Assembly (NCBI RefSeq): GCF_025717555.1
Contig: NZ_JAJIRP010000009.1
Coordinates: 124,001-188,000 of the forward strand
DNA: 64,000 nucleotides
Direction: 5' to 3'
From: Paucibacter sp. B2R-40
GTDB taxonomy: Bacteria; Pseudomonadota; Gammaproteobacteria; Burkholderiales; Burkholderiaceae_C
Shown: positions 1 through 64,000 of the stretch, piece by piece
How positions within the stretch are numbered: the first letter of the stretch is position 1
How the letters are laid out: every line of letters begins with the position of its first letter
Translations under genes and position numbers: made by a program
The notes under the pieces: generated by a model
What the model saw: the letters and a program-made list of their open reading frames with translations, nothing else
The model's database searches: none
What the model was told of the DNA's origin: nothing

Positions 1-1782
1 GGCGTGGCCTTCACCAAGTCGCCGATCGGGCGGCTGTTCCATGACGCCTACGGCGAGACGCTGTTCCGCACCGACATGGGCATCGAGCGCGGCGCCCTGG
101 GTTCGCTGCTCTCGCACAGCGGCCCGATCGGTGAGAGCGAGCAATACGCGGCGCGCGTGTTCGGCAGCGATCGCAGCTACTCGGTGCTGAACGGCACCTC
201 GGCCTCCAACCGCACCATCATGTCGGCCTGCATCGGCGAGCAGCAGATCGCGCTGTGCGACCGCAACTGCCACAAGTCGATCGAGCAGGGCCTGGCTATC
301 ACCGGCGGCATCCCGGTGTTTTTGCAAGCCGGGCGCAACCGCTATGGCGTGATCGGCCCTATCCACCCCGATCAGATGACGCCCGCCGCGATTGCGGCCA
401 AGATCGCCGCCAACCCGCTGGCGGCGCAGGCCGAGTCACAGCGCGCCGTCTACAGCGTGGTGACCAACTGCACCTATGACGGCATGTGCTACGACGCCAA
501 GAGCGCGGAAAGCCTGCTGGGCCAGAGTGTCGACCGCATCCATTTCGATGAAGCCTGGTATGGCTATGCCCGCTTCAACCCCATGTACCGTGACCGTTAT
601 GCGATGCGCGGCGCGGCCAGTAGCCATGCGGACGATGGCCCGAGCGTCTACGCGACGCACTCGACCCACAAGCTCTTGGCGGCGCTGTCGCAGACCTCCT
701 TCATCCATGTGCGCGACGGGCGCGGTGCGATTGATCATGGTCGCTTCAACGAAGCCTATGGCGCGCAGGCCTCGACCTCGCCGCTGTACGCGTTGATCGC
801 CAGCAATGAGGTGGCGGCCGCGATGATGGCCGGCCCTTCCGGCGAGGCGCTGACGCAGGACGTGATCGATGAGGCGATCGCCTGCCGCCAGGCCGTGGCC
901 CAGGTGCAGCGCGAGTTGGCAGCCAAGGGCGAGTGGTTCTTCACGCCCTGGAACGCGCCTGAGGTCACCGACCCCGCCACGGGTGTGCGTTATGCATTCG
1001 CCGATGCACCGGCCGAGTTGCTGGCCCATGAGCCCACTTGCTGGGTGCTTCATCCGGGCGAGAGTTGGCATGGCTTTGACGCGCTGCCTGACGGCTGGTG
1101 CCTGCTCGACCCGATCAAGTTCGCCGTGGTGGCGCCGGGCATGCAGGATGACGGTCAGCTGTCCGAGCGTGGCATTCCTTGCGACCTGGTGACGGCCTAT
1201 CTGGGCCAACACGGCATCGTGCCTTCGCGTACCACCTCGCACATGGTGTTGTTCTTGTTTTCGATGGGCGTGACCAAGGGCAAATGGGGCACTTTGATCA
1301 ACACCTTGCTCGACTTCAAGCGCGACTACGACGCCAATGTGCCGCTGGCGGACGCCTTGCCGCGCGTGCTTGCCGCTGCGCCGGCACGTTATGCCGGCAT
1401 GGGGCTGAAGGATCTGGGCGATGCGATGTGGGCCGAGCTACGCGCTGGCCGCATGGGGCATTGGGAAGCCGAAGCTTATGCGCAGCTGCCCAAGCCGGTT
1501 TGCACGCCGCGCGTCGCCTTTCAGGCTTTGATGGCCGGCGAGGTGGAGTTGCTGCCCTTGGACGAGATGGCCAACCGCGTCGTCACCGTCGGCGTGATTC
1601 CTTACCCGCCCGGCATCCCTATCGTGATGTCGGGCGAGAACATAGGCCCAGCCGATGGGGCCTGGATCAGTTATCTGCGCGTGCTGCAGCATTGGGCCGA
1701 GGCCTTCCCCGGGTTCGCCAAGGAGGTCGAGGGCACGATAGAGAAGGACGGCGTCTACAGCGTCTATTGCCTGAAACAGTAG
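1..1782 (+). CDS. Orn/Lys/Arg decarboxylase, 5'-truncated by window edge
   Basis: PLP-dependent decarboxylase of the biodegradative ornithine/lysine/arginine family (fold type I), which forms a diamine or agmatine and consumes protons in the cytoplasm. The reading frame is open from base 1. The first visible residues already belong to the conserved block just after the N-terminal wing domain, so roughly 150 residues lie upstream of the window. The Ser-Thr-His-Lys motif holding the PLP lysine is at bases 661-672 (visible residue 224). The C-terminal domain of the family is complete, ending at TAG 1780-1782. The substrate (Arg, Lys or Orn) cannot be decided from this fragment. No transporter partner is visible downstream. 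Confidence 0.9.
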   Translation, partial: GVAFTKSPIGRLFHDAYGETLFRTDMGIERGALGSLLSHSGPIGESEQYAARVFGSDRSYSVLNGTSASNRTIMSACIGEQQIALCDRNCHKSIEQGLAITGGIPVFLQAGRNRYGVIGPIHPDQMTPAAIAAKIAANPLAAQAESQRAVYSVVTNCTYDGMCYDAKSAESLLGQSVDRIHFDEAWYGYARFNPMYRDRYAMRGAASSHADDGPSVYATHSTHKLLAALSQTSFIHVRDGRGAIDHGRFNEAYGAQASTSPLYALIASNEVAAAMMAGPSGEALTQDVIDEAIACRQAVAQVQRELAAKGEWFFTPWNAPEVTDPATGVRYAFADAPAELLAHEPTCWVLHPGESWHGFDALPDGWCLLDPIKFAVVAPGMQDDGQLSERGIPCDLVTAYLGQHGIVPSRTTSHMVLFLFSMGVTKGKWGTLINTLLDFKRDYDANVPLADALPRVLAAAPARYAGMGLKDLGDAMWAELRAGRMGHWEAEAYAQLPKPVCTPRVAFQALMAGEVELLPLDEMANRVVTVGVIPYPPGIPIVMSGENIGPADGAWISYLRVLQHWAEAFPGFAKEVEGTIEKDGVYSVYCLKQ

Positions 1783-1925
1783 GCCAGGCAGTGATCCTTG
1801 CAACAGTCCGAGAAGGGCTGATTTAGGTCAAAACGCGTGGCCGGCAAAGCAGTATCGTTTTGCCAAGGGCTGCAGTCTCAAGCGAAGTTGTCGCCCGAGT
1901 TCTTGTCGAAAAACAAGGGGCAATG

Positions 1926-3068
1926 ATGAAGCGGATATCAACGACTTTGCTGACCGGCCATGCTTTGATGGCCTTGGTGGCAGGCAACGCTGCGGCGGCC
2001 AGCAGCTGGACCATCACCGATCTGGGCTCGGCCTACAACGTGCAAACCATGGCCTTGAACGATCAAGGCGCGGTCATCCTGGGTAACCGCATCCTGAGCC
2101 CCGTGGCCGGCGGCGGCTACTCGGTCACAGAACTGTTCAATGCGCAGGGCAATGCCAATAACTTCGGCCTCTACGGCATCAACAACAGCAACACCGTGAT
2201 CGGGGTTGATCGCAATGGGGGCTCGGCGCAGGCCTTTGCATGGCAGGGCGGCGTCAGGACCAATTTGCCGCAGCTGGCCAATTGGGCCAACTACAGCTAT
2301 TCCGAAGTGCGGCAAATCAATGCCAAGGGCCAGATCATCGGCAATACCGGTGATGGGGCTGCGATCTGGTCACCCGATGGCAGCGGCGGCTATGCCATCA
2401 CGGAACTGGACAAGTGGAGCACGGGCAGCGCCATCAATGACGCCGGCATGGGCTTGATGAGCAATGTGAATTCGCCGACGGCCAATTTTCAAACCGGCTA
2501 TTCAAACGGGCTCGGTCCCACCACCTTCATCCCCGCGCGGGCTGGCTACAGGCCTGCGGGAGCGGCGATCAACAACTCGAACACGGTGGCCGGCGCGGCT
2601 TTTTATGAAGCAGCGGGCTATAGCTGGAACCAGACTTATGTGTGGCAGGGCAGCACAGTGACGCAATTGCCTGTCAGTGCGACGGCGGCCAATTGGCAGA
2701 TGAATGTGGGCGAGGTCGGCGGCATCAATGAGGCCAATATCATCGTCGGCACAGGCTCCTTTGGCCCCTACGACGGTCGCGCCATGATGTGGACACCAGG
2801 CGCCTTGGGCTGGAGCGAGATCGACTTGAACACCGTGGCCTACACGGGTGCGAGTTTTGGCAAACTGACCCAGGCCAGAGACATCAACGAGAGCGGCCAG
2901 ATCCTTGGGGCTGGAGATTATTTTGACAGTGCCAGCGGCCAGTGGAGCCAACATGTCTTCCTGCTCACCCCGGTGCCTGAGCTGGCAAGTTCTTCCATGC
3001 TGCTGGCGGGCTTGCTGGGCCTGTTTGGCCTGCTGCGGCGCCGCTTGGCGACGCCGTCGCTCCGCTAG
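1926..3068 (+). CDS. PEP-CTERM-type exported HAF-repeat protein
   Basis: About 380 residues with an N-terminal signal peptide (MKRISTTLL... to an Ala-rich cleavage region). The body is built of repeated units of the type 'A-I-N-N/D-S/A-x-x-V-x-G', which resemble HAF repeats of extracellular beta-propeller-like proteins. The C-terminus has a PEP-CTERM-like tag: Val-Pro-Glu-Leu, a hydrophobic helix, then Leu-Arg-Arg-Arg. Such tags are processed by exosortase/archaeosortase-type enzymes (family knowledge); no exosortase is in this window. Two in-frame ATGs occur, at 1923 and 1926; the AAGGGG at 1915-1920 is better spaced for 1926. The 3' end overlaps the convergent chemoreceptor gene by 4 bases. 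The molecular role is unknown. Confidence 0.8.
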
Positions 3069-4615
3069 CGCCTGAGCTTGAAGACGGCTACCGCTTGCAC
3101 CAACTGGCCCGCTTGCCCGCGCAAGCTCTCGGCGGCGGCGGCGGACTGCTCCACCAAGGCCGCATTTTGCTGCGTGGCTTGATCCATTTTGGTGATGGCC
3201 GCGCCGACTTGCGCGACGCCGCTGCTTTGCTGAGCACTGGCGGCGCTGATCTCGGCCACGATATCGGCCACACGCTTGATCGCACCGACGATTTCATCCA
3301 TGGTCTGGCCGGCCTGCCCGACCAGATTGCTGCCGGCCTCAACGCGCTCGACGCTGTCGACAATCAAGGTTTTGATTTCACGCGCGGCTTCCGCGCTGCG
3401 CTGCGCCAGGCTGCGCACTTCGGACGCCACCACGGCGAAACCGCGCCCCTGCTCGCCGGCTCTCGCGGCCTCGACGGCCGCATTGAGCGCCAGGATATTG
3501 GTCTGGAAGGCAATGCCATCAATGACGCTGATGATGTCCGAAATCTTCCTTGAAGACTCGTTGATGCCGCGCATCGTCTCCACCACTTGCCCAACCACTT
3601 GCCCGCCTTGCTCGGCCACCATCGAGGCGTTCAAGGAGAGTTGATTCGCTTGGCGGGCGTTATCGGCGTTATGCCTGACGGTATTGCCCAGCTCATCCAT
3701 GGTGGCGGCGGTTTGCTGCAAAGCCGAGGCTTGCGCCTCGGTGCGGGCGGACAGGTCTTGATTGCCCTGCGCGATCTCGGCACTGGCGGTCGCCACGCTC
3801 TCGGCATTGCTGCGCACATTGCCCACCACATCAATCAAGGAATCCTGCATGCCGCTCAGCGCGCTGAGCAAGGGCGAGAACTCGTCTTGGCTTTGGTCCC
3901 GGATTGGAACGGTCAGGTCGCCATCGCGCACGCGCTCAGCCACATCTTGCGACGCTTGCACCCGTTGACGTAGCGCTTTGGCGATCAGCACGGACAGGAA
4001 TAGCAGCCCAAGCAAGCAGACCCCGACAATACCCAGCAGCAGCTTCAAGGTGGTGCCAATCTCCGACCGCACACCGTCAATGTCCGTGGTGAGCGAGTCT
4101 TGCTGGAACTTGACGGTCTCGTCCAGCACGGCCAACACTTCATTGCGAGCGGGAATTGTCTTGTCCACCAGATAGGCGAAGGCCTCTTCTTTCTTGCCGT
4201 CTTGAACCAATGCAATATTGCCCTCGGCCACTTGCCAGAAGCGGCCCAGCAGCGGCGGCAACTGGGCAAAGCGGCGCTTGCCCTCTGTAGTGAATAGCAG
4301 GTTCTCGTACGCGGCAGACATCTCTGTCACCAACTTGCGTTTGCTGCCAATGTCCTCGATCGAGGCGTTTCGTTCCGCATCGTTGCGGGCCAGCATGGCG
4401 TGGCGCAGCTGCAGAGATATTCGGGTGATATTGAGCTCCATCGCCGCAATGCGCGTCAGCTGCGGCACGCGACCTTTTTCGGTCGCCTCCGCCGTGGCTG
4501 CCACGGCATTGAGCTTGACATAGGCGGTGGCGGCCACAGCAAGCAGCGCGAGCGAAAGTGCAAACGACACCAGGTAGAGCCGCTGGGCAATACCTTTGGT
4601 GTTAAAAAAACTCAT
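3065..4615 (-). CDS. methyl-accepting chemotaxis protein
   Basis: Chemoreceptor of 516 residues. A transmembrane helix at about 11-31 is followed by a periplasmic four-helix-bundle sensor (about 32-185), a second transmembrane helix (about 190-212), a HAMP linker (about 212-265) and a cytoplasmic coiled coil. The highly conserved signalling tip ([20 protein letters not shown]) is intact. There is no C-terminal CheR/CheB pentapeptide. The four-helix sensor is of the common MCP_1 type and its ligand cannot be read from sequence. No che genes are nearby, so it probably works with chemotaxis proteins encoded elsewhere. A long palindrome lies 100 bases upstream. Confidence 0.93.
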
Positions 4616-4715
4616 GGGGCAGACCCTTCACTTTGACAACCGGCCGTGTCAGGGCGTCGCCGAGAGCTTGTGCGCTTGGGCAACGCAGCCACTGGTCATG
4701 CTGCTGCGGAAGCGG

Positions 4716-4741
4716 CATTGATACTTTGACAAGTATCAATG
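4716..4741. promoter_or_regulatory. 26-base perfect palindrome, candidate operator
   Basis: Two 11-base arms, CATTGATACTT and AAGTATCAATG, are exactly complementary around the 4-base centre TGAC. No T-run follows on either strand, so it does not look like an intrinsic terminator. It lies 100 bases upstream of the chemoreceptor start at 4615 and is separated from the neighbouring iorAB terminator, so it is placed to regulate the chemoreceptor gene. The binding protein is unknown. Confidence 0.5.
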
Positions 4742-4813
4742 TATTGTCGGCTCGGGCAGCTCCAAGCTTGAATGCATCAGCGTTGTTGTGAATTGCTGCA
4801 CAGTTTCAATCAA

Positions 4814-4847
4814 TAAAAAAACCCGCAGGGCTTGCGCACTGCGGGTT
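4814..4847 (-). terminator. intrinsic terminator of iorAB
   Basis: Read on the minus strand, the stem AACCCGCA / TGCGGGTT (4840-4847 with 4820-4827) closes a 12-base loop and is followed at once by seven to eight T residues (the A-run at 4814-4821 on the plus strand). It sits about 25 bases after the iorAB stop codon. Confidence 0.85.
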
Positions 4848-4871
4848 GGCGGTTGAAAGCTTGGCGTCAGA

Positions 4872-7800
4872 TCAAGCGAGGGCCTTCCACTGCGCCATCA
4901 GCCCGTCCCACTTGGCGCGCGCTGCATGCACATGGCGCTCCTTGACATGGCCGTAACCGCGAATCTCCTCGGGAATGCGGGCAATCTCGGTGGCCAGGCT
5001 CAGACGCGCAGGCGTCAAGCCCTTGGCCAGGATCGCTTCGATGCTGGCGCGGTACTCGTCAATCAAGGCGCGTTCCATCTTGCGCTCGGCCGTGTAGCCG
5101 AAGATGTCAAATGTGCCGCCGCGCAGGCCCTTGAACTTGGCCAGCAAGCCAAAGGCGGGCCGAATCCAGCCGCCCATCTGCTGCTTGATCAAGTCGCCCT
5201 TGGCGTTCTTTTTGGCCAATAGCGGCGGCGCCAGGTGATGCACCAGCTTGTAGTCGCCTTCGAACTGGCTGGCCACTTGATCCAGGAACTTCTGGTCGGT
5301 GTGCAGGCGCGCGACTTCGTACTCGTCCTTGTAGGCCATCAGCTTGAATAGATAACGGGCCACCGCTTCGGTCAGTTTGTGGGTCGGGCCGCCCAGCTTG
5401 TCTTCGGCTGCGCGCACCTTGTCGACGAAGGCTTTGTAGCTCTCTGCATAGGCCGGGTCTTGGTAGTCAACCAGGAAGTCGATGCGCTTGGAGAACATCT
5501 CGTCCAGGCCGGGGCGCTTGACGATATTGATGACTTGGCGCGCCTCGAACAGGGCTCGCACGGCAGCCAGATCCTGCGCGCAGCGACGGCCCCATTCAAA
5601 CGCGATCTTGTTGTTCTCGATCTGCACATTGTTCAGCTCGATCGCCCGCATCAGCGCCGCATAGCTCAAAGGCACGCGGCCTTGCTGCCAGGCATAGCCC
5701 AGCATCAGCGGGTTGGTGTAGAGCGAGTCGCCGACCAGCTTGACGGCCACTTCCTCGGCGTCAAACATGCCAACACCCGCTTGGCCAACGGCCGAGGCAA
5801 CCGCGCTCTCACAAGCAGCCGCTGGGAATGACCAGTTCGCGTCATTGACCAGCGCGGCGGTCGGCGAGCCATGGGTGTTGAGCGCCACAAAGGTGCGGCC
5901 CTCGCGCATCACCGCCAGCGTGGTCTTGTTGGCGGCGACGATGGAGTCGCAGGCGATGACCAGATCGGCCTCGGCCGTGCCAACCTTGGTGCAGTGGATC
6001 GCGTCTTCGCTATTGGCAATCTGGATATGGCTCCAGGTGCTGCCGCCCTTTTGCGCCAATCCTGCGGCGTCTTGCGTGATCACGCCCTTGCCTTCCAGGT
6101 GGGCGGCCATGCCCAGCAGCTGGCCGATGGTGATGACGCCGGTGCCGCCGACGCCGGCGACGACGATGCCCCAGGCTTTTTCGGGGTTAGGGATCAAAGG
6201 CAGGGGCAGGGTGCCCAAAGCCGCGTCGAAGGGGCTCAGGCGCTTGTCCTTCTTGGGTTTCTTGAGCTGGCCGCCTTCGACGGTGACGAAGCTCGGGCAG
6301 AAGCCCTTGACGCAGGAATAGTCCTTGTTGCAGCTGTTCTGGTTGATCTGGCGCTTGCGCCCAAACTCGGTGTCCAAGGGCTCTATGCTCAAGCAGTTGG
6401 ATTGAATGCTGCAATCACCGCAACCTTCGCAGACCAAGTCGTTGATAACGACGCGCTTGGCCGGGTCTGTTAACTTGCCCCGCTTGCGGCGGCGGCGCTT
6501 TTCGGTCGCGCAGGTCTGGTCATAGATGATGGCCGAGGTGCCGACGATCTCGCGGAACTCGCGCTGGATGGTGTCCAGCTCATCGCGGTGATGCGCGGTC
6601 ACGCCGGGCAGCAGCGCCACGCCGTCGTACTTCTGCGGCTCATCCGTCACGATGCAAAGTTTGGCCACGCCTTCCGAGATCACGCTTTGCATGATTTGCA
6701 GGACGCTGTGGCCTTCCGCGCGCTCGCCCACTTGCTGGCCGCCGGTCATCGCGACCGCATCGTTGTAGAGGATTTTGTAGGTGATGTTGACGCCGGCGGC
6801 GATCGATTGGCGGATCGCCAGGATGCCGCTGTGGAAGTAGGTACCGTCGCCAAGATTGGAGAAGATGTGCTTCTCGTCGGTGAAGGCCGACTGCCCCACC
6901 CATGGCACGCCTTCGCCGCCCATCTGCGTGAAGGTGGCGGTGCTGCGGCCGGGCATCCAGGTGACCATATAGTGGCAGCCGATGCCGCCCACTGCGCGCG
7001 AACCTTCGGGCACGCGGGTGGAGGTGTTGTGCGGGCAGCCGCTGCAGAACCACGGCGTGCGGTCGGCACCGGCGGCGGTTTTTTCCTCGGCCTTGAGCGC
7101 ATTCTCTTTGGCATCGATGATGGCAACGCGGGCGTCCAAACGTGCCATCACATCGGCGTCGACGCCGAGCTTCTTTAAACGTTTGGCGATTGCGCGGGCA
7201 ATGATGGCCGGCGTCAGATCGGCCTGTGGGCGCAAGAGCCAGTTCTTGCTCGGGCTGGCCATGCCCCATTCGCCGCCCAGGGCACCCGAATCGGCGTCGT
7301 CATCGAATTTGCCCAGCACATGCGGGCGCACATCGGGGCGCCAGTTGTAGAGCTGTTCCTTGATTTGATACTCGATGACCTGGCGCTTTTCTTCCACCAC
7401 GAGGATTTCTTGCAGGCCGTCGGCAAAGTCGCGCGTGATCGTCGCTTCTAGCGGCCAAACCACATTGACCTTGTGAACGCGGATGCCGAGGCGGCGGCAG
7501 GTGTCGTCGTCCAGACCCAGGTCATGCAGCGCCTGGCGGGTGTCGTTATAAGCCTTGCCGGAGGCGATCAGACCGAAGCGATCCTGCTGGGTCGAGATCA
7601 CGTTGTAGTTGAGCTTATTGGCGCGCACATAGGCCAGGGCGGCGTACCACTTGTGGTCCATCATGCGCGCTTCTTGCTCCAGCGGCGCGTCGGGCCAGCG
7701 GATATGCAGGCCGCCGGCCGGCATCGGGAAGTCCTCCGGCATGATGATCTTGACGCGGTCCGGGTCGACGCTGACCGAGGCACCCGACTCGACAATCTCT

Positions 7801-8441
7801 TGAATCGTCTTCATGCCCGACCACAGGCCCGAGAAGCGACTCATCGCGAATGCGTGCACGCCCATGTCCAGGATGCCCTGCACGCTGCTCGGGAAGAAGA
7901 CCGGGAAGCCGGCCGCCTTGAACACGTGGTCGCTCTGGTGCGCGGCGGTGGAACTCTTGGCGATATGGTCATCGGCAGCGATCGCGATCACGCCGCCATG
8001 CTTGGAGGTGCCGGCCATATTGGCGTGTTTGAAGACGTCGATGCTGCGGTCCACACCCGGGCCCTTGCCGTACCAGATGCCGAACACACCGTCGAACTTG
8101 GCTTTCTCGGGGAAGAGGTCGAGTTGCTGCGAGCCCCACACCGCAGTGGCGCCGAGTTCCTCGTTGACGCCGGGTTGGAACACGATGTGCTGTTTGGCCA
8201 GATGCTTTTTGGCCGATTGCAGCGCCTGGTCATAACCACCCAGTGGCGAGCCGCGGTAGCCGGATATGAAACCGGCGGTGTTGAGGCCGGCCATTGCGTC
8301 GCGCGTGCGCTGAAGCATCGGCAGGCGCACGAGGGCCTGCACCCCGCTCATGAACGCGCGACCCGAGTCGAGCGCGTATTTGTCGTCCAGCGTGACTTTT
8401 TCTAGCGCGCGCAGGATGTGATCGGGCAAGGGTGCATTCAT
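4872..8441 (-). CDS. indolepyruvate ferredoxin oxidoreductase, fused alpha/beta subunits
   Basis: This 1189-residue protein joins the IorA-like and IorB-like parts of 2-oxoacid:ferredoxin oxidoreductase. It decarboxylates aryl pyruvates from aromatic amino-acid transamination to aryl-acetyl-CoA with thiamine diphosphate. The N-terminal pyrimidine-binding part is followed by a Cys-rich segment (CSGCPHNTSTR), the thiamine-diphosphate motif GDGTYFHSG, a ferredoxin-like Cys cluster (CEGCGDC...C) and a C-terminal gamma-type domain starting at GVGGTGVITIGQ. Fused forms of about 1150-1200 residues are usual in Proteobacteria. It has its own terminator and is divergent from an Lrp/AsnC regulator, which suggests amino-acid-responsive control (inference). 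Confidence 0.92.
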   Translation of the reverse strand: MNAPLPDHILRALEKVTLDDKYALDSGRAFMSGVQALVRLPMLQRTRDAMAGLNTAGFISGYRGSPLGGYDQALQSAKKHLAKQHIVFQPGVNEELGATAVWGSQQLDLFPEKAKFDGVFGIWYGKGPGVDRSIDVFKHANMAGTSKHGGVIAIAADDHIAKSSTAAHQSDHVFKAAGFPVFFPSSVQGILDMGVHAFAMSRFSGLWSGMKTIQEIVESGASVSVDPDRVKIIMPEDFPMPAGGLHIRWPDAPLEQEARMMDHKWYAALAYVRANKLNYNVISTQQDRFGLIASGKAYNDTRQALHDLGLDDDTCRRLGIRVHKVNVVWPLEATITRDFADGLQEILVVEEKRQVIEYQIKEQLYNWRPDVRPHVLGKFDDDADSGALGGEWGMASPSKNWLLRPQADLTPAIIARAIAKRLKKLGVDADVMARLDARVAIIDAKENALKAEEKTAAGADRTPWFCSGCPHNTSTRVPEGSRAVGGIGCHYMVTWMPGRSTATFTQMGGEGVPWVGQSAFTDEKHIFSNLGDGTYFHSGILAIRQSIAAGVNITYKILYNDAVAMTGGQQVGERAEGHSVLQIMQSVISEGVAKLCIVTDEPQKYDGVALLPGVTAHHRDELDTIQREFREIVGTSAIIYDQTCATEKRRRRKRGKLTDPAKRVVINDLVCEGCGDCSIQSNCLSIEPLDTEFGRKRQINQNSCNKDYSCVKGFCPSFVTVEGGQLKKPKKDKRLSPFDAALGTLPLPLIPNPEKAWGIVVAGVGGTGVITIGQLLGMAAHLEGKGVITQDAAGLAQKGGSTWSHIQIANSEDAIHCTKVGTAEADLVIACDSIVAANKTTLAVMREGRTFVALNTHGSPTAALVNDANWSFPAAACESAVASAVGQAGVGMFDAEEVAVKLVGDSLYTNPLMLGYAWQQGRVPLSYAALMRAIELNNVQIENNKIAFEWGRRCAQDLAAVRALFEARQVINIVKRPGLDEMFSKRIDFLVDYQDPAYAESYKAFVDKVRAAEDKLGGPTHKLTEAVARYLFKLMAYKDEYEVARLHTDQKFLDQVASQFEGDYKLVHHLAPPLLAKKNAKGDLIKQQMGGWIRPAFGLLAKFKGLRGGTFDIFGYTAERKMERALIDEYRASIEAILAKGLTPARLSLATEIARIPEEIRGYGHVKERHVHAARAKWDGLMAQWKALA

Positions 8442-8636
8442 GGTGGTGTCGCTTGTCTCTTGGTTTGGGGCAGGGCTGGCGCAGGTCGCTTGTGGCGACT
8501 TCGCCCCCTTTGGGTATGGGCAGTATTACCGGGTAGGGCAGTGTAGGGAAAGCGCGGCGTTTGGTGCTTGCTTTTTGCTGTTGCAATTTTGATTCAAGAG
8601 CAATAATCATGCTGCAAACGTCAAAAGGAGTACAGA
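8442..8636. promoter_or_regulatory. divergent promoter region iorAB / lrp-type regulator
   Basis: This 195-base gap separates two divergent genes. Its right half (about 8570-8615) is clearly AT-richer and holds TTGCAA/AGCAAT-like half sites that could bind the adjacent Lrp/AsnC protein. No promoter element is certain enough to place. A strong Shine-Dalgarno (AAAGGAG, 8624-8630) serves the regulator. Confidence 0.5.
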
Positions 8637-9233
8637 TTGGCATCTCGAAAGCCAGAAACAGGGCATGGCCGGGCGAAAGCCTTGGCCAAAACAGCGCTGA
8701 ACATTGCGCCGGCGCCGGCTGGCAGCCCAACGCTGGATGGCGAAGGCGCCGGTGGCGACACCCTGGATCGTTTCCACATTGCCATCCTGGCCGAGCTGCA
8801 ACGCGATGCTCGCTTGTCGAATGCTGAGCTGTCGGCGCGCATCGGCCTGTCCACCGCCCCGACCTGGCGGCGTGTGCGCTGGCTGGAAGAGCAGGGCTTC
8901 ATCACCGGCTACCGCGCCGAGATCGACCGCCGCAAGATCGGCCTGGGCGTGCTGGCCTTTGTGCGCCTGGACGCCGACCGCAACACCGGCGCCTCGACCA
9001 AGCCGCTGGAAGATGCGATCCGGCAATTGCCCGAAGTGATCTCCTGCCACTACATCTCGGGCGCCGGCACTTTTGAGCTGCAGGTCCTGGCGACCGACCT
9101 CGATGCCTTCAGCCGCTTCACCATCGACACCTTGTTGAACCTGCCTAACGTCAAGGATGTACATACCAGCTTTTCGCTTGGCGAGGTCAAGGCCAGTGGC
9201 GGTGTGCCGCTGGCGCATTTGGGTGGTGGCTGA
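8637..9233 (+). CDS. Lrp/AsnC family transcriptional regulator, TTG start
   Basis: About 198 residues: an unusually long N-terminal extension of some 40 residues, then the AsnC-type winged helix-turn-helix ('LDRFHIAILAELQRDARLSN' region) and a RAM ligand-binding/oligomerisation domain. The start is TTG 8637, chosen because AAAGGAG lies six bases upstream and no ATG gives a complete N-terminus. Divergent transcription from iorAB suggests that it senses an amino acid or 2-oxo acid and controls the oxidoreductase. The effector is unknown. A start further inside (near the HTH) cannot be excluded, since the extension is not part of the family core. Confidence 0.85.
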   Translation: MASRKPETGHGRAKALAKTALNIAPAPAGSPTLDGEGAGGDTLDRFHIAILAELQRDARLSNAELSARIGLSTAPTWRRVRWLEEQGFITGYRAEIDRRKIGLGVLAFVRLDADRNTGASTKPLEDAIRQLPEVISCHYISGAGTFELQVLATDLDAFSRFTIDTLLNLPNVKDVHTSFSLGEVKASGGVPLAHLGGG

Positions 9234-9269
9234 AACCGTAGCTGTGTAGTGGCTCTTAAAGGAATACAA

Positions 9270-9851
9270 ATGTTTGTGACCACACTGGGGGCCAAGGATT
9301 TGGAAAGGCGCAGTCTTGCGTGGCTGAAGCGGGCTTCCCGCTTGGCAGGCGGCGCCTTGATCTTGTCCTTGTTCTTGATCCTGGGGCCTCTGCATTTGTT
9401 GGAGCCCCTGAATTTGCTGCCCCATTTCGCGCTCATCACCAGCGCTGCCGTTTTGCTGCTGCGCGCCTACACGGTGCCCGCCAAGCAGTGGTGGAAAAAG
9501 CTGATCAAGGTTCTCGTGGTTCTGCTGATCGCGCTGAGCTTGGCCGCACTTTCGTTTGGAATCTTGATGACCACTTCTTTGCAGCTGAGCGCGAAGACCA
9601 CTCAAGACATAGATTGCGGCCCGTCGCTGGAGTGCCGTGTGTACAGCCGGGGGAATTTTGGGAACTACTGGCAGGACCTCGTCCAGCGTCAGCGCTACCT
9701 CGGCTTCATTTATGTGGAAACTCCCTTGACACAGTTCGATCGGGAAGTCGTCAAGACCATGCGCTTCGATGCGCAGGCGCAAGGTCTGATTCTTGAGGTG
9801 GAGGAGTATGGCCAGGCGCCGCGCACGGTAAAAATTGCTTTGCCCAAGTGA
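9270..9851 (+). CDS. hypothetical membrane protein
   Basis: 193 residues from ATG 9270, preceded by AAAGGA at 9258-9263. Three hydrophobic segments lie in the N-terminal half (about 27-45, 50-68 and 80-100). The remaining 90 residues appear to be a soluble domain with a Cys pair (DCGPSLECR). No family was recognised. It follows the Lrp gene by 36 bases on the same strand and could be cotranscribed. Possible topology: three helices with an exported C-terminal domain, where the two cysteines could form a disulphide (inference). Confidence 0.65.
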   Translation: MFVTTLGAKDLERRSLAWLKRASRLAGGALILSLFLILGPLHLLEPLNLLPHFALITSAAVLLLRAYTVPAKQWWKKLIKVLVVLLIALSLAALSFGILMTTSLQLSAKTTQDIDCGPSLECRVYSRGNFGNYWQDLVQRQRYLGFIYVETPLTQFDREVVKTMRFDAQAQGLILEVEEYGQAPRTVKIALPK

Positions 9852-10120
9852 TGGCGTTGCAAGGGCAAGTGTGGGAATGCAAGATGACTCGGTGCCTTGA
9901 CCCAGCCACTGGAAGGTGCCATCAGGCAGTCGCCGGGGTGATCTCAGGCGGTGCATGCCGCTGGGGCACCTGATCGCCTGGCCTCGAATGGGCTGAATCA
10001 CCGCCCCTGTGTGATGGTCGCCCGGCCTGTTCCACGAGTGGGTCGGCCGCCCTCAGTTAAGCTGGGTATTTTCCCGAAGCCCTTTCGCGGAACCCCTGTT
10101 GCTTGAACCGAGAGAAGGCC

Positions 10121-10459
10121 ATGCACGCCGTCAATTTGAAGCTCACACTTGCCAGCGTCACAGAGCCATGGCGGCCAAGCACGGTCGCTCATTTCAATGG
10201 CAACGAGGTGATGGTCGCCAAGGGCCGCGGCAGCTACCCCTGGCACAAACATGAAGAGTCGGATGACCTCTTCCTTGTCTTGCAAGGCCGTTTGATGCTG
10301 GAGTTACGTGATCGCCAAATTCATCTGGCGGCCGGCGAAATGTTCGTCGTGCCCAAGGGCGTCGAGCACCGGCCGGTGGTGGCCGAGGGCGAAGAAGCTC
10401 ACTTCATGCTGATCGAGCCGCCCGGCACGGCCAAGAGCGGCACCACGCTGGTCGAGTGA
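10121..10459 (+). CDS. cupin-domain protein
   Basis: A 112-residue single-domain cupin. The first cupin motif is visible as WHKHEESDDLFLVLQG (His, His and Glu metal ligands) and the second as GEMFVVPKGVEHRP. Proteins of this size are metal-binding beta barrels of varied function (isomerases, dioxygenases, small-molecule sensors), so no reaction is assigned. The ATG at 10121 sits just after GAGAAGG. It stands alone between a membrane protein and eamA. Confidence 0.85.
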   Translation: MHAVNLKLTLASVTEPWRPSTVAHFNGNEVMVAKGRGSYPWHKHEESDDLFLVLQGRLMLELRDRQIHLAAGEMFVVPKGVEHRPVVAEGEEAHFMLIEPPGTAKSGTTLVE

Positions 10460-10544
10460 TCCGGCTTTCGCCCGCATCACCCCAAAGCGGCGGCCCGTTC
10501 AAGTGCCTGCCGCTACCATCAGCGGCACTCAATCAGGAGCCAGC

Positions 10545-11438
10545 ATGAGTCAGGGCGCACGCCTTCCTTTCAAGCATTTCTTGCTCGCCTTGGCCGTGGT
10601 AGCGATTTGGGGCAGTAACTTCGTCGTCATACGGCTGGGGCTGAACGCCTTGCCGCCGCTGCTGTTCGCAACTCTGAGATTCAGCTTCGCGGTATTGCCG
10701 GCGATCTTCTTCCTCAAGAAGCCCGATCTGCCTTGGCGCAATCTGGCCAGCTATGGGCTCTTGATCGGCGTTGGCCAATTCGGCCTGCTGTTCCTGGCCA
10801 TGCGCAGCAATATCTCGCCGGGCCTGGCGTCCTTGGTGATACAGACGCAAGTCTTTTTTACCTTGATGCTGTCGATGCGGCTGAACAAGGAAGGTGTGCA
10901 AGGTTATCAATGGCTAGCCTTGCTGCTCGCCGCCAGCGGCATCGCCTTGATCGCGAGTCACACCGACGGCAGCGCCACGCCCTTGGGGCTGCTCATGATC
11001 CTCGCCGCCGCCTTCAGTTGGGCCTGCGCCAATATGGTCGGCAAGCAGGCCGGTCGGGTCAATATGCTGGCCTATATGGTCTGGACGAGCGTCTTCGCCG
11101 TGCCGCCCTTGCTGGCGCTGTCCTTGATCGTTGAGGGGCCAACGGCCATGGCGGCAGGCCTGGCCCGGGCTGATGCGACGACCTGGGCCGCCGTGCTCTG
11201 GCAGGCCGTCGGCAACACCTTGTTCGGCTATGCAGCCTGGGGCTGGCTGCTGGCCCGCCATGCGCCGGCCACCGTCGTGCCGATGGCCTTGCTGGTGCCG
11301 GTGTTTGGCATGAGCACGGCGGCGCTGGTGCTGGGCGAGAGCCTACCGGCCTGGAAGCTGATCGCAGCGGGCCTGGTGTTGAGTGGCCTGGCGCTCAACC
11401 TGCTGTGGCCGCTGCGGCCGTGGCGGGTTCGCGCCTGA
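10545..11438 (+). CDS. eamA: O-acetylserine/cysteine exporter EamA-type
   Basis: A 297-residue DMT-superfamily carrier with ten hydrophobic helices in two EamA repeats. The sequence closely follows Escherichia coli EamA (YdeD): the N-terminal pattern 'WGSNFVVIRLGLNALPPLLFA', the central 'AAAFSWACANMVGKQAG' and the late 'PMALLVPVFGMSTAALVLGE' match by eye. That protein exports cysteine-pathway metabolites. ATG 10545 has CAGGAG six bases upstream. The orthology call rests on pattern similarity, and the true substrate here is an inference. Confidence 0.8.
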   Translation: MSQGARLPFKHFLLALAVVAIWGSNFVVIRLGLNALPPLLFATLRFSFAVLPAIFFLKKPDLPWRNLASYGLLIGVGQFGLLFLAMRSNISPGLASLVIQTQVFFTLMLSMRLNKEGVQGYQWLALLLAASGIALIASHTDGSATPLGLLMILAAAFSWACANMVGKQAGRVNMLAYMVWTSVFAVPPLLALSLIVEGPTAMAAGLARADATTWAAVLWQAVGNTLFGYAAWGWLLARHAPATVVPMALLVPVFGMSTAALVLGESLPAWKLIAAGLVLSGLALNLLWPLRPWRVRA

Positions 11439-11507
11439 CATTGATCTAGAGCAGGCGGGGCTCAATAGCTGGGATTTGGCAGGCGGAGTGGAGATTAGGA
11501 TGGGGCG

Positions 11508-13283
11508 ATGAACGCCTCATACCCACTCGCCCTGCTCAAACAGCCGCCTCGCTATCTGTTCTTCACCGGCAAGGGCGGCGTGGGCAAGACTTCGTGCTCG
11601 ACGGCGGTGGCGCTGGCTTTGGCGGACAGGGGGCTGCGGGTGCTGCTGGTCAGTACCGACACGGCCTCAAATTTGGACGAGATGCTGGGCGTGCCGCTGC
11701 GCAACCACCCGGTCGCGGTTCCCGGCGCGCCAGGGCTGTCGGTCTTGAATATCGACCCGAATCAAGCCGCCGAAGATTACCGCCTGCGGGTCTTGGATCA
11801 GTTGGCTGCTGAAGTTAGCGAAGCCGAGCGCAGCACGGTGCGCGAACAGTTGTCGGGCGCCTGCACGACCGAGATTGCCGCTTTTGACGAGTTCGCGACG
11901 CTGCTGGCCGAGCCACCGGCGGATTTTGATCACATCATTTTTGACACCGCGCCAACCGGTCATACGCTGCGCTTGTTGAGCCTGCCCAAGGCTTGGAGCG
12001 GATTCCTCGCCGACAACGACCGAGGTGCTTCCTGCCTAGGCCCGCATTCGGGCCTGAAGATGCAAGAGCAGCGCTTTCAAGCGGCCTTGGCCGCCCTGAC
12101 CGACCCGGCCTTGACCGAGGTGGTGCTGGTGACGCGGGCCGAGGTGGCCGCCTTGGCCGAAGCCGGCCGCACCTCGGCGGAGCTGCGCGAGTTGGGCTTG
12201 AACCGCCAGCGCTTGCTGGTCAATGGCGTGTTCAAGGCCAGCGACCGCGCTGACACGGTTGCGCTGGCTTTGGAGGCGCAAGCTGAAGCCGCGCTCGCAG
12301 CGATGCCGCCCGCCTTGCTGGATTTACCGCGTGACCAGGTGCCGCTGCGCTCTTTTGACACCGTGGGTTTGCCGGCCTTGCGAGGCTTGTTGAGTGAATC
12401 GCCCGCTGGCCATGCGACTTCGGCCGCGTTGTCGCTACCCGCTCAACTCGACGCCGCTAGCCTGGGCGCGCTCTGCGATGACTTGGCTGCTGCGGGCCAT
12501 GGCCTGATCATGGTGATGGGCAAGGGCGGCGTAGGCAAGACCACGATTGCGGCGGCACTGGCGATCGGCCTGGTGCAACGCGGCCATGCGGTTCATCTGA
12601 CGACCACCGATCCGGCCGCCCATGTGCTGCCGACCGTACACGGCGATTTGGCCGGGCTGCGCGTCGACTGCATAGACCCCAAGCGCGAAACCGAGCTGTA
12701 CATCGCCAAGATCATGGCGGCTCGTGGGCGCACGCTTGACGATGCTGGGCGCGCGCTCTTGCTGGAGGACTTGCAATCACCTTGCACCGAGGAGGTCGCG
12801 GTGTTCCATGCCTTCTCGCGCGTGGTCAGCGAAGCGCGCAGCGCCTTTGTGGTGATGGACACCGCGCCGACCGGCCACTCGCTGCTGCTGATGGACGCCA
12901 CCGGCGCCTACCATCGGCAAATGATGCGTGAGTTCGAGGGGCGCAATTCGGCGGGCCGGGTACTGACTCCTTTGATGCGCCTGCAAGACCCGCAACACAC
13001 CCGCATCATCATTGCGACGCTGGCCGAGCAAACACCAGTCTCGCAGGCGGTGGCGCTGCAAGACGATCTCAAACGCGCCGGCATCACGCCGTTTGCCTGG
13101 GTCATCAATCGCAGCCTGCTGGCCGCTGGTGCGCGTGACCCTTTGCTAACGGCGCGGCTGATTGGTGAGCAGCGCCAGGTGCAACGCATCCGCGCCGGCC
13201 TGGCCGAGCGGCTCTATGTCTTGCCTTGGTCGGCCACACCGCCGGTGGGCGTGGCGGCCTTGGCGGGTTTGACGGCCTCGTGA
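11508..13283 (+). CDS. arsA: arsenical pump-driving ATPase ArsA (two-domain)
   Basis: A 591-residue tandem ATPase with two Walker A motifs, GKGGVGKTS (near residue 22) and GKGGVGKTT (near residue 338). Each half has the signature 'DTAPTGHTLRLL / DTAPTGHSLLLM'. The three cysteines that bind As(III) in plasmid R773 ArsA (C113, C172, C422) have counterparts at C119, C176 and C426, in the contexts GACTTEIAAF, GASCLGP and SPCTEEVAVF. It should therefore be a metalloid-stimulated ATPase that energises ArsB at the inner membrane. No arsB, arsD, arsR or arsC is in the window, so the partner must be encoded elsewhere. Confidence 0.92.
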   Translation: MNASYPLALLKQPPRYLFFTGKGGVGKTSCSTAVALALADRGLRVLLVSTDTASNLDEMLGVPLRNHPVAVPGAPGLSVLNIDPNQAAEDYRLRVLDQLAAEVSEAERSTVREQLSGACTTEIAAFDEFATLLAEPPADFDHIIFDTAPTGHTLRLLSLPKAWSGFLADNDRGASCLGPHSGLKMQEQRFQAALAALTDPALTEVVLVTRAEVAALAEAGRTSAELRELGLNRQRLLVNGVFKASDRADTVALALEAQAEAALAAMPPALLDLPRDQVPLRSFDTVGLPALRGLLSESPAGHATSAALSLPAQLDAASLGALCDDLAAAGHGLIMVMGKGGVGKTTIAAALAIGLVQRGHAVHLTTTDPAAHVLPTVHGDLAGLRVDCIDPKRETELYIAKIMAARGRTLDDAGRALLLEDLQSPCTEEVAVFHAFSRVVSEARSAFVVMDTAPTGHSLLLMDATGAYHRQMMREFEGRNSAGRVLTPLMRLQDPQHTRIIIATLAEQTPVSQAVALQDDLKRAGITPFAWVINRSLLAAGARDPLLTARLIGEQRQVQRIRAGLAERLYVLPWSATPPVGVAALAGLTAS

Positions 13284-13316
13284 ATCGCCGCACCTGGTGA
13301 GTGCAAGCAAACGGCT

Positions 13317-14237
13317 TCAGTTCGCATGCTCGTGCGTATGCGTATGCACCGTTTGAGCTTGCAGGCCGCTGCTCAAGGCATGGGCCAGCGCGAGCAAGGT
13401 ATCAAAGCGCTTGCGAGCCTCGGAACGCTTCTTCGAGGCGATCGCAGTCAGGTCGGGCGGGCTCAGCGGCTCGCAGCTCAATTGATAGTCGCCGTCCGTG
13501 CGTTGTCGCGCCCCCATTTCTTCCCACAGGCTGTTGTAGTCGGCAAAAATCTTGCCCTTGCGCGCAGCGCTTCGATGGGCGAGGTTGGCGTTGCCAACCA
13601 GCAAGAGCTGGCGACAACCATAGCCATGACCTAAATGTGCCAGCAATCGCAGCATCAGGCATTTGGGACGCAGGCCATGGAAATCTTGAGTGGCTTGGCG
13701 GATGTGTTGGAGGCCGTCTTCGCCCTGCGGCCCTTGCATGCAGCCTATGCCCAGCGCCAGCTGGGTGCTCTCGCGGAAGAAAGAAAACGCCGCCGAGTAG
13801 ATCAGCGTCTCGCCTTGCACCAGGCGCAGCACCAGTTCGCCTTCACGTTCGAGTGGCGCGATCGCCGACAACTCAATGCCGTAGCTCGCGCCGCTTTTGC
13901 CCTCGACTTGGGCCAGTAGCACTGCTTGCTGCGCGGCGCGCACGACCAAGGGGGCTAGGCCTTGACTGAAGATGAAGTGGTAATGCGCCTGCAGCAAAGC
14001 CAGCCTTTGGCTGCAGTTCAGGGTGTTGCTCAGGTAGGGGCGGTAGATCTTCAAGACCAGGCTCGGCTTGTGCTTGACCAGCTCGCTGAACGGTGAGTGG
14101 GCATTCAGCAACTGCAACCAGGCGGAAGTGGCCGGCCGGTTGGCGAAAGCTCGCCAGCCGATCTTGATGCTTTCACGTAAACGGGGCAGGCCTTGCCTTC
14201 CGCTCAGGCCCGAATTGAGGGTGATGGTTTGCGACAA
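13317..14237 (-). CDS. VirK/YbjX family (DUF535) protein, TTG start
   Basis: About 306 residues, matching the DUF535/VirK family by its central and C-terminal blocks (HGLRPKCLMLRLL, LLLVGNANLAHR, KIFADYNSLWEEMGA). The family has been linked to cell-surface resistance in enterics, but its biochemical role is unknown. The only possible start before the upstream stop is TTG at 14237; no clear ribosome-binding site precedes it. The tail ends in a His-rich stretch (HTHTHEH), an unusual addition that could bind metal. It is convergent with arsA, 33 bases away. Confidence 0.8.
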   Translation of the reverse strand: MSQTITLNSGLSGRQGLPRLRESIKIGWRAFANRPATSAWLQLLNAHSPFSELVKHKPSLVLKIYRPYLSNTLNCSQRLALLQAHYHFIFSQGLAPLVVRAAQQAVLLAQVEGKSGASYGIELSAIAPLEREGELVLRLVQGETLIYSAAFSFFRESTQLALGIGCMQGPQGEDGLQHIRQATQDFHGLRPKCLMLRLLAHLGHGYGCRQLLLVGNANLAHRSAARKGKIFADYNSLWEEMGARQRTDGDYQLSCEPLSPPDLTAIASKKRSEARKRFDTLLALAHALSSGLQAQTVHTHTHEHAN

Positions 14238-14853
14238 AGTGGGGTCTTCAGCGGGGCGGTGGACGGCCGCGGATGGAGCAGCTGGTGCGATCGGGGGTCA
14301 ATGGCGCGCGGGCCAGACTTCTTATGGGTCTGTGGCCGCAAGGTAATGAATTGTAAATCTTTGTGTTTTGGTAAAACTGCCTTGACACCTCCCTCTGATG
14401 GGGGTGTCGGGCGGCAAATCGTCACGATTCAAGGCATGTTTCGCGTCAGCTCCAGCACCAGCTGGGCCATGCGGCCCATGCTGAAGAGCGACCCGGGCCA
14501 AGCTCAGTTCCGGCGCGCCCCCATCCCGGCTAACGCCGCTGGGCTGCGACCCACTGTTCTCGCGTCACGAGCTAAAGCCCGAGACGCTTGCAATCCACCG
14601 CAAGAGGCCCGTTCGAGGCCACCGTCATGGCTTCCGGCACCGTGGCCTCAACTGCTTTAGCCATCGCGCCGACGTAGACGGTGTCGCTTCAGACCTAGCG
14701 ATAGGCGTACAGGCCCGCTCACGCAGGTGAGTGCTCCAGCAAGCTGATGTCTTGCTTCAGGCCTTCGTCTGAAAACCAGTACCAGTCAGCGCGGACGGTG
14801 AAACGGCGAGACGCCTTGAGCTTGAGGGCCGCTCGCCGTTTTTGCAGCCCGTT
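14238..14853. other. gene-poor stretch with probable decayed coding remnants
   Basis: No intact gene was found in this 616-base gap. On the minus strand, about 14730-14855, a 43-codon open segment without a good start encodes a sensible-looking stretch (WYWFSDEGLKQDISLLEHSP) ending at TGA. This looks like the C-terminal remnant of a gene. The stem GACACC...GGTGTC near 14382-14408 is a possible hairpin for the DUF535 upstream region. The origin of the remnant was not recognised. Confidence 0.4.
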
Positions 14854-15660
14854 TCAGCCGCGCCGGCGATGAATCGCGCCAGCGCCGATCGCCAGCAGGC
14901 CCAGGCCCATCAAGGCCCAGCTGCTTGGTTCAGGCACTGCCGTGATGTTGTAGGTGATGTCCTGCTCGAAGGTCCATTGGCCCGCAAACGGTCCGGTCGG
15001 CGAAGAATTGACGGTCCAGCGCACTTGATGATTGCCTGCGGACAGTCCCTCCATCGCGATCAGATAGCCATCTGAAATGGCCGGGAAGATGCCGGCGGGC
15101 CAGCCGCCCAGATTGTCTGCGCCGACATGCAAAGGGAACAAGTCGGTTGATTGGCGGAATTGGCCCAGCGACGAATAGCCGGCTGGCAGCAAGGCAGGCG
15201 CACCGTCGACGGTGAGCGACATGCTGTTGATCGTGCCCAATACATGGCCGGCAATGAAGCGAAGGTCAGCTTCGGTCTCGTTGGCATCGGGCCAGCCGGT
15301 GACGACCTGAAGATTCAGCAACAGGGTCTGGTCGGGGCGCACCGTCACGTTGCGAACCACCGGGGTCGGGGTGAAGGATCCGGGCAGAAAGAAGAATCCT
15401 CCTTGGTCGCCAAGCTGTGTGTTGGCGCCAGGCCCATCGAGGAGGGGGTTGGTGGCGGCGGGAATCGAGACCCACCATTGACTGAACTGGGCCAACCTGA
15501 AACGCTGGTCGTAGCCGGCAACGAGGGCGTCGGGGGCGATCAGCTGCTGCGCCAGCGAGGGGCCGGCCGCGATGGCAAGCAGGGCGGCCGCAGCCAGCGG
15601 GAGCAGTTGGCGCCTGACGCCGCTAGCTGCGTGGCCATGTTGTGTTGCTACGTTTGACAT
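14854..15660 (-). CDS. PEP-CTERM exported protein, tandem paralogue A
   Basis: 268 residues from ATG 15660, which has AAAGGA eight bases upstream. A signal peptide ends near 'GPSLAQQ'. The mature protein starts with QQLIAPD, continues through ATNPLLDGPGANTQLGDQGG and PVVRNVTVRPDQTL, and ends in a classical PEP-CTERM tag: Val-Pro-Glu-Pro-Ser, a hydrophobic helix, His-Arg-Arg-Arg-Gly. Exosortase-type processing and surface or matrix export are expected from the tag (family knowledge). It is paralogous along its whole length to the next gene upstream (15717-16532), so the pair arose by tandem duplication. Function unknown. Confidence 0.82.
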   Translation of the reverse strand: MSNVATQHGHAASGVRRQLLPLAAAALLAIAAGPSLAQQLIAPDALVAGYDQRFRLAQFSQWWVSIPAATNPLLDGPGANTQLGDQGGFFFLPGSFTPTPVVRNVTVRPDQTLLLNLQVVTGWPDANETEADLRFIAGHVLGTINSMSLTVDGAPALLPAGYSSLGQFRQSTDLFPLHVGADNLGGWPAGIFPAISDGYLIAMEGLSAGNHQVRWTVNSSPTGPFAGQWTFEQDITYNITAVPEPSSWALMGLGLLAIGAGAIHRRRG

Positions 15661-15716
15661 GTCGTACATCCTTTGAATTGAGGTTCGAAGATAGTTCTCA
15701 GCCTGTGCCGCAAAGC

Positions 15717-16532
15717 TCACGCGCGCCTGCGATGAATCGCGCCGGCCCCGATGGCCAGCAGGCCCAGGCCCATCAAGGCCCAGGTGCCAGGCTCGGGCAC
15801 GGCGTTGATGTTGTAGGTGACGTCGTACGAGGTCGGGGGGCCGCCGGCGTAGGGGCCGGTGGAGACAAAGGTCGAGGTGAAGTGCAGCTGATGTTGGCCG
15901 GCCGACAAGCCTTCCAAGGCAAAGGTGTAGCCCAAGGTGACGGCTGGAAAGGTGCCCGTTGGGTAGCCCCACATGCTTTCAATAATGCCGCCGGGCGGCA
16001 AGCTCAGTGGGAACAGCGGGCTCGCCTGCAGGAAGGGGTCCAGTGAATTGATGCCATTGGGCAACAGAGCCGGCGCACCATCGACCGTGACCGTTAGATT
16101 GCTTACATCGCCCAGCGCATAGGCCGCGTGCGTGCGCATATCGGCCTCGGTGTAAACCTGGGCGTCCGCCCAGTAAATGATGGTGACCGGGCTGAACACC
16201 AAGGTCTGGTCGGTTCGCACCGTCACATTGCGTACAACGGGATCTTGGGAAAACGTCGAGGCGAGAAAGAAGTAGCTGCCCTGGTCGCCCTGCGCGGTAT
16301 GGGCGCCGGTCATGTCGAGTATGGGGTTGGTCGCCGGTAGGATGGAGAATTCCCATTGCGCCATTTGGGCCGATAAGAAGCTCTGGCTGTAGCCGCCGAC
16401 CATGGTGTCGGGTGCAATCAGTTGCTGCGCCCGCAAAGGCACGGCCGCGATGGCAAGGATGGTGGCTGCTGCGAGTGGGGCCAATTGCCGCGCGATGGCG
16501 GCGGTGGCGTGGCGGGTGAGTGGTTTTGACAT
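15717..16532 (-). CDS. PEP-CTERM exported protein, tandem paralogue B
   Basis: 271 residues from ATG 16532, with GGGAG seven bases upstream. It has the same architecture as its downstream neighbour: a signal peptide ending around 'PLRAQQ', then the shared motifs QQLIAPD, ATNPILDMTGAHTAQGDQGS, PVVRNVTVRTDQTL and TVDGAPALLP. The C-terminal PEP-CTERM tag is Val-Pro-Glu-Pro-Gly-Thr-Trp-Ala-Leu followed by a helix and His-Arg-Arg-Arg-Ala. The 56-base gap between the two genes suggests an operon. Both may be matrix or surface proteins with beta-sandwich-like bodies (inference). No enzyme motif was seen. Confidence 0.82.
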   Translation of the reverse strand: MSKPLTRHATAAIARQLAPLAAATILAIAAVPLRAQQLIAPDTMVGGYSQSFLSAQMAQWEFSILPATNPILDMTGAHTAQGDQGSYFFLASTFSQDPVVRNVTVRTDQTLVFSPVTIIYWADAQVYTEADMRTHAAYALGDVSNLTVTVDGAPALLPNGINSLDPFLQASPLFPLSLPPGGIIESMWGYPTGTFPAVTLGYTFALEGLSAGQHQLHFTSTFVSTGPYAGGPPTSYDVTYNINAVPEPGTWALMGLGLLAIGAGAIHRRRA

Positions 16533-16742
16533 GGCGCATCTCCCAAGGATTGACAAAGGAAGGCAGGCGGCTTGCCTGCCAAGTGCACGGCGTCGGTTTG
16601 CCGTGCGGCCAATGTCCTACTTGCTGGGGTCGGCGTCCTTAAGGCGCCTGAAACAGGCCTGAAAAGTTCTGAAACTGCACGGGCAAGGCAGTAGTTAGGG
16701 GGCAGCGTCTCTATCATCGCCAGCAAGCGGTCTTGCGACGAG

Positions 16743-16766
16743 CAACTTGCAACTTGCAACTTGCAA
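16743..16766. repeat. CAACTTG heptamer, three tandem copies plus CAA
   Basis: Three exact copies of CAACTTG occupy 16743-16763, followed by a partial CAA. The array lies 30-54 bases before the hybrid-kinase ATG at 16797, in or near its leader. A slippage-prone tract there could affect expression, but the unit is seven bases and lies outside the coding frame chosen. Confidence 0.7.
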
Positions 16767-16796
16767 AAAAGGCGGCCGAGCATTGAGGAGTCAGCG

Positions 16797-19775
16797 ATGG
16801 TGATGACCCAGACTTACCCGGACGCCGGGCTATCGAGCAATGCAGTTGTCCCGCCGTCTGGCGCCGGCGCGCGGCGCTGGAAATGGATATTGCTCGGCCT
16901 TTGCCTGTGCTGCGCCGGCATGCGGCTGTGGGCAATGGCTTATCTGGAGCGCTCGGTCGTGCCTGCGGCGGCGGGCGGCATGGGCGTGGTCATGAAGGGC
17001 CCCTTGAGTGGCCCCCATTGGATGACGACGGTGGTGAGCATGGAGCCCGAAGCCGACCTTGCCCGCCAGGGCGTCAAGGCGGGTGATCGCCTGACCTTTG
17101 ACCAGATAGGCGACCGTTGGCGCATCAAGGGCGTGGATGAGTTGATCCCCGTCACGATCGAGTCCAACGGTGAATGGCGCCAGCTATGGGTCCGCACCGA
17201 GCCTCAACCAGATCGCGTTGACGCCGTGGGAGTCATGCGCGAGTTCAGCGGCTTGGTCGAGAGCTGGCTGGCCTTGACGATTGCGGCGGTGCTGAGTTGG
17301 CGGCGTTCGGACAGTCGGGCCATGCGTGCCTTGGCGATCGCCTTGGCGCTCTACAGCATTGCCGACGTGGGCATGCGTTTGCCGGCAGGCACGGTGCAGG
17401 CTTTCATGATGTTCTACGGCTCCTTTGTGAATACCTTGCTCATCGCGGCAAGCTATCTGTACTTCGCCATCGCCTATCCGGATGAGCAAAGCCGGTTCTC
17501 GCGAACCGGGGTCCGGCGCGGCTTCGCCCTGCTGGTTTGCCTAGGTTTGGCGGTCAATGTGTTCGAGCTGGTCTTTCATTTTCGGCTCACGCCATTCGAG
17601 CCACCGTATTGGAAACTGGTCTTCGAGCGACTGGGCGGCAGCTTTGTCTATTTGGTCGACATCGCGACCTTGGTGTTTTTGTGGCTGGCTTGGCGGCGCG
17701 CCAGCGGTGTGGCGAGGTACCGCGCCGCTTGGATAGGCGTTTGCGTCGCTGTCATGGTGAGTGGCTCGATTGTTTTCGTCATCATGGGCAACTTGCCGGG
17801 GCGCACGTTGCAGCGCGAGTTGGTCATGGATTTCATTCAAATTGCATTGGCGATGCTGTCTATGCTGGGCTTGGCGTACGCCGTGCTGCGCCACCGCGTG
17901 TTCGGTTTTGGCTTCGCGCTCAACCGTGCCTTGGTCTGGGGCTTGGTGCTGGCGGTTCTGGTGGCCGGTGTGGCTACGCTGCGCATGATTGGGAGCCGCT
18001 GGCCGCTGCTGGCCGACCCGCGCATTGCGGCCGGCGTGACTGTGCCGCTGGCGCTGGTGTTCTCCAGCACGGTGCCGCGCTTGCGAGTCTGGGCCGATGA
18101 CATCGTGCAGCGGCTTTTCTATCGCAACTGGCGCAGCAAGGAAGAAGCGCTGTGGACGGCGGCGACGGCGGCGGTCGGCCTGCAAGGGCAGGACGTGCTG
18201 TTAAGCCATTACTTGCGCGCCATCAAGCGATTTGCAGGCGGGGCCGAGGTGTCGGTTTTCCGCGTGCAGACAGCGGCGCGGACTCCGGCTTGCGCTCGCT
18301 TGGCCGCCACCGCAGCCACGGCGCCCGAGCTTTTGAGTATGGAGGCAGCCGATTTGCGCAGCATCCAAGCGCACCGCCTGCCGGCTGCCTTGTCGGCGCT
18401 GGTCGGTGTGGACGGTTTGGCGGTGCCGATCAAACACCGCGATCAATTGACCGGTTTCTTGCTGCTGCACACCCGGCCCGAAGGCGCACCCTATCGCCCC
18501 GACGAGGTGCGTGCGTTGGCCCGCGCCACCGACATGATGCAAGAGGATTTGCAGGCCGACGCCGGGCGCACCCAGGCGCAGCTGCTGGAGCAAAAACTCG
18601 CTGCCGAGTTGCAAGCGCGAGAGGCCGCGCAGTCGGCCAATGCGGCCAAGAGCGCTTTTCTGGCCACCGTCAGCCACGAGATCCGCACGCCTATGAATGG
18701 CGTGATCGGCATGAGCGGGCTGCTGCTCAATTCGCAGCTGACCGAGGAGCAGCGCGACAACGCGCAAACCATCCGCGACTCGGCCGAGGCGCTGCTGAGC
18801 ATCATCAATGACGTGCTCGATTTCTCCAAGATCGAGGCCGGCCGGATGGAGCTGGAGGACCAGCCCTTTGAGCTGCGCGAATGCGTGCGCCTGGCGCTCG
18901 ATCTGGTGAGCGTGCGCGCCAGCCAAAAAGGCTTGCGCCTGAGCTGCCATTTCGAGGCCAATGTGCCCGAGGCGGTGCAGGGCGACGCCGCCCATCTGCG
19001 CCAGATCCTGCTCAATCTGCTCAGCAATGCGCTCAAGTTCACCGACAAGGGTGAAGTCGTATTGAGTGTGTCGGCGCCCAGCGAGGGGCGGCTGGCGTTT
19101 GAGGTGCGCGACACCGGCATCGGCCTCAGCGCCGAGGGCAGCGCGCGCTTGTTCCAGCGTTTCAGCCAGGCCGACAGCAGCATCAACAGCCGCTATGGCG
19201 GCAGCGGCCTGGGCCTGGCCATCAGCAAACAATTGGCCGAACTGATGGGCGGCAGCATGGCTGTGGACAGCGCCGGGCCGGGGCAGGGCAGCCGCTTCTA
19301 CTTTGACATCCAGGCGCGTGCGGTGGCACTGGCGCCGCGACCCCAGCGGGTGGTGCCAGCGCCAACCGAGTTGGACCCCAATATGGCCGCGCGCCATCCG
19401 CTGCGCATCCTCTTGGCCGAGGACAACGGCGTCAACCAAAAGCTCGGCCTGCGCCTGCTGGAACAGATGGGCTACCGAGCCGACCTGGCCAGCAATGGGC
19501 GCGAGGCGGTGCAGAGTGTCGAGCGCCAGACTTACGATCTGGTGCTGATGGATGTGCGCATGCCCGAGATGGACGGGCTGCAGGCTAGCCGCGCCATCAC
19601 GGGGCGCTGGCCGCCGGGCCAGCGCCCGCGCATCGTCGCGATGACGGCCAACGCCCTCAACGGCGACCGGCCACAATGCCTGGCGGCGGGCATGGATGAG
19701 CACTTGAGCAAGCCCTTGCGCGTCGAGGCCTTGATCGTCGAGCTGAGCGCCACTGCCCGTAGAGTTGATGCGTAA
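16797..19775 (+). CDS. PDZ-like / multi-TM hybrid sensor histidine kinase
   Basis: About 992 residues from ATG 16797 (GAGGAG six bases upstream). Order of parts: first helix about 28-50; an exported PDZ-like segment about 55-135 ([23 protein letters not shown] pattern); some eight further helices to about 420; a GAF-like segment about 440-590; a HisKA domain with the phosphoacceptor in SHEIRTP (His627); a catalytic ATPase domain about 720-845 ([14 protein letters not shown]); and a receiver domain about 865-985 with Asp919 in [13 protein letters not shown]. The kinase lacks its own Hpt domain; the next gene supplies one. It heads a three-gene phosphorelay. Signal unknown; the PDZ-like part suggests a peptide or envelope cue (inference). 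Confidence 0.9.
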
Positions 19776-19791
19776 TGTCGAGACAAACACC

Positions 19792-20139
19792 ATGAACCAG
19801 CCCTTGCTAGAACCGCTTGTCTTCGAAGCCCTGCAGGCCAATGCGGGCGCTGACTTTGTGCTGCAACTGCTGGAGGCCTTCGCCGAGGAGGCGCCGCTGC
19901 TGGCGCAGCAGCTGCGCGAGGCGGCGGCGGGCGGTGACAGCACTCAATTCGAGACCATTGCGCACAGCTTGAAGAGCAATGGCGTTACCTTTGGTGCGGC
20001 GCGCTTGGCCGAACTGGCCGGCCGGCTGGAATGCCATGGCCTGGCGGCGGGCGGCGCGGCCATCAGCGCTGCGCTCGATGAGTTGACGGCCGAGATCGCG
20101 GCCGCCTTGCTGGCTCTGCAAGCGGCGGCGCGGCTATGA
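19792..20139 (+). CDS. Hpt phosphotransfer protein
   Basis: A 115-residue four-helix histidine phosphotransfer protein. The motif [25 protein letters not shown] carries the phospho-accepting His and its conserved surroundings. It should relay phosphate from the receiver of the hybrid kinase upstream to the receiver of the gene downstream. An alternative ATG at 19768 overlaps the kinase stop by eight bases (ATGCGTAA) and would allow translational coupling; neither start has a strong ribosome-binding site. The 3' end overlaps the next gene by ATGA. Confidence 0.88.
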
Positions 20140-21491
20140 GCGGCAGCCCCGTTACCAAACTCGTGTTCGGCCATGTCGAGCTGCGCTTGGGCGAACGCCG
20201 CGTGCTGGTCGATGGCCAAACCGTTGCCCTGGGCAGCCGTAGCTTTGATCTGCTCAAGGCCCTGGTTAACAAGCGCGAGCGCGTTGTCAGCAAGGAAGAA
20301 TTGCTCGATGAGGTGTGGCCGGGCTTGGTCGTCGAGGAGAACAATCTGCAAGTGCAGATTTCGGGTCTGCGCCGCGTGCTGGGCGCCGCGGCGATTGCGA
20401 CCGTGCCGGGCCTGGGCTACCAATTTACGCTGCCTTTGGGTCCGGCCGAAACTGCCGAAACAGCAGAAGCGACCGACAAAAGGCAACCGGCTCAACAAGC
20501 GCAACAAAAAACGCTGGCTTTGGCGGGCAGTCTGTCAGCGCGCGTGCTGGTGGCCGATGACAACCGGGTCAACCGGCTGCTGCTGTGCCGCTCGCTGGAG
20601 CTGATGGGGCATCAGGTCAGCGCGGCTGCGAATGGCCGGGCAGCACTTGAGATGCTCAGGCAGCAGCCGTTTGATTTGCTGCTGCTCGATCTGGCGATGC
20701 CCGAGCTGGATGGCTTTGGCTTGCTGCAAGAGCGGGCCGGCGACGCCGCGCTGTGCGAGGTGGCGGTGATCGTGACCAGCGCCTTGGGCGGCGTGGCGCC
20801 AGTGGCGCGCTGCATCGAGCTGGGGGTGGAAGACTTTCTGCACAAGCCGGTTGATCCCTGGTTGCTCAAGGCGCGCGTGGATGCCAGCTTGAACGCCAAG
20901 CTGCTGCGTGATCAGCAGCGCGACGCGTTGCGCCGCTTGATGCCGGCCGGCCCCAGCGCGGCCCGCTGCTTGCCCGATGTGACCGTCTTGGTCGCCGGCC
21001 TGCATGGGCTGGCCGCGCTGGACCTGTCGCCCGATCAGATGCAAGAGCTGCTGAGCGACTGGTGCACCTTGATGTTTGATGCCATCGATGGGCGTGGCGG
21101 CGAGCTCGCGCAGTTCAGTGGCGATGGCTTGTTGGCCTTGTTCAGCGAGCCGCAGGCGGCTGTGCAAGCAGCGCAGGAGATGGGCGATCTGATGCGCGTG
21201 TTCAATGAAGAGCGGCTGATCGCGGAATTGGCGACGGTCAACTTGGGCTGCGGCTTGGCGCGCGGCCAGGTCTTGGCCTGCTCGGCCGCCACCAGCAGCC
21301 GCGCGGCCTATGCCTGCATAGGCGCGCCGGTTGCTCAGGCGCAGCGCTTGGCGGCGGCGTGCTCGCTAGGAACGGCGGCGGGAGAGGCCGTATTTCTGAT
21401 GGATGCCGCCACGCGGGCCGGGCTGAGCGCCGAGTTCGAGATCATTGCCGTAGCGCAGAGCGGGGCGGAAGCTGCTTACTCCCTGCTCTAG
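20136..21491 (+). CDS. response regulator: winged helix - receiver - degenerate class III cyclase domain
   Basis: A 451-residue protein with an unusual domain order. Residues about 8-100 form an OmpR/CadC-type winged helix (DEVWPGLVVEENNLQVQIS ... GLGYQF). Residues about 131-250 form a receiver with DD, phospho-Asp185, T/S and Lys all present. Residues about 265-451 resemble an adenylate/guanylate cyclase domain. In the cyclase part, by visual alignment, the first metal Asp is Gly288, the base-recognising Lys is Gln326 and the transition-state Asn is Ala400; the second metal Asp330 and Arg404 remain. Catalysis is therefore unlikely, and the domain may sense a nucleotide or dimerise (inference). 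The start overlaps the Hpt stop by four bases, so the three genes form one relay. Confidence 0.85.
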   Translation: MSGSPVTKLVFGHVELRLGERRVLVDGQTVALGSRSFDLLKALVNKRERVVSKEELLDEVWPGLVVEENNLQVQISGLRRVLGAAAIATVPGLGYQFTLPLGPAETAETAEATDKRQPAQQAQQKTLALAGSLSARVLVADDNRVNRLLLCRSLELMGHQVSAAANGRAALEMLRQQPFDLLLLDLAMPELDGFGLLQERAGDAALCEVAVIVTSALGGVAPVARCIELGVEDFLHKPVDPWLLKARVDASLNAKLLRDQQRDALRRLMPAGPSAARCLPDVTVLVAGLHGLAALDLSPDQMQELLSDWCTLMFDAIDGRGGELAQFSGDGLLALFSEPQAAVQAAQEMGDLMRVFNEERLIAELATVNLGCGLARGQVLACSAATSSRAAYACIGAPVAQAQRLAAACSLGTAAGEAVFLMDAATRAGLSAEFEIIAVAQSGAEAAYSLL

Positions 21492-21567
21492 GTCGCCGCT
21501 GAAAGCGGCAATTTATGGGCGAAAATTCTCGGCTTGCTGCCCTCGCGTTGGCGCTTATGCTGCACGC

Positions 21568-22323
21568 ATGAAGATGCATCCCTTTCGCTTCGGTGTCGGC
21601 TTGGCTTTGGCGCTCACCGCAGTCGCCGCCGGTGCGGCTGATTTACCAACATCTGTCGGCCCACGTCAAAACCTCTGGGTCGAAGTCCGCTGGGTGGACA
21701 GTGCGGTCAGCGGCGCAGCAATGGCGGCGATACGCGATGGCTCGGTCGTGGTCGGCACGGCGGGCTCGGTGTCCTCGCGAGGCAGTGTCGGCTTCAACAC
21801 GCAGCGGCGTGACGAGCAGCAGGTGCAGCGCTTGTTGGTGCTCAACGGCGATCAGGCTTCGGTGCAATTGACAGAAACGACGCCCGTGCAGTGGCTGGAC
21901 TTTGGCGTGCAGTTTGATGCCGCTGCGGGTGGGGCAGGTGGGGCTGGCGGGGCGACCCCCCTGCCAGCGGCCGGAGGAGCCAATTCGAATGTCAACCGGG
22001 GCTGGGCCGTGCCAAGGCAGGGCGTCACCGAGCAGACCCAAGGCTTCACTGTCACGCCGCATTGGCCGGGTGGACAACAGCCGGTGCGGGTGGAGCTCAG
22101 GGCGCAGGGCAGCAGCGGCTCCGGTAACTTGCTGCAAGGCCAATCTCAGGCTCAAACACAGGCGCAAGTCCTCAGCACCGTCTCGGTGGGCCTAGGCCAA
22201 TGGCTGACCGTGGCTCGCAGCGGCGCGGCCACGCAGCGCCAGGAGCGCGGCGTGATCAGCAGCCGCAGCGCCGAGACGCAGAGGACGCGGGAGTTGCAGT
22301 TGCGCGTCGATCTGGCTCCCTGA
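21568..22323 (+). CDS. exported protein with secretin-like features
   Basis: 251 residues with a signal peptide ending near 'AAGAADLP'. The body alternates short beta-type segments with a Gly/Ala-rich linker at about 130-145 (AAAGGAGGAGGATPLPAAGG). Phrases such as 'RLLVLNGDQASVQLTETTPVQW' and 'LGQWLTVARSG' resemble parts of a secretin-like domain in other Proteobacteria, but the length is far too short for a secretin. It stands 76 bases after the phosphorelay operon. It is probably periplasmic or outer-membrane associated; function unknown. Confidence 0.6.
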   Translation: MKMHPFRFGVGLALALTAVAAGAADLPTSVGPRQNLWVEVRWVDSAVSGAAMAAIRDGSVVVGTAGSVSSRGSVGFNTQRRDEQQVQRLLVLNGDQASVQLTETTPVQWLDFGVQFDAAAGGAGGAGGATPLPAAGGANSNVNRGWAVPRQGVTEQTQGFTVTPHWPGGQQPVRVELRAQGSSGSGNLLQGQSQAQTQAQVLSTVSVGLGQWLTVARSGAATQRQERGVISSRSAETQRTRELQLRVDLAP

Positions 22324-22428
22324 AATGGGGTCAGGTTCATTTATTGGCTAGTTTCAGTTGCCGACGGTGATGCCGCTATGCTCAGGCACCGGTCGCGCGG
22401 GTCGCGAAGTCAAATGTAGGACTGCTTC

Positions 22429-22596
22429 ATGACCCTCTGCCCCATCGCCATCGCCGTAGGCTGCCGCAAATGCCCGATCTTCAAGGTCTGCCCGGTCAAG
22501 GGCTTGATCGGCGATATGCCTGACTCGGCGGCGCCACCCGAGAAACCCAAGGCTGCGGCAAAAAAGACCAGCAGCGCCGCGAAAAAACCTCGCTGA
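22429..22596 (+). CDS. small Cys-motif protein with Lys/Ala tail
   Basis: A 55-residue protein from ATG 22429, preceded by AGGA with a seven-base spacer. The N-terminal half contains four cysteines (C4, C12, C15, C21) in the pattern C-x7-C-x2-C-x5-C, which could bind zinc or an Fe-S cluster. The C-terminal half is a Lys/Ala/Pro tail resembling histone-H1-like tails (KPKAAAKKTSSAAKKPR), suggesting nucleic-acid contact (inference). No named family was recognised with certainty. Confidence 0.7.
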   Translation: MTLCPIAIAVGCRKCPIFKVCPVKGLIGDMPDSAAPPEKPKAAAKKTSSAAKKPR

Positions 22597-22617
22597 ACTC
22601 GGCGCGCCTGCGGGCTG

Positions 22618-23322
22618 CTACCAGGGCAGTTGCTCGCCCGTGTAGCTGAGGAACTGCCCGCTGTCCGCTGGCTTCAGCCCATCCAGCACTGCCAACAACT
22701 CGCCCGCCGCAACTGCGGCTGGCCGGCCGATTTCGGCACCGCGAAACGGCGCCGACAAGGCCGAGCTGACCGTGCCCGGATGCAAGGCGACGAGCACCGT
22801 CTGCGGCTGGCTGCGGCGCAGCTCGATGGCGGCCGTCTTGATCAGCATATTCAGCGCCGCCTTGGATGCGCGGTAGCTGTACCAGCCGCCCAGGCGGTTG
22901 TCTTCGATGCTGCCGACTTTGGCAGACAGCAGGGCCATCACGCCGCGTTGGCGGTCCAGCAAGGGGCTGAAATGGCGCAGCAGCAGGGCGGGGCCGAAGG
23001 TGTTGACGGCGAAGGTGCTCAGCATCTGCGCGTAGCTGAGCTGGCTCAATTGCTTCTCGGGCATGAAGTCCGGGCCGTGCAAGATGCCGGCGGCGTTGAT
23101 GATCAGCTGAAACGGCCCGGCCTGAGCCAAGTCGGCGGCGGCCGCTGCGATGCTGGCTTCTTCTGCAAAGTCAATCGCCGGTGCGGCGTCTCGCCCCAAA
23201 CCGAGTGCGAGCCCGCAGCGTGGGTCGGCCTGCAAGGCTTGCACAAAAGCGGCTCCAATCGCGCCGCTGGCCCCCACCACCAGCGCCCGGTAGCCCTCGG
23301 GCATGGAAGTGAGCGCGCTCAC
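22618..23322 (-). CDS. short-chain dehydrogenase, CsgA-like
   Basis: About 234 residues of the SDR family. The Rossmann motif GASGAIGAAF is near the N-terminus, NAAG at the NNAG position, and the catalytic Ser/Tyr-x3-Lys as YSYRASK. It resembles the C-factor (CsgA-like) subgroup. The start chosen is GTG 23322, which overlaps the upstream TGA in a GTGA junction and follows AAGG; an ATG at 23304 has no ribosome-binding site. Coupling to the Trp-rich protein upstream is therefore likely. Substrate unknown. Confidence 0.85.
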   Translation of the reverse strand: MSALTSMPEGYRALVVGASGAIGAAFVQALQADPRCGLALGLGRDAAPAIDFAEEASIAAAAADLAQAGPFQLIINAAGILHGPDFMPEKQLSQLSYAQMLSTFAVNTFGPALLLRHFSPLLDRQRGVMALLSAKVGSIEDNRLGGWYSYRASKAALNMLIKTAAIELRRSQPQTVLVALHPGTVSSALSAPFRGAEIGRPAAVAAGELLAVLDGLKPADSGQFLSYTGEQLPW

Positions 23323-23564
23323 TGCCAACCTTGGCGCCACAGGGCCGGGTCTTGCAAGTCGCGCCAAGCGATGCGCTGGCTGCGCTTGGAGATCACCGCC
23401 TCCAACTCGACAGCTTCGACCGCCAAGGTCGTTTTCTTGGGGCCCGCACTCTCTTCAATTGGAGCGTTGAAGACCTGGGTTACCAAGAAATGCTTTTCCT
23501 TGGCCAGCGGCCGCATGGCTGTCCATTTGCTGAGCAGCAGTTTTTTCGGGTGTATCAAGTTCAT
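23319..23564 (-). CDS. TIGR02450-family Trp-rich small protein
   Basis: An 81-residue protein of the Trp-rich family recognised by 'HPKKLLLSKWTA', 'KEKHFLVTQV' and the C-terminal 'RRSQRI..R.L.D...W.QGW' type pattern. The family is widespread in aquatic Gamma- and Betaproteobacteria and has no known role. Four bases of its 3' end are shared with the SDR start. It is divergent from the flavoprotein at 23712. Confidence 0.85.
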   Translation of the reverse strand: MNLIHPKKLLLSKWTAMRPLAKEKHFLVTQVFNAPIEESAGPKKTTLAVEAVELEAVISKRSQRIAWRDLQDPALWRQGWQ

Positions 23565-23711
23565 GGCGCTGAGCCTAGCCTAAACCGCTTAAGCGTGGCT
23601 GCGCATATGGCATTGCCTGGGCAAACGCCAGGTGATCGGCCGGCCAGCCATTCACAGGCAGAGATGCGCGGCAGAATCCGCGCTTCGAGTTCATTGCATT
23701 GGGGCTTTGTC

Positions 23712-24734
23712 ATGTCGTCATCGCAGCATGTGGCCGTTGTGGGCGCCGGCCTGGCCGGCTTGGCCTGCGCGACGGCCTTGGTCGCCGCGGGCCACCGGGT
23801 CACGGTGTTTGAAAAAAGCCGCGGTGTGGCCGGTCGCATGAGCACTCGCCGTGGCGAGGGCTGGCACTGCGATCACGGGGCACAGTACTTCACTGCACGC
23901 AGCAGCAGTTTCAGCGCCGAGGTGGCCCGCTGGGTGGAGGCCGGGGTGGCCAAGCTTTGGGTGCCTCGCTTGGCCGTGTTCGGTGAAGCCGCGCTGCACC
24001 GGGCTGACGCGGCGCTGCAGCGTTATGTCGGCGCGCCGCAAATGACCGCGCCGGCGCAGTGGCTGGCCAGCGCCTTGCCCGCACCGGTCAAATTGGGCGT
24101 GCAGATCGAAGGCTTGCAGCGCGTTGGTGCCGCATGGCGGCTGCAGGTGGGCGCAGCCCTGCTTGAAGATGAATTTGATGCCGTGGTGCTGGCGCTGCCG
24201 GCCCCGCAGGCGGCCGCCTTGCTGCAAGACTGCGCGCCGGCCTTGGCGCAGCAGGCGGCTGCGGTGCGCATGCGCCCGAGCTGGGCCTTGATGCTGAATT
24301 ACGCCGCGCCGCTGGAGCTGGGCTTCGAGGCCGCCTTCGTCAACCAAGGGCCGCTGCGCTGGGTGGCGCGCAACAACAGCAAGCCGGGCCGCAGCGGCGC
24401 CGAGAGCTGGCTTTTGCATGCGCAGCCCGAATGGAGCGAGGCGAGGCTGCAAATGCCTGCCGAGCAGGTGGCGGCAGAACTGCAGGAGGCCTTTGCAGCC
24501 TTGGGTGCGCCGCCCGCCGAGCAGTGGAACGCACATCGCTGGCTATATGCCGATACCGCACCCGCGCATGAAGGCCCGCCCGCCCAGTCCGTTTGGGATG
24601 AGGCCTCGGGACTCGGCCTTTGCGGCGACTGGCTCGGCGCAGGCAAGGTCGAGGGTGCCTGGCTGAGTGGGCAAAGGCTGGCGCAGCAGATGGTGGCCAT
24701 GGCGAACACGATGTCTCGAGCAAGTAATTCCTAG
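23712..24734 (+). CDS. renalase-like FAD-dependent amine oxidoreductase
   Basis: About 340 residues. The N-terminal dinucleotide-binding motif is VAVVGAGLAGLACATAL, with an acidic beta-2 end (FEKSRGVAGRMSTRR) and the renalase-type 'DHGAQYFTAR' segment. The C-terminal FAD-binding end is visible as 'GLCGDWLGAGKVEGAWLSG'. Such proteins oxidise small reduced nicotinamide isomers or amines; which one applies here is not known. ATG 23712 was chosen because it directly precedes the Rossmann motif. Monocistronic; divergent from the TIGR02450/SDR pair. Confidence 0.85.
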   Translation: MSSSQHVAVVGAGLAGLACATALVAAGHRVTVFEKSRGVAGRMSTRRGEGWHCDHGAQYFTARSSSFSAEVARWVEAGVAKLWVPRLAVFGEAALHRADAALQRYVGAPQMTAPAQWLASALPAPVKLGVQIEGLQRVGAAWRLQVGAALLEDEFDAVVLALPAPQAAALLQDCAPALAQQAAAVRMRPSWALMLNYAAPLELGFEAAFVNQGPLRWVARNNSKPGRSGAESWLLHAQPEWSEARLQMPAEQVAAELQEAFAALGAPPAEQWNAHRWLYADTAPAHEGPPAQSVWDEASGLGLCGDWLGAGKVEGAWLSGQRLAQQMVAMANTMSRASNS

Positions 24735-24827
24735 GGATCCTAGGGGCGAATACGGAGGCCGGCAAGCCTCACGATCGGGCACAATTTGCCGTAGAGATGC
24801 AATGCTAGCTTGCATGGAGGTTTAGAC

Positions 24828-27800
24828 ATGCCTGCAGTACCGAAGCCCGATCAGGAGTTGGACAGATTGAGCGCTTTGCAGGGTTTGCAGGTGCTGGATA
24901 GCTTGCCCGAGCCTGAGTTCGATGCCTTGGTGCAGGCCGCAGCTTTGGTCTGCACGGTACCGATCGCGCGCATTGGGCTGGTCGATGACCGGCGTGTCTG
25001 GTTCAAGGCGGGCGTGGGTCTGCAAGGGCTGGATGAGCTGCCGCGCGATGAGGCTTTTTGCTCCTACGCGATTTTGCAGCCGGGCATTTTTGAAGTGGAA
25101 GACGCCAGCGCAGACCCGCGCTTTTGTGATCTGCCCGCTGTGGCCGGCCCAGTGGGGCTGCGCTTTTATGCCGCCGCGAATTTGTGTTTGAGTGGCGGGC
25201 AGGTGGTCGGCACCCTGTGTGTGATGGATGTTCAGCCGCGCCGTCTGACGCAGGGGCAAAAAGATGTTTTGGCCCAACTTGCCAAGGCGACGGTACATGC
25301 CCTGGAGTTGCGGCGCAGCGTGCAAGCCGAATTGTTGGCGGCGAACGAGTTGGCCGAGCGCGATGCCTGGTTTCGCACGCTCAATGAAGCGGCGCCTATA
25401 GGCATCTTCCACACCAGCACCAATGGGGCATGCAGCTATACCAATCCTCGCTGGCAGGAGATTTTCGGGCTCAGTCTTGCGCAGAGCCTGGGACATGGCT
25501 GGTCGACAACGATTCACGCGCAGGATCAGGCCGCGGTGATGAGCCATTGGCTCAGTTGCGCCCGGTCGCAGCAAGATTTCGAGATGGAGTTTCGCGTGCA
25601 TGTACCGAGCGGCCCATTGCGCCACGTGCATGCGCGCAGCCGCCCGGTCTTGAATCAGGCGGGGCGGTTGATCGGCCATGTGGGCGCGGTCGAGGACATC
25701 AGCGAGCGCATGCAGGCGCACGCCTTGCTGCAGGCCAGTGAGGCGCGCCTGAATATGGCCCTGGACAGCGGCCGCATCGGCATCTGGGAGTTTGACCTGC
25801 GCAGCGGTGTCTTGGTGTGGGACGCCTGGATGTGCCGTTTGTACGGTCTGGAGCCCAGCAGCAAGCCGATGACTTATGCCAGCTGGACGGCCTGCCTGCA
25901 TCCGGAAGACTTGGCCAGGGCCGAGCGCGAAGTGCAAGAGGCCATCAAAGGGCACAAGCCCTTTGACACCGAGTTTCGCGTGATCTGGCCTGATGGCAGC
26001 ATCCACCATCTGCGCGGGTCCGCGCGGCTGACTTTTGATGCACAGGGGCGTGCGCTGCGCATGGTCGGAGCCAACTGGGATTTGACCCAGATCAGGCAGA
26101 TGGCCGAGGAAATCGCCGCTCGCATGAGCGCCGTGCTGGCCGAACAGCATGAGCTGCTCTTGGTCACCCTGCGCTCGATCGGCGACGCGGTCATCACGGC
26201 GGACGCAGCGGGCCAGGTCGTGTGGCTGAATCCGACCGCCGAGCTGCTGACGGGCTGGGCGGCCGAAGAGGCACGCGGGCGGCCGCTGGAGCAGGTCTTT
26301 CATATCGTTGACGAGCAAACGCGGGCCCTGGTCGAGAACCCGGTGCAGGCCTGCTTGAAAGAGGGCCGGAAGCTCGCGCAGGCCGGCCATACCTTGCTGA
26401 TCTCCCGCCATGGCGAGGAGTTCGGCGTGCAGGATTCGGTGGCGCCAATCCGCAATGAAAAGGGTGATATTTTCGGCGTGGTGCTGGTCTTTCACGACGT
26501 CACCGAGCAGCGCCGGCTGAGCGGCGAGATGACTTACCGTGCCACCCATGACACCTTGACGGGCTTGATCAACCGGACTGAATTCGAGGCGCGGCTGCGC
26601 CGCGTGTTGGAGCAGGCGCAGGGCGACCGCAGCCAGCATGCCCTGCTCTATATCGACCTGGATCAGTTCAAGTTGGTCAATGACGCCTGCGGCCATGCGG
26701 TTGGTGACCAGTTGCTGAAACAAGTGGCCGGCATTTTGGTGGCTGCGGTGCGCACACGCGATACCTTGGCCCGTCTTGGCGGTGACGAGTTTGCGGCGCT
26801 GCTGGAGCATTGCTCACCGGCGCAGGCGCAGCGCGTGGCGCAGCAGATTTGCGATCGAATGGAGGAGTTTCGCTTCGCCCACGAGGAACGGCGTTACCGC
26901 ATCGGCGCCAGCATAGGCCTGGTGCCGATTACCGGCCGCTGGCCCTCGGCGGCAGCGATTTTGCAGGCCGCTGATACCTCTTGTTATGCCGCCAAGGAGC
27001 AGGGGCGTAACCGCGTCCACACCTGGTTTGATACCGATCAGACGATGCGTGCCCGGCACGGCGAAATGCAGTGGACCGGGCGCATCGAGCAGGCACTCGA
27101 TGAAGACAGCTTTGTGCTTTACGCGCAGCGTATCGAGGCCATGCACTTGCCTGGCGCGGGCACGCCGCCGCTCAAGCCTGGCCTGCATGCCGAAGTGCTG
27201 CTGCGCATGCTGGAGCCCAGCGGCGAGCTGGTACTGCCCGGCGCTTTCTTGCCGGCGGCCGAGCGCTTCAATCTGGCGACCCGCATCGACCGTTGGGTCC
27301 TGCGCCATGTGCTGGATTGGATGAAGGCCGAGCCTAATTTGGCCGCGATTGAAATGCTCAGCGTCAATTTGTCCGGCCAGTCGATTGGGGACCGCGCCTT
27401 TCATCGCTGGGCGATGGAGGCCTTGACCGAGGCTGGCCCTGAGTTGTGCCGGCGCTTGTGCATTGAAATTACCGAGACGGCCGCCATCACCAGTCTGGCC
27501 GATGCGGCGCTGTTCATCGAGCAGGTGCGAGCCTTGGGTGTGCGCGGCGCGCTCGATGACTTTGGCGCCGGTGCGTCATCTTTCGGCTATTTGAAGAGCC
27601 TGCCGGTCGACTATTTGAAGATCGACGGGCAGTTTGTGCGCGATCTCGTCAACGACGCCTTGGACGAGGCTGCCGTGCGCTGCTTTGTCGACGTGGCGCA
27701 AGTGGTGGGCATGCAGACGGTGGCCGAGTTTGTCGACAGCCCGGCGGTGCTGGCCCGGCTGCGCGAAATCGGCGTCAACTATTCGCAGGGCTTTTTGCAG

Positions 27801-27869
27801 CACCGACCCGTGCCGCTGACGGCACTGATCGGCGGTGAGTTGGAATCACATTTTCTCGGGCATGGCTGA
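24828..27869 (+). CDS. GAF-PAS-GGDEF-EAL c-di-GMP signalling protein
   Basis: 1013 residues from ATG 24828 with GGAGG seven bases upstream. A GAF domain (about 25-165) is followed by three PAS modules (about 185-300, 305-430, 450-570), a GGDEF domain with intact RLGGDEF, and an EAL domain. The EAL signature is EVL (AEVLLRM). The downstream catalytic residues are present: N in VNLSGQ, E in EITET, DD in ALDDFG, K in YLKIDG, and E in VAEFV. It probably makes and breaks c-di-GMP, or one domain regulates the other. No transmembrane helix was seen, so it is cytoplasmic. Its 3' end overlaps a convergent lipoprotein gene by 24 bases. Confidence 0.93.
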   Translation: MPAVPKPDQELDRLSALQGLQVLDSLPEPEFDALVQAAALVCTVPIARIGLVDDRRVWFKAGVGLQGLDELPRDEAFCSYAILQPGIFEVEDASADPRFCDLPAVAGPVGLRFYAAANLCLSGGQVVGTLCVMDVQPRRLTQGQKDVLAQLAKATVHALELRRSVQAELLAANELAERDAWFRTLNEAAPIGIFHTSTNGACSYTNPRWQEIFGLSLAQSLGHGWSTTIHAQDQAAVMSHWLSCARSQQDFEMEFRVHVPSGPLRHVHARSRPVLNQAGRLIGHVGAVEDISERMQAHALLQASEARLNMALDSGRIGIWEFDLRSGVLVWDAWMCRLYGLEPSSKPMTYASWTACLHPEDLARAEREVQEAIKGHKPFDTEFRVIWPDGSIHHLRGSARLTFDAQGRALRMVGANWDLTQIRQMAEEIAARMSAVLAEQHELLLVTLRSIGDAVITADAAGQVVWLNPTAELLTGWAAEEARGRPLEQVFHIVDEQTRALVENPVQACLKEGRKLAQAGHTLLISRHGEEFGVQDSVAPIRNEKGDIFGVVLVFHDVTEQRRLSGEMTYRATHDTLTGLINRTEFEARLRRVLEQAQGDRSQHALLYIDLDQFKLVNDACGHAVGDQLLKQVAGILVAAVRTRDTLARLGGDEFAALLEHCSPAQAQRVAQQICDRMEEFRFAHEERRYRIGASIGLVPITGRWPSAAAILQAADTSCYAAKEQGRNRVHTWFDTDQTMRARHGEMQWTGRIEQALDEDSFVLYAQRIEAMHLPGAGTPPLKPGLHAEVLLRMLEPSGELVLPGAFLPAAERFNLATRIDRWVLRHVLDWMKAEPNLAAIEMLSVNLSGQSIGDRAFHRWAMEALTEAGPELCRRLCIEITETAAITSLADAALFIEQVRALGVRGALDDFGAGASSFGYLKSLPVDYLKIDGQFVRDLVNDALDEAAVRCFVDVAQVVGMQTVAEFVDSPAVLARLREIGVNYSQGFLQHRPVPLTALIGGELESHFLGHG

Positions 27870-28340
27870 GCTGTGATGGCTGGTGATCAGCCATTGCTTG
27901 CCGTCCCAGCGGTAGGTGTAGGTGTAGCGCGCCTTGACCACGCCGCCGGTCTTGGCGAAGGTGAAGGTGTAGAGGCCGGCATCTACGGCGGTATTGCAGT
28001 CGATTTGAATCGTGCGCGAATCGATCTTGCCGAACGGTTTGTTTTCCAGGAAATGGTGGAAGTAATCCTCCTTCTCGGCGGCGTTCAGGCGCGGCTTGTT
28101 GGACACGGTGGGCAGCAGCACCGAACGCTCGGCATAGTTGGCCACGACCTTGTGCGGGTCACCCGTTTGCAGCGATTGGTTCCAGCGATCAAACAGCGCG
28201 GCGATCTCGGCTTCACTGCTCACTTTGCAGGATTCGTTTCGCGCCTGCGGGTCGGTCGCCGGGCCGCTGGCGCAGCCGGCCAGCGCAAGGGCTGCGAGCA
28301 AAGATGGCAAGCCAAGAGATAGGTTGACAACTGATTTCAT
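27846..28340 (-). CDS. lipoprotein with SnoaL/DUF4440-like domain
   Basis: A 164-residue lipoprotein with lipobox LALAGC, preceded by GGAG before ATG 28340. The mature part resembles the SgcJ/EcaC and CaMKII-association-like NTF2 fold: helix 'IAALFDRWNQSLQTGDPHKV', 'NYAERSVLLPT', and a terminal strand 'GKQWLITSHHSS'. Such domains are small binding or catalytic cones of unspecified substrate. It is probably anchored on the periplasmic side. Monocistronic. Confidence 0.82.
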   Translation of the reverse strand: MKSVVNLSLGLPSLLAALALAGCASGPATDPQARNESCKVSSEAEIAALFDRWNQSLQTGDPHKVVANYAERSVLLPTVSNKPRLNAAEKEDYFHHFLENKPFGKIDSRTIQIDCNTAVDAGLYTFTFAKTGGVVKARYTYTYRWDGKQWLITSHHSSAMPEKM

Positions 28341-28493
28341 GAATCGAACTCCAGGATTGAAGGATGTCTCAAATGGGGTCTTTGCAATGCCCGCTTGGGA
28401 ACGGGCTGCGGTATCGTATGCGCAGCTTGGATGTTTGGCGAGAGGCGTTTGTTCTTGCCGCACAATGCGGGCCTTCGCTGCAGCCCCTCCCGC

Positions 28494-30101
28494 ATGAGTT
28501 CTCCAAATCCTGATCGCCGTCGTCTGCTGACCAGCGCCATGCTGCTGGCCACGGGTAGCCTGGCCGCTTGCGGCCATGTCGGCACACCCAAGGACACGCT
28601 GGTGCAGGCCTTTGCTTTCGATGACATCACCAGCATGGACCCGGCCACGTCCTTCGAGCTCTCCGGTGCCGAGATCCTGGGCAATACCTATGAGCGCTTG
28701 GTCGGCTTTGATCTGGATGAACCCAGCCGCATCATTGGCGTGCTGGCGCAGTCCTGGCAGATCTCGGCCGATGGGCTGGAAATCAACTTCGCGCTCAAGC
28801 CGGGCTTGCGTTTCGCCTCCGGCAATCCGCTCAGTGCCGAGGATGTGGTGTTCTCCTGGCAGCGCGCGGTGCGCATGGACAAGACGCCGGCCTTCATCCT
28901 GACGCAGTTGGGCTTGAGCAAGAATAATGTGGCCGAGCGCGTGATGCAGACCGGGCCGCTGACGCTCAAGCTGCTGATCGCCAAGCCCTTCGCGCCCAGC
29001 TTTGTCTTGAACTGCCTGACCGCGACAGTGGCCTCGGTCGTGGACAAACAACTGCTCTTGTCCAAAGAGAAAGATGGCGATATGGGCGCCGCCTGGCTCA
29101 AGCTCAATCATGCCGGCTCCGGCCCCTGGAAGCTGCGCGACTGGCGCGCCAACGAGATCCTGGTGATCGAACGTAACGAGCTTTTTTCTGGCCCCAAGCC
29201 GGCCTTGGCTCGCGTCATCTACCGCCATGTGAAGGAGGCCGCCACGCAGCGCCTGCTGCTGGAAAAAGGCGATGTGGACATTGCCCGCAATCTGGCGCCG
29301 CAGGATTTGGGGCCGCTGGCCGCGCGCCAGGACATCAAGCTGACGCAGCAAGCCAAAGGCGTCGTGTATTACATCAGCCTGAATCAGCGCAACCCATTGC
29401 TGGCCAAGCCCGAGGTGCGCGAGGCCTTCAAGTGGCTGGTGGACTACGAAGCCATTGGCGCCACCTTGATCAAAGGCATCGGTGTACCGCATCAGAATTT
29501 TCTGCCGCAGGGGCTCTTGGGTGCCAGCAATGAGCAGCCCTACAAGCTCGATGTAGCCAAGGCGCGAGCGCTGCTGGCCAAGGCCGGCTTGCCCGAGGGT
29601 TTCAAAATCACCATGGATGTGCGTACCATTCAACCGGTGATGGGCATTGCCGAGGCGGTGCAGCAAACTGCCGCGCGCGCCGGTATTCAGATCGAGATCA
29701 TCCCCGGCGACGGCAAGCAAGTGCTGACCAAGTACCGCCAGCGCCGCCACGATATCTTCATCGGCGACTGGGGCACCGACTACTGGGACCCGCACAGCAA
29801 TGCCGACACCTTCACCCGCAATCCCGACAACAGCGACGGCGCCAAGAACAAGCCCTTGAGTTGGCGCAATAGCTGGGACATTCCCGAGCTAACGCGTCAA
29901 ACAGACGCCGCTGTCTTGGAGCATGACGGCGAGCGGCGCGTGCAGATGTATGCGGCGCTGCAGGCCGAGTTCCGCAAAGCCAGCCCCTTTGTGATGCTGT
30001 TCCAGCAAACGCAGGTGGCGGGGCTGCGCAAAGAGGTGCAGGGCTTTCGCCTGGGGCCAACTTCGGACACCACCTATATGGTCCCGGTGAGCAAGCGCTA
30101 A
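28494..30101 (+). CDS. peptide ABC transporter substrate-binding lipoprotein
   Basis: A 535-residue family-5 (SBP_bac_5) binding protein. An Arg-rich start is followed by a hydrophobic stretch and lipobox SLAACG. The body has the family's usual features (LAQSWQISADGLEINFALKP region, NPLLAKPEVREAFKWLVDYE). It delivers peptides or similar solutes to the permeases that follow directly. ATG 28494 gives the signal sequence. It is the first gene of a five-gene ABC operon, spaced two bases from the permease. Confidence 0.92.
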   Translation: MSSPNPDRRRLLTSAMLLATGSLAACGHVGTPKDTLVQAFAFDDITSMDPATSFELSGAEILGNTYERLVGFDLDEPSRIIGVLAQSWQISADGLEINFALKPGLRFASGNPLSAEDVVFSWQRAVRMDKTPAFILTQLGLSKNNVAERVMQTGPLTLKLLIAKPFAPSFVLNCLTATVASVVDKQLLLSKEKDGDMGAAWLKLNHAGSGPWKLRDWRANEILVIERNELFSGPKPALARVIYRHVKEAATQRLLLEKGDVDIARNLAPQDLGPLAARQDIKLTQQAKGVVYYISLNQRNPLLAKPEVREAFKWLVDYEAIGATLIKGIGVPHQNFLPQGLLGASNEQPYKLDVAKARALLAKAGLPEGFKITMDVRTIQPVMGIAEAVQQTAARAGIQIEIIPGDGKQVLTKYRQRRHDIFIGDWGTDYWDPHSNADTFTRNPDNSDGAKNKPLSWRNSWDIPELTRQTDAAVLEHDGERRVQMYAALQAEFRKASPFVMLFQQTQVAGLRKEVQGFRLGPTSDTTYMVPVSKR

Positions 30102-30103
30102 AG

Positions 30104-31117
30104 ATGAAGACATTTGCCAAAGCTTTTTTGCGCTTCTTGCCGGTGGTCGGGCTGACCTATCTGGGCCTTTTGGCCGTGACCTTTTTTATCGGCCGCGTGG
30201 TGCCGGTGGATCCGGTCCTGGCGGTGCTGGGTGACCGCGCGAGCGAGGACCAGATGGTGCAGATGCGCGAGGCCATGGGCCTCAACAAGCCGCTGTGGGA
30301 GCAATTCGGCAGCTACGTAGCCAAGGTGGTACAGGGCGATTTCGGAACTTCGGTGCTGACCGCGCGGCCGGTGCTGGATGACATCATCCGCGTCTTCCCG
30401 GCGACACTGGAGTTGGCCACGGTGGGCATCCTGATTGGCGTGAGCGTGGGCGTGCCGCTAGGCGTGTGGGCGGCGGTGCGGCGGGGCCGCTTTGCCGACC
30501 AGCTGGTGCGGGTCATGGGATTGATCGGCTATTCGGTGCCGATATTTTGGCTCGGTCTGATGGGCCTGGTCTTGTTTTACGCCAAGCTCGATTGGGTCAG
30601 TGGCCCGGGGCGCATCGGCATTGCCTTCGCTTACAGTGTACCGACCGTCACCGGCCTGGTGCTGGTGGATAGCGCCTTGGCGGGCGAGTGGCAAGCCTTC
30701 AGGAGCGCGCTGTCCCATCTGGCCCTGCCCGCTGCTTTGCTGGGCTATTTTTCGCTTGCCTATATCAGCCGCATGACGCGCAGTTTTATGTTGAAGGAGC
30801 TGAGCCAGGAGTACATCGTGGCCGCGCGCGCCAAAGGCCTGAGCGAGGCGAGCATCATCTGGCGCCACGCGTTGCGCAATGCGGCCGTGCCGTTGGTGAC
30901 GGTGATTGCACTGTCCTATGCCGGCCTGCTGGAGGGCTCGGTCTTGACCGAGACGGTGTTCGCTTGGCCGGGTCTGGGCCTCTACATTACCAACTCGCTG
31001 CAGAACGCCGATATGAACGCGGTGCTGGGCGGCACGCTGGTGGTGGGTTCCATCTTCATTGCTTTGAATCTGTTCTCTGACTTGATGTATCGATGGCTCG
31101 ATCCCCGTACCCGATGA
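30104..31117 (+). CDS. oligopeptide ABC permease, DppB-like
   Basis: A 337-residue inner-membrane permease with six hydrophobic helices and the cytoplasmic EAA loop 'EYIVAARAKGLSEASIIWRHALRNA', typical of DppB/OppB. The N-terminal domain 'FFIGRVVPVDPVLAVLGDRAS' is also typical. It pairs with the permease encoded at 31114 and shares an ATGA overlap with it. The ligand class is peptide or nickel-like by family; it is not resolved here. Confidence 0.93.
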   Translation: MKTFAKAFLRFLPVVGLTYLGLLAVTFFIGRVVPVDPVLAVLGDRASEDQMVQMREAMGLNKPLWEQFGSYVAKVVQGDFGTSVLTARPVLDDIIRVFPATLELATVGILIGVSVGVPLGVWAAVRRGRFADQLVRVMGLIGYSVPIFWLGLMGLVLFYAKLDWVSGPGRIGIAFAYSVPTVTGLVLVDSALAGEWQAFRSALSHLALPAALLGYFSLAYISRMTRSFMLKELSQEYIVAARAKGLSEASIIWRHALRNAAVPLVTVIALSYAGLLEGSVLTETVFAWPGLGLYITNSLQNADMNAVLGGTLVVGSIFIALNLFSDLMYRWLDPRTR

Positions 31118-32025
31118 GCGGCGCTGCTGATTTGCATGCATGGTTGATGAGCGAGCAGCCGAGCTCGCGCCGGCAGGCTGCCTTTGGGCGAGCCTATGCC
31201 GGCTGGCGCGCCTTTGCCCGTAATCGCTTGGCGCTGTTGGGTCTTGCCATCGTGCTCGGACTCGTGCTGGTGGCAGCTTTGGCGCCATGGCTGGCGCCTT
31301 ACGCGCCGAATGTCGGCGACCTGATGACGACGCGCCTGCTGCCGCCGTCCGCCGCCCATTGGTTGGGCACCGATGACCAGGGCCGCGATATCTTGTCGCG
31401 CATCCTGCACGGTTCGCGCATCACCTTGTTTGTGGTCGGCTTGGTGGCAATGCTGGCCGCGCCGATTGGTTTGGTGGTGGGCACCGTAGCCGGCTATTTC
31501 GGCGGCTATGTAGACGCCGCGCTGATGCGCGTGACTGACATCTTTCTGGCTTTTCCGCGCCTGATCCTGGCGCTGGCCTTTGTGGCCGCTTTAGGCCCCG
31601 GTATCGAGAACGCGGTGCTGGCTATTGCCATCACCTCCTGGCCGGCTTATGCCCGCATTGCCCGCGCCGAGACGCTGACGATTCGCCATGCCGATTACAT
31701 CGCCGCCGCGCAACTGCTGGGCGCCTCGCGCTGGCGGATTGTGTGGCGCCACATCATGCCCCTGTGCCTGCCCTCGGTGATCGTACGCGTAACGCTTGAC
31801 ATGGCCGGCATCATCTTGACCGCCGCCGGCTTGGGCTTCCTGGGCCTGGGTGCGCAGCCACCCAGCCCCGAATGGGGCGCGATGATTGCCGCCGGCCGGC
31901 AATATGTGCTGGATCAATGGTGGGTGGCGGCGGGGCCAGGTCTTGCCATCTTTATTGTCAGCCTGGGGTTTAACCTGCTCGGTGATGGTTTGCGGGACGC
32001 GCTTGACCCGAAGGCGGGCGAATGA
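31114..32025 (+). CDS. oligopeptide ABC permease, DppC-like
   Basis: A 303-residue permease. ATG 31114 overlaps the previous stop (ATGA), which was preferred over an in-frame ATG 21 bases earlier. It contains the OppC N-terminal helix, the 'HWLGTDDQGRDILSRILHGSR' segment, and an EAA loop 'DYIAAAQLLGASRWRIVWRHI'. It forms the membrane channel with the DppB-like subunit and is followed by an ATGA overlap with the first ATPase. Confidence 0.93.
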   Translation: MSGAADLHAWLMSEQPSSRRQAAFGRAYAGWRAFARNRLALLGLAIVLGLVLVAALAPWLAPYAPNVGDLMTTRLLPPSAAHWLGTDDQGRDILSRILHGSRITLFVVGLVAMLAAPIGLVVGTVAGYFGGYVDAALMRVTDIFLAFPRLILALAFVAALGPGIENAVLAIAITSWPAYARIARAETLTIRHADYIAAAQLLGASRWRIVWRHIMPLCLPSVIVRVTLDMAGIILTAAGLGFLGLGAQPPSPEWGAMIAAGRQYVLDQWWVAAGPGLAIFIVSLGFNLLGDGLRDALDPKAGE

Positions 32026-32944
32026 GTGAATCGAAAAACATGCTGGAAGTCGAGAACCTGCGGGTGAGCTTCCCGAATAGAGACGGCACTTTCAGCGAGG
32101 CGGTGCGTGGCGTGTCCTTCAAGCTCGGCCACGAGCGTTTGGGGATTGTGGGCGAGTCGGGCTCGGGCAAATCGCAAACCGGACGAGCGATCATGGGCTT
32201 GTCGGCGCCCGAGGCGCGGGTCACTGCGGATCGCTTGCGCTTTGACGGCATTGATCTCTTGGCTTGCAGCCCGAACGAGCGCCGCAGCTTGCGTGGCCGG
32301 CGCATTGCGATGGTCTTGCAGGACCCCAAATATTCGCTCAACCCGGTGATGCGCATAGGCGCGCAGATTGCCGAGACCCTGCTTGCGCATCAGAAATTCG
32401 GTGCCGCCGAGGTGCAGCGGCGCGTCATGCAGGCGCTGGCCGATGTGGCGATTGATGACCCCGAGCGCGTCGCCCGGCTCTATCCGCACGAGGTGTCGGG
32501 CGGCATGGGCCAGCGCGTGATGATGGCGATGATGCTGATCGCCGAGCCCGAGTTGCTGATTGCCGATGAGCCCACTTCGGCCTTGGATGTCACCGTGCAA
32601 TTGCAGGTGCTGGGCATTCTTGACAGATTGGTAAGGGCTGATCGGCCCCTAGGCCTCCGCGAAGCGCAGGCCGTCCCCCAAGGGGAGTCGGGCGGCTTGG
32701 GACGGCCCGGCGCTGCCCAGCGCGGCATGGGCCTGATCTTCATCTCGCACGATCTGCGCCTGGTGGCGACGTTTTGCGACCGCATCCTGGTCATGTATGC
32801 GGGCCGGGTGGTCGAGGAGATCAAGGCCAGCGAGCTGCATGCGGCCCAGCACCCCTACACGCAAGGCCTGCTGAATTGCTTGCCACAGCTTGGCGCGCCG
32901 CGCCATCCGCTGCCGACGCTGCAGCGCCAGGAAGCTTGGAAGTC

Positions 32945-32948
<4 letters not shown>
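32022..32948 (+). CDS. oligopeptide ABC ATPase, DppD-like, with in-frame repeat insert
   Basis: 308 residues with Walker [12 protein letters not shown] signature VSGGMGQR, Walker [13 protein letters not shown] and the H-loop in FISHDLR. The typical C-terminal OppD-like segment is also present. Residues about 206-234 (Ala to Arg, bases 32637-32723) interrupt the normally continuous join between 'ILDRLVR' and '[10 protein letters not shown]'. They are encoded by a palindromic DNA repeat and are Gly/Pro/Arg-rich. The frame is kept, so the protein may still work, with a loop between the D-loop helix and the H-loop strand. Both ends of the gene overlap neighbours by ATGA. Confidence 0.92.
32640..32720. 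repeat. palindromic repeat inserted in the DppD-like gene
   Basis: Two nested inverted repeats occur here. The first is GGCCT (32652-32656) with AGGCC (32668-32672), extended inward by CGC/GCG around GAA. The second is GGCCGTCCC (32669-32677) with the complementary end of CTTGGGACGGCC (32696-32707), with only two extra C. The multiple-of-three length keeps the ATPase reading frame. It looks like an intergenic-type repeat that landed inside a gene, comparable in concept to Rickettsia palindromic elements (inference). No second copy was noticed in this window. Confidence 0.65.
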
Positions 32949-33718
<770 letters not shown>

Positions 33719-33746
33719 CGCTGCGCTGTAACCGCCAGTCTCTAAG

Positions 33747-34130
33747 ATGAGCGGCATGAAGCTCGCATTGATCGCCCATGACGGCAAGAAAAACGATATG
33801 GTGGCCCTGGCCGCCAAGCACCTCGCTCTGCTGCAAACTTGCAGCTTGATGGCCACCGGCACCACAGGGCGGCGCTTGATCTCGGAGTTGGGCCTGACGG
33901 TCGACTGCCTGCTCAGCGGTCCACATGGCGGCGACCTGCAGATCGGCGCCCGCCTGGCGGTCGGCGAGGTGGATGGCGTGATTTTCTTGCGTGACCCAAT
34001 GACGCCGCAGCCGCATGAGCCCGATATCAATGCCTTGGTGCGCGCTTGTGATGTACACGATGTGCCCTGCGCCACCAACCTCGCCGGGGCGGAGTTGATG
34101 CTGCAGGCTTGGGCGCAACAGATGGTCTGA
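33747..34130 (+). CDS. mgsA: methylglyoxal synthase
   Basis: A 127-residue MgsA that converts dihydroxyacetone phosphate to methylglyoxal and phosphate, a relief path when phosphate or sugar flow is unbalanced. Family marks visible: '[14 protein letters not shown]', the phosphate-binding 'TGTTGRRL', and the catalytic-region '[27 protein letters not shown]'. An in-frame ATG at 33756 is also possible. It may be cotranscribed from the ABC operon, 28 bases away, though no functional link is known. Confidence 0.93.
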
Positions 34131-34132
34131 GC

Positions 34133-34438
34133 TCAGTCCATTTCTGCGTACCGGTTTGTTCCGGGCGCTGTGCCAAACACTGCCTTGATCAGCCGGTTCA
34201 GCAGGCTGTCTGGTGCCAACTCTGGGCTCGGGCTGGGCTTGCGGGCCTCGATGGCGAGCCTTCGGTACAGCGCTTGTTGTTCCTCGTTGATGCCCAGGCT
34301 TTGCCAGCCATCGGCGGTCAACTCGAAGTTGTTGGCCACTTTTTCACGCTCGGCTTGGGCTGCCTGCAAAGCTGCAGGCGAGCTGGCGCAGCCGCTTAAA
34401 ACGATGGTCAAAATAGCGGTGAACAGGTGGATTCTCAA
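34133..34438 (-). CDS. small lipoprotein, hypothetical
   Basis: About 101 residues if translation starts at TTG 34438. A hydrophobic signal ends in lipobox LSGCAS; the rest is charged and helical (AAQAEREKVANNFELTADGWQ). The frame is open further upstream, so the true start is unsure and no good ribosome-binding site was found. Convergent with mgsA, two bases apart. Probably periplasmic; function unknown. Confidence 0.55.
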   Translation of the reverse strand: MRIHLFTAILTIVLSGCASSPAALQAAQAEREKVANNFELTADGWQSLGINEEQQALYRRLAIEARKPSPSPELAPDSLLNRLIKAVFGTAPGTNRYAEMD

Positions 34439-34803
34439 TGGGTGGGTGTGTTGGCCAAGACTTGCGCCAGTGTTCGTCGGCGCCACAAGCACAGCAAGCG
34501 CGGTCGGCGAAGTACCGCCCACAGCCCCGCAAAGGGGCGTTTTGAATGCCAAAATGAGCGTCTGGCCGGCACAGATGCACAAAAATATGGCCGAAGCTTG
34601 GGCGAATCTCGTTTCCAAAGTAAAATGCCGGATTCTCTCCAACTCAGCCGGGTTGAAATTGGGCGCATTTGAGGCCCGATCGTGACTGCGGCTTCCGCTG
34701 AGCGTGCTTGCCTTCAAGCAGCGTCTGAGTGGAAAAGGGGTTGGTGAATTTTTGCATTCAGCTTCGCTGTCAGCTTTATCAATCCTTTGTACTGGAGCCA
34801 CTC

Positions 34804-34971
34804 ATGGGCAACAAAATCATCACCGAAGCCGCTCGTCGTGCTACTCCTCGTCCTGCCGCTCCTGTTGGCGTGACTTTCACCGCCGGCCACGGCCAAAAGT
34901 GCAGCCTCGAGCGCGGTGTGCACACCCGCAGCAAGAAGAACCCGGGCAAGCGCCCAAGCAAGGGCGGCTGA
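34804..34971 (+). CDS. small basic protein, hypothetical
   Basis: 55 residues from ATG 34804 with GGAG and a six-base spacer. Composition is Arg/Lys/Gly-rich, with a basic end (RSKKNPGKRPSKGG) and one Cys in GHGQKCSLERG. It forms an isolated transcription unit with a hairpin and a terminator just downstream, typical of a well-expressed small protein. The sequence hints at nucleic-acid or ribosome contact (inference). No family was recognised. Confidence 0.65.
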   Translation: MGNKIITEAARRATPRPAAPVGVTFTAGHGQKCSLERGVHTRSKKNPGKRPSKGG

Positions 34972-34987
34972 TTGGCCTAAGCCCTGT

Positions 34988-35017
34988 GGCACCAAGGTCC
35001 GCTAAGGATTTGGTGCC
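34988..35017. other. strong hairpin after the small basic protein gene
   Basis: GGCACCAA (34988-34995) is exactly complementary to TTGGTGCC (35010-35017) across a 14-base loop. No T-run follows. It could stabilise the short mRNA or help termination together with the second hairpin at 35038. Confidence 0.5.
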
Positions 35018-35037
35018 CGCGATAAGAATTGACACGA

Positions 35038-35058
35038 GGCCCTGGACGGGGCCTTTTG
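35038..35058 (+). terminator. intrinsic terminator after small basic protein gene
   Basis: Stem GGCCC / GGGCC (35038-35042 with 35049-35053) is followed directly by TTTTG. The position, 67 bases past the stop of the 55-residue gene and before the flavoprotein start at 35127, fits a terminator. Confidence 0.65.
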
Positions 35059-35126
35059 TCATTTCTGCAACAGCTTTTCATCAGATCGTAGATCGGGTTA
35101 GCAGCCCAAGCCCTTGAGCGACCACC

Positions 35127-36806
35127 ATGCTTCGCATCACCGAACTCCGCCTGCCCTTGAACCATGCCGAGGACGCGCTGCGCCCCGCTATTGTTCAGCG
35201 CCTCGGCGTGAGCGATGCGGACTTGCGGGCCTTCACCGTCTTCAAACGCAGTTACGACGCGCGCAAAAAGTCGGCCATTGTGTTGACCTACACGGTCGAT
35301 TGCGAACTGAGCTCGGCCTCGCTTGAAGCGGACTTGCTGCAACGCTTTGCGGCCGACAGCCATATCAAGCCGACGCCGGACACCGACTATCACTTCGTCG
35401 CTCAGGCGCCGGCTGGCTTCTACGGCGAGGCCAGCCCACCGCCGCGACCCCTCGTCATCGGCTTTGGTCCCTGCGGTATTTTTGCGGCGCTGATCTTGGC
35501 GCAGATGGGTCTTCGCCCCATCGTGTTGGAGCGCGGCAAGGACGTGCGCCAACGCACCAAAGACACCTGGGGCCTGTGGCGCCAGGGTGAGTTGGACCCG
35601 GAATCCAACGTGCAATTTGGTGAGGGCGGGGCCGGCACCTTCTCGGACGGCAAGCTTTGGAGCCAGATCTCCGACCCGCGCTTTCTGACCCGCAAGGTCT
35701 TGACCGAGTTCGTCAAGGCCGGCGCGCCGGAAGAGATTCTCTACGTCAACAAGCCCCATATCGGCACCTTCCGTCTGGTGTCCATGGTGATCAAGATGCG
35801 CGCCGAGATCGAGGCGCTGGGCGGTGAGATCCGCTTCGAGCAGAAGGTCTCGGACGTGTTGATTGAGGATGGCCCCGATGGTCAACATATTCGCGGTGTG
35901 ACGCTGGCCTCGGGCGAGCAGATCGCCAGCAACCAGGTGGTGCTGGCGCTGGGGCACAGCGCGCGCGACACCTTCACGATGCTGCATCAACGCGGCGTCT
36001 ATATGGAAGCCAAGCCCTTCTCGATCGGCTACCGCATCGAGCATCCGCAAAGCATCATCGACGCCGCCCGTTTCGGTGCCAGCGCCGGCCATCCCATTTT
36101 GGGCGCGGCCGATTACAAGCTGGTGCATCACGCCAAGAACGGCCGTTCTGTCTACAGCTTTTGCATGTGCCCCGGCGGCACGGTGGTGGCGGCGACCTCG
36201 GAGCCCAACCGTGTCGTCACCAATGGCATGAGCCAATACTCGCGCAATGAGCGCAATGCCAATGCCGGCATCGTCGTCGGCATCAACCCGCAAGATTACC
36301 GCCAGGATGGCAAGGCAGATGGCCCCGTCAACCCCCTCGACGGCATGGCCTTCCAGCGCATCTGGGAGAGCCGCGCCTACGAGTTGGGCGAAGGCGGCTA
36401 CAAGGCGCCCGGCGCGCTGGTGGGTGACTTCATCAAGCGCCAACGCAGCAAGGTGTTTGGCAATGTCGAGCCGTCCTACAAGCCCGGTGTGACGCTGACT
36501 GACCTGCAGCAAAAAGGCAACGGCAGCCTGCCCGACTACGCGCTCGAAGCGATCCGCGAGGCGCTGCCGGCCTTCGAGCGCCAGATCAAGGGTTTCTCCA
36601 TGGCCGATGCGGTCTTGACTGGCGTCGAGACGCGTACCTCCTCGCCGCTGCGCATCACGCGCGGCCGCGACTATCAAAGCCTCAATGTCAAAGGCCTGTA
36701 CCCCGCCGGTGAAGGTGCGGGTTATGCCGGCGGCATCATGTCGGCCGGGGTGGACGGCATCGAAGTGGCCGAGGCCTTGGGCGCGGCGATGCTGCAGCCA
36801 TCTTGA
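35127..36806 (+). CDS. FAD-dependent dehydrogenase, COG2509 family
   Basis: A 559-residue flavoprotein of the uncharacterised COG2509 family. The N-terminal ~95 residues form the family's extra domain. A dinucleotide-binding motif follows at 'LVIGFGPCGIFAALILAQMG', with the family block 'ESNVQFGEGGAGTFSDGKLW' and a C-terminal FAD contact 'LYPAGEGAGYAGGIMSAGVDG'. The substrate is unknown. ATG 35127 follows the terminator region; monocistronic. It is convergent with the periplasmic-binding-like gene at 36811. Confidence 0.88.
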   Translation: MLRITELRLPLNHAEDALRPAIVQRLGVSDADLRAFTVFKRSYDARKKSAIVLTYTVDCELSSASLEADLLQRFAADSHIKPTPDTDYHFVAQAPAGFYGEASPPPRPLVIGFGPCGIFAALILAQMGLRPIVLERGKDVRQRTKDTWGLWRQGELDPESNVQFGEGGAGTFSDGKLWSQISDPRFLTRKVLTEFVKAGAPEEILYVNKPHIGTFRLVSMVIKMRAEIEALGGEIRFEQKVSDVLIEDGPDGQHIRGVTLASGEQIASNQVVLALGHSARDTFTMLHQRGVYMEAKPFSIGYRIEHPQSIIDAARFGASAGHPILGAADYKLVHHAKNGRSVYSFCMCPGGTVVAATSEPNRVVTNGMSQYSRNERNANAGIVVGINPQDYRQDGKADGPVNPLDGMAFQRIWESRAYELGEGGYKAPGALVGDFIKRQRSKVFGNVEPSYKPGVTLTDLQQKGNGSLPDYALEAIREALPAFERQIKGFSMADAVLTGVETRTSSPLRITRGRDYQSLNVKGLYPAGEGAGYAGGIMSAGVDGIEVAEALGAAMLQPS

Positions 36807-36810
36807 GGAA

Positions 36811-37686
36811 TCAATCGCTGTAGTGAGGCTTGCTGCGGCGCAGATAGAACTGCTCGATTTGCGGTTTCAGTCGCTCTAGAGCCGCTCCGCTGAACCAGTC
36901 GGCGCTTGTTTTTCGCATATGAGCCGCGCCGGCGGGCGTGCCGAGCACCTGGTCGATCGCCTTGACGGCGGCCAGCCCCCAGGCCGTGCGAGGGCAGGCA
37001 ATGCCCAGCACCAGCGGCTCAGATGCGCCTTGGATGGGCAGATCGACGAAGGGCTTGACGTCAATGTTGCGGGCGCTCATCTGCGCCAAAGCGCCATTCG
37101 ATTCGATCAGATAGTCGGCGCGATCACGCGCCAGCATGTCTTGCAAGCGCGAGCCATAGCCTGCCATTGAATAGTCGACCAATTGCTTGTTTTGGCCTTG
37201 GCTGGCCAGCAGGCGGTCAATAGCCTCGCCGTAGCTGCGCCCGCGGGCATATGCACCGCGCAAAGCCCCTTTGTTGATCAGCAGCCCCAGATCGACCTCA
37301 CCCGCTGCATTGCGCGGCACAAGTGCCAGTTTGTCGCGCCGCACGATCAGCTCCGCCGGCGGGGCCAGATGGGTGTCGGCAAAGTAGGCTTGCAACTCGC
37401 GCTGCGCAGTGCGCACCGTCAGCGGGCGGCAGGCATGTTCGCCGCGCTCAATCATCTGCCAACTGCGCAGCGCGTTCACCGACAAGTATTCGTGCTGGAT
37501 CGCCGGCAGGCGCTCGACGAGATAGGCCGTCGCCGGATTGATGGCTTTCGCGTCGGCCTTCATCCAGACGATGCGTTCAAGTGCGGGCGTGTCGGGCAGC
37601 GAACTGCCCGTTGAAGCCGCAGCCGTCAATGGCCATGCGAACAAACCCAGCAGCAGCGCAGGCAAGTACATTTTCTTGGCCTCCAT
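36811..37686 (-). CDS. periplasmic binding-like protein (TIGR02285-type), copy 1
   Basis: A 291-residue exported protein with a signal peptide ending around 'LTAAAS'. The body is like type-2 periplasmic binding proteins (ABC-transporter-substrate-binding-like, TIGR02285): 'ALRSWQMIERGEHACRP', 'ELIVRRDKLALV', 'ARDRADYLIESNGAL'. It is paralogous to the gene at 37976-38866, with motifs in the same order. No permease or ATPase is adjacent, so a sensing or solute-trapping role outside ABC transport is likely (inference). Confidence 0.8.
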   Translation of the reverse strand: MEAKKMYLPALLLGLFAWPLTAAASTGSSLPDTPALERIVWMKADAKAINPATAYLVERLPAIQHEYLSVNALRSWQMIERGEHACRPLTVRTAQRELQAYFADTHLAPPAELIVRRDKLALVPRNAAGEVDLGLLINKGALRGAYARGRSYGEAIDRLLASQGQNKQLVDYSMAGYGSRLQDMLARDRADYLIESNGALAQMSARNIDVKPFVDLPIQGASEPLVLGIACPRTAWGLAAVKAIDQVLGTPAGAAHMRKTSADWFSGAALERLKPQIEQFYLRRSKPHYSD

Positions 37687-37975
37687 GTCTGAGTGGCTTG
37701 GTGCGGCTCAGTTTAGAGCAAGTTCTTGGCTGCGAAGTCGAGGCAACGCTAGCAATGCCTCGTGCTAAGCCCTTGGCTTGAAGCGCTCTTTATAGCGTGG
37801 CCCCAAGCGAGACCTTTCCTTTTTTGGGTGGGGAGTCAAACGAGGGTCACGGGATGCAGCTCACAGTCGCTGGCTGCATGACTGGTCCTAATTGGGTCGG
37901 CGCTGGGCAGCAGCAAGGCCTGGGCGGCAGCGCAAATACCGGCCCAAGTGGCGGGCCAAATTGCCAGGGCTTGAT

Positions 37976-38866
37976 TCAGGGGCCAAACTGAGTCGCTTGA
38001 GCGCGGATCTTGTAAAACGCTTCGATCTGCGCAGCAAAGCGTTGCAGTTCATCGCCAGTGGCCCAGCGCGCACGGGTTTGCTTCAACATCGCAACACCTG
38101 CCGGCGTGCTCAGCGCCGCGTCTATCAGCTGAATCGCCGCCAATCCCCAACTGTTGCGCGGGCAGGCCACGCCAACCAGCATCAGCTCGGAAATACCTGC
38201 AATGGGCAGGCTCAGCAAGGTTCGCTGCTGATCTTCAACCAGCAACATCGCCTGGTGGTACTCGATGGTGTAGTCCGCCCGGTCGCGCGCGATCATTTGC
38301 AAGACTTGAGTGCCGAAGTCGCTGGGCGTCATCACGCTGATGGCTTTGTTGGGCGCGCGCTCGGCGAGCAACTTGTCTACCGTGGTGCCGTAGCTGCGTT
38401 GGTCCACCAAAGCGCCGCGCAACTGGGTGTTGTTCAATAGCGCGGCCAAGTCGACTTCGCCGGATTTGTTCAAGGGCAAGGCGGCCGCCTTGTCTTTGTT
38501 CACGATCAGGCGCAGCGGCGGCGTCAGTTCGGTGTTCGAAAAGTAGGCGATGCGTTCGCGTTCAGGATTGCGCACCGCTGAAGCGATGCAAATCCGAACC
38601 CCTTGGCGGAGCAATTGCCAGCTGCGCTTGGCATTGGCGGTGATGAGCTGATGCTTGACCTGCGGAACTTGCTGCTTGATAAATTCAAGCATCGGGTCGA
38701 CGGAGCCCACGCTGCGCAAGAAGTCTCTCGACATGGGCGACTCGGACTTCAACCAAGTGATGCTGTCAACCGTGACCGTGACCGTGGCCGCTTGTGGCTG
38801 TGCCTGCGCCTGCGCGAGCAAGACGCTTGCGCAAAGCAGTGCGGCCGCGAAGGCTTTGTCGATCAT
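37976..38866 (-). CDS. periplasmic binding-like protein (TIGR02285-type), copy 2
   Basis: A 296-residue exported protein with a signal peptide ending near 'AQAQAQ', followed by a Thr/Val-rich start. It shares with copy 1 the motifs 'NAKRSWQLLRQGVRICIA', 'RLIVNKDKAAALPLNKSGEVDL', 'QRSYGTTVDKLL', 'MIARDRADYTIEYH' and 'GVACPRNSWGLAA'. The two copies are separated by 289 bases without a gene and probably arose by duplication. Ligand unknown. Confidence 0.8.
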   Translation of the reverse strand: MIDKAFAAALLCASVLLAQAQAQPQAATVTVTVDSITWLKSESPMSRDFLRSVGSVDPMLEFIKQQVPQVKHQLITANAKRSWQLLRQGVRICIASAVRNPERERIAYFSNTELTPPLRLIVNKDKAAALPLNKSGEVDLAALLNNTQLRGALVDQRSYGTTVDKLLAERAPNKAISVMTPSDFGTQVLQMIARDRADYTIEYHQAMLLVEDQQRTLLSLPIAGISELMLVGVACPRNSWGLAAIQLIDAALSTPAGVAMLKQTRARWATGDELQRFAAQIEAFYKIRAQATQFGP

Positions 38867-38908
38867 GGCATTCGGCTCCTTGGATGCTTGCTTGCTCGAC
38901 GGGGCCGT

Positions 38909-39148
38909 TCAGCTTTGTTGCAGCATCTCGATCAGTTCCTTTAAGAACGCCAGCGCCTCCTCCGGGGTAGCGAAATAATACTCGCCGCCGAGGTCCGCGG
39001 CGTCGCCGTCGGGGCCAATATGCACCACCGACCAGCCTTGTGCGCCGCCGTCGATGGCACAGATGCCGAAAGAGCCGGGAGCGAGGTCCTTGGCTGAGCC
39101 TGAGGTGACAAAGATGTCGCGGTCGAGATGGGAATGGTAGCGTTTCAC
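38909..39148 (-). CDS. small hypothetical protein
   Basis: A 79-residue protein from GTG 39148; it has no signal peptide or helix. The C-terminus (TPEEALAFLKELIEMLQQS) forms an amphipathic helix. 'YYFATPEEALAFLKEL' suggests an alpha/beta small fold. It is 42 bases before the TIGR02285 copy 2 gene on the same strand and may be cotranscribed. No family recognised. Confidence 0.6.
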   Translation of the reverse strand: MKRYHSHLDRDIFVTSGSAKDLAPGSFGICAIDGGAQGWSVVHIGPDGDAADLGGEYYFATPEEALAFLKELIEMLQQS

Positions 39149-39207
39149 CGCTGCATTGTCGGCTGTCCTATAGTCCGGCCAATAGTGTTAGTCGCCGGAG
39201 AGACAAG

Positions 39208-39489
39208 ATGAAAGCAGTTTGGCATGGTGTGGTCGTGGCCGAGAGCGACAAGACGGTCGTCGTCGAAGGCAATCATTACTTTCCGCCCGAGTCGCTCAAG
39301 CGTGAGCACACGAGCTTCAGCAATCACAGAACCGGCTGCGCCTGGAAGGGTCAGGCGCATTACCTGAGCCTCTTTGTCAACGGCGAGATGAACCCGGACG
39401 CAGTCTGGTTCTACCCTGAGCCGACCGAGGCTGCCGCTGAAATCAAGGGCCACTATGCGTTCTGGAAGGGCGTGCAGGTGCAGGAGTGA
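39208..39489 (+). CDS. DUF427 domain protein
   Basis: A 93-residue single-domain DUF427 protein: 'VVVAESDKTVVVEGNHYFPPESL', 'HTSFSNHRTGCAWKGQAHYLSL', 'VWFYPEPTEAAAEIKGHYAFW'. The ATG at 39208 follows GGAGAGA. The family is a small beta barrel of unknown reaction. Divergent from the 79-residue gene by 59 bases. Confidence 0.9.
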   Translation: MKAVWHGVVVAESDKTVVVEGNHYFPPESLKREHTSFSNHRTGCAWKGQAHYLSLFVNGEMNPDAVWFYPEPTEAAAEIKGHYAFWKGVQVQE

Positions 39490-39530
39490 CGGACATGCTT
39501 TGGGGCGTTGGCAAGTTCTGACGCTAGCCC

Positions 39531-40469
39531 ATGCGTGAACTGATTGACCTGCTGATTGCACACGGCGTGCTGCTGGTGTTCTTCGTGACGCTCGCAGCGC
39601 GCGCCGGGCTGCCGCTGCCGGCCGCACCGATGCTAGTGGTGGTAGGCGGTCTGGCGGCCAATGCTCAGCTCTCAGGCATGGCCTCGCTGGTGGCGGCTGT
39701 GTTGGCCAATATTGCCGGCGATGTGATTTGGTTTATTGCCGGGCGGCGCCATGGCTACCGGGTCATGAAGTTGCTCTGCCGTATCTCGCTGTCGCCCGAT
39801 GCCTGCGTGCGCCAAAGCGAGGGCTTGATCCTGCGCTGGGGTGGCCAAGCGCTGCTGGCGGCCAAATTCCTGCCGGGCATCTCGGTGGTGGCAGCTCCCA
39901 TGGCCGGCGCTTTGGGCTTCAGCTGGCGGCGTTTCCTGGCCTATGACTTCGTCGCCGGTTTGTTGTGGAGCGGCACTTTTCTGCTCTTGGGCCTGATGCT
40001 GTCGGACCAGATCCAGCAGGTGCTGGACATGCTGGCCAGTGCGGGTTTTGTCGCCTTGGCGGCGCTGGCTTTGATGGTGGTTGGCCTGATGTTGCGGCGC
40101 CTGTGGCAGCGCCGACGCTTCGCCCGCCGCACCCTGGGCGGGCGCATCACGGTGGCCGAGGCCGCGGCCTTGCAAGACAGTGGCGCCGCGCCGGTTTTCA
40201 TCGATGTGCGCGCCGCCGGCGGCCACGCGGTGGACCCGCGCCACATCCTTGGCGCCATGCTGATCGACATCGATCAACTCAAGCGTCACGCCGCGAGCCT
40301 GCCACGCGACCGCGACTTGGTGCTGTATTGCAACTGCCCCAACGAGGTCAGCGCCGCCTTGGCCGTGACGGTGCTGGCCGAGCAGGGCATCACCCGCGCC
40401 CGCGCCTTGGTGGGCGGCCTGGATGGCTGGGACGAGGCCGGGAGGGCGGTAGCGGGGCGCGCTGAATGA
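39531..40469 (+). CDS. VTT/DedA-like membrane protein fused to a rhodanese domain
   Basis: 312 residues. The first about 195 form a DedA/VTT-type membrane domain (APMLVVVGGLAANAQ, GDVIWFIAGRRHGYRVM, KFLPGISVVAAPMAG). The C-terminal ~100 residues form a cytosolic rhodanese domain with the Cys-containing loop YCNCPNEVSAA and 'DVRAAGGHAVDPRHILGAMLID'. The active-site Cys is present, so sulfur transfer is possible. DedA-like carriers are linked to lipid scrambling and envelope homeostasis (family knowledge). Function of the fusion is not known. Confidence 0.87.
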   Translation: MRELIDLLIAHGVLLVFFVTLAARAGLPLPAAPMLVVVGGLAANAQLSGMASLVAAVLANIAGDVIWFIAGRRHGYRVMKLLCRISLSPDACVRQSEGLILRWGGQALLAAKFLPGISVVAAPMAGALGFSWRRFLAYDFVAGLLWSGTFLLLGLMLSDQIQQVLDMLASAGFVALAALALMVVGLMLRRLWQRRRFARRTLGGRITVAEAAALQDSGAAPVFIDVRAAGGHAVDPRHILGAMLIDIDQLKRHAASLPRDRDLVLYCNCPNEVSAALAVTVLAEQGITRARALVGGLDGWDEAGRAVAGRAE

Positions 40470-40537
40470 GTTGCGCTGAGTGAATTGAGGTGAGGTGTGG
40501 GCCAGCCTGCCTAAGGACTTGATCCCCAGCGACCGCC

Positions 40538-41038
40538 TCAGTTTCTTGCCGGAAAAATCACGCGGCTGAAAATGAGCGTGATGAAAATGCCGAAATGGGT
40601 CGAGCCGATGATGGACTCGGCGATGAAGAGCATCTTGCCGTGTGCATTGCAGGGCAGGAAATCGCCGAAGCCGACGGTCGCGAAGATCGTGGTCGAGAAA
40701 TACAGCGAGTCAAGAAAGTCGGAGTTGTTGTTGCAGCCCGCGCTTGTGCCGTAGACATCGAAGACCTGCCAGCCTGCCGCGAAGGTCAGGATCAGCAAAA
40801 TATTGCTGAGTAGAAAAAGCCAGACGGCTTGCGCCGGATGCAGGCCCATTTGCATGCGCTGGCCGTAGGCGATGCTGAAAATGAAAGACAGATAGTTGAT
40901 ATAGGTCGCGGCGATAAACCAATACAGCGTGCTGCCGCCGGGGTCCAGAATTTTCGATCTGATCAGAAATGGCCAAGCGAACATGAACAGCAAGGTGTAG
41001 AGCGGGATCTGCCGCCAATTGATGTTCTTGAATGACAT
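40538..41038 (-). CDS. two-TM potassium-channel-like protein
   Basis: 166 residues from ATG 41038 (a TTG 72 bases upstream is an alternative). It has four hydrophobic segments; the last two frame a pore loop with selectivity filter TVGFGDF. The N-terminal helix pair is extra compared with minimal Ion_trans_2 channels. It should form a tetrameric inner-membrane cation channel. No ligand-binding RCK domain is attached. The spacing to the next gene is large and AT-richer. Confidence 0.83.
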   Translation of the reverse strand: MSFKNINWRQIPLYTLLFMFAWPFLIRSKILDPGGSTLYWFIAATYINYLSFIFSIAYGQRMQMGLHPAQAVWLFLLSNILLILTFAAGWQVFDVYGTSAGCNNNSDFLDSLYFSTTIFATVGFGDFLPCNAHGKMLFIAESIIGSTHFGIFITLIFSRVIFPARN

Positions 41039-41357
41039 CAGGCATGGGTGATGTTTGGGCTGGAGAGCTGCAGCATACACACCTTTGTTGTCTAAATAGT
41101 CCGCGGGCAAGCCGGGAACTTCTGAGTATCGGGGCAGTGAATTTTCGGTTCAGCACATGTTGATGCTGTCATCGCAACATGCCTAGCAACCCACACCCAT
41201 TTTGGCATCGCACAAAACCAAGCGGTCGGCGCTGGGCGGTTTCTCTGGACCTAATTTTCAGGGGATTTCTTGAAATTGAGGGCTGGGTGCAGCCCTGACA
41301 CCAGTGCGACGGAAAATATGAGGAATTAAAAACCTTGAAAAATGAGATTATCTATCC
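41039..41357. other. gene-free, AT-richer gap
   Basis: No coding region is supported in these 319 bases. The base composition falls toward the right end. A hairpin AGGGCT (41279-41284) / AGCCCT (41291-41296) could end transcription of the 2OG oxygenase gene, but no clear T-run follows on the minus strand. Confidence 0.5.
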
Positions 41358-42188
41358 TTAAATGCGACCTCCCGTATAGTCGATGTTGATCGTTATGGAT
41401 TTTCGAACCGCCCGCTCGTCTGTCGCTTCATAGGGCATGACTGCGTGCCAAGAGTTAAAGGTCTTGATGAAAATTACGCAGGCGTTTGGCACAAAAGGAA
41501 ATGTCTCTATAACCTCCACATCGTTAAAACCTAGGTACCTGTTCAGATAATTAAAATTATCAGTCATATCCTTCGGGCGACAGACTGTGGTTCCTCCTCC
41601 CCAATCAGGATCCCATTCCCCTTCCTTCATCATGGAAAGCACCAGCGAAATCACTTTGCGCGGCGTGTCTGTATGAGGGTAATGAGAGCCACCGTTGCCG
41701 GGAAGAGCACTGAACTCAAATCTTGAAGTGAGATGGCCCGACTGCTGCCTTGCAAGGCGTAAAAGATGCTTAGCTTTGCGCGCAACTTTGCTCGAATAGT
41801 ATTCAAGTGGATCGGCAAGCTCATTGGCATTGGCGATCGGAATGGACTGCAATCCGAGGTCCATTTTTGCCGCTCGCAGTGTTTCAATCATTTGCTCGAT
41901 GAAGACGGTACCCTTGATATACGCGTAAAACCGTTGCCATGAGGGGGATGCCCTCACAAGGTTCAAGTAGGGTTCGCCATCGAATTCGGTCAGTAGATAT
42001 TTATTTCCTAGGTTCTCGGTCCTGCGCAGATTTTGAATCGTCGGAAAACTCTCGACGAGTTCTTTATAGAGTGCATCCGGAACAACATCGCGAGCAAACC
42101 CGATAGGGTAAGGATCATAGCGAAACTCTGCCCCACCAAAGTTCAGCAAACGATCGGCGGTTTTTACTTGGAGTTGCCCGTGGTCCAT
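41358..42188 (-). CDS. 2OG-Fe(II) oxygenase, compositionally atypical
   Basis: A 276-residue 2-oxoglutarate/Fe(II)-dependent oxygenase. The iron ligands are visible as His-x-Asp in 'HYPHTDTPRK' and a distal His in 'FNSWHAVMP'; the 2OG-binding Arg is in 'AVRKSITIN'. The gene and its flanks are clearly AT-richer than neighbouring DNA. Its codon use (many AAA, ATA and AAT) also differs from the neighbours, which points to horizontal acquisition. Relatives are often found in polysaccharide or peptide-modification loci, but none is beside it here. Substrate unknown. Confidence 0.82.
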   Translation of the reverse strand: MDHGQLQVKTADRLLNFGGAEFRYDPYPIGFARDVVPDALYKELVESFPTIQNLRRTENLGNKYLLTEFDGEPYLNLVRASPSWQRFYAYIKGTVFIEQMIETLRAAKMDLGLQSIPIANANELADPLEYYSSKVARKAKHLLRLARQQSGHLTSRFEFSALPGNGGSHYPHTDTPRKVISLVLSMMKEGEWDPDWGGGTTVCRPKDMTDNFNYLNRYLGFNDVEVIETFPFVPNACVIFIKTFNSWHAVMPYEATDERAVRKSITINIDYTGGRI

Positions 42189-42709
42189 GATTTGTCATTT
42201 CGTTTCTTCAGAAGGTTGTGAAGCAAATGCAGGCCGCAGTCGAGTCTGACTCCTGTATTTTTTGTAATTACGTGAGCTGGGCGCTGCACATCTCGTTTCG
42301 CGCAACCAGCATGTTCCCGGCTAATGGCCTAGGAAAATTGAGCGGGATCAACGAGGAGATACCAAAATTCTGAATTCAGTATCAAATTCGAGTCCAACTC
42401 ATTCTCAATATCGCCAGCGCTTGGGTTCGACAACTCTTGCCAACCGAGTCAGTGGTTCGCACCGGCTGTTGGCAATCTATTTCAGTCGCCTGGCGCCTCA
42501 TTCCGACTCCCCTTGGTGCTCGAACCCTGAGGCCGAGCCCAACCCCTTGCGAGGCCCGGCGGTCGCAACGCCGCTCTGACAGGCGTCGCGCATTCAGCCT
42601 TGCGGTGGTGCCGCGCTCATGCCGGGGTTCCTCTTTCACTGCAGCTTGGCTTCAAAGTCGCCAAGGCCTAACGGCCAGGTTCGTACTAGTTTGGCAGCCG
42701 CTGCTACCA
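42189..42709. other. gene-free gap beside the acquired gene
   Basis: 521 bases with no supported gene. The left part (42189-42400) continues the AT-richer composition. The right part (42440-42660) is GC-rich and has a long open frame without a believable start or ribosome-binding site on each strand; it reads like remnant or repeat DNA. It could be the edge of an acquired segment. No inverted ends or target duplication were found. Confidence 0.45.
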
Positions 42710-43894
42710 CTACATCCCGCTCATTGGCCACAGTGCCCACAATCTGAGTGGCTGTTTCATTCGGCCGGCCTGTGCCTCGGCTTCGCCGCCCCAGCCCCAA
42801 AAATAATCGGCACGCACCGCGCCTACGATCGCGCTGCCGGTGTCTTGCGCCATCGCCAACTTGCGCAGGGGCTGGTTGGACAAGGGCTCGGTCGCATCCA
42901 GCCAGACCGGCGTGCCGTAAGGAATGCTGCCTCTATCGACCGCGATCGAGCGGCCCGGCGTCAAGGCCACACCTTGTGCGCCGCGCGGGCCCACGGCCGG
43001 GTCGGGTAGGGCCTCTTCGCGGAAAAAGACATAGCGTGGGTTGCTCCACAGCAGTTCTTTGGCGGACTGAGGATTGCGCCGCAGCCAGTCGCGAATAGTC
43101 GGCCAGGAGGCTTCGCCGGGGCGCAACTCGCCGCGCTCGATCAAGGTCTTGCCAATCGACTGGTAGGGGTGGTCGTTATGACCGGCAAAAGCCATGCGAA
43201 CCCATTGCGAGCGTCCGCTCGCGTCGCTGATACGTAAGCGGCCCGATCCCTGGATCTGCAGCACCAGCAAGTCCAGCGGGTCTTCCAAAAAGGCCAGCTC
43301 TTGTGCTTTCAAGCGCGCCCGCAGCGTCGTATCGGACTCAATTTGTTGGCGGGTGAAATACGGCCGGCGCTGCATCAGGTCGGCAGGCGCCGCATGCACA
43401 GGTACTTGAAAGCTGGCCTGTGGGCGGCGCGTGGCCTCCAGCATCGGCTCGAAGTAGCCGGTGATCAAGCCCTGCGCTTCGCCTTGATGCGACTCGACCC
43501 GATAAGGCCGCAGATGCTGCATCAGCCAGAGCGAGGCTTGGGCGTCGTCGGTCGGCGCAGCGCTGCTTTTGGCTTGGGCACAGACCTCGGCAAAACCGTC
43601 GGCCGGGCGGGCGCAGCCGCGCAGCAGCGCCGGCCACAGCTCGGCCGCGCGGTCGCTGCCCCAACCGGGCAGCTCGCTCCAGTCGGCTTCGATCCAACGG
43701 GCGCGCTCGCGCAGCAGCACGCCGCGTTGGCGCTGTTGGAGGTCGCTATTGGCGGCGGGCAATGTCAGTGTGGTTTTGGCGTCAGCGCCCGACTGTTGCG
43801 CCTGCTTGGGCGGCGTGCTGCAGCCTGCGACCAAGCCACCTAGAATCGCGACCACTGCGGCAGCCTGCCGCCGTGCATTGAATTTGTTGAACAT
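42710..43894 (-). CDS. mltA: membrane-bound lytic murein transglycosylase A
   Basis: About 394 residues from ATG 43894, a lipoprotein with lipobox LVAGCS. It has the MltA beta-barrel domain with 'GLITGYFEPMLEATRRP' and 'QIQGSGRL', followed by the 3D domain 'AQDTGSAIVGAVRADYFWGWG' bearing the catalytic Asp. It cuts peptidoglycan glycan strands with formation of anhydro-muramyl ends, at the outer membrane. An in-frame ATG at 43912 would overlap the divergent small gene, so the inner start was chosen. Adjacent genes apaG and the COG4389 protein are typical of Burkholderiales. Confidence 0.9.
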   Translation of the reverse strand: MFNKFNARRQAAAVVAILGGLVAGCSTPPKQAQQSGADAKTTLTLPAANSDLQQRQRGVLLRERARWIEADWSELPGWGSDRAAELWPALLRGCARPADGFAEVCAQAKSSAAPTDDAQASLWLMQHLRPYRVESHQGEAQGLITGYFEPMLEATRRPQASFQVPVHAAPADLMQRRPYFTRQQIESDTTLRARLKAQELAFLEDPLDLLVLQIQGSGRLRISDASGRSQWVRMAFAGHNDHPYQSIGKTLIERGELRPGEASWPTIRDWLRRNPQSAKELLWSNPRYVFFREEALPDPAVGPRGAQGVALTPGRSIAVDRGSIPYGTPVWLDATEPLSNQPLRKLAMAQDTGSAIVGAVRADYFWGWGGEAEAQAGRMKQPLRLWALWPMSGM

Positions 43895-43910
43895 CGAGGT
43901 GGCCGCAGCC

Positions 43911-44042
43911 ATGACATTGCTTTTGCTGGAGGCACTGGGTGCCCTGTGTGTTTTCGTGTTCATCATCTGGTGGACGATGTTTTCCGGCCGCAAAGGCGGC
44001 GAGCGGCTGCCCGCTGAAGACGCCAGCGACAACAAGGACTAA
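43911..44042 (+). CDS. 43-residue membrane protein divergent from mltA
   Basis: A small protein from ATG 43911 with GAGGTGG eight bases upstream. Residues about 2-23 form one hydrophobic helix (TLLLLEALGALCVFVFIIWW), followed by a basic, then acidic tail (FSGRKGGERLPAEDASDNKD). The positive residues after the helix suggest an N-out, C-in topology. Its start is 16 bases from the mltA start on the opposite strand, and its last four bases overlap the end of the COG4389 gene. Probably an inner-membrane helper for envelope proteins (inference). Confidence 0.7.
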   Translation: MTLLLLEALGALCVFVFIIWWTMFSGRKGGERLPAEDASDNKD

Positions 44043-46057
44043 GGCCCGGGTGCATCGCGGCTGGCCTTGGGCGGCAGGAAAAAGCTGCGTGGCTGCTCGC
44101 GCACACGCCGCCAGATGGCCGAGCTGACACGCGCGCGGTCGGCCAAACGGATGCCACGTGAACGCAGCGCCACCTTCAGCGCCAGGTAAAAGCTGACGCT
44201 CAGATTCAAGATGCCAGTGACCGCAATGCCGGCCACGCACCACCAAAAGTCGGCCAAACGGAAGATATCCAGGCCCAGGGCGCCGACGGCGGCTGCCAAT
44301 TGACCGGTCGAGAGCGTGACGTGGCGCACATCGAGCGGCAGGCCGACAAAGTCCAGCAGCACCGGCACCAAGCCCAACATCATGCCCAAGGAGACATTGG
44401 CGGCGACGCCGGAGACATTGTCGCGCCACCATTTTGCCCAGCGCTGGGCCCGCGAGGCACCCAGCCGCGCGATGATGGCCGGGTTCCAGGCGATGGCACT
44501 CTCCAAGCGGTGCAGGACAAACCAATTTTCGAACCAGCCCGCGACGATAGAGCTGGCAAACAGCAGCACGCCGGTGAAGGCCGCAAACAGTGCCGAGGGC
44601 CCCAACAAGGTCAAGGAATGCAGTACGTAATGGGCAGATTTTTCGCCCACCAAGGGCGCGCCAAACAGCAAGTGACTGAGGAGCTGCACCCCCAGCACGG
44701 TGGGCGCCACCACGGCCAGGTTGCCGAGTATGCCGGCGAACTGCGAGCGCAAGAGATTCGCCACCTCGTCGACAAAGCTCTCCAAATCGGTCTCGCGCTC
44801 GATGTGTTCGAGCTTTTGAGCCATTGCCGGCGCCGTCATCGCGGGCTGCTTGGTGGCGACCGTCCAGTGCAAGAGATGGATGATCAAAAAGCTCATCGCA
44901 TAGTTGGCGCCGGCCCAAAAGCCGGTCCAGAAGGCGCTCATGCCAATCGCGATGACGCTGAATTTGGCGAAAGTGGTGCCTACGATGATGGCGCCGCCCC
45001 CGGCCGCATGTTTGAGCATGGAGCCATAGTCGGCACGGTCGCGGGTGATGTAGTGCTCGCCGGTTTCGGCGCTGCGTTCGGCCACTTTGCGCGCCAGCAG
45101 CGAGTAGTGGCTGGAGAACAGCTGCATGATGCTGCGGCGCTCATGCACCACGCGCACCAAGTTGGCCAGCAAGCGCGCCAGTTCGCGCTGCGGCTGTTCG
45201 GCCACCAAACAGATCAGCAATGTTTCGATGCGCTCAATGCGTGCCTGCATTTGCTCCAGTGCGAAGACGATTTCGACCGATACGCCATAAGCCTCCAGGT
45301 GGTCGGGGATGCTGGCGGCCGCGCGCCGGCAGGCATCGAGCAGCGCGCGCAGGTATTGCAGCACCTGTGCGGTTTTGTGCGCATCTCCGGCGCGCAATGC
45401 GTCGACCATATCGTCGCAAGCGCTCGCCAATTGCTCAAAGGGCTGATTGGCCAGCAAATCGGCGCTCATGCGCCGGCGCAGCGCCGCGGACAAGCCTTCG
45501 GCGCGCACCGAGCTGACCAGGGTGGTCAGGCCGCTCAGCATCGGTGCTTGCCAATCTTTGCTTTGCGCTTGCCCCTGCATGAGCCGGCTCAGTCGCAGCA
45601 GCAGTTCATCGTCAAGCGCCAGCAGCCATTGCTCGTCGGCCTCGTCAGGGAAGAGCAGATTGAACAACTCAGCCAGGTCGGTGGTGTCAGCCGTGTTAGG
45701 CAGCAGGTGTTGGCGCAAGCGGTGCAAAAACTCGCCCCACAAGGCCACGCGCGGCGCGAAGCCGACATCGGCAAACAGGCCGATAGCGTCAACATCGCGC
45801 CAAATCGAGTTCAAGACGCCGGCAAAAGCCTGTGCATGTTCGGGGTTACGCTCCAGCACATTGAGCAAGTGCTTGAGTCGCAACACCGGCAGCAGCGTGG
45901 TGCCGGTGCTGGCTTCATCGCGGGAAACCGGGTGGCGCAGCCATTCAAGCAGACGTGCCAGCCAGAGATTGCGCGTGGCCAGCGCTGCGCGTGGCTCGGC
46001 CGCGTTCAGCAGCGCGGTCAAATCCCAGCCGGGAGCCGCTTGAAAGAGTCCGAACAT
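44039..46057 (-). CDS. COG4389 membrane protein ('site-specific recombinase', Gcr-like)
   Basis: A 672-residue protein matching the COG4389 family, historically named Gcr 'site-specific recombinase'. The sequence shows no tyrosine or serine recombinase active site. The N-terminal half is helical and soluble. The C-terminal half has about six to eight hydrophobic helices (from 'IIVGTTFAKFSVIAIGMSAFW' onward). The name is therefore probably wrong: it is an integral membrane protein of unknown role. Its ATG shares one base with the apaG stop (TGATG), so the two are coupled. Confidence 0.85.
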   Translation of the reverse strand: MFGLFQAAPGWDLTALLNAAEPRAALATRNLWLARLLEWLRHPVSRDEASTGTTLLPVLRLKHLLNVLERNPEHAQAFAGVLNSIWRDVDAIGLFADVGFAPRVALWGEFLHRLRQHLLPNTADTTDLAELFNLLFPDEADEQWLLALDDELLLRLSRLMQGQAQSKDWQAPMLSGLTTLVSSVRAEGLSAALRRRMSADLLANQPFEQLASACDDMVDALRAGDAHKTAQVLQYLRALLDACRRAAASIPDHLEAYGVSVEIVFALEQMQARIERIETLLICLVAEQPQRELARLLANLVRVVHERRSIMQLFSSHYSLLARKVAERSAETGEHYITRDRADYGSMLKHAAGGGAIIVGTTFAKFSVIAIGMSAFWTGFWAGANYAMSFLIIHLLHWTVATKQPAMTAPAMAQKLEHIERETDLESFVDEVANLLRSQFAGILGNLAVVAPTVLGVQLLSHLLFGAPLVGEKSAHYVLHSLTLLGPSALFAAFTGVLLFASSIVAGWFENWFVLHRLESAIAWNPAIIARLGASRAQRWAKWWRDNVSGVAANVSLGMMLGLVPVLLDFVGLPLDVRHVTLSTGQLAAAVGALGLDIFRLADFWWCVAGIAVTGILNLSVSFYLALKVALRSRGIRLADRARVSSAIWRRVREQPRSFFLPPKASRDAPGP

Positions 46058-46431
46058 CAGTGCAGCGCGCCGCTATCGGCCAACATGAATTCGGGAATTT
46101 CGGTGTAAAAGATTTCGGCCTCTTCGGTCACGCAAAGCAGTCGCCCGTGCATGCTGCCTTGCGGAGTGGCGATCTGCGCCCAGGAGCTGTACTGGAACTT
46201 TTGGCCGGGTGCGAGCAGCGGCTGATGGCCGACCAGAGCCAGCCCGTCAACGGTCTGCTCGAAGCCGCGCGCATCAATGATGTGCCAATGCCGCGCGATC
46301 ACTTGGGCGGCGATGTCGCCGGTGTTCTCCAGCGTGATCTGGTAGCTGAAGGCGTGCACGCCTTGCTGTGCGTCGGTCTGCTCGGGCAGGACTTGCACGA
46401 GCACCGTGCATTTGAGTTGCGGATTAGCCAT
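46057..46431 (-). CDS. apaG: ApaG domain protein
   Basis: A 124-residue ApaG: 'FSYQITLENTGDIAAQVIARHWHIIDARG', 'LAPGQKFQYSSWAQIATPQGSMHG' and 'EIPEFMLADSGALH' are family marks. The fibronectin-III-like fold has been linked to Co2+ and Mg2+ homeostasis and Ap4A metabolism in enterics; the direct activity is unclear. Divergent from tag with an 85-base gap. Confidence 0.95.
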   Translation of the reverse strand: MANPQLKCTVLVQVLPEQTDAQQGVHAFSYQITLENTGDIAAQVIARHWHIIDARGFEQTVDGLALVGHQPLLAPGQKFQYSSWAQIATPQGSMHGRLLCVTEEAEIFYTEIPEFMLADSGALH

Positions 46432-46516
46432 GGGCTGATTCTAGGGGCGCCGCCAATCCCGCGCCTGATAGAGGGCGCTATGCTGCGCAGGTTCAAGCCG
46501 ACTTCGACATCAAGCC

Positions 46517-47152
46517 ATGAGTGCGACCCAGCCCCTTTTCTTGCCAAACGATGGCCAGCCGCGTTGCCTGTGGTGCGCCGCCGCAGCGGGCGATGCCGGC
46601 TATTTGCACTATCACGACAACGAGTGGGGCTTCCCTGTCGATGAGGACCGGCGCTTGTTTGAAAAGCTATGCCTTGAAGGCTTTCAGTCCGGGCTGTCTT
46701 GGCGCACGATTTTGAACAAGCGGGCCGCGTTTCGGGCCGCATTTGCCAATTTCGAGATCGAGCGCATGGCCCGGTTCGATGCCGCTGATATTGCCCGTTT
46801 GCTGCAGGATGCCGGCATCGTGCGGCATCGCGGCAAGATCGAGGCCGTCATCAATAACGCGCAACGCTGCCAGGAGTTGGTGGCCGAGCAAGGCAGCCTG
46901 GCGGCGTATATCTGGAGCTTTGAGCCGGCTGCGGCGGCCGCGCCGGTGATGGCAACCGAGTCGGAGGCCTCACGCGCGCTTTCCAAGGACTTGAAGCGGC
47001 GCGGTTGGAAGTTTGTCGGGCCCACCACCATGTATGCGTTCATGCAATCGATGGGCTTGTTCAACGACCATGCGCTGGGTTGCGTCACGCGCAGTCGGGT
47101 CGAGCAGGCGCGCCAGGGTTTTAAGCCGCCGAAGGTCGTTTTGCGGGCCTGA
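46517..47152 (+). CDS. tag: DNA-3-methyladenine glycosylase I
   Basis: A 211-residue Tag glycosylase that removes 3-methyladenine from alkylated DNA. Zinc-snap residues are visible: Cys in RCLWC, His in YHDNEWG, and the C-terminal His/Cys in FNDHALGC. Core motif 'LFEKLCLEGFQSGLSW' is present, as is 'RRGWKFVGPTTMYAFMQ'. Slightly longer than the E. coli enzyme by N- and C-terminal extensions. Confidence 0.95.
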   Translation: MSATQPLFLPNDGQPRCLWCAAAAGDAGYLHYHDNEWGFPVDEDRRLFEKLCLEGFQSGLSWRTILNKRAAFRAAFANFEIERMARFDAADIARLLQDAGIVRHRGKIEAVINNAQRCQELVAEQGSLAAYIWSFEPAAAAAPVMATESEASRALSKDLKRRGWKFVGPTTMYAFMQSMGLFNDHALGCVTRSRVEQARQGFKPPKVVLRA

Positions 47153-47173
47153 ACAGGCTGGGCCGCGCCTGCT

Positions 47174-48097
47174 TCACTCGCCATGGGGGCAGGCCAGGCG
47201 GTGCAGCACGCCATTGCTGGCAATCCGGTCACTGCTCGGGTGCAGCGCCTGGGGTTTGGTCCAGCTTGAGGGGGCGCAACTGATGAGCCCCAGGGGGCTG
47301 AGGCTCAAGGCCTCACCGCCCAGATTGGGGAGGTGGCCGCCCCAGGGCATTTCATCGCTGAGCCAGCGGCCTGCTACGAGGTGGCGGCCAAGCAGAGCCT
47401 CCACACGAAACTCTTCGGTGGCATGCCGGCCGGCTTTCACTTGCGCAGTCCAAGCGCTATTGCAGGGGGCCAAAACGGTGATGGGGCCGCCGCCGCTGAG
47501 CCAACTGCTCAGGCCGGTGCGGTGCAGCGCGCTGAGAAATTCGCTGTGCGCAGGGCTGTCGGCCAGCAGCTCCAAGAGGCCGCGCTCGGCGGGTCGCAGC
47601 ACGCGGTCGATCAAATGGGCGGCCGGAGTAAGCCCAGGTTGGGGGGCGAGTACACCGAGGATCTGGCCATGCCGGCCTTGAGCGTCGCGCAGGCGACCAT
47701 CCCCAAGCAGCTGCAAGATGCCTTGGCCCGCGGTGCGCAGCAGTGTGCCCGGCCGGGCTGAAGCCAGGGTCAGCCCATCCAGCAGCACATGGCCCAGCAA
47801 GATCTGGCGCAAGCGCGGCAGGTCCGCGCAGAGCTCGGGCCAGCTCAACTTCAGTTCATGCAGCAAGTCCATGAAGGCGCGGTCGCTGGGCACCAGCAGT
47901 GCAAGCGTGCCCGTGCTGTTCAGCAGGCTGCTGAGCCCGGCGGCTTGGAGGGCTTCGCGCCAGCAGCCATCGCCCAAGTCCAGCGCAGCCGGATGGCGCA
48001 GTGCGCGTGCGGGCATTTCCAGCAGATTTGCCGGCATGGGCCGCTGCAAGCGCTGTGCCGGCAAGGCTGAGTCTGTGGGTTTGAGCCAGTTCATCAT
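47174..48097 (-). CDS. two-repeat fasciclin (FAS1) domain protein without signal peptide
   Basis: 307 residues with two FAS1-like repeats. Repeat 1 (about 40-165) has 'LALLVPSDRAFMDLL' and 'LLGHVLLDG'; repeat 2 (about 170-305) has 'ITVLAPCNSAW', 'LLGRHLVAG' and a final 'NGVLHRL'. FAS1 domains usually act in adhesion outside the cell, but this N-terminus (MMNWLKPTDSALPAQRL) is not a signal peptide. It may be cytoplasmic, or mis-started. Divergent from the TetR gene across the operator array at 48177-48234. Confidence 0.75.
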   Translation of the reverse strand: MMNWLKPTDSALPAQRLQRPMPANLLEMPARALRHPAALDLGDGCWREALQAAGLSSLLNSTGTLALLVPSDRAFMDLLHELKLSWPELCADLPRLRQILLGHVLLDGLTLASARPGTLLRTAGQGILQLLGDGRLRDAQGRHGQILGVLAPQPGLTPAAHLIDRVLRPAERGLLELLADSPAHSEFLSALHRTGLSSWLSGGGPITVLAPCNSAWTAQVKAGRHATEEFRVEALLGRHLVAGRWLSDEMPWGGHLPNLGGEALSLSPLGLISCAPSSWTKPQALHPSSDRIASNGVLHRLACPHGE

Positions 48098-48176
48098 GGT
48101 GTGGGCGTGATGTTGGGATTTGAAGTAGGGCGAATTCGGTGGCGAAGCAGCTTGAATGAAGCGCTGGTCAAGAATG

Positions 48177-48234
48177 TGAACTAATCAGTTCAAATTGTCA
48201 ACTAAATGGTTCACTTGTGAATCAATTGGTGTCA
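48177..48234. promoter_or_regulatory. three tandem palindromic operators
   Basis: Copy 1 is a perfect palindrome, TGAACT-AATC-AGTTCA (48177-48192). Copy 2 (48198-48213) and copy 3 (48218-48234) are imperfect versions (TCAACT...GGTTCA; TGAATC...GTGTCA). The starts are 21 and 20 bases apart, two helical turns. They lie between the divergent fasciclin and TetR genes, so the TetR protein is the likely ligand and both genes are probable targets. Confidence 0.65.
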
Positions 48235-48273
48235 TTGGTAACTGGCTTGTCTTTTTTTGGCCGACCGGCGGCA

Positions 48274-48279
48274 TAGAAT
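48274..48279 (+). promoter_or_regulatory. candidate -10 element for leaderless tetR mRNA
   Basis: TAGAAT ends six bases before the ATG at 48286, and no Shine-Dalgarno is present between or before them. This layout places the transcript start at or next to the start codon, as in leaderless genes. No well-spaced -35 hexamer is clear; TTGTCT at 48248-48253 is 20 bases away. Confidence 0.4.
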
Positions 48280-48285
48280 CGCCGC

Positions 48286-48981
48286 ATGGCCAAACTCTCA
48301 TTCCGTGAACAGCAGTTGCAGGTGCGTGAAGACGCGATCGTGGCGTCGGTGAACCGATTGCTGGCCGAAAAGGGCTTCGATTTGATGACGGTGGACGAGG
48401 TGGTGGCCGATGTCGGCATTGCCAAAGCCAGCCTGTACAAGCATTTCACTTCCAAGGAAGAGCTGGCCGCTGCGGCCATGGTGCGGGTGTTGGAGCGGGC
48501 GCTGGCCGAGATGGCGCGCCTGCGTGAGCAGGCCCCTGATGCGAGCCCCTTGGTCCAGCTGCAGGCGGTGGCACGTTGGACCATGCGGGTGCAACTGGCG
48601 GGCGAGATGCCCTCGCTGCCGGCCCAGAATTCCAGCTTGCGCGCCGCCTTGCTGGCGCACAAGGTCTATCTGGACTTGTTGATGCGTCTGTCCGACGAGT
48701 TGGGCGAGTGGATCACAGCGGCGCAAACAGCCGGCGACTTGCGGCCCGATTTGCCGCCCGAGGTGGTGCTCTACACCTTGTTTGCGCGCGCCTGCGACCC
48801 GGTACTGGGTTTGCTCAAGGCCGGCGGCCAATACAGCGACGAGCAGATCATCGAGATCTTGCTGCTCAGCTGCTTTGGCGGCTTGGCGGCCCCGCAATCG
48901 GCACTCAAGCGCAAGCCCAGCAAGGGAGTGGTGCCGGCCCAAAAACAGACCCCGGCGAAGCGAAGTCGCGTCAGTCCTTAA
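48286..48981 (+). CDS. TetR family repressor
   Basis: 231 residues. The N-terminal helix-turn-helix is visible as '[27 protein letters not shown]', typical of TetR. The C-terminal ligand domain is all-helical, followed by a basic tail ([21 protein letters not shown]). It probably represses itself and the divergent fasciclin gene through the operator repeats. Ligand unknown. rpe begins 53 bases downstream. Confidence 0.9.
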
Positions 48982-49034
48982 AATCCGCCATCGCCCAAAT
49001 CAAAGCGCAGGCCCGTCAGGCCTGCCATACCGCC

Positions 49035-49721
<687 letters not shown>

Positions 49722-49729
49722 ATAGCGCC

Positions 49730-50224
49730 ATGCCCTCGGTCCTGTTTGTCTGCACCGCCAATATCTGCCGCTCACCGATGGCCGAGGTGCTGCTGAAGGC
49801 GCGCCGCGCCGGCTTTGGCGCAGGGGCTGCCGATGCCTTCAAGCAAGTGGCCTCGGCCGGCGCGCGCGCCGCACCCAGGGGCGAGCCCATCGATGCGCGC
49901 GCTGCGGCGGCTTTGCAGCGAGCCAATTTGCAGCTCGAGAAGAAGTGGCGCTCGCAGCGGGTTGAGGATGATCATTTTGATCGTTATGATTTGATCCTGG
50001 CGATGGAGGCCGACAACCTGAAACACTTGCGCCAGCAATGCCCACCGGCGCAGCAGTCTCGGCTGCACTTGCTGCTGGACTTTGTGCCGGGCATGGCCGG
50101 TCAGGATGTACCCGACCCCTACTTTGGCCCGGCGGCGGGCTTCGATCATGTGCTCGCCTTGCTGGAGCGCGGCGTGGCGGGCTTGGCGCTGGCTTGGCGC
50201 GAAGGGCGATTGCTGCCGTCTTGA
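49730..50224 (+). CDS. low-molecular-weight protein-tyrosine phosphatase
   Basis: A 164-residue LMW-PTP with the catalytic Cys-x5-Arg loop at the N-terminus (VCTANICRSPMAE) and the general-acid Asp in 'VPDPYFG'. It hydrolyses phosphotyrosine proteins or small phospho-compounds, often linked to exopolysaccharide control. No tyrosine kinase is in the window. The last 79 bases overlap the convergent DUF2917 gene. Confidence 0.93.
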   Translation: MPSVLFVCTANICRSPMAEVLLKARRAGFGAGAADAFKQVASAGARAAPRGEPIDARAAAALQRANLQLEKKWRSQRVEDDHFDRYDLILAMEADNLKHLRQQCPPAQQSRLHLLLDFVPGMAGQDVPDPYFGPAAGFDHVLALLERGVAGLALAWREGRLLPS

Positions 50225-50529
50225 ACGGGGGTCGGCAGACGATGATGACGCATGCGCAGTGATGGCGCAGGCTGCTGCGGCGGGCCGAAAGCGCCCAAGC
50301 GGTAGTTGCCCGGCGCTCGCAGCAGCGCCTGCGCGCCGGGCTGCAAGATGGTGTCCTCGAGGTGCCCATCTCGCGTCAACCACAGGCTGCCCTGGATCAC
50401 ATGCACCAGCAAGGTTTGGCCAGCGTGCAGTTTCAGTTGCTGACGGGTGGCGTCAGCCGGCAAGTCGAGTTGGGTGCGCCGCGAACCCGGCAGCGCGGTG
50501 ATGTTGGTTCGGGTGATTGGGCTGTCCAT
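50146..50529 (-). CDS. DUF2917 protein
   Basis: About 127 residues from ATG 50529 (GTG 50559 is an alternative). The core 'LKLHAGQTLLVHVIQGSLWLTRDGHLEDTILQPGAQ' matches the DUF2917 beta-barrel family common in Burkholderiales. The Ser/Arg-rich C-terminal tail is unusual because it lies in the region overlapping the LMW-PTP 3' end on the other strand. The tail may be translated from that overlap only by chance. Role unknown. Confidence 0.72.
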   Translation of the reverse strand: MDSPITRTNITALPGSRRTQLDLPADATRQQLKLHAGQTLLVHVIQGSLWLTRDGHLEDTILQPGAQALLRAPGNYRLGAFGPPQQPAPSLRMRHHRLPTPVQDGSNRPSRQASAKPATPRSSKAST

Positions 50530-50883
50530 GACCCACACTTTGCGGCCTTTGTGGTGCACAGCCAGCCAAGGCCACCTCTCTCAGTGACCCAGGCGGTGGC
50601 CTTGTACGAGGCTTGCACGGCAGAAAAGATCCGAATGGCACCGGGTTCAATGGTCAGCGCCAGCGCGCGTTTTCGGCATGGCCTCAGGCTCAGTGTGGGT
50701 GGGCGCTGGAGCAGCGAGCGCCCGCAAGCCATGTGCCGAATCGGCGTCTTGGCCACACAGATGTTGGACGTGGCCTTGGGCAGCCGCGCAGCCCAAGGCC
50801 GGCTCAGGCTTGCAGCCCGCGCTCGGCCGCAGGCCTCACCCCTTCGCAGGCAAAGTCAGGCCTCAGGCCTGACTATGTCCGGC
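50530..50883. other. gene-free gap with two perfect inverted repeats
   Basis: No supported gene. GGCCTTGGGC (50772-50781) pairs perfectly with GCCCAAGGCC (50791-50800). AGTCAGGCCT (50854-50863) pairs perfectly with AGGCCTGACT (50865-50874), just after the yjdM stop on the minus strand. The rest is GC-rich and low in information. Confidence 0.6.
50854..50874 (-). terminator. probable terminator of yjdM
   Basis: A perfect 10-base inverted repeat with a single-base loop lies 10 bases after the yjdM stop on the minus strand and is followed by TTTGCC. The short T-run makes it a weak or hairpin-driven terminator. Confidence 0.55.
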
Positions 50884-51225
50884 TCAGGCTTTCTTCAGAA
50901 ACTCCGACTTCAGCATCAGGCTGACACCGTCGATCTTGCAATCGACGTCGTGATCACCGTCCACCAAGCGGATGCCCTTGGCCTTGGCGCCCTTCTTGAG
51001 TGTGATGGATGAGCCCTTGACCTTCAGGTCCTTGACCAAGATGACCGAGTCGCCGTCGACCAGGATTTGGCCATTGGCGTCGCGCACGACCTTGGCGGTC
51101 TCATCAGCCGGGGCGGCCTCGGCCGCATCGTTCCACTCATGGCCGCAGTCGGGGCAGATATTCATCTCGCCATCGCGGTAGGTGTTCTCAAGTGTGCAGA
51201 CAGGGCAGGCGGATGGCGTGGACAT
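50884..51225 (-). CDS. yjdM: zinc-ribbon YjdM/PhnA family protein
   Basis: 113 residues from ATG 51225. The zinc ribbon CPVC...CPDC lies at the N-terminus, then a linker, then the PhnA domain: '[50 protein letters not shown]'. The family, once called PhnA, is not needed for phosphonate use; its role is unclear. Followed by the terminator hairpin at 50854-50874. Confidence 0.93.
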
Positions 51226-51299
51226 GGTCAAGGTTCGGAACAAGATGCGGGGCATCTAATGTACGCGAGGCCGGGTCTGGCGCACGGGTGGAGATGCCG

Positions 51300-51321
51300 T
51301 TAGGCACAAGTTAGGCACAAG
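51300..51321. repeat. TTAGGCACAAG direct repeat, two copies
   Basis: The 11-base unit occurs twice in perfect tandem in the divergent gap between yjdM and the methyltransferase gene, 64 bases before the methyltransferase ATG. It could be a regulator site or a recent slippage product. Confidence 0.55.
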
Positions 51322-51384
51322 TCACCGACAAGCGTCATACTGCGGCTGGCAAAAATTCTGCAAATAAACAGTCGGAGCATCACC

Positions 51385-52248
51385 ATGACCTTCTTGATGA
51401 AAACGAGCCGCAACAGGACTTCGGGCCTGGCTGTCGCTTGCTGGGCCCTTGCGGCTTTGAGCTTGACCGCGCCAGCGCAGGCTGCAGCGGCAGAGCCGGT
51501 GGACCAAGCGCTGAAGGCGGCGATCGCAGCCTCGCACCGTACGCCCGCCAATGTGGCCCGTGACCCCGCCCGCCACCCCTACGAGACATTGACCTTCTTT
51601 GGCATCAAGCCAAGCTACACGGTGGTCGAGTTGTCTCCCGGCGGCGGCTGGTACACCGAGATCTTGGCTCCCTATTTGCGCGACAAGGGGCAGCTGATTC
51701 TGGCCGGTGACGACCCCAACTCTGAGACGGCCTACTTCCAGCGCAGTGCCGCCCGCATGAAAGAAAAGTTGGCGGCCCTGCCGGCCGTCTATGACAAGGC
51801 GCAGGTGACGGTGTTCGCGGCCGGCACGGGCAAGCTGGATTACGCCAAGCCGGGCTCGGCCGACCTGGTGCTGACCTTCCGCAATGTGCACAACTGGATT
51901 GGCACAGGCGAGGAGAAGGCGCAGGCCGTGTTCAAAAGTGCCTACACGGCGCTCAAGCCCGGCGGCACTTTTGGCGTGGTCGAGCATCGCCGCCCTGCCT
52001 CGGTCAAGCAGGACGAAAAGGCCGAGAGCGGCTATGTGCACCAGGCCTACGTGATCCGCATGGCTGAAAGTGCCGGCTTCAAGCTGGTGGCCAGCTCCGA
52101 GGTCAATGCCAACCCCAAGGACACGGCCGACCATGAAGGTGGTGTTTGGTCCCTGCCTCCGACCTACGGGCTGAAGGACAAGGACCGCGCGAAGTTCGAG
52201 GCGATCGGCGAAAGCGACCGCATGACACTGAAGTTCGTCAAACCCTGA
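51385..52248 (+). CDS. exported class I SAM-dependent methyltransferase-like protein
   Basis: 287 residues. The N-terminal signal peptide (helix then 'APAQAAAAEP') is followed by a methyltransferase-like domain of the COG4798 type: 'VVELSPGGGWYTEILAPYL' (motif I-like), 'DLVLTFRNVHNW' and 'LKPGGTFGVVEHR'. Such signal-peptide-bearing versions occur in Proteobacteria, but SAM is not expected in the periplasm, so the enzyme activity is doubtful or uses another ligand (inference). Confidence 0.82.
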   Translation: MTFLMKTSRNRTSGLAVACWALAALSLTAPAQAAAAEPVDQALKAAIAASHRTPANVARDPARHPYETLTFFGIKPSYTVVELSPGGGWYTEILAPYLRDKGQLILAGDDPNSETAYFQRSAARMKEKLAALPAVYDKAQVTVFAAGTGKLDYAKPGSADLVLTFRNVHNWIGTGEEKAQAVFKSAYTALKPGGTFGVVEHRRPASVKQDEKAESGYVHQAYVIRMAESAGFKLVASSEVNANPKDTADHEGGVWSLPPTYGLKDKDRAKFEAIGESDRMTLKFVKP

Positions 52249-52258
52249 GTTCACGCGG

Positions 52259-53146
52259 ATGAGCCGGCCCTTGTCGACCCGCCGCATCGCCTTCATCGGC
52301 GCTGGTCGCCTGGGCCAGACTTTGGCTCGTGCCTTCAGCACTGAGGGTTTGAGCGTGGTCGCCGTTGCCAGCCGCAGCGCCGGTTCGGCCAAAGCCCTGG
52401 CCGCCCAACTGCCCGACTGCCGGGCAATGACGGCGGCCGAGGCGGTGGCGGCAGCGGATCTGATTTTCCTCACGGTGCCCGATGATGGGATCGCTTCGTT
52501 GGCTGCCGCGCTGCCTTGGGTGCCCGGTCAATGCGCGGTGCATTGCAGCGGTGCGACCGAGTTGACGGCGCTGGCCGCAGCCGCTGCGGCGGGTGCGCAA
52601 ATCGGCGGCTTTCATCCGTTGCAGATATTTTCAGACCCGGCGCGGGCGATCGGCTTACTGGCCGGCAGTGCGGTGGCGATCGAGGTTAGCGCCGCCTCTC
52701 AAGCCTTGTTGACCGACTTGCAGGAGGTGGCCAGTCTGTTGCAGATGAGGCCGCTGCACTTGCAGCCCGGCACGCGCGCGGCCTATCACGGCGCGGCCAG
52801 TTTTGCGGCCAGCTTTTTATTGTCAATGCTGGATGAGGCGACGCAGGTCTGGGGGCAGATCGGCTTGCCACCCGAGGCCGCGCTACAAGCGCTGCTGCCT
52901 TTGGCGCGCGGCACCTTGGATGCGGCCGCTGCGCGTGGACTTGCCGGCGCCTTGTCCGGCCCGATTTCGCGCGGCGATCATGGTGTGGTGGCTGCGCATT
53001 TGCAGGCCTTCGACCGGCTTGGCGGCCGACATGGCGATTTTTACCGCGACTTGGCCCGACGCCAACTCGGCTTGGCGCGCGCGAGCGGACGTCTGGACGA
53101 AGCCGCTTTGCAGCGCTTGGCCGCGCTTCTAGAATCCAGGCCATGA
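52259..53146 (+). CDS. Rossmann-like/DUF2520 protein
   Basis: 295 residues. The N-terminal Rossmann segment (RRIAFIGAGRLGQTLARAF) resembles 6-phosphogluconate/pyrroline-carboxylate-reductase-like proteins; the C-terminal half is DUF2520 ('GGFHPLQIF', 'YHGAASFAASFLLSML', 'LSGPISRGDHGVV'). It probably is a small NAD(P)-dependent oxidoreductase; substrate unknown. The start follows the methyltransferase stop by 10 bases and its end overlaps the diguanylate cyclase by ATGA. Confidence 0.88.
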   Translation: MSRPLSTRRIAFIGAGRLGQTLARAFSTEGLSVVAVASRSAGSAKALAAQLPDCRAMTAAEAVAAADLIFLTVPDDGIASLAAALPWVPGQCAVHCSGATELTALAAAAAAGAQIGGFHPLQIFSDPARAIGLLAGSAVAIEVSAASQALLTDLQEVASLLQMRPLHLQPGTRAAYHGAASFAASFLLSMLDEATQVWGQIGLPPEAALQALLPLARGTLDAAAARGLAGALSGPISRGDHGVVAAHLQAFDRLGGRHGDFYRDLARRQLGLARASGRLDEAALQRLAALLESRP

Positions 53147-54354
53147 ATCTGGATCCCGCGACGCTCTACCTGGTGCTGACCGTGGTCGGCCTCTTGATGG
53201 CGTTCTGGGTTTGTTTCATGGCCTGGGGACAGCCTCTGGGGCACGCACTTTGGGCCTGGGCGCTGGCGCTGCTGGCTTATACGGCCAGCCACGTGGTTTT
53301 CGGCTTGCAAGCGGTGTTGCCGGAAATGGTTTTTCTGCTGGGCGGCAGCACGGCCTACGCCGTCGCCTTGGTCTTGATGTTGCAGGCGGTGCGGCGCTTC
53401 CAAGGCATTGAACATGCCGGGCGTTGGTACCTGGCGCCCTTGCTGCTGATTCCGCTGTTGTATGTCTCGCTGGCCGAGTACAGCACGATACGCGTGGTCA
53501 GCTCCTCCTTGGTCTATGTCTGGCAGATCGGGTTGATCATGGCTGCCTTGCTGGACCCCAGCCAGCCCCAGCATGGTCGCGGGCGCTACATCTTGGTCGG
53601 CGCATTTGGCGCCATGCTGCTGATGCTGTTGGCGCGCGCCGTGTCGGCGGCTTTTGGTTTGATAGACACCCATAACCTGAGTGCCAGCAGCCGCAACCTC
53701 GGGCCGGTGTTCCTGGTCTCACTGTGCGCGGTCTTGAGCATCACGCTGGGTTTTGTCTATATGACCATGGAGCGGGCCGAGCGGCGCAATTTTGAGCTGG
53801 CGATGAAGGATATGTTGACCGGGCTGGCCAACCGGCGCGCGATCAACGACCAGTTGGCAGTGACAGTGGCGCGGGCGCAGCGCCAGGGGCAGTACCTGAG
53901 TGTGCTGATGCTGGATATTGACCACTTCAAACGGGTCAATGACAACTACGGCCATCAAGCCGGCGATGTAGTTTTGCGCAGTGTGGCGCAGGCTTTGCAG
54001 AGTCGCTTGCGAGCTCAGGATCAGATCGGACGCTTCGGCGGCGAGGAGTTCTTGGCTATCTTGCCCGACACCAGTTTGGATGGTGCGCTGGTGCTGGCCG
54101 AAGCCTTGCGCGCGGCCGTCGAGGCGAGCCCAACGCAATGGGGTGCGCACCGCATCGCCACCACCATCAGCATCGGCGTGCGCGGCGGCGCGATCACCGG
54201 CGGCGACACGGCAGACAGCTTGGTGGCGGCCGCCGATGCCGCGCTCTACCGGGCCAAGCAAGGCGGGCGTAACCGGGTCGAGGTCGGCCTGGCGACGACG
54301 CCTGTGTCTGCCCTTGGGTCAGCATCACCAAGCGTCGTAGCCGGCGCGATCTGA
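53143..54354 (+). CDS. membrane diguanylate cyclase
   Basis: 403 residues: six or seven hydrophobic helices in the first about 210 residues, then a GGDEF domain with active GGEEF motif ('RFGGEEFLAIL') and typical 'DMLTGLANRRAIND', 'MLDIDHFKRVNDNYGH'. The RxxD inhibitory site upstream of GGEEF is present as Arg-Ala-Gln-Asp in 'RLRAQDQ', by position. Synthesises c-di-GMP at the inner membrane. In operon with DUF2520 and CBS genes. Confidence 0.93.
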   Translation: MNLDPATLYLVLTVVGLLMAFWVCFMAWGQPLGHALWAWALALLAYTASHVVFGLQAVLPEMVFLLGGSTAYAVALVLMLQAVRRFQGIEHAGRWYLAPLLLIPLLYVSLAEYSTIRVVSSSLVYVWQIGLIMAALLDPSQPQHGRGRYILVGAFGAMLLMLLARAVSAAFGLIDTHNLSASSRNLGPVFLVSLCAVLSITLGFVYMTMERAERRNFELAMKDMLTGLANRRAINDQLAVTVARAQRQGQYLSVLMLDIDHFKRVNDNYGHQAGDVVLRSVAQALQSRLRAQDQIGRFGGEEFLAILPDTSLDGALVLAEALRAAVEASPTQWGAHRIATTISIGVRGGAITGGDTADSLVAAADAALYRAKQGGRNRVEVGLATTPVSALGSASPSVVAGAI

Positions 54355-54359
54355 GCACT

Positions 54360-55055
54360 ATGTTTACCGTCTACGGCCTCAATGGGCGCATCTTCAGCGG
54401 CAGGATGGAAGGGCTGCGCGAACTCAGTGCGGTGCAGTCGGTCGCGCGCGTCAGGGCAGTCGAGGCCGCCACGCGCCGCGGCGATGATGGTTTGGCCGGC
54501 GTGATCTTGGCCGGGCCGGCACCCGACACGACCTTGGCTGCATTGGGGGGAGCCGAGCCGCCGCCGCGTGCCGCCGTCGCCGCCTATGCACAGGCGCAGG
54601 CACTCGGCACACATGCAGGGTCCGAGCGGCATGTGTTGAGTTTGGTCGAGCAGTTGATGAGTCTGGACCTGCACACCGTGCCGCTGGCCTCGACCGTGGC
54701 GCAGGGCTTGGCCATACTCAGCCAAGCGCGCGTGGGTCAGGCGCCGGTGGTGAATGAGCAGGGCCGCTTGGTTGGCTTGCTGCTCCGGGCCGATTTGCTG
54801 CCCGGGCCCGCTAACTTTCAAGATGCGCAGGCCTGGAGCGAATGGTTGGCCGCGCCGGTGGCTGCCGTGATGTGGAGCCCGGTGCCGGCGGCTCGGCCCG
54901 ACACGCCGATTCGAGAAGTCGCGCAAGCCTTGCTTGAGCTGCGCTTGCCGGGCTTGCCGGTGGTGGACGATCGCGGCGATATGTTGGGCTTTTTATCCCG
55001 CACCGACATCTTGCGGGCACTCACGCGTGAGGCGCCCTTGAATCTCTGGAGTTGA
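54360..55055 (+). CDS. CBS-domain protein
   Basis: 231 residues. The N-terminal about 90 residues are a short region without a recognised fold, followed by two CBS motifs (about 98-150 and 165-230): 'VPLASTVAQGLAILSQARVGQAPVVNEQGRLVGLLLR' and 'PDTPIREVAQALLELRLPGLPVVDDRGDMLGFLSRTDIL'. A Bateman module binds adenosine-type ligands (family knowledge). Starts six bases after the diguanylate cyclase; possibly a nucleotide-sensing partner for it. Confidence 0.9.
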   Translation: MFTVYGLNGRIFSGRMEGLRELSAVQSVARVRAVEAATRRGDDGLAGVILAGPAPDTTLAALGGAEPPPRAAVAAYAQAQALGTHAGSERHVLSLVEQLMSLDLHTVPLASTVAQGLAILSQARVGQAPVVNEQGRLVGLLLRADLLPGPANFQDAQAWSEWLAAPVAAVMWSPVPAARPDTPIREVAQALLELRLPGLPVVDDRGDMLGFLSRTDILRALTREAPLNLWS

Positions 55056-55065
55056 GGCGCCTCGT

Positions 55066-55902
55066 CTATTGCCAGTTCAGCGGATTGACGCGGTAGTAGT
55101 CGCAAAGCAAGCCATACAGTGCTGGATGCTGCTGGGCCAGCGCCAGCGGCCGCTCATAAAACAACTCGCTGCTGACGGCAAAAAACTCCGCCGGGTCGGT
55201 TGCGCCGTAAGGGTCAATCAGGCCTGTTTCGCCCATCGACAGCCGAGCGCGCAAGGCGTCGTATTCGTTTTGCATCACCGTTGACCAAACCCGGTAGGCT
55301 TGGCGGCTGGCCAGTTCGGGCGCGCCATTGGCATGCCCTTTGGCCTGGTCGAGTTGATGCGCGAATTCATGGATGACGACATTGTGACCATCATCCGGGT
55401 CGGCGGCCCCCGCTTGCACATCGGTCCAGGACAGCAAGACCTGACCCTGTGCCCAGCTCTCGCCGGCCAACGCGCGGCGCTGCTCCATCTGCACACCGCC
55501 CGCTTGATTGACCGGGCGGTCCACCACAAAGGCGCCGGGGTAGAGCAGGATCTGCTTGAGCTGCGGGTAGTAGCCGCGGCGCGCACCCAAGAGCGGCAAA
55601 CAGGCTTGCGCGGCAATGCTGACGCGCATCTCATCCGTCACCGTCAGGCCGCCGCAGCCGAGGATAGGTTTCTCGGCCAAAAACACCTGAATGTCCTGCT
55701 TCAGCCGCATTTGCAGATCGGCGGGCAGGCGCTGCACCAGGGGCACGCGGCGTCGCAGGATGCGCCGCCAAGCCTGCGGGAAGGGCTGCTCGCGCAGCTT
55801 TTGCCGGCGCCTGCGCTGCAGCAGCGGGCCACCGGCCAGCCAGGCAATCAGGCCCAGGCCAAAGGCGATGGTAAGCAGCAGAGGCAGGGCGTTGATGTCC
55901 AT
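55066..55902 (-). CDS. mtfA: MtfA zinc peptidase
   Basis: 278 residues from ATG 55902. A membrane helix at about 7-25 is followed by the MtfA peptidase domain with zinc motif HEFAH ('VIHEFAHQLDQ') and the downstream Glu in 'DPAEFFAVSSELFYERP'. In enterics MtfA binds Mlc and cleaves peptides in the cytoplasm; this longer version is membrane-anchored. Convergent with the CBS gene, ten bases apart. Confidence 0.9.
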   Translation of the reverse strand: MDINALPLLLTIAFGLGLIAWLAGGPLLQRRRRQKLREQPFPQAWRRILRRRVPLVQRLPADLQMRLKQDIQVFLAEKPILGCGGLTVTDEMRVSIAAQACLPLLGARRGYYPQLKQILLYPGAFVVDRPVNQAGGVQMEQRRALAGESWAQGQVLLSWTDVQAGAADPDDGHNVVIHEFAHQLDQAKGHANGAPELASRQAYRVWSTVMQNEYDALRARLSMGETGLIDPYGATDPAEFFAVSSELFYERPLALAQQHPALYGLLCDYYRVNPLNWQ

Positions 55903-55966
55903 AGCGCACCACATGGGCGCGTTTGTGTTGATTGCAAGGGCGGCCGAATGACTTAGGCTTGTGGGC

Positions 55967-57166
55967 ATGCAAAGCTTCAGTTCACCCCGCACCGCGCCCC
56001 CGCTGCAAGCCTGGCAAGTGATCGTCGGCGGCATCTGCGGCCTGATTCTGACCATAGGCTTGGCGCGCTTTGCCTACACGCCGCTATTGCCCCTGATGCA
56101 GGCGCAGGCGGGCTTGTCCGATGTGGCCGGCGGCTGGCTGGCCTCAATCAACTACCTCGGCTATATGAGCGGCGCTCTGCTGGCCGCCTGGATTGACGAC
56201 GCCCGGCTGCGCCAGCGCCTCTATAGCGCCGGCCTGGTGTTGAGCCTGTTGATCACCGCGCTGATGGGTCTCAGCGACAACTTCTGGGTCTGGGCCCTCT
56301 CGCGTTACCTGGGCGGCCTGTGCGGCGCGGCCGGTATGTTGCTCGGTTCCGGCCTGGTGCTGAATTGGCTGATGCGCCATGGCCGGCGGCCCGAGCTGGG
56401 CCTGCATTTTACCGGCCTGGGCCTGGGCATTGTGGTGTCGGCGCTGGGTGCGTTTGTGATGAGCGGCTGGTTGATGACTTGGTCGCAGCAATGGCTGGGC
56501 TTTGCGGTCCTGGGATTGCTGTTCTTGCTGCCCGCTTGGGGCTGGCGGCCGCCGGTGCCGCCCACCTTGAGCGGTTCACATGCAGCCCCCAGCAGCCCAT
56601 CAAGGCGTTGGATGGGTTTGATGACCTTGATGTACTTTTGTGCCGGCTGGGGCTTTGTGATCAGCGCCACCTTCACCGTCGCCATCGTAGAGCGCCAACC
56701 CTTGCTGGCAGGCCAAGGCCCCTGGGCCTGGGCGCTGGTCGGCCTGGCCGCGACGCCGGCTGTGTTTCTGTGGGACAAACTCGCGCGCCGCTGGAGCGAG
56801 CTGGGGGCTTTGCTGCTGGCTTTTGCCTTGCAGACGGTGTCGGTGCTGCTGCCGGCTTGGTCCGCCAGCTTGGGCGCTGCGCTGGCGGGCGCTTTTTTGT
56901 ACGGCGCCACCTTCATCGGCATCGTCAGTCTGACCCTGGCCTTGGTCGGCCGCCGCGCGCCCAGCAATCCCGGCAAAGCAATGGCCCGCCTGACGCTCAG
57001 CTACGGTTTGGCGCAAGTCTGCGCGCCGGCCTTGACCGGCGCCCTGGTGCAGGCCAGCGGCAGCTACCGTAGCGCGCTGTGGATCACGGCAGCGGTGCTT
57101 GCACTGGGCATGGGTTTGTTGCTGACCTTGCTGCGCACCCGTGCTGAGGCCGATCAGACGGCCTAG
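55967..57166 (+). CDS. MFS transporter, YbfB/YjiJ type
   Basis: About 399 residues with twelve hydrophobic helices. 'IGLARFAYTPLLPLMQAQAGLSD' and 'ASINYLGYMSGALLAAWI' are typical of the YbfB/YjiJ MFS family. ATG 55967 was preferred to GTG 55961. Inner-membrane solute carrier; substrate unknown. Divergent from mtfA. Confidence 0.9.
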   Translation: MQSFSSPRTAPPLQAWQVIVGGICGLILTIGLARFAYTPLLPLMQAQAGLSDVAGGWLASINYLGYMSGALLAAWIDDARLRQRLYSAGLVLSLLITALMGLSDNFWVWALSRYLGGLCGAAGMLLGSGLVLNWLMRHGRRPELGLHFTGLGLGIVVSALGAFVMSGWLMTWSQQWLGFAVLGLLFLLPAWGWRPPVPPTLSGSHAAPSSPSRRWMGLMTLMYFCAGWGFVISATFTVAIVERQPLLAGQGPWAWALVGLAATPAVFLWDKLARRWSELGALLLAFALQTVSVLLPAWSASLGAALAGAFLYGATFIGIVSLTLALVGRRAPSNPGKAMARLTLSYGLAQVCAPALTGALVQASGSYRSALWITAAVLALGMGLLLTLLRTRAEADQTA

Positions 57167-57341
57167 GGCTTCAAGAGCGGCAAGTTTCCTCGGTTCGGAG
57201 CTATTTCTGCTCGGTACTGTGGTTTTCCCTATGAAACCATGAAATCTGTCAGGCGGATCTGGGTCGAACTGGCTAAGGTGAGCTGACTGTCTGGCAAACA
57301 TCGCTTGCCAGGCGCCGTCCCTTCCCAGACTGGAGTTCGCC

Positions 57342-58538
57342 ATGTCCTATGCCCTAGCTTGCTTGGTCGATGTTGCACATTCGGGGGGTGGCAAGTGTTG
57401 CCGCTTCGAGGCGGGGCCTACTCGCCTGCGCCGGCGCGCTTGGCGGGCGGCGGCGCTGACGCTGTGCTTGCCCTTGGCCGCCCAGGCGCAGGAGTTCAGT
57501 GGCTCTGGTTTTGCTTCCCTGGTGTTGGGTCGAAGCTTTGGCGACTGCGTTGCCGGCAATCTGTCGCCCAAATTCAACAGCGGCTGCACCCGCTACATCG
57601 CCGATTGGGGCCACGCCGGTGTTTACGACGACGACATCTCGGCCAGCCCGGAGTCGCGCCTGGGTCTGCAGGGCACGGTCAAGTTCAATCCGCAATGGAG
57701 TGCCACCGCGCAAGTGACCGCGCGCACCCTGACGAATCAGCATCTGAACCTGGAATGGCTCTACCTGAGCTACCAGATCGCGCCGGAATGGACGCTGCAG
57801 GTCGGCCGCAAACGCCTGCCGCTGTATTACTACTCTGACTTCCAGGATGTGGGCTATGCCTACAACACGATACGCCCCAGCCCCGATGTTTACGGCTGGG
57901 ACGTCGTCAACTACAACGGCGCCAGCCTCAGTTACGCCACCGAAGTGGGGGCCTGGACGCTGCGCACCGAGGTCTTGGCGGGCAGCGAGAAGAGCAAAAA
58001 GAACCCCTACTCAAGCCTCTATAACGAGGCCGACAAGACCGTGGAATGGGGTGGCGTGGGCGGTGCGACCTTCGAGTTTTCGCGTGACTGGTTTACCGGC
58101 AGGCTCAGCTATGTGCGCAGCAAGTTCAAGCAAACCGACCGCGACAGCGGCGTCGTCGAGGTGGACTCGAACGGCCCCAAGCAGAGCTTTCTAGGCCTGG
58201 CCCTGAACGCCGATTGGGGCGATTGGATTGTGCGCAGCGAGCTCGGCCGCGCCGATCGCGAGTCTTTGAATTACAAGGCCAACTACTTTCTCGCAACGTT
58301 GGGCTACCGGATGGGCAAGTTCACCCTTACCGGTGGGGCCAGTGCCTACCGGGAGTCTTCCTATGACGAGCAGGTCTACAAGCCGGTCAAGCTGAGCAGC
58401 GGCCTTGTGGCCTTGCGCTACGAGGTGCACAAAGACGCGGCGCTGAAGCTGCAGTTCGATCATGTGCGCGATAGCTCCAGCGTGCCCGGCGCTGGCAGCG
58501 CGCGGGTCTTGAGCGCGTCCTATGACTTGGTCTTCTAA
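57342..58538 (+). CDS. outer-membrane porin-like protein
   Basis: 398 residues from ATG 57342 (GGAG seven bases upstream). A long N-region precedes the signal peptide (RAAALTLCLPLAAQAQ), with cleavage near residue 50. The mature part alternates hydrophobic residues as expected of a beta barrel and ends in Phe (YDLVF), the outer-membrane assembly signal. It resembles short porins found in operon with PstS-like proteins. The next gene is 40 bases downstream. Confidence 0.83.
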   Translation: MSYALACLVDVAHSGGGKCCRFEAGPTRLRRRAWRAAALTLCLPLAAQAQEFSGSGFASLVLGRSFGDCVAGNLSPKFNSGCTRYIADWGHAGVYDDDISASPESRLGLQGTVKFNPQWSATAQVTARTLTNQHLNLEWLYLSYQIAPEWTLQVGRKRLPLYYYSDFQDVGYAYNTIRPSPDVYGWDVVNYNGASLSYATEVGAWTLRTEVLAGSEKSKKNPYSSLYNEADKTVEWGGVGGATFEFSRDWFTGRLSYVRSKFKQTDRDSGVVEVDSNGPKQSFLGLALNADWGDWIVRSELGRADRESLNYKANYFLATLGYRMGKFTLTGGASAYRESSYDEQVYKPVKLSSGLVALRYEVHKDAALKLQFDHVRDSSSVPGAGSARVLSASYDLVF

Positions 58539-58578
58539 GCACTCATCCAATTCGCACTTTTTCAAACAGGAGATAGAC

Positions 58579-59019
58579 ATGAGCAAGAAACTATTTGGGA
58601 GCCCGCGTGCAATGCTGGCGGCGCTCTTGATGATGATGCTGAGCACGCTGGCGCAAGCGCAGCTGGCCGTGATCGTCAACCCCAAGAGCTCGCTCAGTAC
58701 TCTGACGCCCGAGCAAGCGGCCGGATTGTTCCTGGGCAAGTCCAGCACGGTGCCGGGCGGCGGCCCGGCTTCCTTGGCAGACTTGCCCGATTCGAGCGCC
58801 GTGCGCGAGCAGTTCTACAGCAAGGCCGCAGGCAAGACTTCGGCGCAAGTCAAGGCCGCATGGTCGCGCCTGACCTTCTCCGGCAAGGCCACCCCGCCCA
58901 AGGAGTTGGCGACCGCCGCCGATGTCAAGAAATACGTCGCCGCCAATGTGGATGCGATCGGCTATATCGAAAAATCAGCGGTCGACGCGACGGTCAAGGT
59001 GGTGCTGGTGGTGGAGTAA
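58579..59019 (+). CDS. PstS-like small periplasmic phosphate-binding-domain protein
   Basis: 146 residues. A signal peptide ends at 'STLAQAQ'. The body contains the PstS-like segment 'LTPEQAAGLFLGKSSTVPGG', 'REQFYSKAAGKTSAQVKAAWSRLTFSGKA' and the C-terminal 'GYIEKSAVD'. It is only half the size of a full PstS and lacks the second lobe, so it may bind solute without a transporter. The ATG follows CAGGAGA. Same operon as the porin. Confidence 0.85.
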   Translation: MSKKLFGSPRAMLAALLMMMLSTLAQAQLAVIVNPKSSLSTLTPEQAAGLFLGKSSTVPGGGPASLADLPDSSAVREQFYSKAAGKTSAQVKAAWSRLTFSGKATPPKELATAADVKKYVAANVDAIGYIEKSAVDATVKVVLVVE

Positions 59020-59020
59020 A

Positions 59021-59986
59021 TCAGGCCTCGGGCTCGCTTTGAGCGGAGTCCCGGGCTGGCGCGCGCTCCTCAGCAGCTTTCTTCCTACGCTTGCTGGTCT
59101 TATCTTTACGGGTTTCTTCGGCCGCGTCGGCGGCCGCCGCCCATTGCTTGAACTCATCGGGTGTTTCCAGCGTGATGCGTCCCAGAATGCACTGGCGGAA
59201 CTCGTAGATCAGCACCTCGGCGGCTTTTTGCAAATTGACCCGGCCGCCGCTGAGCATGGCGCCGCGCTTGCGGCCGATGGCGGTCAACAGTTCTTCGTCG
59301 CTCAGGCCCGCCACATCCTGCAGCTTGTAGCGCTCTTCGACTTGGCCGGCGTAATGCTGGCGTAGCCGCGCCAGCAGTTCCAGCGCGACCTCTTCTTCCT
59401 CAAACGCGTTGCGGCCAATCGCGCCACTGGCGGCCAAGTTGTAGCCGCTTTCTTCGATCGTGATGCGCGGCCACAGCATGCCCGGCGTGTCGAACAGATA
59501 GAAGTCGTTCTCCAGCACGATCTTCTGTTCGATCTTGGTGATGCCGGGCTCGTCGCCGGTCTTGGCGATGCGCTTGGTCGTGATGGTGTTGATCAGCGTG
59601 GACTTGCCCACATTGGGGATGCCGCAGATCAACACCCGCACCGGCTTGACCATGCCGCCGCGCAGCGGCGCCAGTTCACGGCAGGCCTTGATCAAGGCTT
59701 GGGCGGGAGCTTTGACGCTGGCATCCAGGCCGATCGCCCGCGTGTCGGGCAGCGCGTTGTAATGCGCCAGCCAGAGTGCGGTGCGCTCGGGGTCGGCCAG
59801 GTCTTGCTTGTTCAGCAGCTTGAGCGTGGGCTTGCCTTCGGTCAGCTTGGCCAGCAGCGGGTTGGCGCTGGAGCCGGGCAGGCGCGCGTCCAGCAGCTCG
59901 ATCACGACGTCGAGACCGGCCTTCATGCGATCGTTGATCGCATTGCGGGTCGAGTTCATATGCCCGGGGAACCAGTGGATGGCCAT
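59021..59986 (-). CDS. ylqF: ribosome biogenesis GTPase YlqF/RbgA
   Basis: 321 residues of the circularly permuted YlqF/YawG GTPase family: G4 (LNKQD) and G5-like parts precede the G1 P-loop (GIPNVGKST) and G3 (DTPG). The N-terminus WFPGHM is typical. It assists late assembly of the 50S ribosomal subunit. A Lys/Arg/Glu-rich tail (from about residue 290) is unusual in length and may contact RNA. Convergent with the PstS-like gene, one base apart. Confidence 0.95.
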   Translation of the reverse strand: MAIHWFPGHMNSTRNAINDRMKAGLDVVIELLDARLPGSSANPLLAKLTEGKPTLKLLNKQDLADPERTALWLAHYNALPDTRAIGLDASVKAPAQALIKACRELAPLRGGMVKPVRVLICGIPNVGKSTLINTITTKRIAKTGDEPGITKIEQKIVLENDFYLFDTPGMLWPRITIEESGYNLAASGAIGRNAFEEEEVALELLARLRQHYAGQVEERYKLQDVAGLSDEELLTAIGRKRGAMLSGGRVNLQKAAEVLIYEFRQCILGRITLETPDEFKQWAAAADAAEETRKDKTSKRRKKAAEERAPARDSAQSEPEA

Positions 59987-60231
59987 TGTTCTTGTTTCTT
60001 TCTAAAGCGCTAGATCGCTGTCGCAGGCTGCCGCAGCCATTTGGCTTGGCGCATTCAAGGCTTGATTGTCGCGGGTCCGCGCCTGAAACATTGCTTACCT
60101 GTTGTTGCAGCGTTGCGGCGGCGTTGTTGCATGCTCGAAGCAGAGGTAATAACAGAGGTGGGCCGCGATGCCCTGGCCTCGCTCCCAAGGCCCAAAGAGG
60201 CCAAGGAGTCTTTCACTGAGTGAGGTCCATC

Positions 60232-60639
60232 ATGCGTTTCGAAGGCAGTTTGGCGGTCTGGCATATCGATCGAGGCTATGGCTCGGTCGTGCCCGATCAA
60301 GGCGGCCAGGCGCTATTTATTCATGTCTCGGCCTTCCCGCCCGAAGGGCCGCAACCGGTCGTCGGCGAGCGGCTCAGCTTCGAAATTGTGACCGGACGAA
60401 ACAATCAGAAACAGGCCACCCGCGTGCAACGATTGAAATCCAGCCCGGTCGTTTCTGCGGCGATGGCACCCTCGCGCAGCCATGGCCGGCGTCCGCCGCT
60501 CAAATCAGAGCGCCCTGGCTTGGTCTTTGTGTTGCTGGGCTTGGCGGTGGCGGCTGCGGTGCTGAGCTGGTGGGAGTTCAGTCATGGGGACGGGCAACAC
60601 TTCGCTCGTTTGGTGTCCAGTGCCCACACGCTGCGTTGA
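60232..60639 (+). CDS. cold-shock domain protein with one membrane helix
   Basis: 135 residues from ATG 60232 with GAGG six bases upstream. Residues about 1-70 form a cold-shock domain; RNP1 is modified (GYGSVV) while RNP2 (LFIHVSAF) is conserved. A linker (about 75-95) leads to one hydrophobic helix (VFVLLGLAVAAAVLSWW) and a short tail. It resembles CSD-DUF1294 membrane proteins, but with only one helix the DUF1294 part is shortened. RNA-binding at the membrane is likely (inference). Confidence 0.8.
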   Translation: MRFEGSLAVWHIDRGYGSVVPDQGGQALFIHVSAFPPEGPQPVVGERLSFEIVTGRNNQKQATRVQRLKSSPVVSAAMAPSRSHGRRPPLKSERPGLVFVLLGLAVAAAVLSWWEFSHGDGQHFARLVSSAHTLR

Positions 60640-60655
60640 GCCTGGCCGGTCCCGT

Positions 60656-61165
60656 TCACTCGTTGTGCTTGCCCCAGGGCAATGAGGCCGCCTTGCGTTC
60701 GGCGCCTTTGCGGGTGCGCAGCACAGCATCAAAGGCTTGATGGGCGCCGTTGACGACGCTGGTGAGCAGGCCCACGACGTCTTCTTGGCTGAGCGAGTCG
60801 GCATCGCGCCGAAACTGCTTGATGGCCATGGCCAGCATCTCGCGAGAGACCCCAGGGTGCGTGACGGCCACGGCCTGCATGGCATTGAAGAGATCGGGAA
60901 AGTGCCCGCACAAGGCCTTGATGCGGCGCAATGACTGGGCCGGTGTGCTGCGCCCGCTCGGGCTGATCCAGCTCAGCTGTTCGTCGGCCGCCTTGAGGCT
61001 GAGCTCCAGGCAACGGATGCGGGTCAGCAAATATTCGGTGTCACGCGCCACCACCGCCTGGTTTTCAGCCTCTTCATCACTCTCGGCCTCGAAATAGCGC
61101 TGATGCACCATGGTGGCCAGGGCGGCCTCCAGTTCGGGCAGGGTGAGACGGCGAGCTTGGTCCAT
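60656..61165 (-). CDS. hypothetical cytoplasmic protein
   Basis: 169 residues from ATG 61165, largely helical and acidic (LTLPELEAALATMVHQRYFEAESDEEAENQAVVARD). No signal, helix or enzyme motif was seen. The region 'PGVSREMLAMAIKQFRRDADSLSQEDVVGLLTSVVNGAHQAFDAVL' forms an all-helical C-terminal half. Convergent with the cold-shock gene, 16 bases apart. No family recognised. Confidence 0.65.
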   Translation of the reverse strand: MDQARRLTLPELEAALATMVHQRYFEAESDEEAENQAVVARDTEYLLTRIRCLELSLKAADEQLSWISPSGRSTPAQSLRRIKALCGHFPDLFNAMQAVAVTHPGVSREMLAMAIKQFRRDADSLSQEDVVGLLTSVVNGAHQAFDAVLRTRKGAERKAASLPWGKHNE

Positions 61166-61227
61166 GTCGAGCTTGGTCTGGCAGCGTGATCGTTGTATTT
61201 CGGTTCGCTGTGGCAATACTTGAGAGC

Positions 61228-61262
61228 CAAAAAATTAGGCCACAGGCCAGAAGCCTGTGGCC
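61228..61262 (-). terminator. intrinsic terminator after TonB-domain gene
   Basis: The perfect stem GGCCACAGGC / GCCTGTGGCC (61253-61262 with 61238-61247, 5-base loop) is followed on the minus strand by TAATTTTTTGG. It lies 45 bases past the stop of the TonB-domain gene. Confidence 0.85.
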
Positions 61263-61306
61263 TTCGTCAGTCAAAAACAGGCCGCAGGGTCTGTTTCAGT
61301 CCTGAC

Positions 61307-61648
61307 TCAGTCTTCGTTATTGAACACCAGCTTGACTTCGTGCGACTGCTTTTCGCCGCTGGCTTCAAAGCGCCAGTCCATCAGCGCGCGCGTGACGGCC
61401 TTGTCGAAGACCTTGCGTGGCTGCGCTTCCAGGATGTCAACGCCGGTGACGGCACCATCCGGGTCGATCGACATCTTGGCCTTGACCACGCCGCTGGAAA
61501 CCGAGGCCTTCGCGGCTTCGGCTGGAAACTCCGGCGGCACCTTCTTCATGATTTTTGGGGCGGCGGCTTGGGCGCTGAAGGCCAGCGCGAGGCCGGTGCA
61601 GAAAAGAGCAGCGGCGCGTGTCAGAGTGGAGTTCGAGGTCGTGATCAT
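61307..61648 (-). CDS. TonB C-terminal-domain exported protein
   Basis: 113 residues from ATG 61648. A signal peptide ends at 'LAFSAQA'; the rest is a lone TonB C-terminal domain ('VPPEFPAEAAKASVSSGVVKAKMSIDPDGAVTGVDILEAQPRKVFDKAVTRALMDWRF'). It has no membrane anchor or ExbB/ExbD nearby, so it differs from true TonB; stand-alone exported forms are common in Burkholderiales and of unclear role. It follows the chemoreceptor gene by 55 bases on the same strand. Confidence 0.87.
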   Translation of the reverse strand: MITTSNSTLTRAAALFCTGLALAFSAQAAAPKIMKKVPPEFPAEAAKASVSSGVVKAKMSIDPDGAVTGVDILEAQPRKVFDKAVTRALMDWRFEASGEKQSHEVKLVFNNED

Positions 61649-61703
61649 GGTGGTTTTCTTGGACAAGAGAAGGAGGGGGAAAGAAAAAGAGAATGCCTAT
61701 GCC

Positions 61704-63263
61704 TCAGGCCAGCGCGTCGGCCGCGCGGAAGAAGCCGACGGCGTCCAGCAGGCGTGAGGAACTGTTCTTCAAGGCGTCGGTGGAGCGACCCAGGTCGTCC
61801 ACCAGCGTGGTGTTTTGTTGGGTGGCACGGTCCAGCTCGTTCATCGCGTTATTGACCACGCCAACCCCGGCCGCTTGTTCATGGGCCGAGTGCGAGATTT
61901 CCTCGATCAGCTGGCCCATATTGTTGACTTCATCAACAACGCTGCGGATGGTGATGCCGGCGTTATTGACCAGTTCGGTGCCGTTCTCGACTTTGACCGA
62001 GGACTCCTGGATCAAGACCTTGATTTCTTTGGCCGCCGCCGCCGAGCGCGAAGCCAGGGCGCGCACTTCGGATGCCACCACCGCAAAGCCGCGGCCATGT
62101 TCGCCGGCGCGTGCCGCTTCCACCGCGGCATTCAGCGCCAGGATATTGGTCTGGAAGGCGATGCCGTCGATGACGCCGATGATGTCGCCGATCTTCTTCG
62201 AGCTGGCGCTGATGTCTTCCATCGTCGCTACCACCTTGGAGACCACGGCGCCACCGGCCGTGGCCGATTGGCGCGCCTTGGTGGCGATGCCGGCGGCACG
62301 GCGGGTCAGGTCGCTGGCACCGTTCAAGTTGGCGGCAATTTGTTCCACCGATGCGGCGGTGTTTTGCAGATTGGCCGCCGAGCGGGCAGTGCGGTCGGAC
62401 AGGTTGACATTGCTGTCGGCGATGTCGGAGCTGTTCTGCACCACTTCACCGGCGGCCTCGCTGACGCTGCTGACCACGCCCGACAAGGCGCGCTGCATTT
62501 CTTGCATCGCTCTGAGCATCTGCGAGAGTTCGTCCTGGCCATGCGCCTCAATCACTTGGGTCAGGTCGCCGCCAGCAATGGCCTCGGCCGCAGCTTGAGC
62601 TTGTTGCGCCGGCAGCACGATGGAGCGGGCAATCACCAAGCCGCCGCCAATGCCGATCACCGCTGCGACCGCCACAAGCACGGCGGTCAACAGCACCGAA
62701 GAGCGCGCCAGTTCGCCGCCGTTAACGGCCAGGTCACGCGCGGTGTCGAACTGCAGATCGACCAGGCCTTTGAGGCCGTCTTGATAGCCTTGCTGCGCCG
62801 GGCGCACATCGGTGATCAGGCTCTCGCGCGCCTCGTCCGGGCTGCCGTCTTTCTGGATTTTCTGGAACTTGGCCACGGCGTTGAAGAATTTCGCCTGATC
62901 GGCCCGCACCTGGGCAATCAGCTCTTTTTCTTTGCCGCCGTCGAGCGTGGATTCCAGCGCGCTGAGCTGCTTTTCACTTTCCTGCAGTGCGCCTTCAATG
63001 GCGGCCTTTTGTTTCTTGATCTGGCGTGCTTCATCTAGCAGCAGCAAGTCGCGGGATGCGCGTGCGATCACATTGACCTGACTCTCCAGCCCGTTGGCGG
63101 AAGCGATCTTGACCAAGCTGGTGTTGGCTGTGTGATCCAAGTCCTTGGCCAAGCGGCTGGCCGTGCTGGCGCCATAGCTGCCGATCGCCACCAGCAGCAA
63201 AATCAGCAAGCCATAGCTGACCGCCAGGCGTTGGCTGATGCGTAGTTTTGTCAGTAGATTCAT
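61704..63263 (-). CDS. methyl-accepting chemotaxis protein
   Basis: 519 residues. First helix about 10-32; periplasmic sensor about 33-188; second helix about 190-212; HAMP about 213-270; then the signalling coiled coil with intact hairpin ([20 protein letters not shown]). The sensor resembles the Tar-type/4HB fold by helical pattern; ligand unknown. No che gene is nearby. It shares the signalling tip with the receptor at 3065-4615 but has a different sensor. Confidence 0.93.
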
Positions 63264-63646
63264 TTATCGGGACCCTCGTCAACGATTGTTTCTTTTTGGT
63301 GCTTGTCGGTCTGAGCAAGCGCTTGATGGGATAGACGCCATCAAACAGCTATTCGGCGCCTGTTGCGGTTTCGGACGGGCCGGATCAAGACTTAAGGACA
63401 TCTTGAGCGCCACTTGCACCGTCCGTGATATTTGCCGCATCTCAGGCCGATCAGCTCAAGTCTGGCTTGAAGCTGTCGGCGCCAAAAATCGCGGCAAAGC
63501 TAGTGTCGGCGGCTTTGACAGTTATGTGTCAAAACCTGCCGACCCAGAGCGTGACAAAGTACCCGCTTGGAAAGGGGAAAACCCCCGAATGGGGGCTTGC
63601 GGTGGGCGCGGATGGTGGGTCGGGATTGGCCGCGCGCAGCTCGGCT
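63264..63646. other. gene-free gap upstream of the chemoreceptor
   Basis: 383 bases with no supported gene. It should contain the chemoreceptor promoter, but no convincing element could be placed. The left end lacks a strong Shine-Dalgarno before ATG 63263. The right end holds the terminator of the cytochrome gene. Confidence 0.5.
63577..63598 (-). terminator. intrinsic terminator of the cytochrome c gene
   Basis: CCCCC (63582-63586) and GGGGG (63591-63595) form a stem with loop GAAT; on the minus strand the stem is followed by TTTTCC. It lies about 50 bases after the cytochrome stop. Confidence 0.7.
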
Positions 63647-64000
63647 TCAGTCGACGCGTTGGGTCTTCAACTGCAAGACGTCGAGCGGGCGCACATCGGC
63701 GGCCTGGTTGCCCCAGGCATTGCGCACAAAGCTGGCCAAGGCCGCTTGATCGTTGTCGCTCAGGATGCCGGCAAAGGGCGGCATGCCGTAAGGGCGTGGA
63801 TTGCCGGCGGTAGCGGGGGAAAAACCGCCGCGTTGAATGATGCGCAAGAGGTTGGCCGGGTTTTGCATTTGTACCGTGCGGTTGCCGGCCAGGGCGGGGT
63901 AGGCCTCTTTGATGCCTTCGCCCTGCTCGCCATGGCAGCGGGCGCAATGGTCGGCGTACAAGCTTTGCCCGAGTTCACGCAGCGCCATCTCGGGCCGTTT
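63647..64000 (-). CDS. cytochrome c domain protein, 5'-truncated by window edge
   Basis: A class I c-type cytochrome segment with heme-binding Cys-Ala-Arg-Cys-His and a distal Met in 'YGMPPFAGIL'. The reading frame runs open to base 64000, and the first visible ATG at 63988 is internal to a domain pattern that normally has residues before it, so the gene probably starts outside the window. It ends at 63647. By resemblance it is the last domain of a membrane-bound dehydrogenase cytochrome subunit or a c5-like electron carrier; the full context is missing. Confidence 0.82.
   Translation of the reverse strand, partial: KRPEMALRELGQSLYADHCARCHGEQGEGIKEAYPALAGNRTVQMQNPANLLRIIQRGGFSPATAGNPRPYGMPPFAGILSDNDQAALASFVRNAWGNQAADVRPLDVLQLKTQRVD

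Follow-up and report, generated by a model that had tools for sequence, protein, structure and literature searches.

Signal pathways are thought to evolve through module swapping. In class III cyclases, the enzymes that make up the output of receiver-adenylate cyclase regulators, the base-recognition positions are usually Lys and Asp, and in heterodimeric cyclases one half gives both metal-binding Asp residues while the other half gives the base residue, the Asn, and the Arg. OmpR-family winged helices (OmpR, PhoB, and PmrA) bind in tandem to direct repeats that lie about one helical turn apart. Receiver-adenylate cyclase regulators are listed, under the name CheY-AC, as a messenger-making class by Galperin (2005; PMC1183210). 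The order winged helix, receiver, cyclase is not described in the titles or abstract starts found in the open-licence PMC literature.

Here, we analyze a regulator with that order, encoded in a 64,000-nucleotide stretch of Paucibacter sp. B2R-40 DNA (hereafter the window), which is part of a 295-kb contig in a 5.6-Mb genome. Comparison of its sequence with those of its relatives makes it reasonably likely that this response regulator exchanged an enzyme output for a DNA-binding one.

Results

Domain organization and fold of the regulator

A first-pass annotation, made from the letters of the DNA, had described a winged helix, a complete receiver, and a cyclase-like C terminus in one chain, and the ORF, the Pfam domains, and the fold all confirm this architecture (Table 1). 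Pfam Trans_reg_C covers residues 27-97 (E 4.8e-17), in keeping with the DNA-binding output that had been predicted, and WPGLVVEENNLQVQ in the winged helix is invariant across 14 aligned sequences. Because this winged helix comes before the receiver (residues 137-248) and not after it, as in the receiver-first OmpR/PhoB order, the protein is not a standard OmpR regulator. The cyclase domain directly follows the receiver, which is the arrangement of receiver-cyclases. Asp142, Asp185, Thr214, and Lys237 are all four present in each of the 17 winged-helix rows of a 47-row alignment, and by these residues the receiver should be phosphorylatable. NCBIfam, PDB-sequence, and own-genome searches with the regulator returned matches mainly to the receiver and the winged helix, the latter matching at least 13 other places in the genome.

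Table 1. Features of the regulator operon and its surroundings, in window coordinates
Feature	Position	Strand	Evidence and remarks
Second PEP-CTERM gene, paralog of the 15717..16556 gene	14854..15972	-	TIGR02595 over cut-off, cross-matches; start uncertain
Divergent PEP-CTERM surface protein gene	15717..16556	-	NCBIfam TIGR02595 (PEP_CTERM) over cut-off; likely ATG 16532
Candidate operator, CTTAA-CTGAA-CTGAA-CTGAA direct repeats, spacing 10, 11, and 10 bp	16638..16673	+	8-locus alignment, scans with controls
Hybrid histidine kinase: 7TM sensor region, HisKA, HATPase, receiver	16803..19775	+	Pfam; start uncertain, ATG 16797 or 16803
Hpt phosphotransfer protein	19777..20139	+	Pfam Hpt, E 8.2e-09; start uncertain, ORF from 19765
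Response regulator, winged helix - receiver - pseudo-cyclase	20136..21491	+	ATG start, 451 aa; aligned with 13 relatives
N-terminal OmpR/PhoB-type winged helix, residues 9-100	20160..20435	+	Pfam Trans_reg_C, alignment
Receiver domain, residues 137-248	20544..20879	+	Pfam Response_reg, E 2.2e-21; structure match, Z 22
Degenerate class III cyclase domain, residues 263-451	20922..21488	+	Residue table, fold

No Pfam cyclase model matches the window regulator at E ≤ 1. Seven of the 17 same-order proteins (L044 and L046-L051) reach the Guanylate_cyc cut-off, the other 10, including the window's, being below it. The cyclase part was folded separately, since the structure look-up with the whole model returned mostly receivers. 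Modeled alone with AlphaFold2, residues 258-451 gave a mean pLDDT of 81.8 and a pTM of 0.78, and the best PDB matches of this model are class III cyclases, led by CyaC of Spirulina platensis (2bw7/1wc1; Foldseek E 1.3e-12). VIA-align against 2bw7_B gave a Z of 20.3, with an rmsd of 2.7 over 170 residues. The superposition on a class III cyclase that had been suggested as a check has thus turned up the cyclase fold, and as judged from the Pfam matches of the relatives and from the model we regard this fold as real. The whole-chain model (mean pLDDT 79.6, pTM 0.41) is confident only inside domains. Residues 105-132, which link the winged helix to the receiver, are predicted without confidence, and a single helix (residues 241-268) enters the third domain.

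One same-order protein, L046 (4987-7446), has an extra cyclase-like domain fused in frame ahead of the winged helix, giving the order cyclase - winged helix - receiver - dead cyclase. By eye, the metal Asp residues, Asn, and Arg of the extra domain are apparently intact.

Active-site residues

For the residue table we aligned 47 receiver-plus-cyclase rows, of which 17 have a winged helix and 30 lack one; L178 and L180, which are the same genes as L040 and L050, were excluded from it and from the tree. In the window regulator, Gly288, Ala397, and Ala400 replace Asp, Asp, and Asn, with Asp330 and Arg404 retained. The pseudo-cyclase reading of the first-pass annotation is borne out across the group: the first metal Asp, the base Asp (position 397), and the transition-state Asn (position 400) are absent in 17/17 winged-helix rows. 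At the first of these positions the 17 rows have Gly, Arg, Cys, or Lys (Arg in 11), while 14 rows retain Asp330 and 11 retain Arg404. Rows that lack the winged helix have both metal Asp residues and the Asn in 30/30, the Arg in 29/30, and the base Asp in 25/30.

Gly288, Gln326, Asp330, Ala400, and Arg404 had all been read correctly beforehand, but counting Gln326 as the loss of a base-recognizing Lys was mistaken. Because Gln occupies position 326 in 27/30 catalytically intact receiver-cyclase rows, it was inherited rather than lost, and we rejected it as a mark of decay. The loss of the base Asp at 397 comes in addition to those named earlier. Most intact receiver-cyclases (L183-L205) have Gln and Asp at the two base-recognition positions. 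The window regulator thus has the class III fold, but neither the two metal Asp residues nor the transition-state pair of Asn and Arg (Ala400) is complete. Since two defining residue sets fail, it is not among the cyclase enzymes, and it also lacks the intact active site of receiver-cyclases.

Constraint on the cyclase domain

Selective constraint was assessed as dN/dS by Nei-Gojobori counts. In seven winged-helix protein pairs, which overlap and were hand-chosen as part of all possible pairs, the cyclase part has values of 0.24-0.43, compared with 0.05-0.14 in the winged helix and 0.07-0.19 in the receiver. In eight enzyme-type pairs, likewise hand-chosen, the cyclase part has values of 0.07-0.25. 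The cyclase part exceeds the receiver in 7/7 winged-helix pairs and in 4/8 enzyme-type pairs. Since its dN/dS is raised yet stays below 1, the dead cyclase domain appears, from these counts, to be under relaxed but not absent constraint.

To this we added an entropy comparison of 17 winged-helix with 23 enzyme-type rows (L190b, L204b, and L206-L210 left out) at 17 pocket and P-loop positions, chosen from class III motifs. In the winged-helix clade, mean entropy is 1.60 at these positions versus 1.46 in the rest of the domain, and 74% of random sets of 17 positions reach a value as low. In the 23 enzyme-type rows the mean is 0.10, and 0/10,000 random sets are as low. Because the pocket positions of the winged-helix clade vary as much as the remainder of the domain does, the remaining constraint is more likely to act on the fold than on nucleotide binding.

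The kinase-Hpt operon

The kinase of the window has Pfam domains HisKA_7TM, HisKA, HATPase_c, and Response_reg. Kinase and Hpt matches lie beside the regulator in all 17 winged-helix operons, a gene context that agrees with the phosphorelay predicted earlier. The enzyme-type loci L183-L205 have the Hpt in 23/23 and the kinase in 22/23, a count that includes L189, where only the receiver end of the kinase is visible at a contig end; in L190 the contig ends before the kinase. The 30 rows without a winged helix come from 28 loci, 23 of which have a matching Hpt gene. L206-L209 have no Hpt match beside the regulator, and L210 has the receiver part of a kinase but no Hpt match.

Two side observations concern gene content. 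At L190 (1204-3555), two adjacent receiver-cyclase ORFs form a tandem, and the receiver of the second one is incomplete. Behind the regulator of the window, a 251-aa ORF with a signal-like start (21568-22323, + strand) gave no match to Pfam at E 1 or to NCBIfam at 0.1; relatives of it are found at the same place in L039 and L040.

Relatives and phylogeny

We found 17 same-order proteins, the window's included. Its closest full-length relatives are in Paucibacter (L039 and L040, 84 and 73% identical over the best segment). In the family survey, nine of 399 genomes have a match across the three domains, and all nine were judged to be among the 17 rows, all of which are without the first metal Asp. 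In the class survey (369 genomes), a three-domain match occurs only in the window's own genome among the candidates scored. Both tallies are lower bounds, the best four candidates having been scored per genome. Receiver-cyclases also occur outside the family (L149 and L150), and intact and winged-helix forms of the operon are found side by side in related bacteria, even in one genome.

A tree of receiver plus cyclase was computed with IQ-TREE from 45 rows, leaving out L190b and L210, which have an incomplete receiver. The 17 winged-helix rows form one clade (support 100/100), with a single label change in 200/200 bootstrap trees. This clade falls with receiver-cyclases in a set of 40 rows (99/99); support drops to 83/89 and 89/82 at the inner forks that unite it with 12-13 of these. 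Because the 17 proteins form a single clade among enzyme-like ones, a single rewiring is probable, in which a phosphorelay with an enzyme as its output became a transcriptional one. We rooted the tree at its midpoint, and this placement, the broader distribution of the enzyme form, and the decay of the active site lead us to infer that the change ran from the enzyme to the winged-helix form.

A repeat array upstream of the kinase gene

We aligned the intergenic region that separates the kinase gene from the divergent PEP-CTERM gene in eight loci (the window, L039-L044, and L179). Many of the invariant columns fall within one stretch, which in the window consists of four CTKAA units. All eight loci have the four-unit array with 0-1 mismatch, and L042, L043, and L044 have a second, inverted copy. 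This array upstream of the kinase is new here.

We then scanned for clusters of three CTKAA units at a spacing of 10-12 bp, allowing up to one mismatch. Such clusters occur in 13/17 winged-helix operons, with 16 of them in 18 stretches that total 220 kb; in two of the 17 operons (L048 and L181) the kinase frame runs off the end of the stretch scanned. The 23 enzyme-type operons, covered by 33 stretches (328 kb), have none; the kinase promoter was located in only some of these stretches, and L189, L190, and L205 end at contig ends. None occur in five shuffles of each set or elsewhere in the window. L206-L210 were covered by other array scans, outside this test. Outside the discovery set the array is found in five operons only (L045, L046, L047, L049, and L050). 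In L045 it lies ∼500 bp upstream of the kinase ORF, and in L050 (stretch L301) ∼500 bp beyond the start of the open kinase frame. L051 has no array. A form with two mismatches occurs in L182, but one of equal quality occurs in the enzyme-type L202, and 1/50 shuffles reaches each of them. A matrix built from eleven arrays scores 25-28 in L045, L046, and L047, 19.7 in L182, and 12.2 in L301, whereas the enzyme-type L183-L205 and L291-L300 score at most 10.4; an unrelated match (19.8) lies inside another ORF at L206, a locus with neither a kinase nor an Hpt alongside. A promoter scan of 16450-16850 found no sigma-70-like site. All these counts come from one clade, so the association of winged helix, dead cyclase, and repeat array amounts to one event.

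Seven other winged-helix loci (L039-L044 and L179) have at least one PEP-CTERM relative next to the kinase, and the window's genome has 102 PEP-CTERM matches above the cut-off (107 listed, 5 below). Eighty of the 102, each taken as the ORF with ∼450 bp upstream (107 kb in all), contain no cluster and have a best matrix score of 7.9, versus 51.3 at the real site; the window's two are among the other 22. The array is therefore not a general PEP-CTERM element, and we rejected a general PEP-CTERM regulon. The absence of the array from these 80 genes likewise leads us to predict local targets, namely the regulator's own operon and the adjacent surface-protein genes, the divergent gene being a possible second target. 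A PEP-CTERM gene has been reported in connection with floc formation of an Aquincola strain (PMC9850573).

Discussion

We propose the following scenario. In the ancestor, a hybrid kinase and a free-standing Hpt protein would have signaled to a receiver-cyclase regulator. A winged helix would have been gained at the N terminus of this regulator in one event, and class III cyclase catalysis lost at about the same time. In the present protein, autophosphorylation of the kinase would pass a phosphoryl group to the kinase's own receiver, then to Hpt, and from there to Asp185 of the regulator. The phosphorylated regulator may pair through its receiver and through the helix and cyclase-fold domain behind it, and the flexibly tethered winged helices may then sit in tandem on the CTKAA direct repeats in the gap between the kinase and divergent PEP-CTERM genes, so that the regulator would control its own operon and the PEP-CTERM surface-protein pair. 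Most likely, the regulator works like an OmpR regulator. The first-pass annotation had included neither the proposed derivation from an enzyme-type regulator in this kind of operon nor the promoter array.

What the dead cyclase domain does can be read in several ways, among which the sequence comparisons lead us to favor a dimerizing or spacer role. The domain may act as a dimer switch, as the first-pass annotation suggested. The nucleotide sensor suggested earlier, binding without turnover and thereby gating DNA binding, would fit the preserved fold and the frequent retention of Asp330 and Arg404, but the pocket and P-loop positions are no better conserved than the rest of the domain, and the first metal Asp, base Asp, and Asn are missing throughout. 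With conservation of the nucleotide pocket gone, we consider this reading very unlikely. It is somewhat less improbable, though still unlikely, that the domain is a decaying remnant without a role and that the protein works as a winged helix plus receiver. The faster evolution of this part compared with the other two domains, the scattering of most catalytic positions, and the shortened C-terminal ends of L039, L040, and L045 all point that way. Against it stand the presence of the domain in all 17 proteins, dN/dS values well below 1, and the invariance of Gly322, Gly329, Phe336, Gly373, Gly377, and Gly396 in 14 aligned sequences. Least probable is that the domain forms half of a heterodimeric cyclase, its active site completed by another cyclase chain as in animal cyclases. 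Three genomes (G357, G174, and G252) do have the operon plus an intact receiver-cyclase, and Asp330 is mostly retained, but all 17 proteins lack one metal Asp as well as the Asn, which leaves neither half-site whole.

As for the array, it is likely, from its distribution, to be the operator of the winged-helix regulator. It might instead be the operator of a different OmpR-type regulator, with the window regulator acting elsewhere, since a position next to the operon does not identify the binder and the genome offers the other winged-helix matches noted above. We give this alternative a low probability: the array tracks the winged-helix form of the operon (13/17 operons versus 0/33 enzyme-form stretches), and its near-helical-turn spacing suits tandem winged helices.

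Most likely, then, the regulator controls its own genes in some water and soil bacteria, and its ancestor probably made a cyclic-nucleotide messenger. A stronger proposal, which we regard as evenly balanced, is that the whole phosphorelay switched in one step from second-messenger synthesis to transcription, gaining a DNA-binding domain and a matching operator and turning the cyclase into a non-catalytic dimerization module, with kinase and Hpt unchanged. This would be one way for a signal pathway to exchange its output. The before and after forms occur in the same type of operon, the dead enzyme domain is still attached, a candidate operator is known, and the two forms can be produced in parallel, so that the role of the dead cyclase and the path from enzyme regulator to transcription factor become directly testable.

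Among known systems, the receiver-adenylate cyclase regulators share with the window regulator a receiver followed by a class III cyclase domain, and the closest relatives of this type are from the same bacterial family and have the same kinase-Hpt operon. The window regulator differs in its added N-terminal winged helix and in the loss of the first metal Asp, base Asp, and Asn. With CyaC of Spirulina and other class III cyclases it has the C-terminal fold in common, but not an intact active site. OmpR/PhoB regulators are built from the same receiver and winged-helix families, and the candidate direct-repeat operator with its helical-turn spacing is a further likeness, but in the window regulator the winged helix comes first and there is a third domain. 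Winged helix - STAND/AAA regulators, some with TPR (L053, L057, L061, and L094), resemble it in the winged helix alone (60-68% identity over ∼90-100 residues), with no receiver or cyclase domain found at E 0.001. Finally, a protein of Pseudomonas indica (L089, 5848-6966) is another case of a winged helix ahead of a complete response regulator: a related winged helix precedes a complete receiver, but the output behind that receiver is a LuxR-type HTH.
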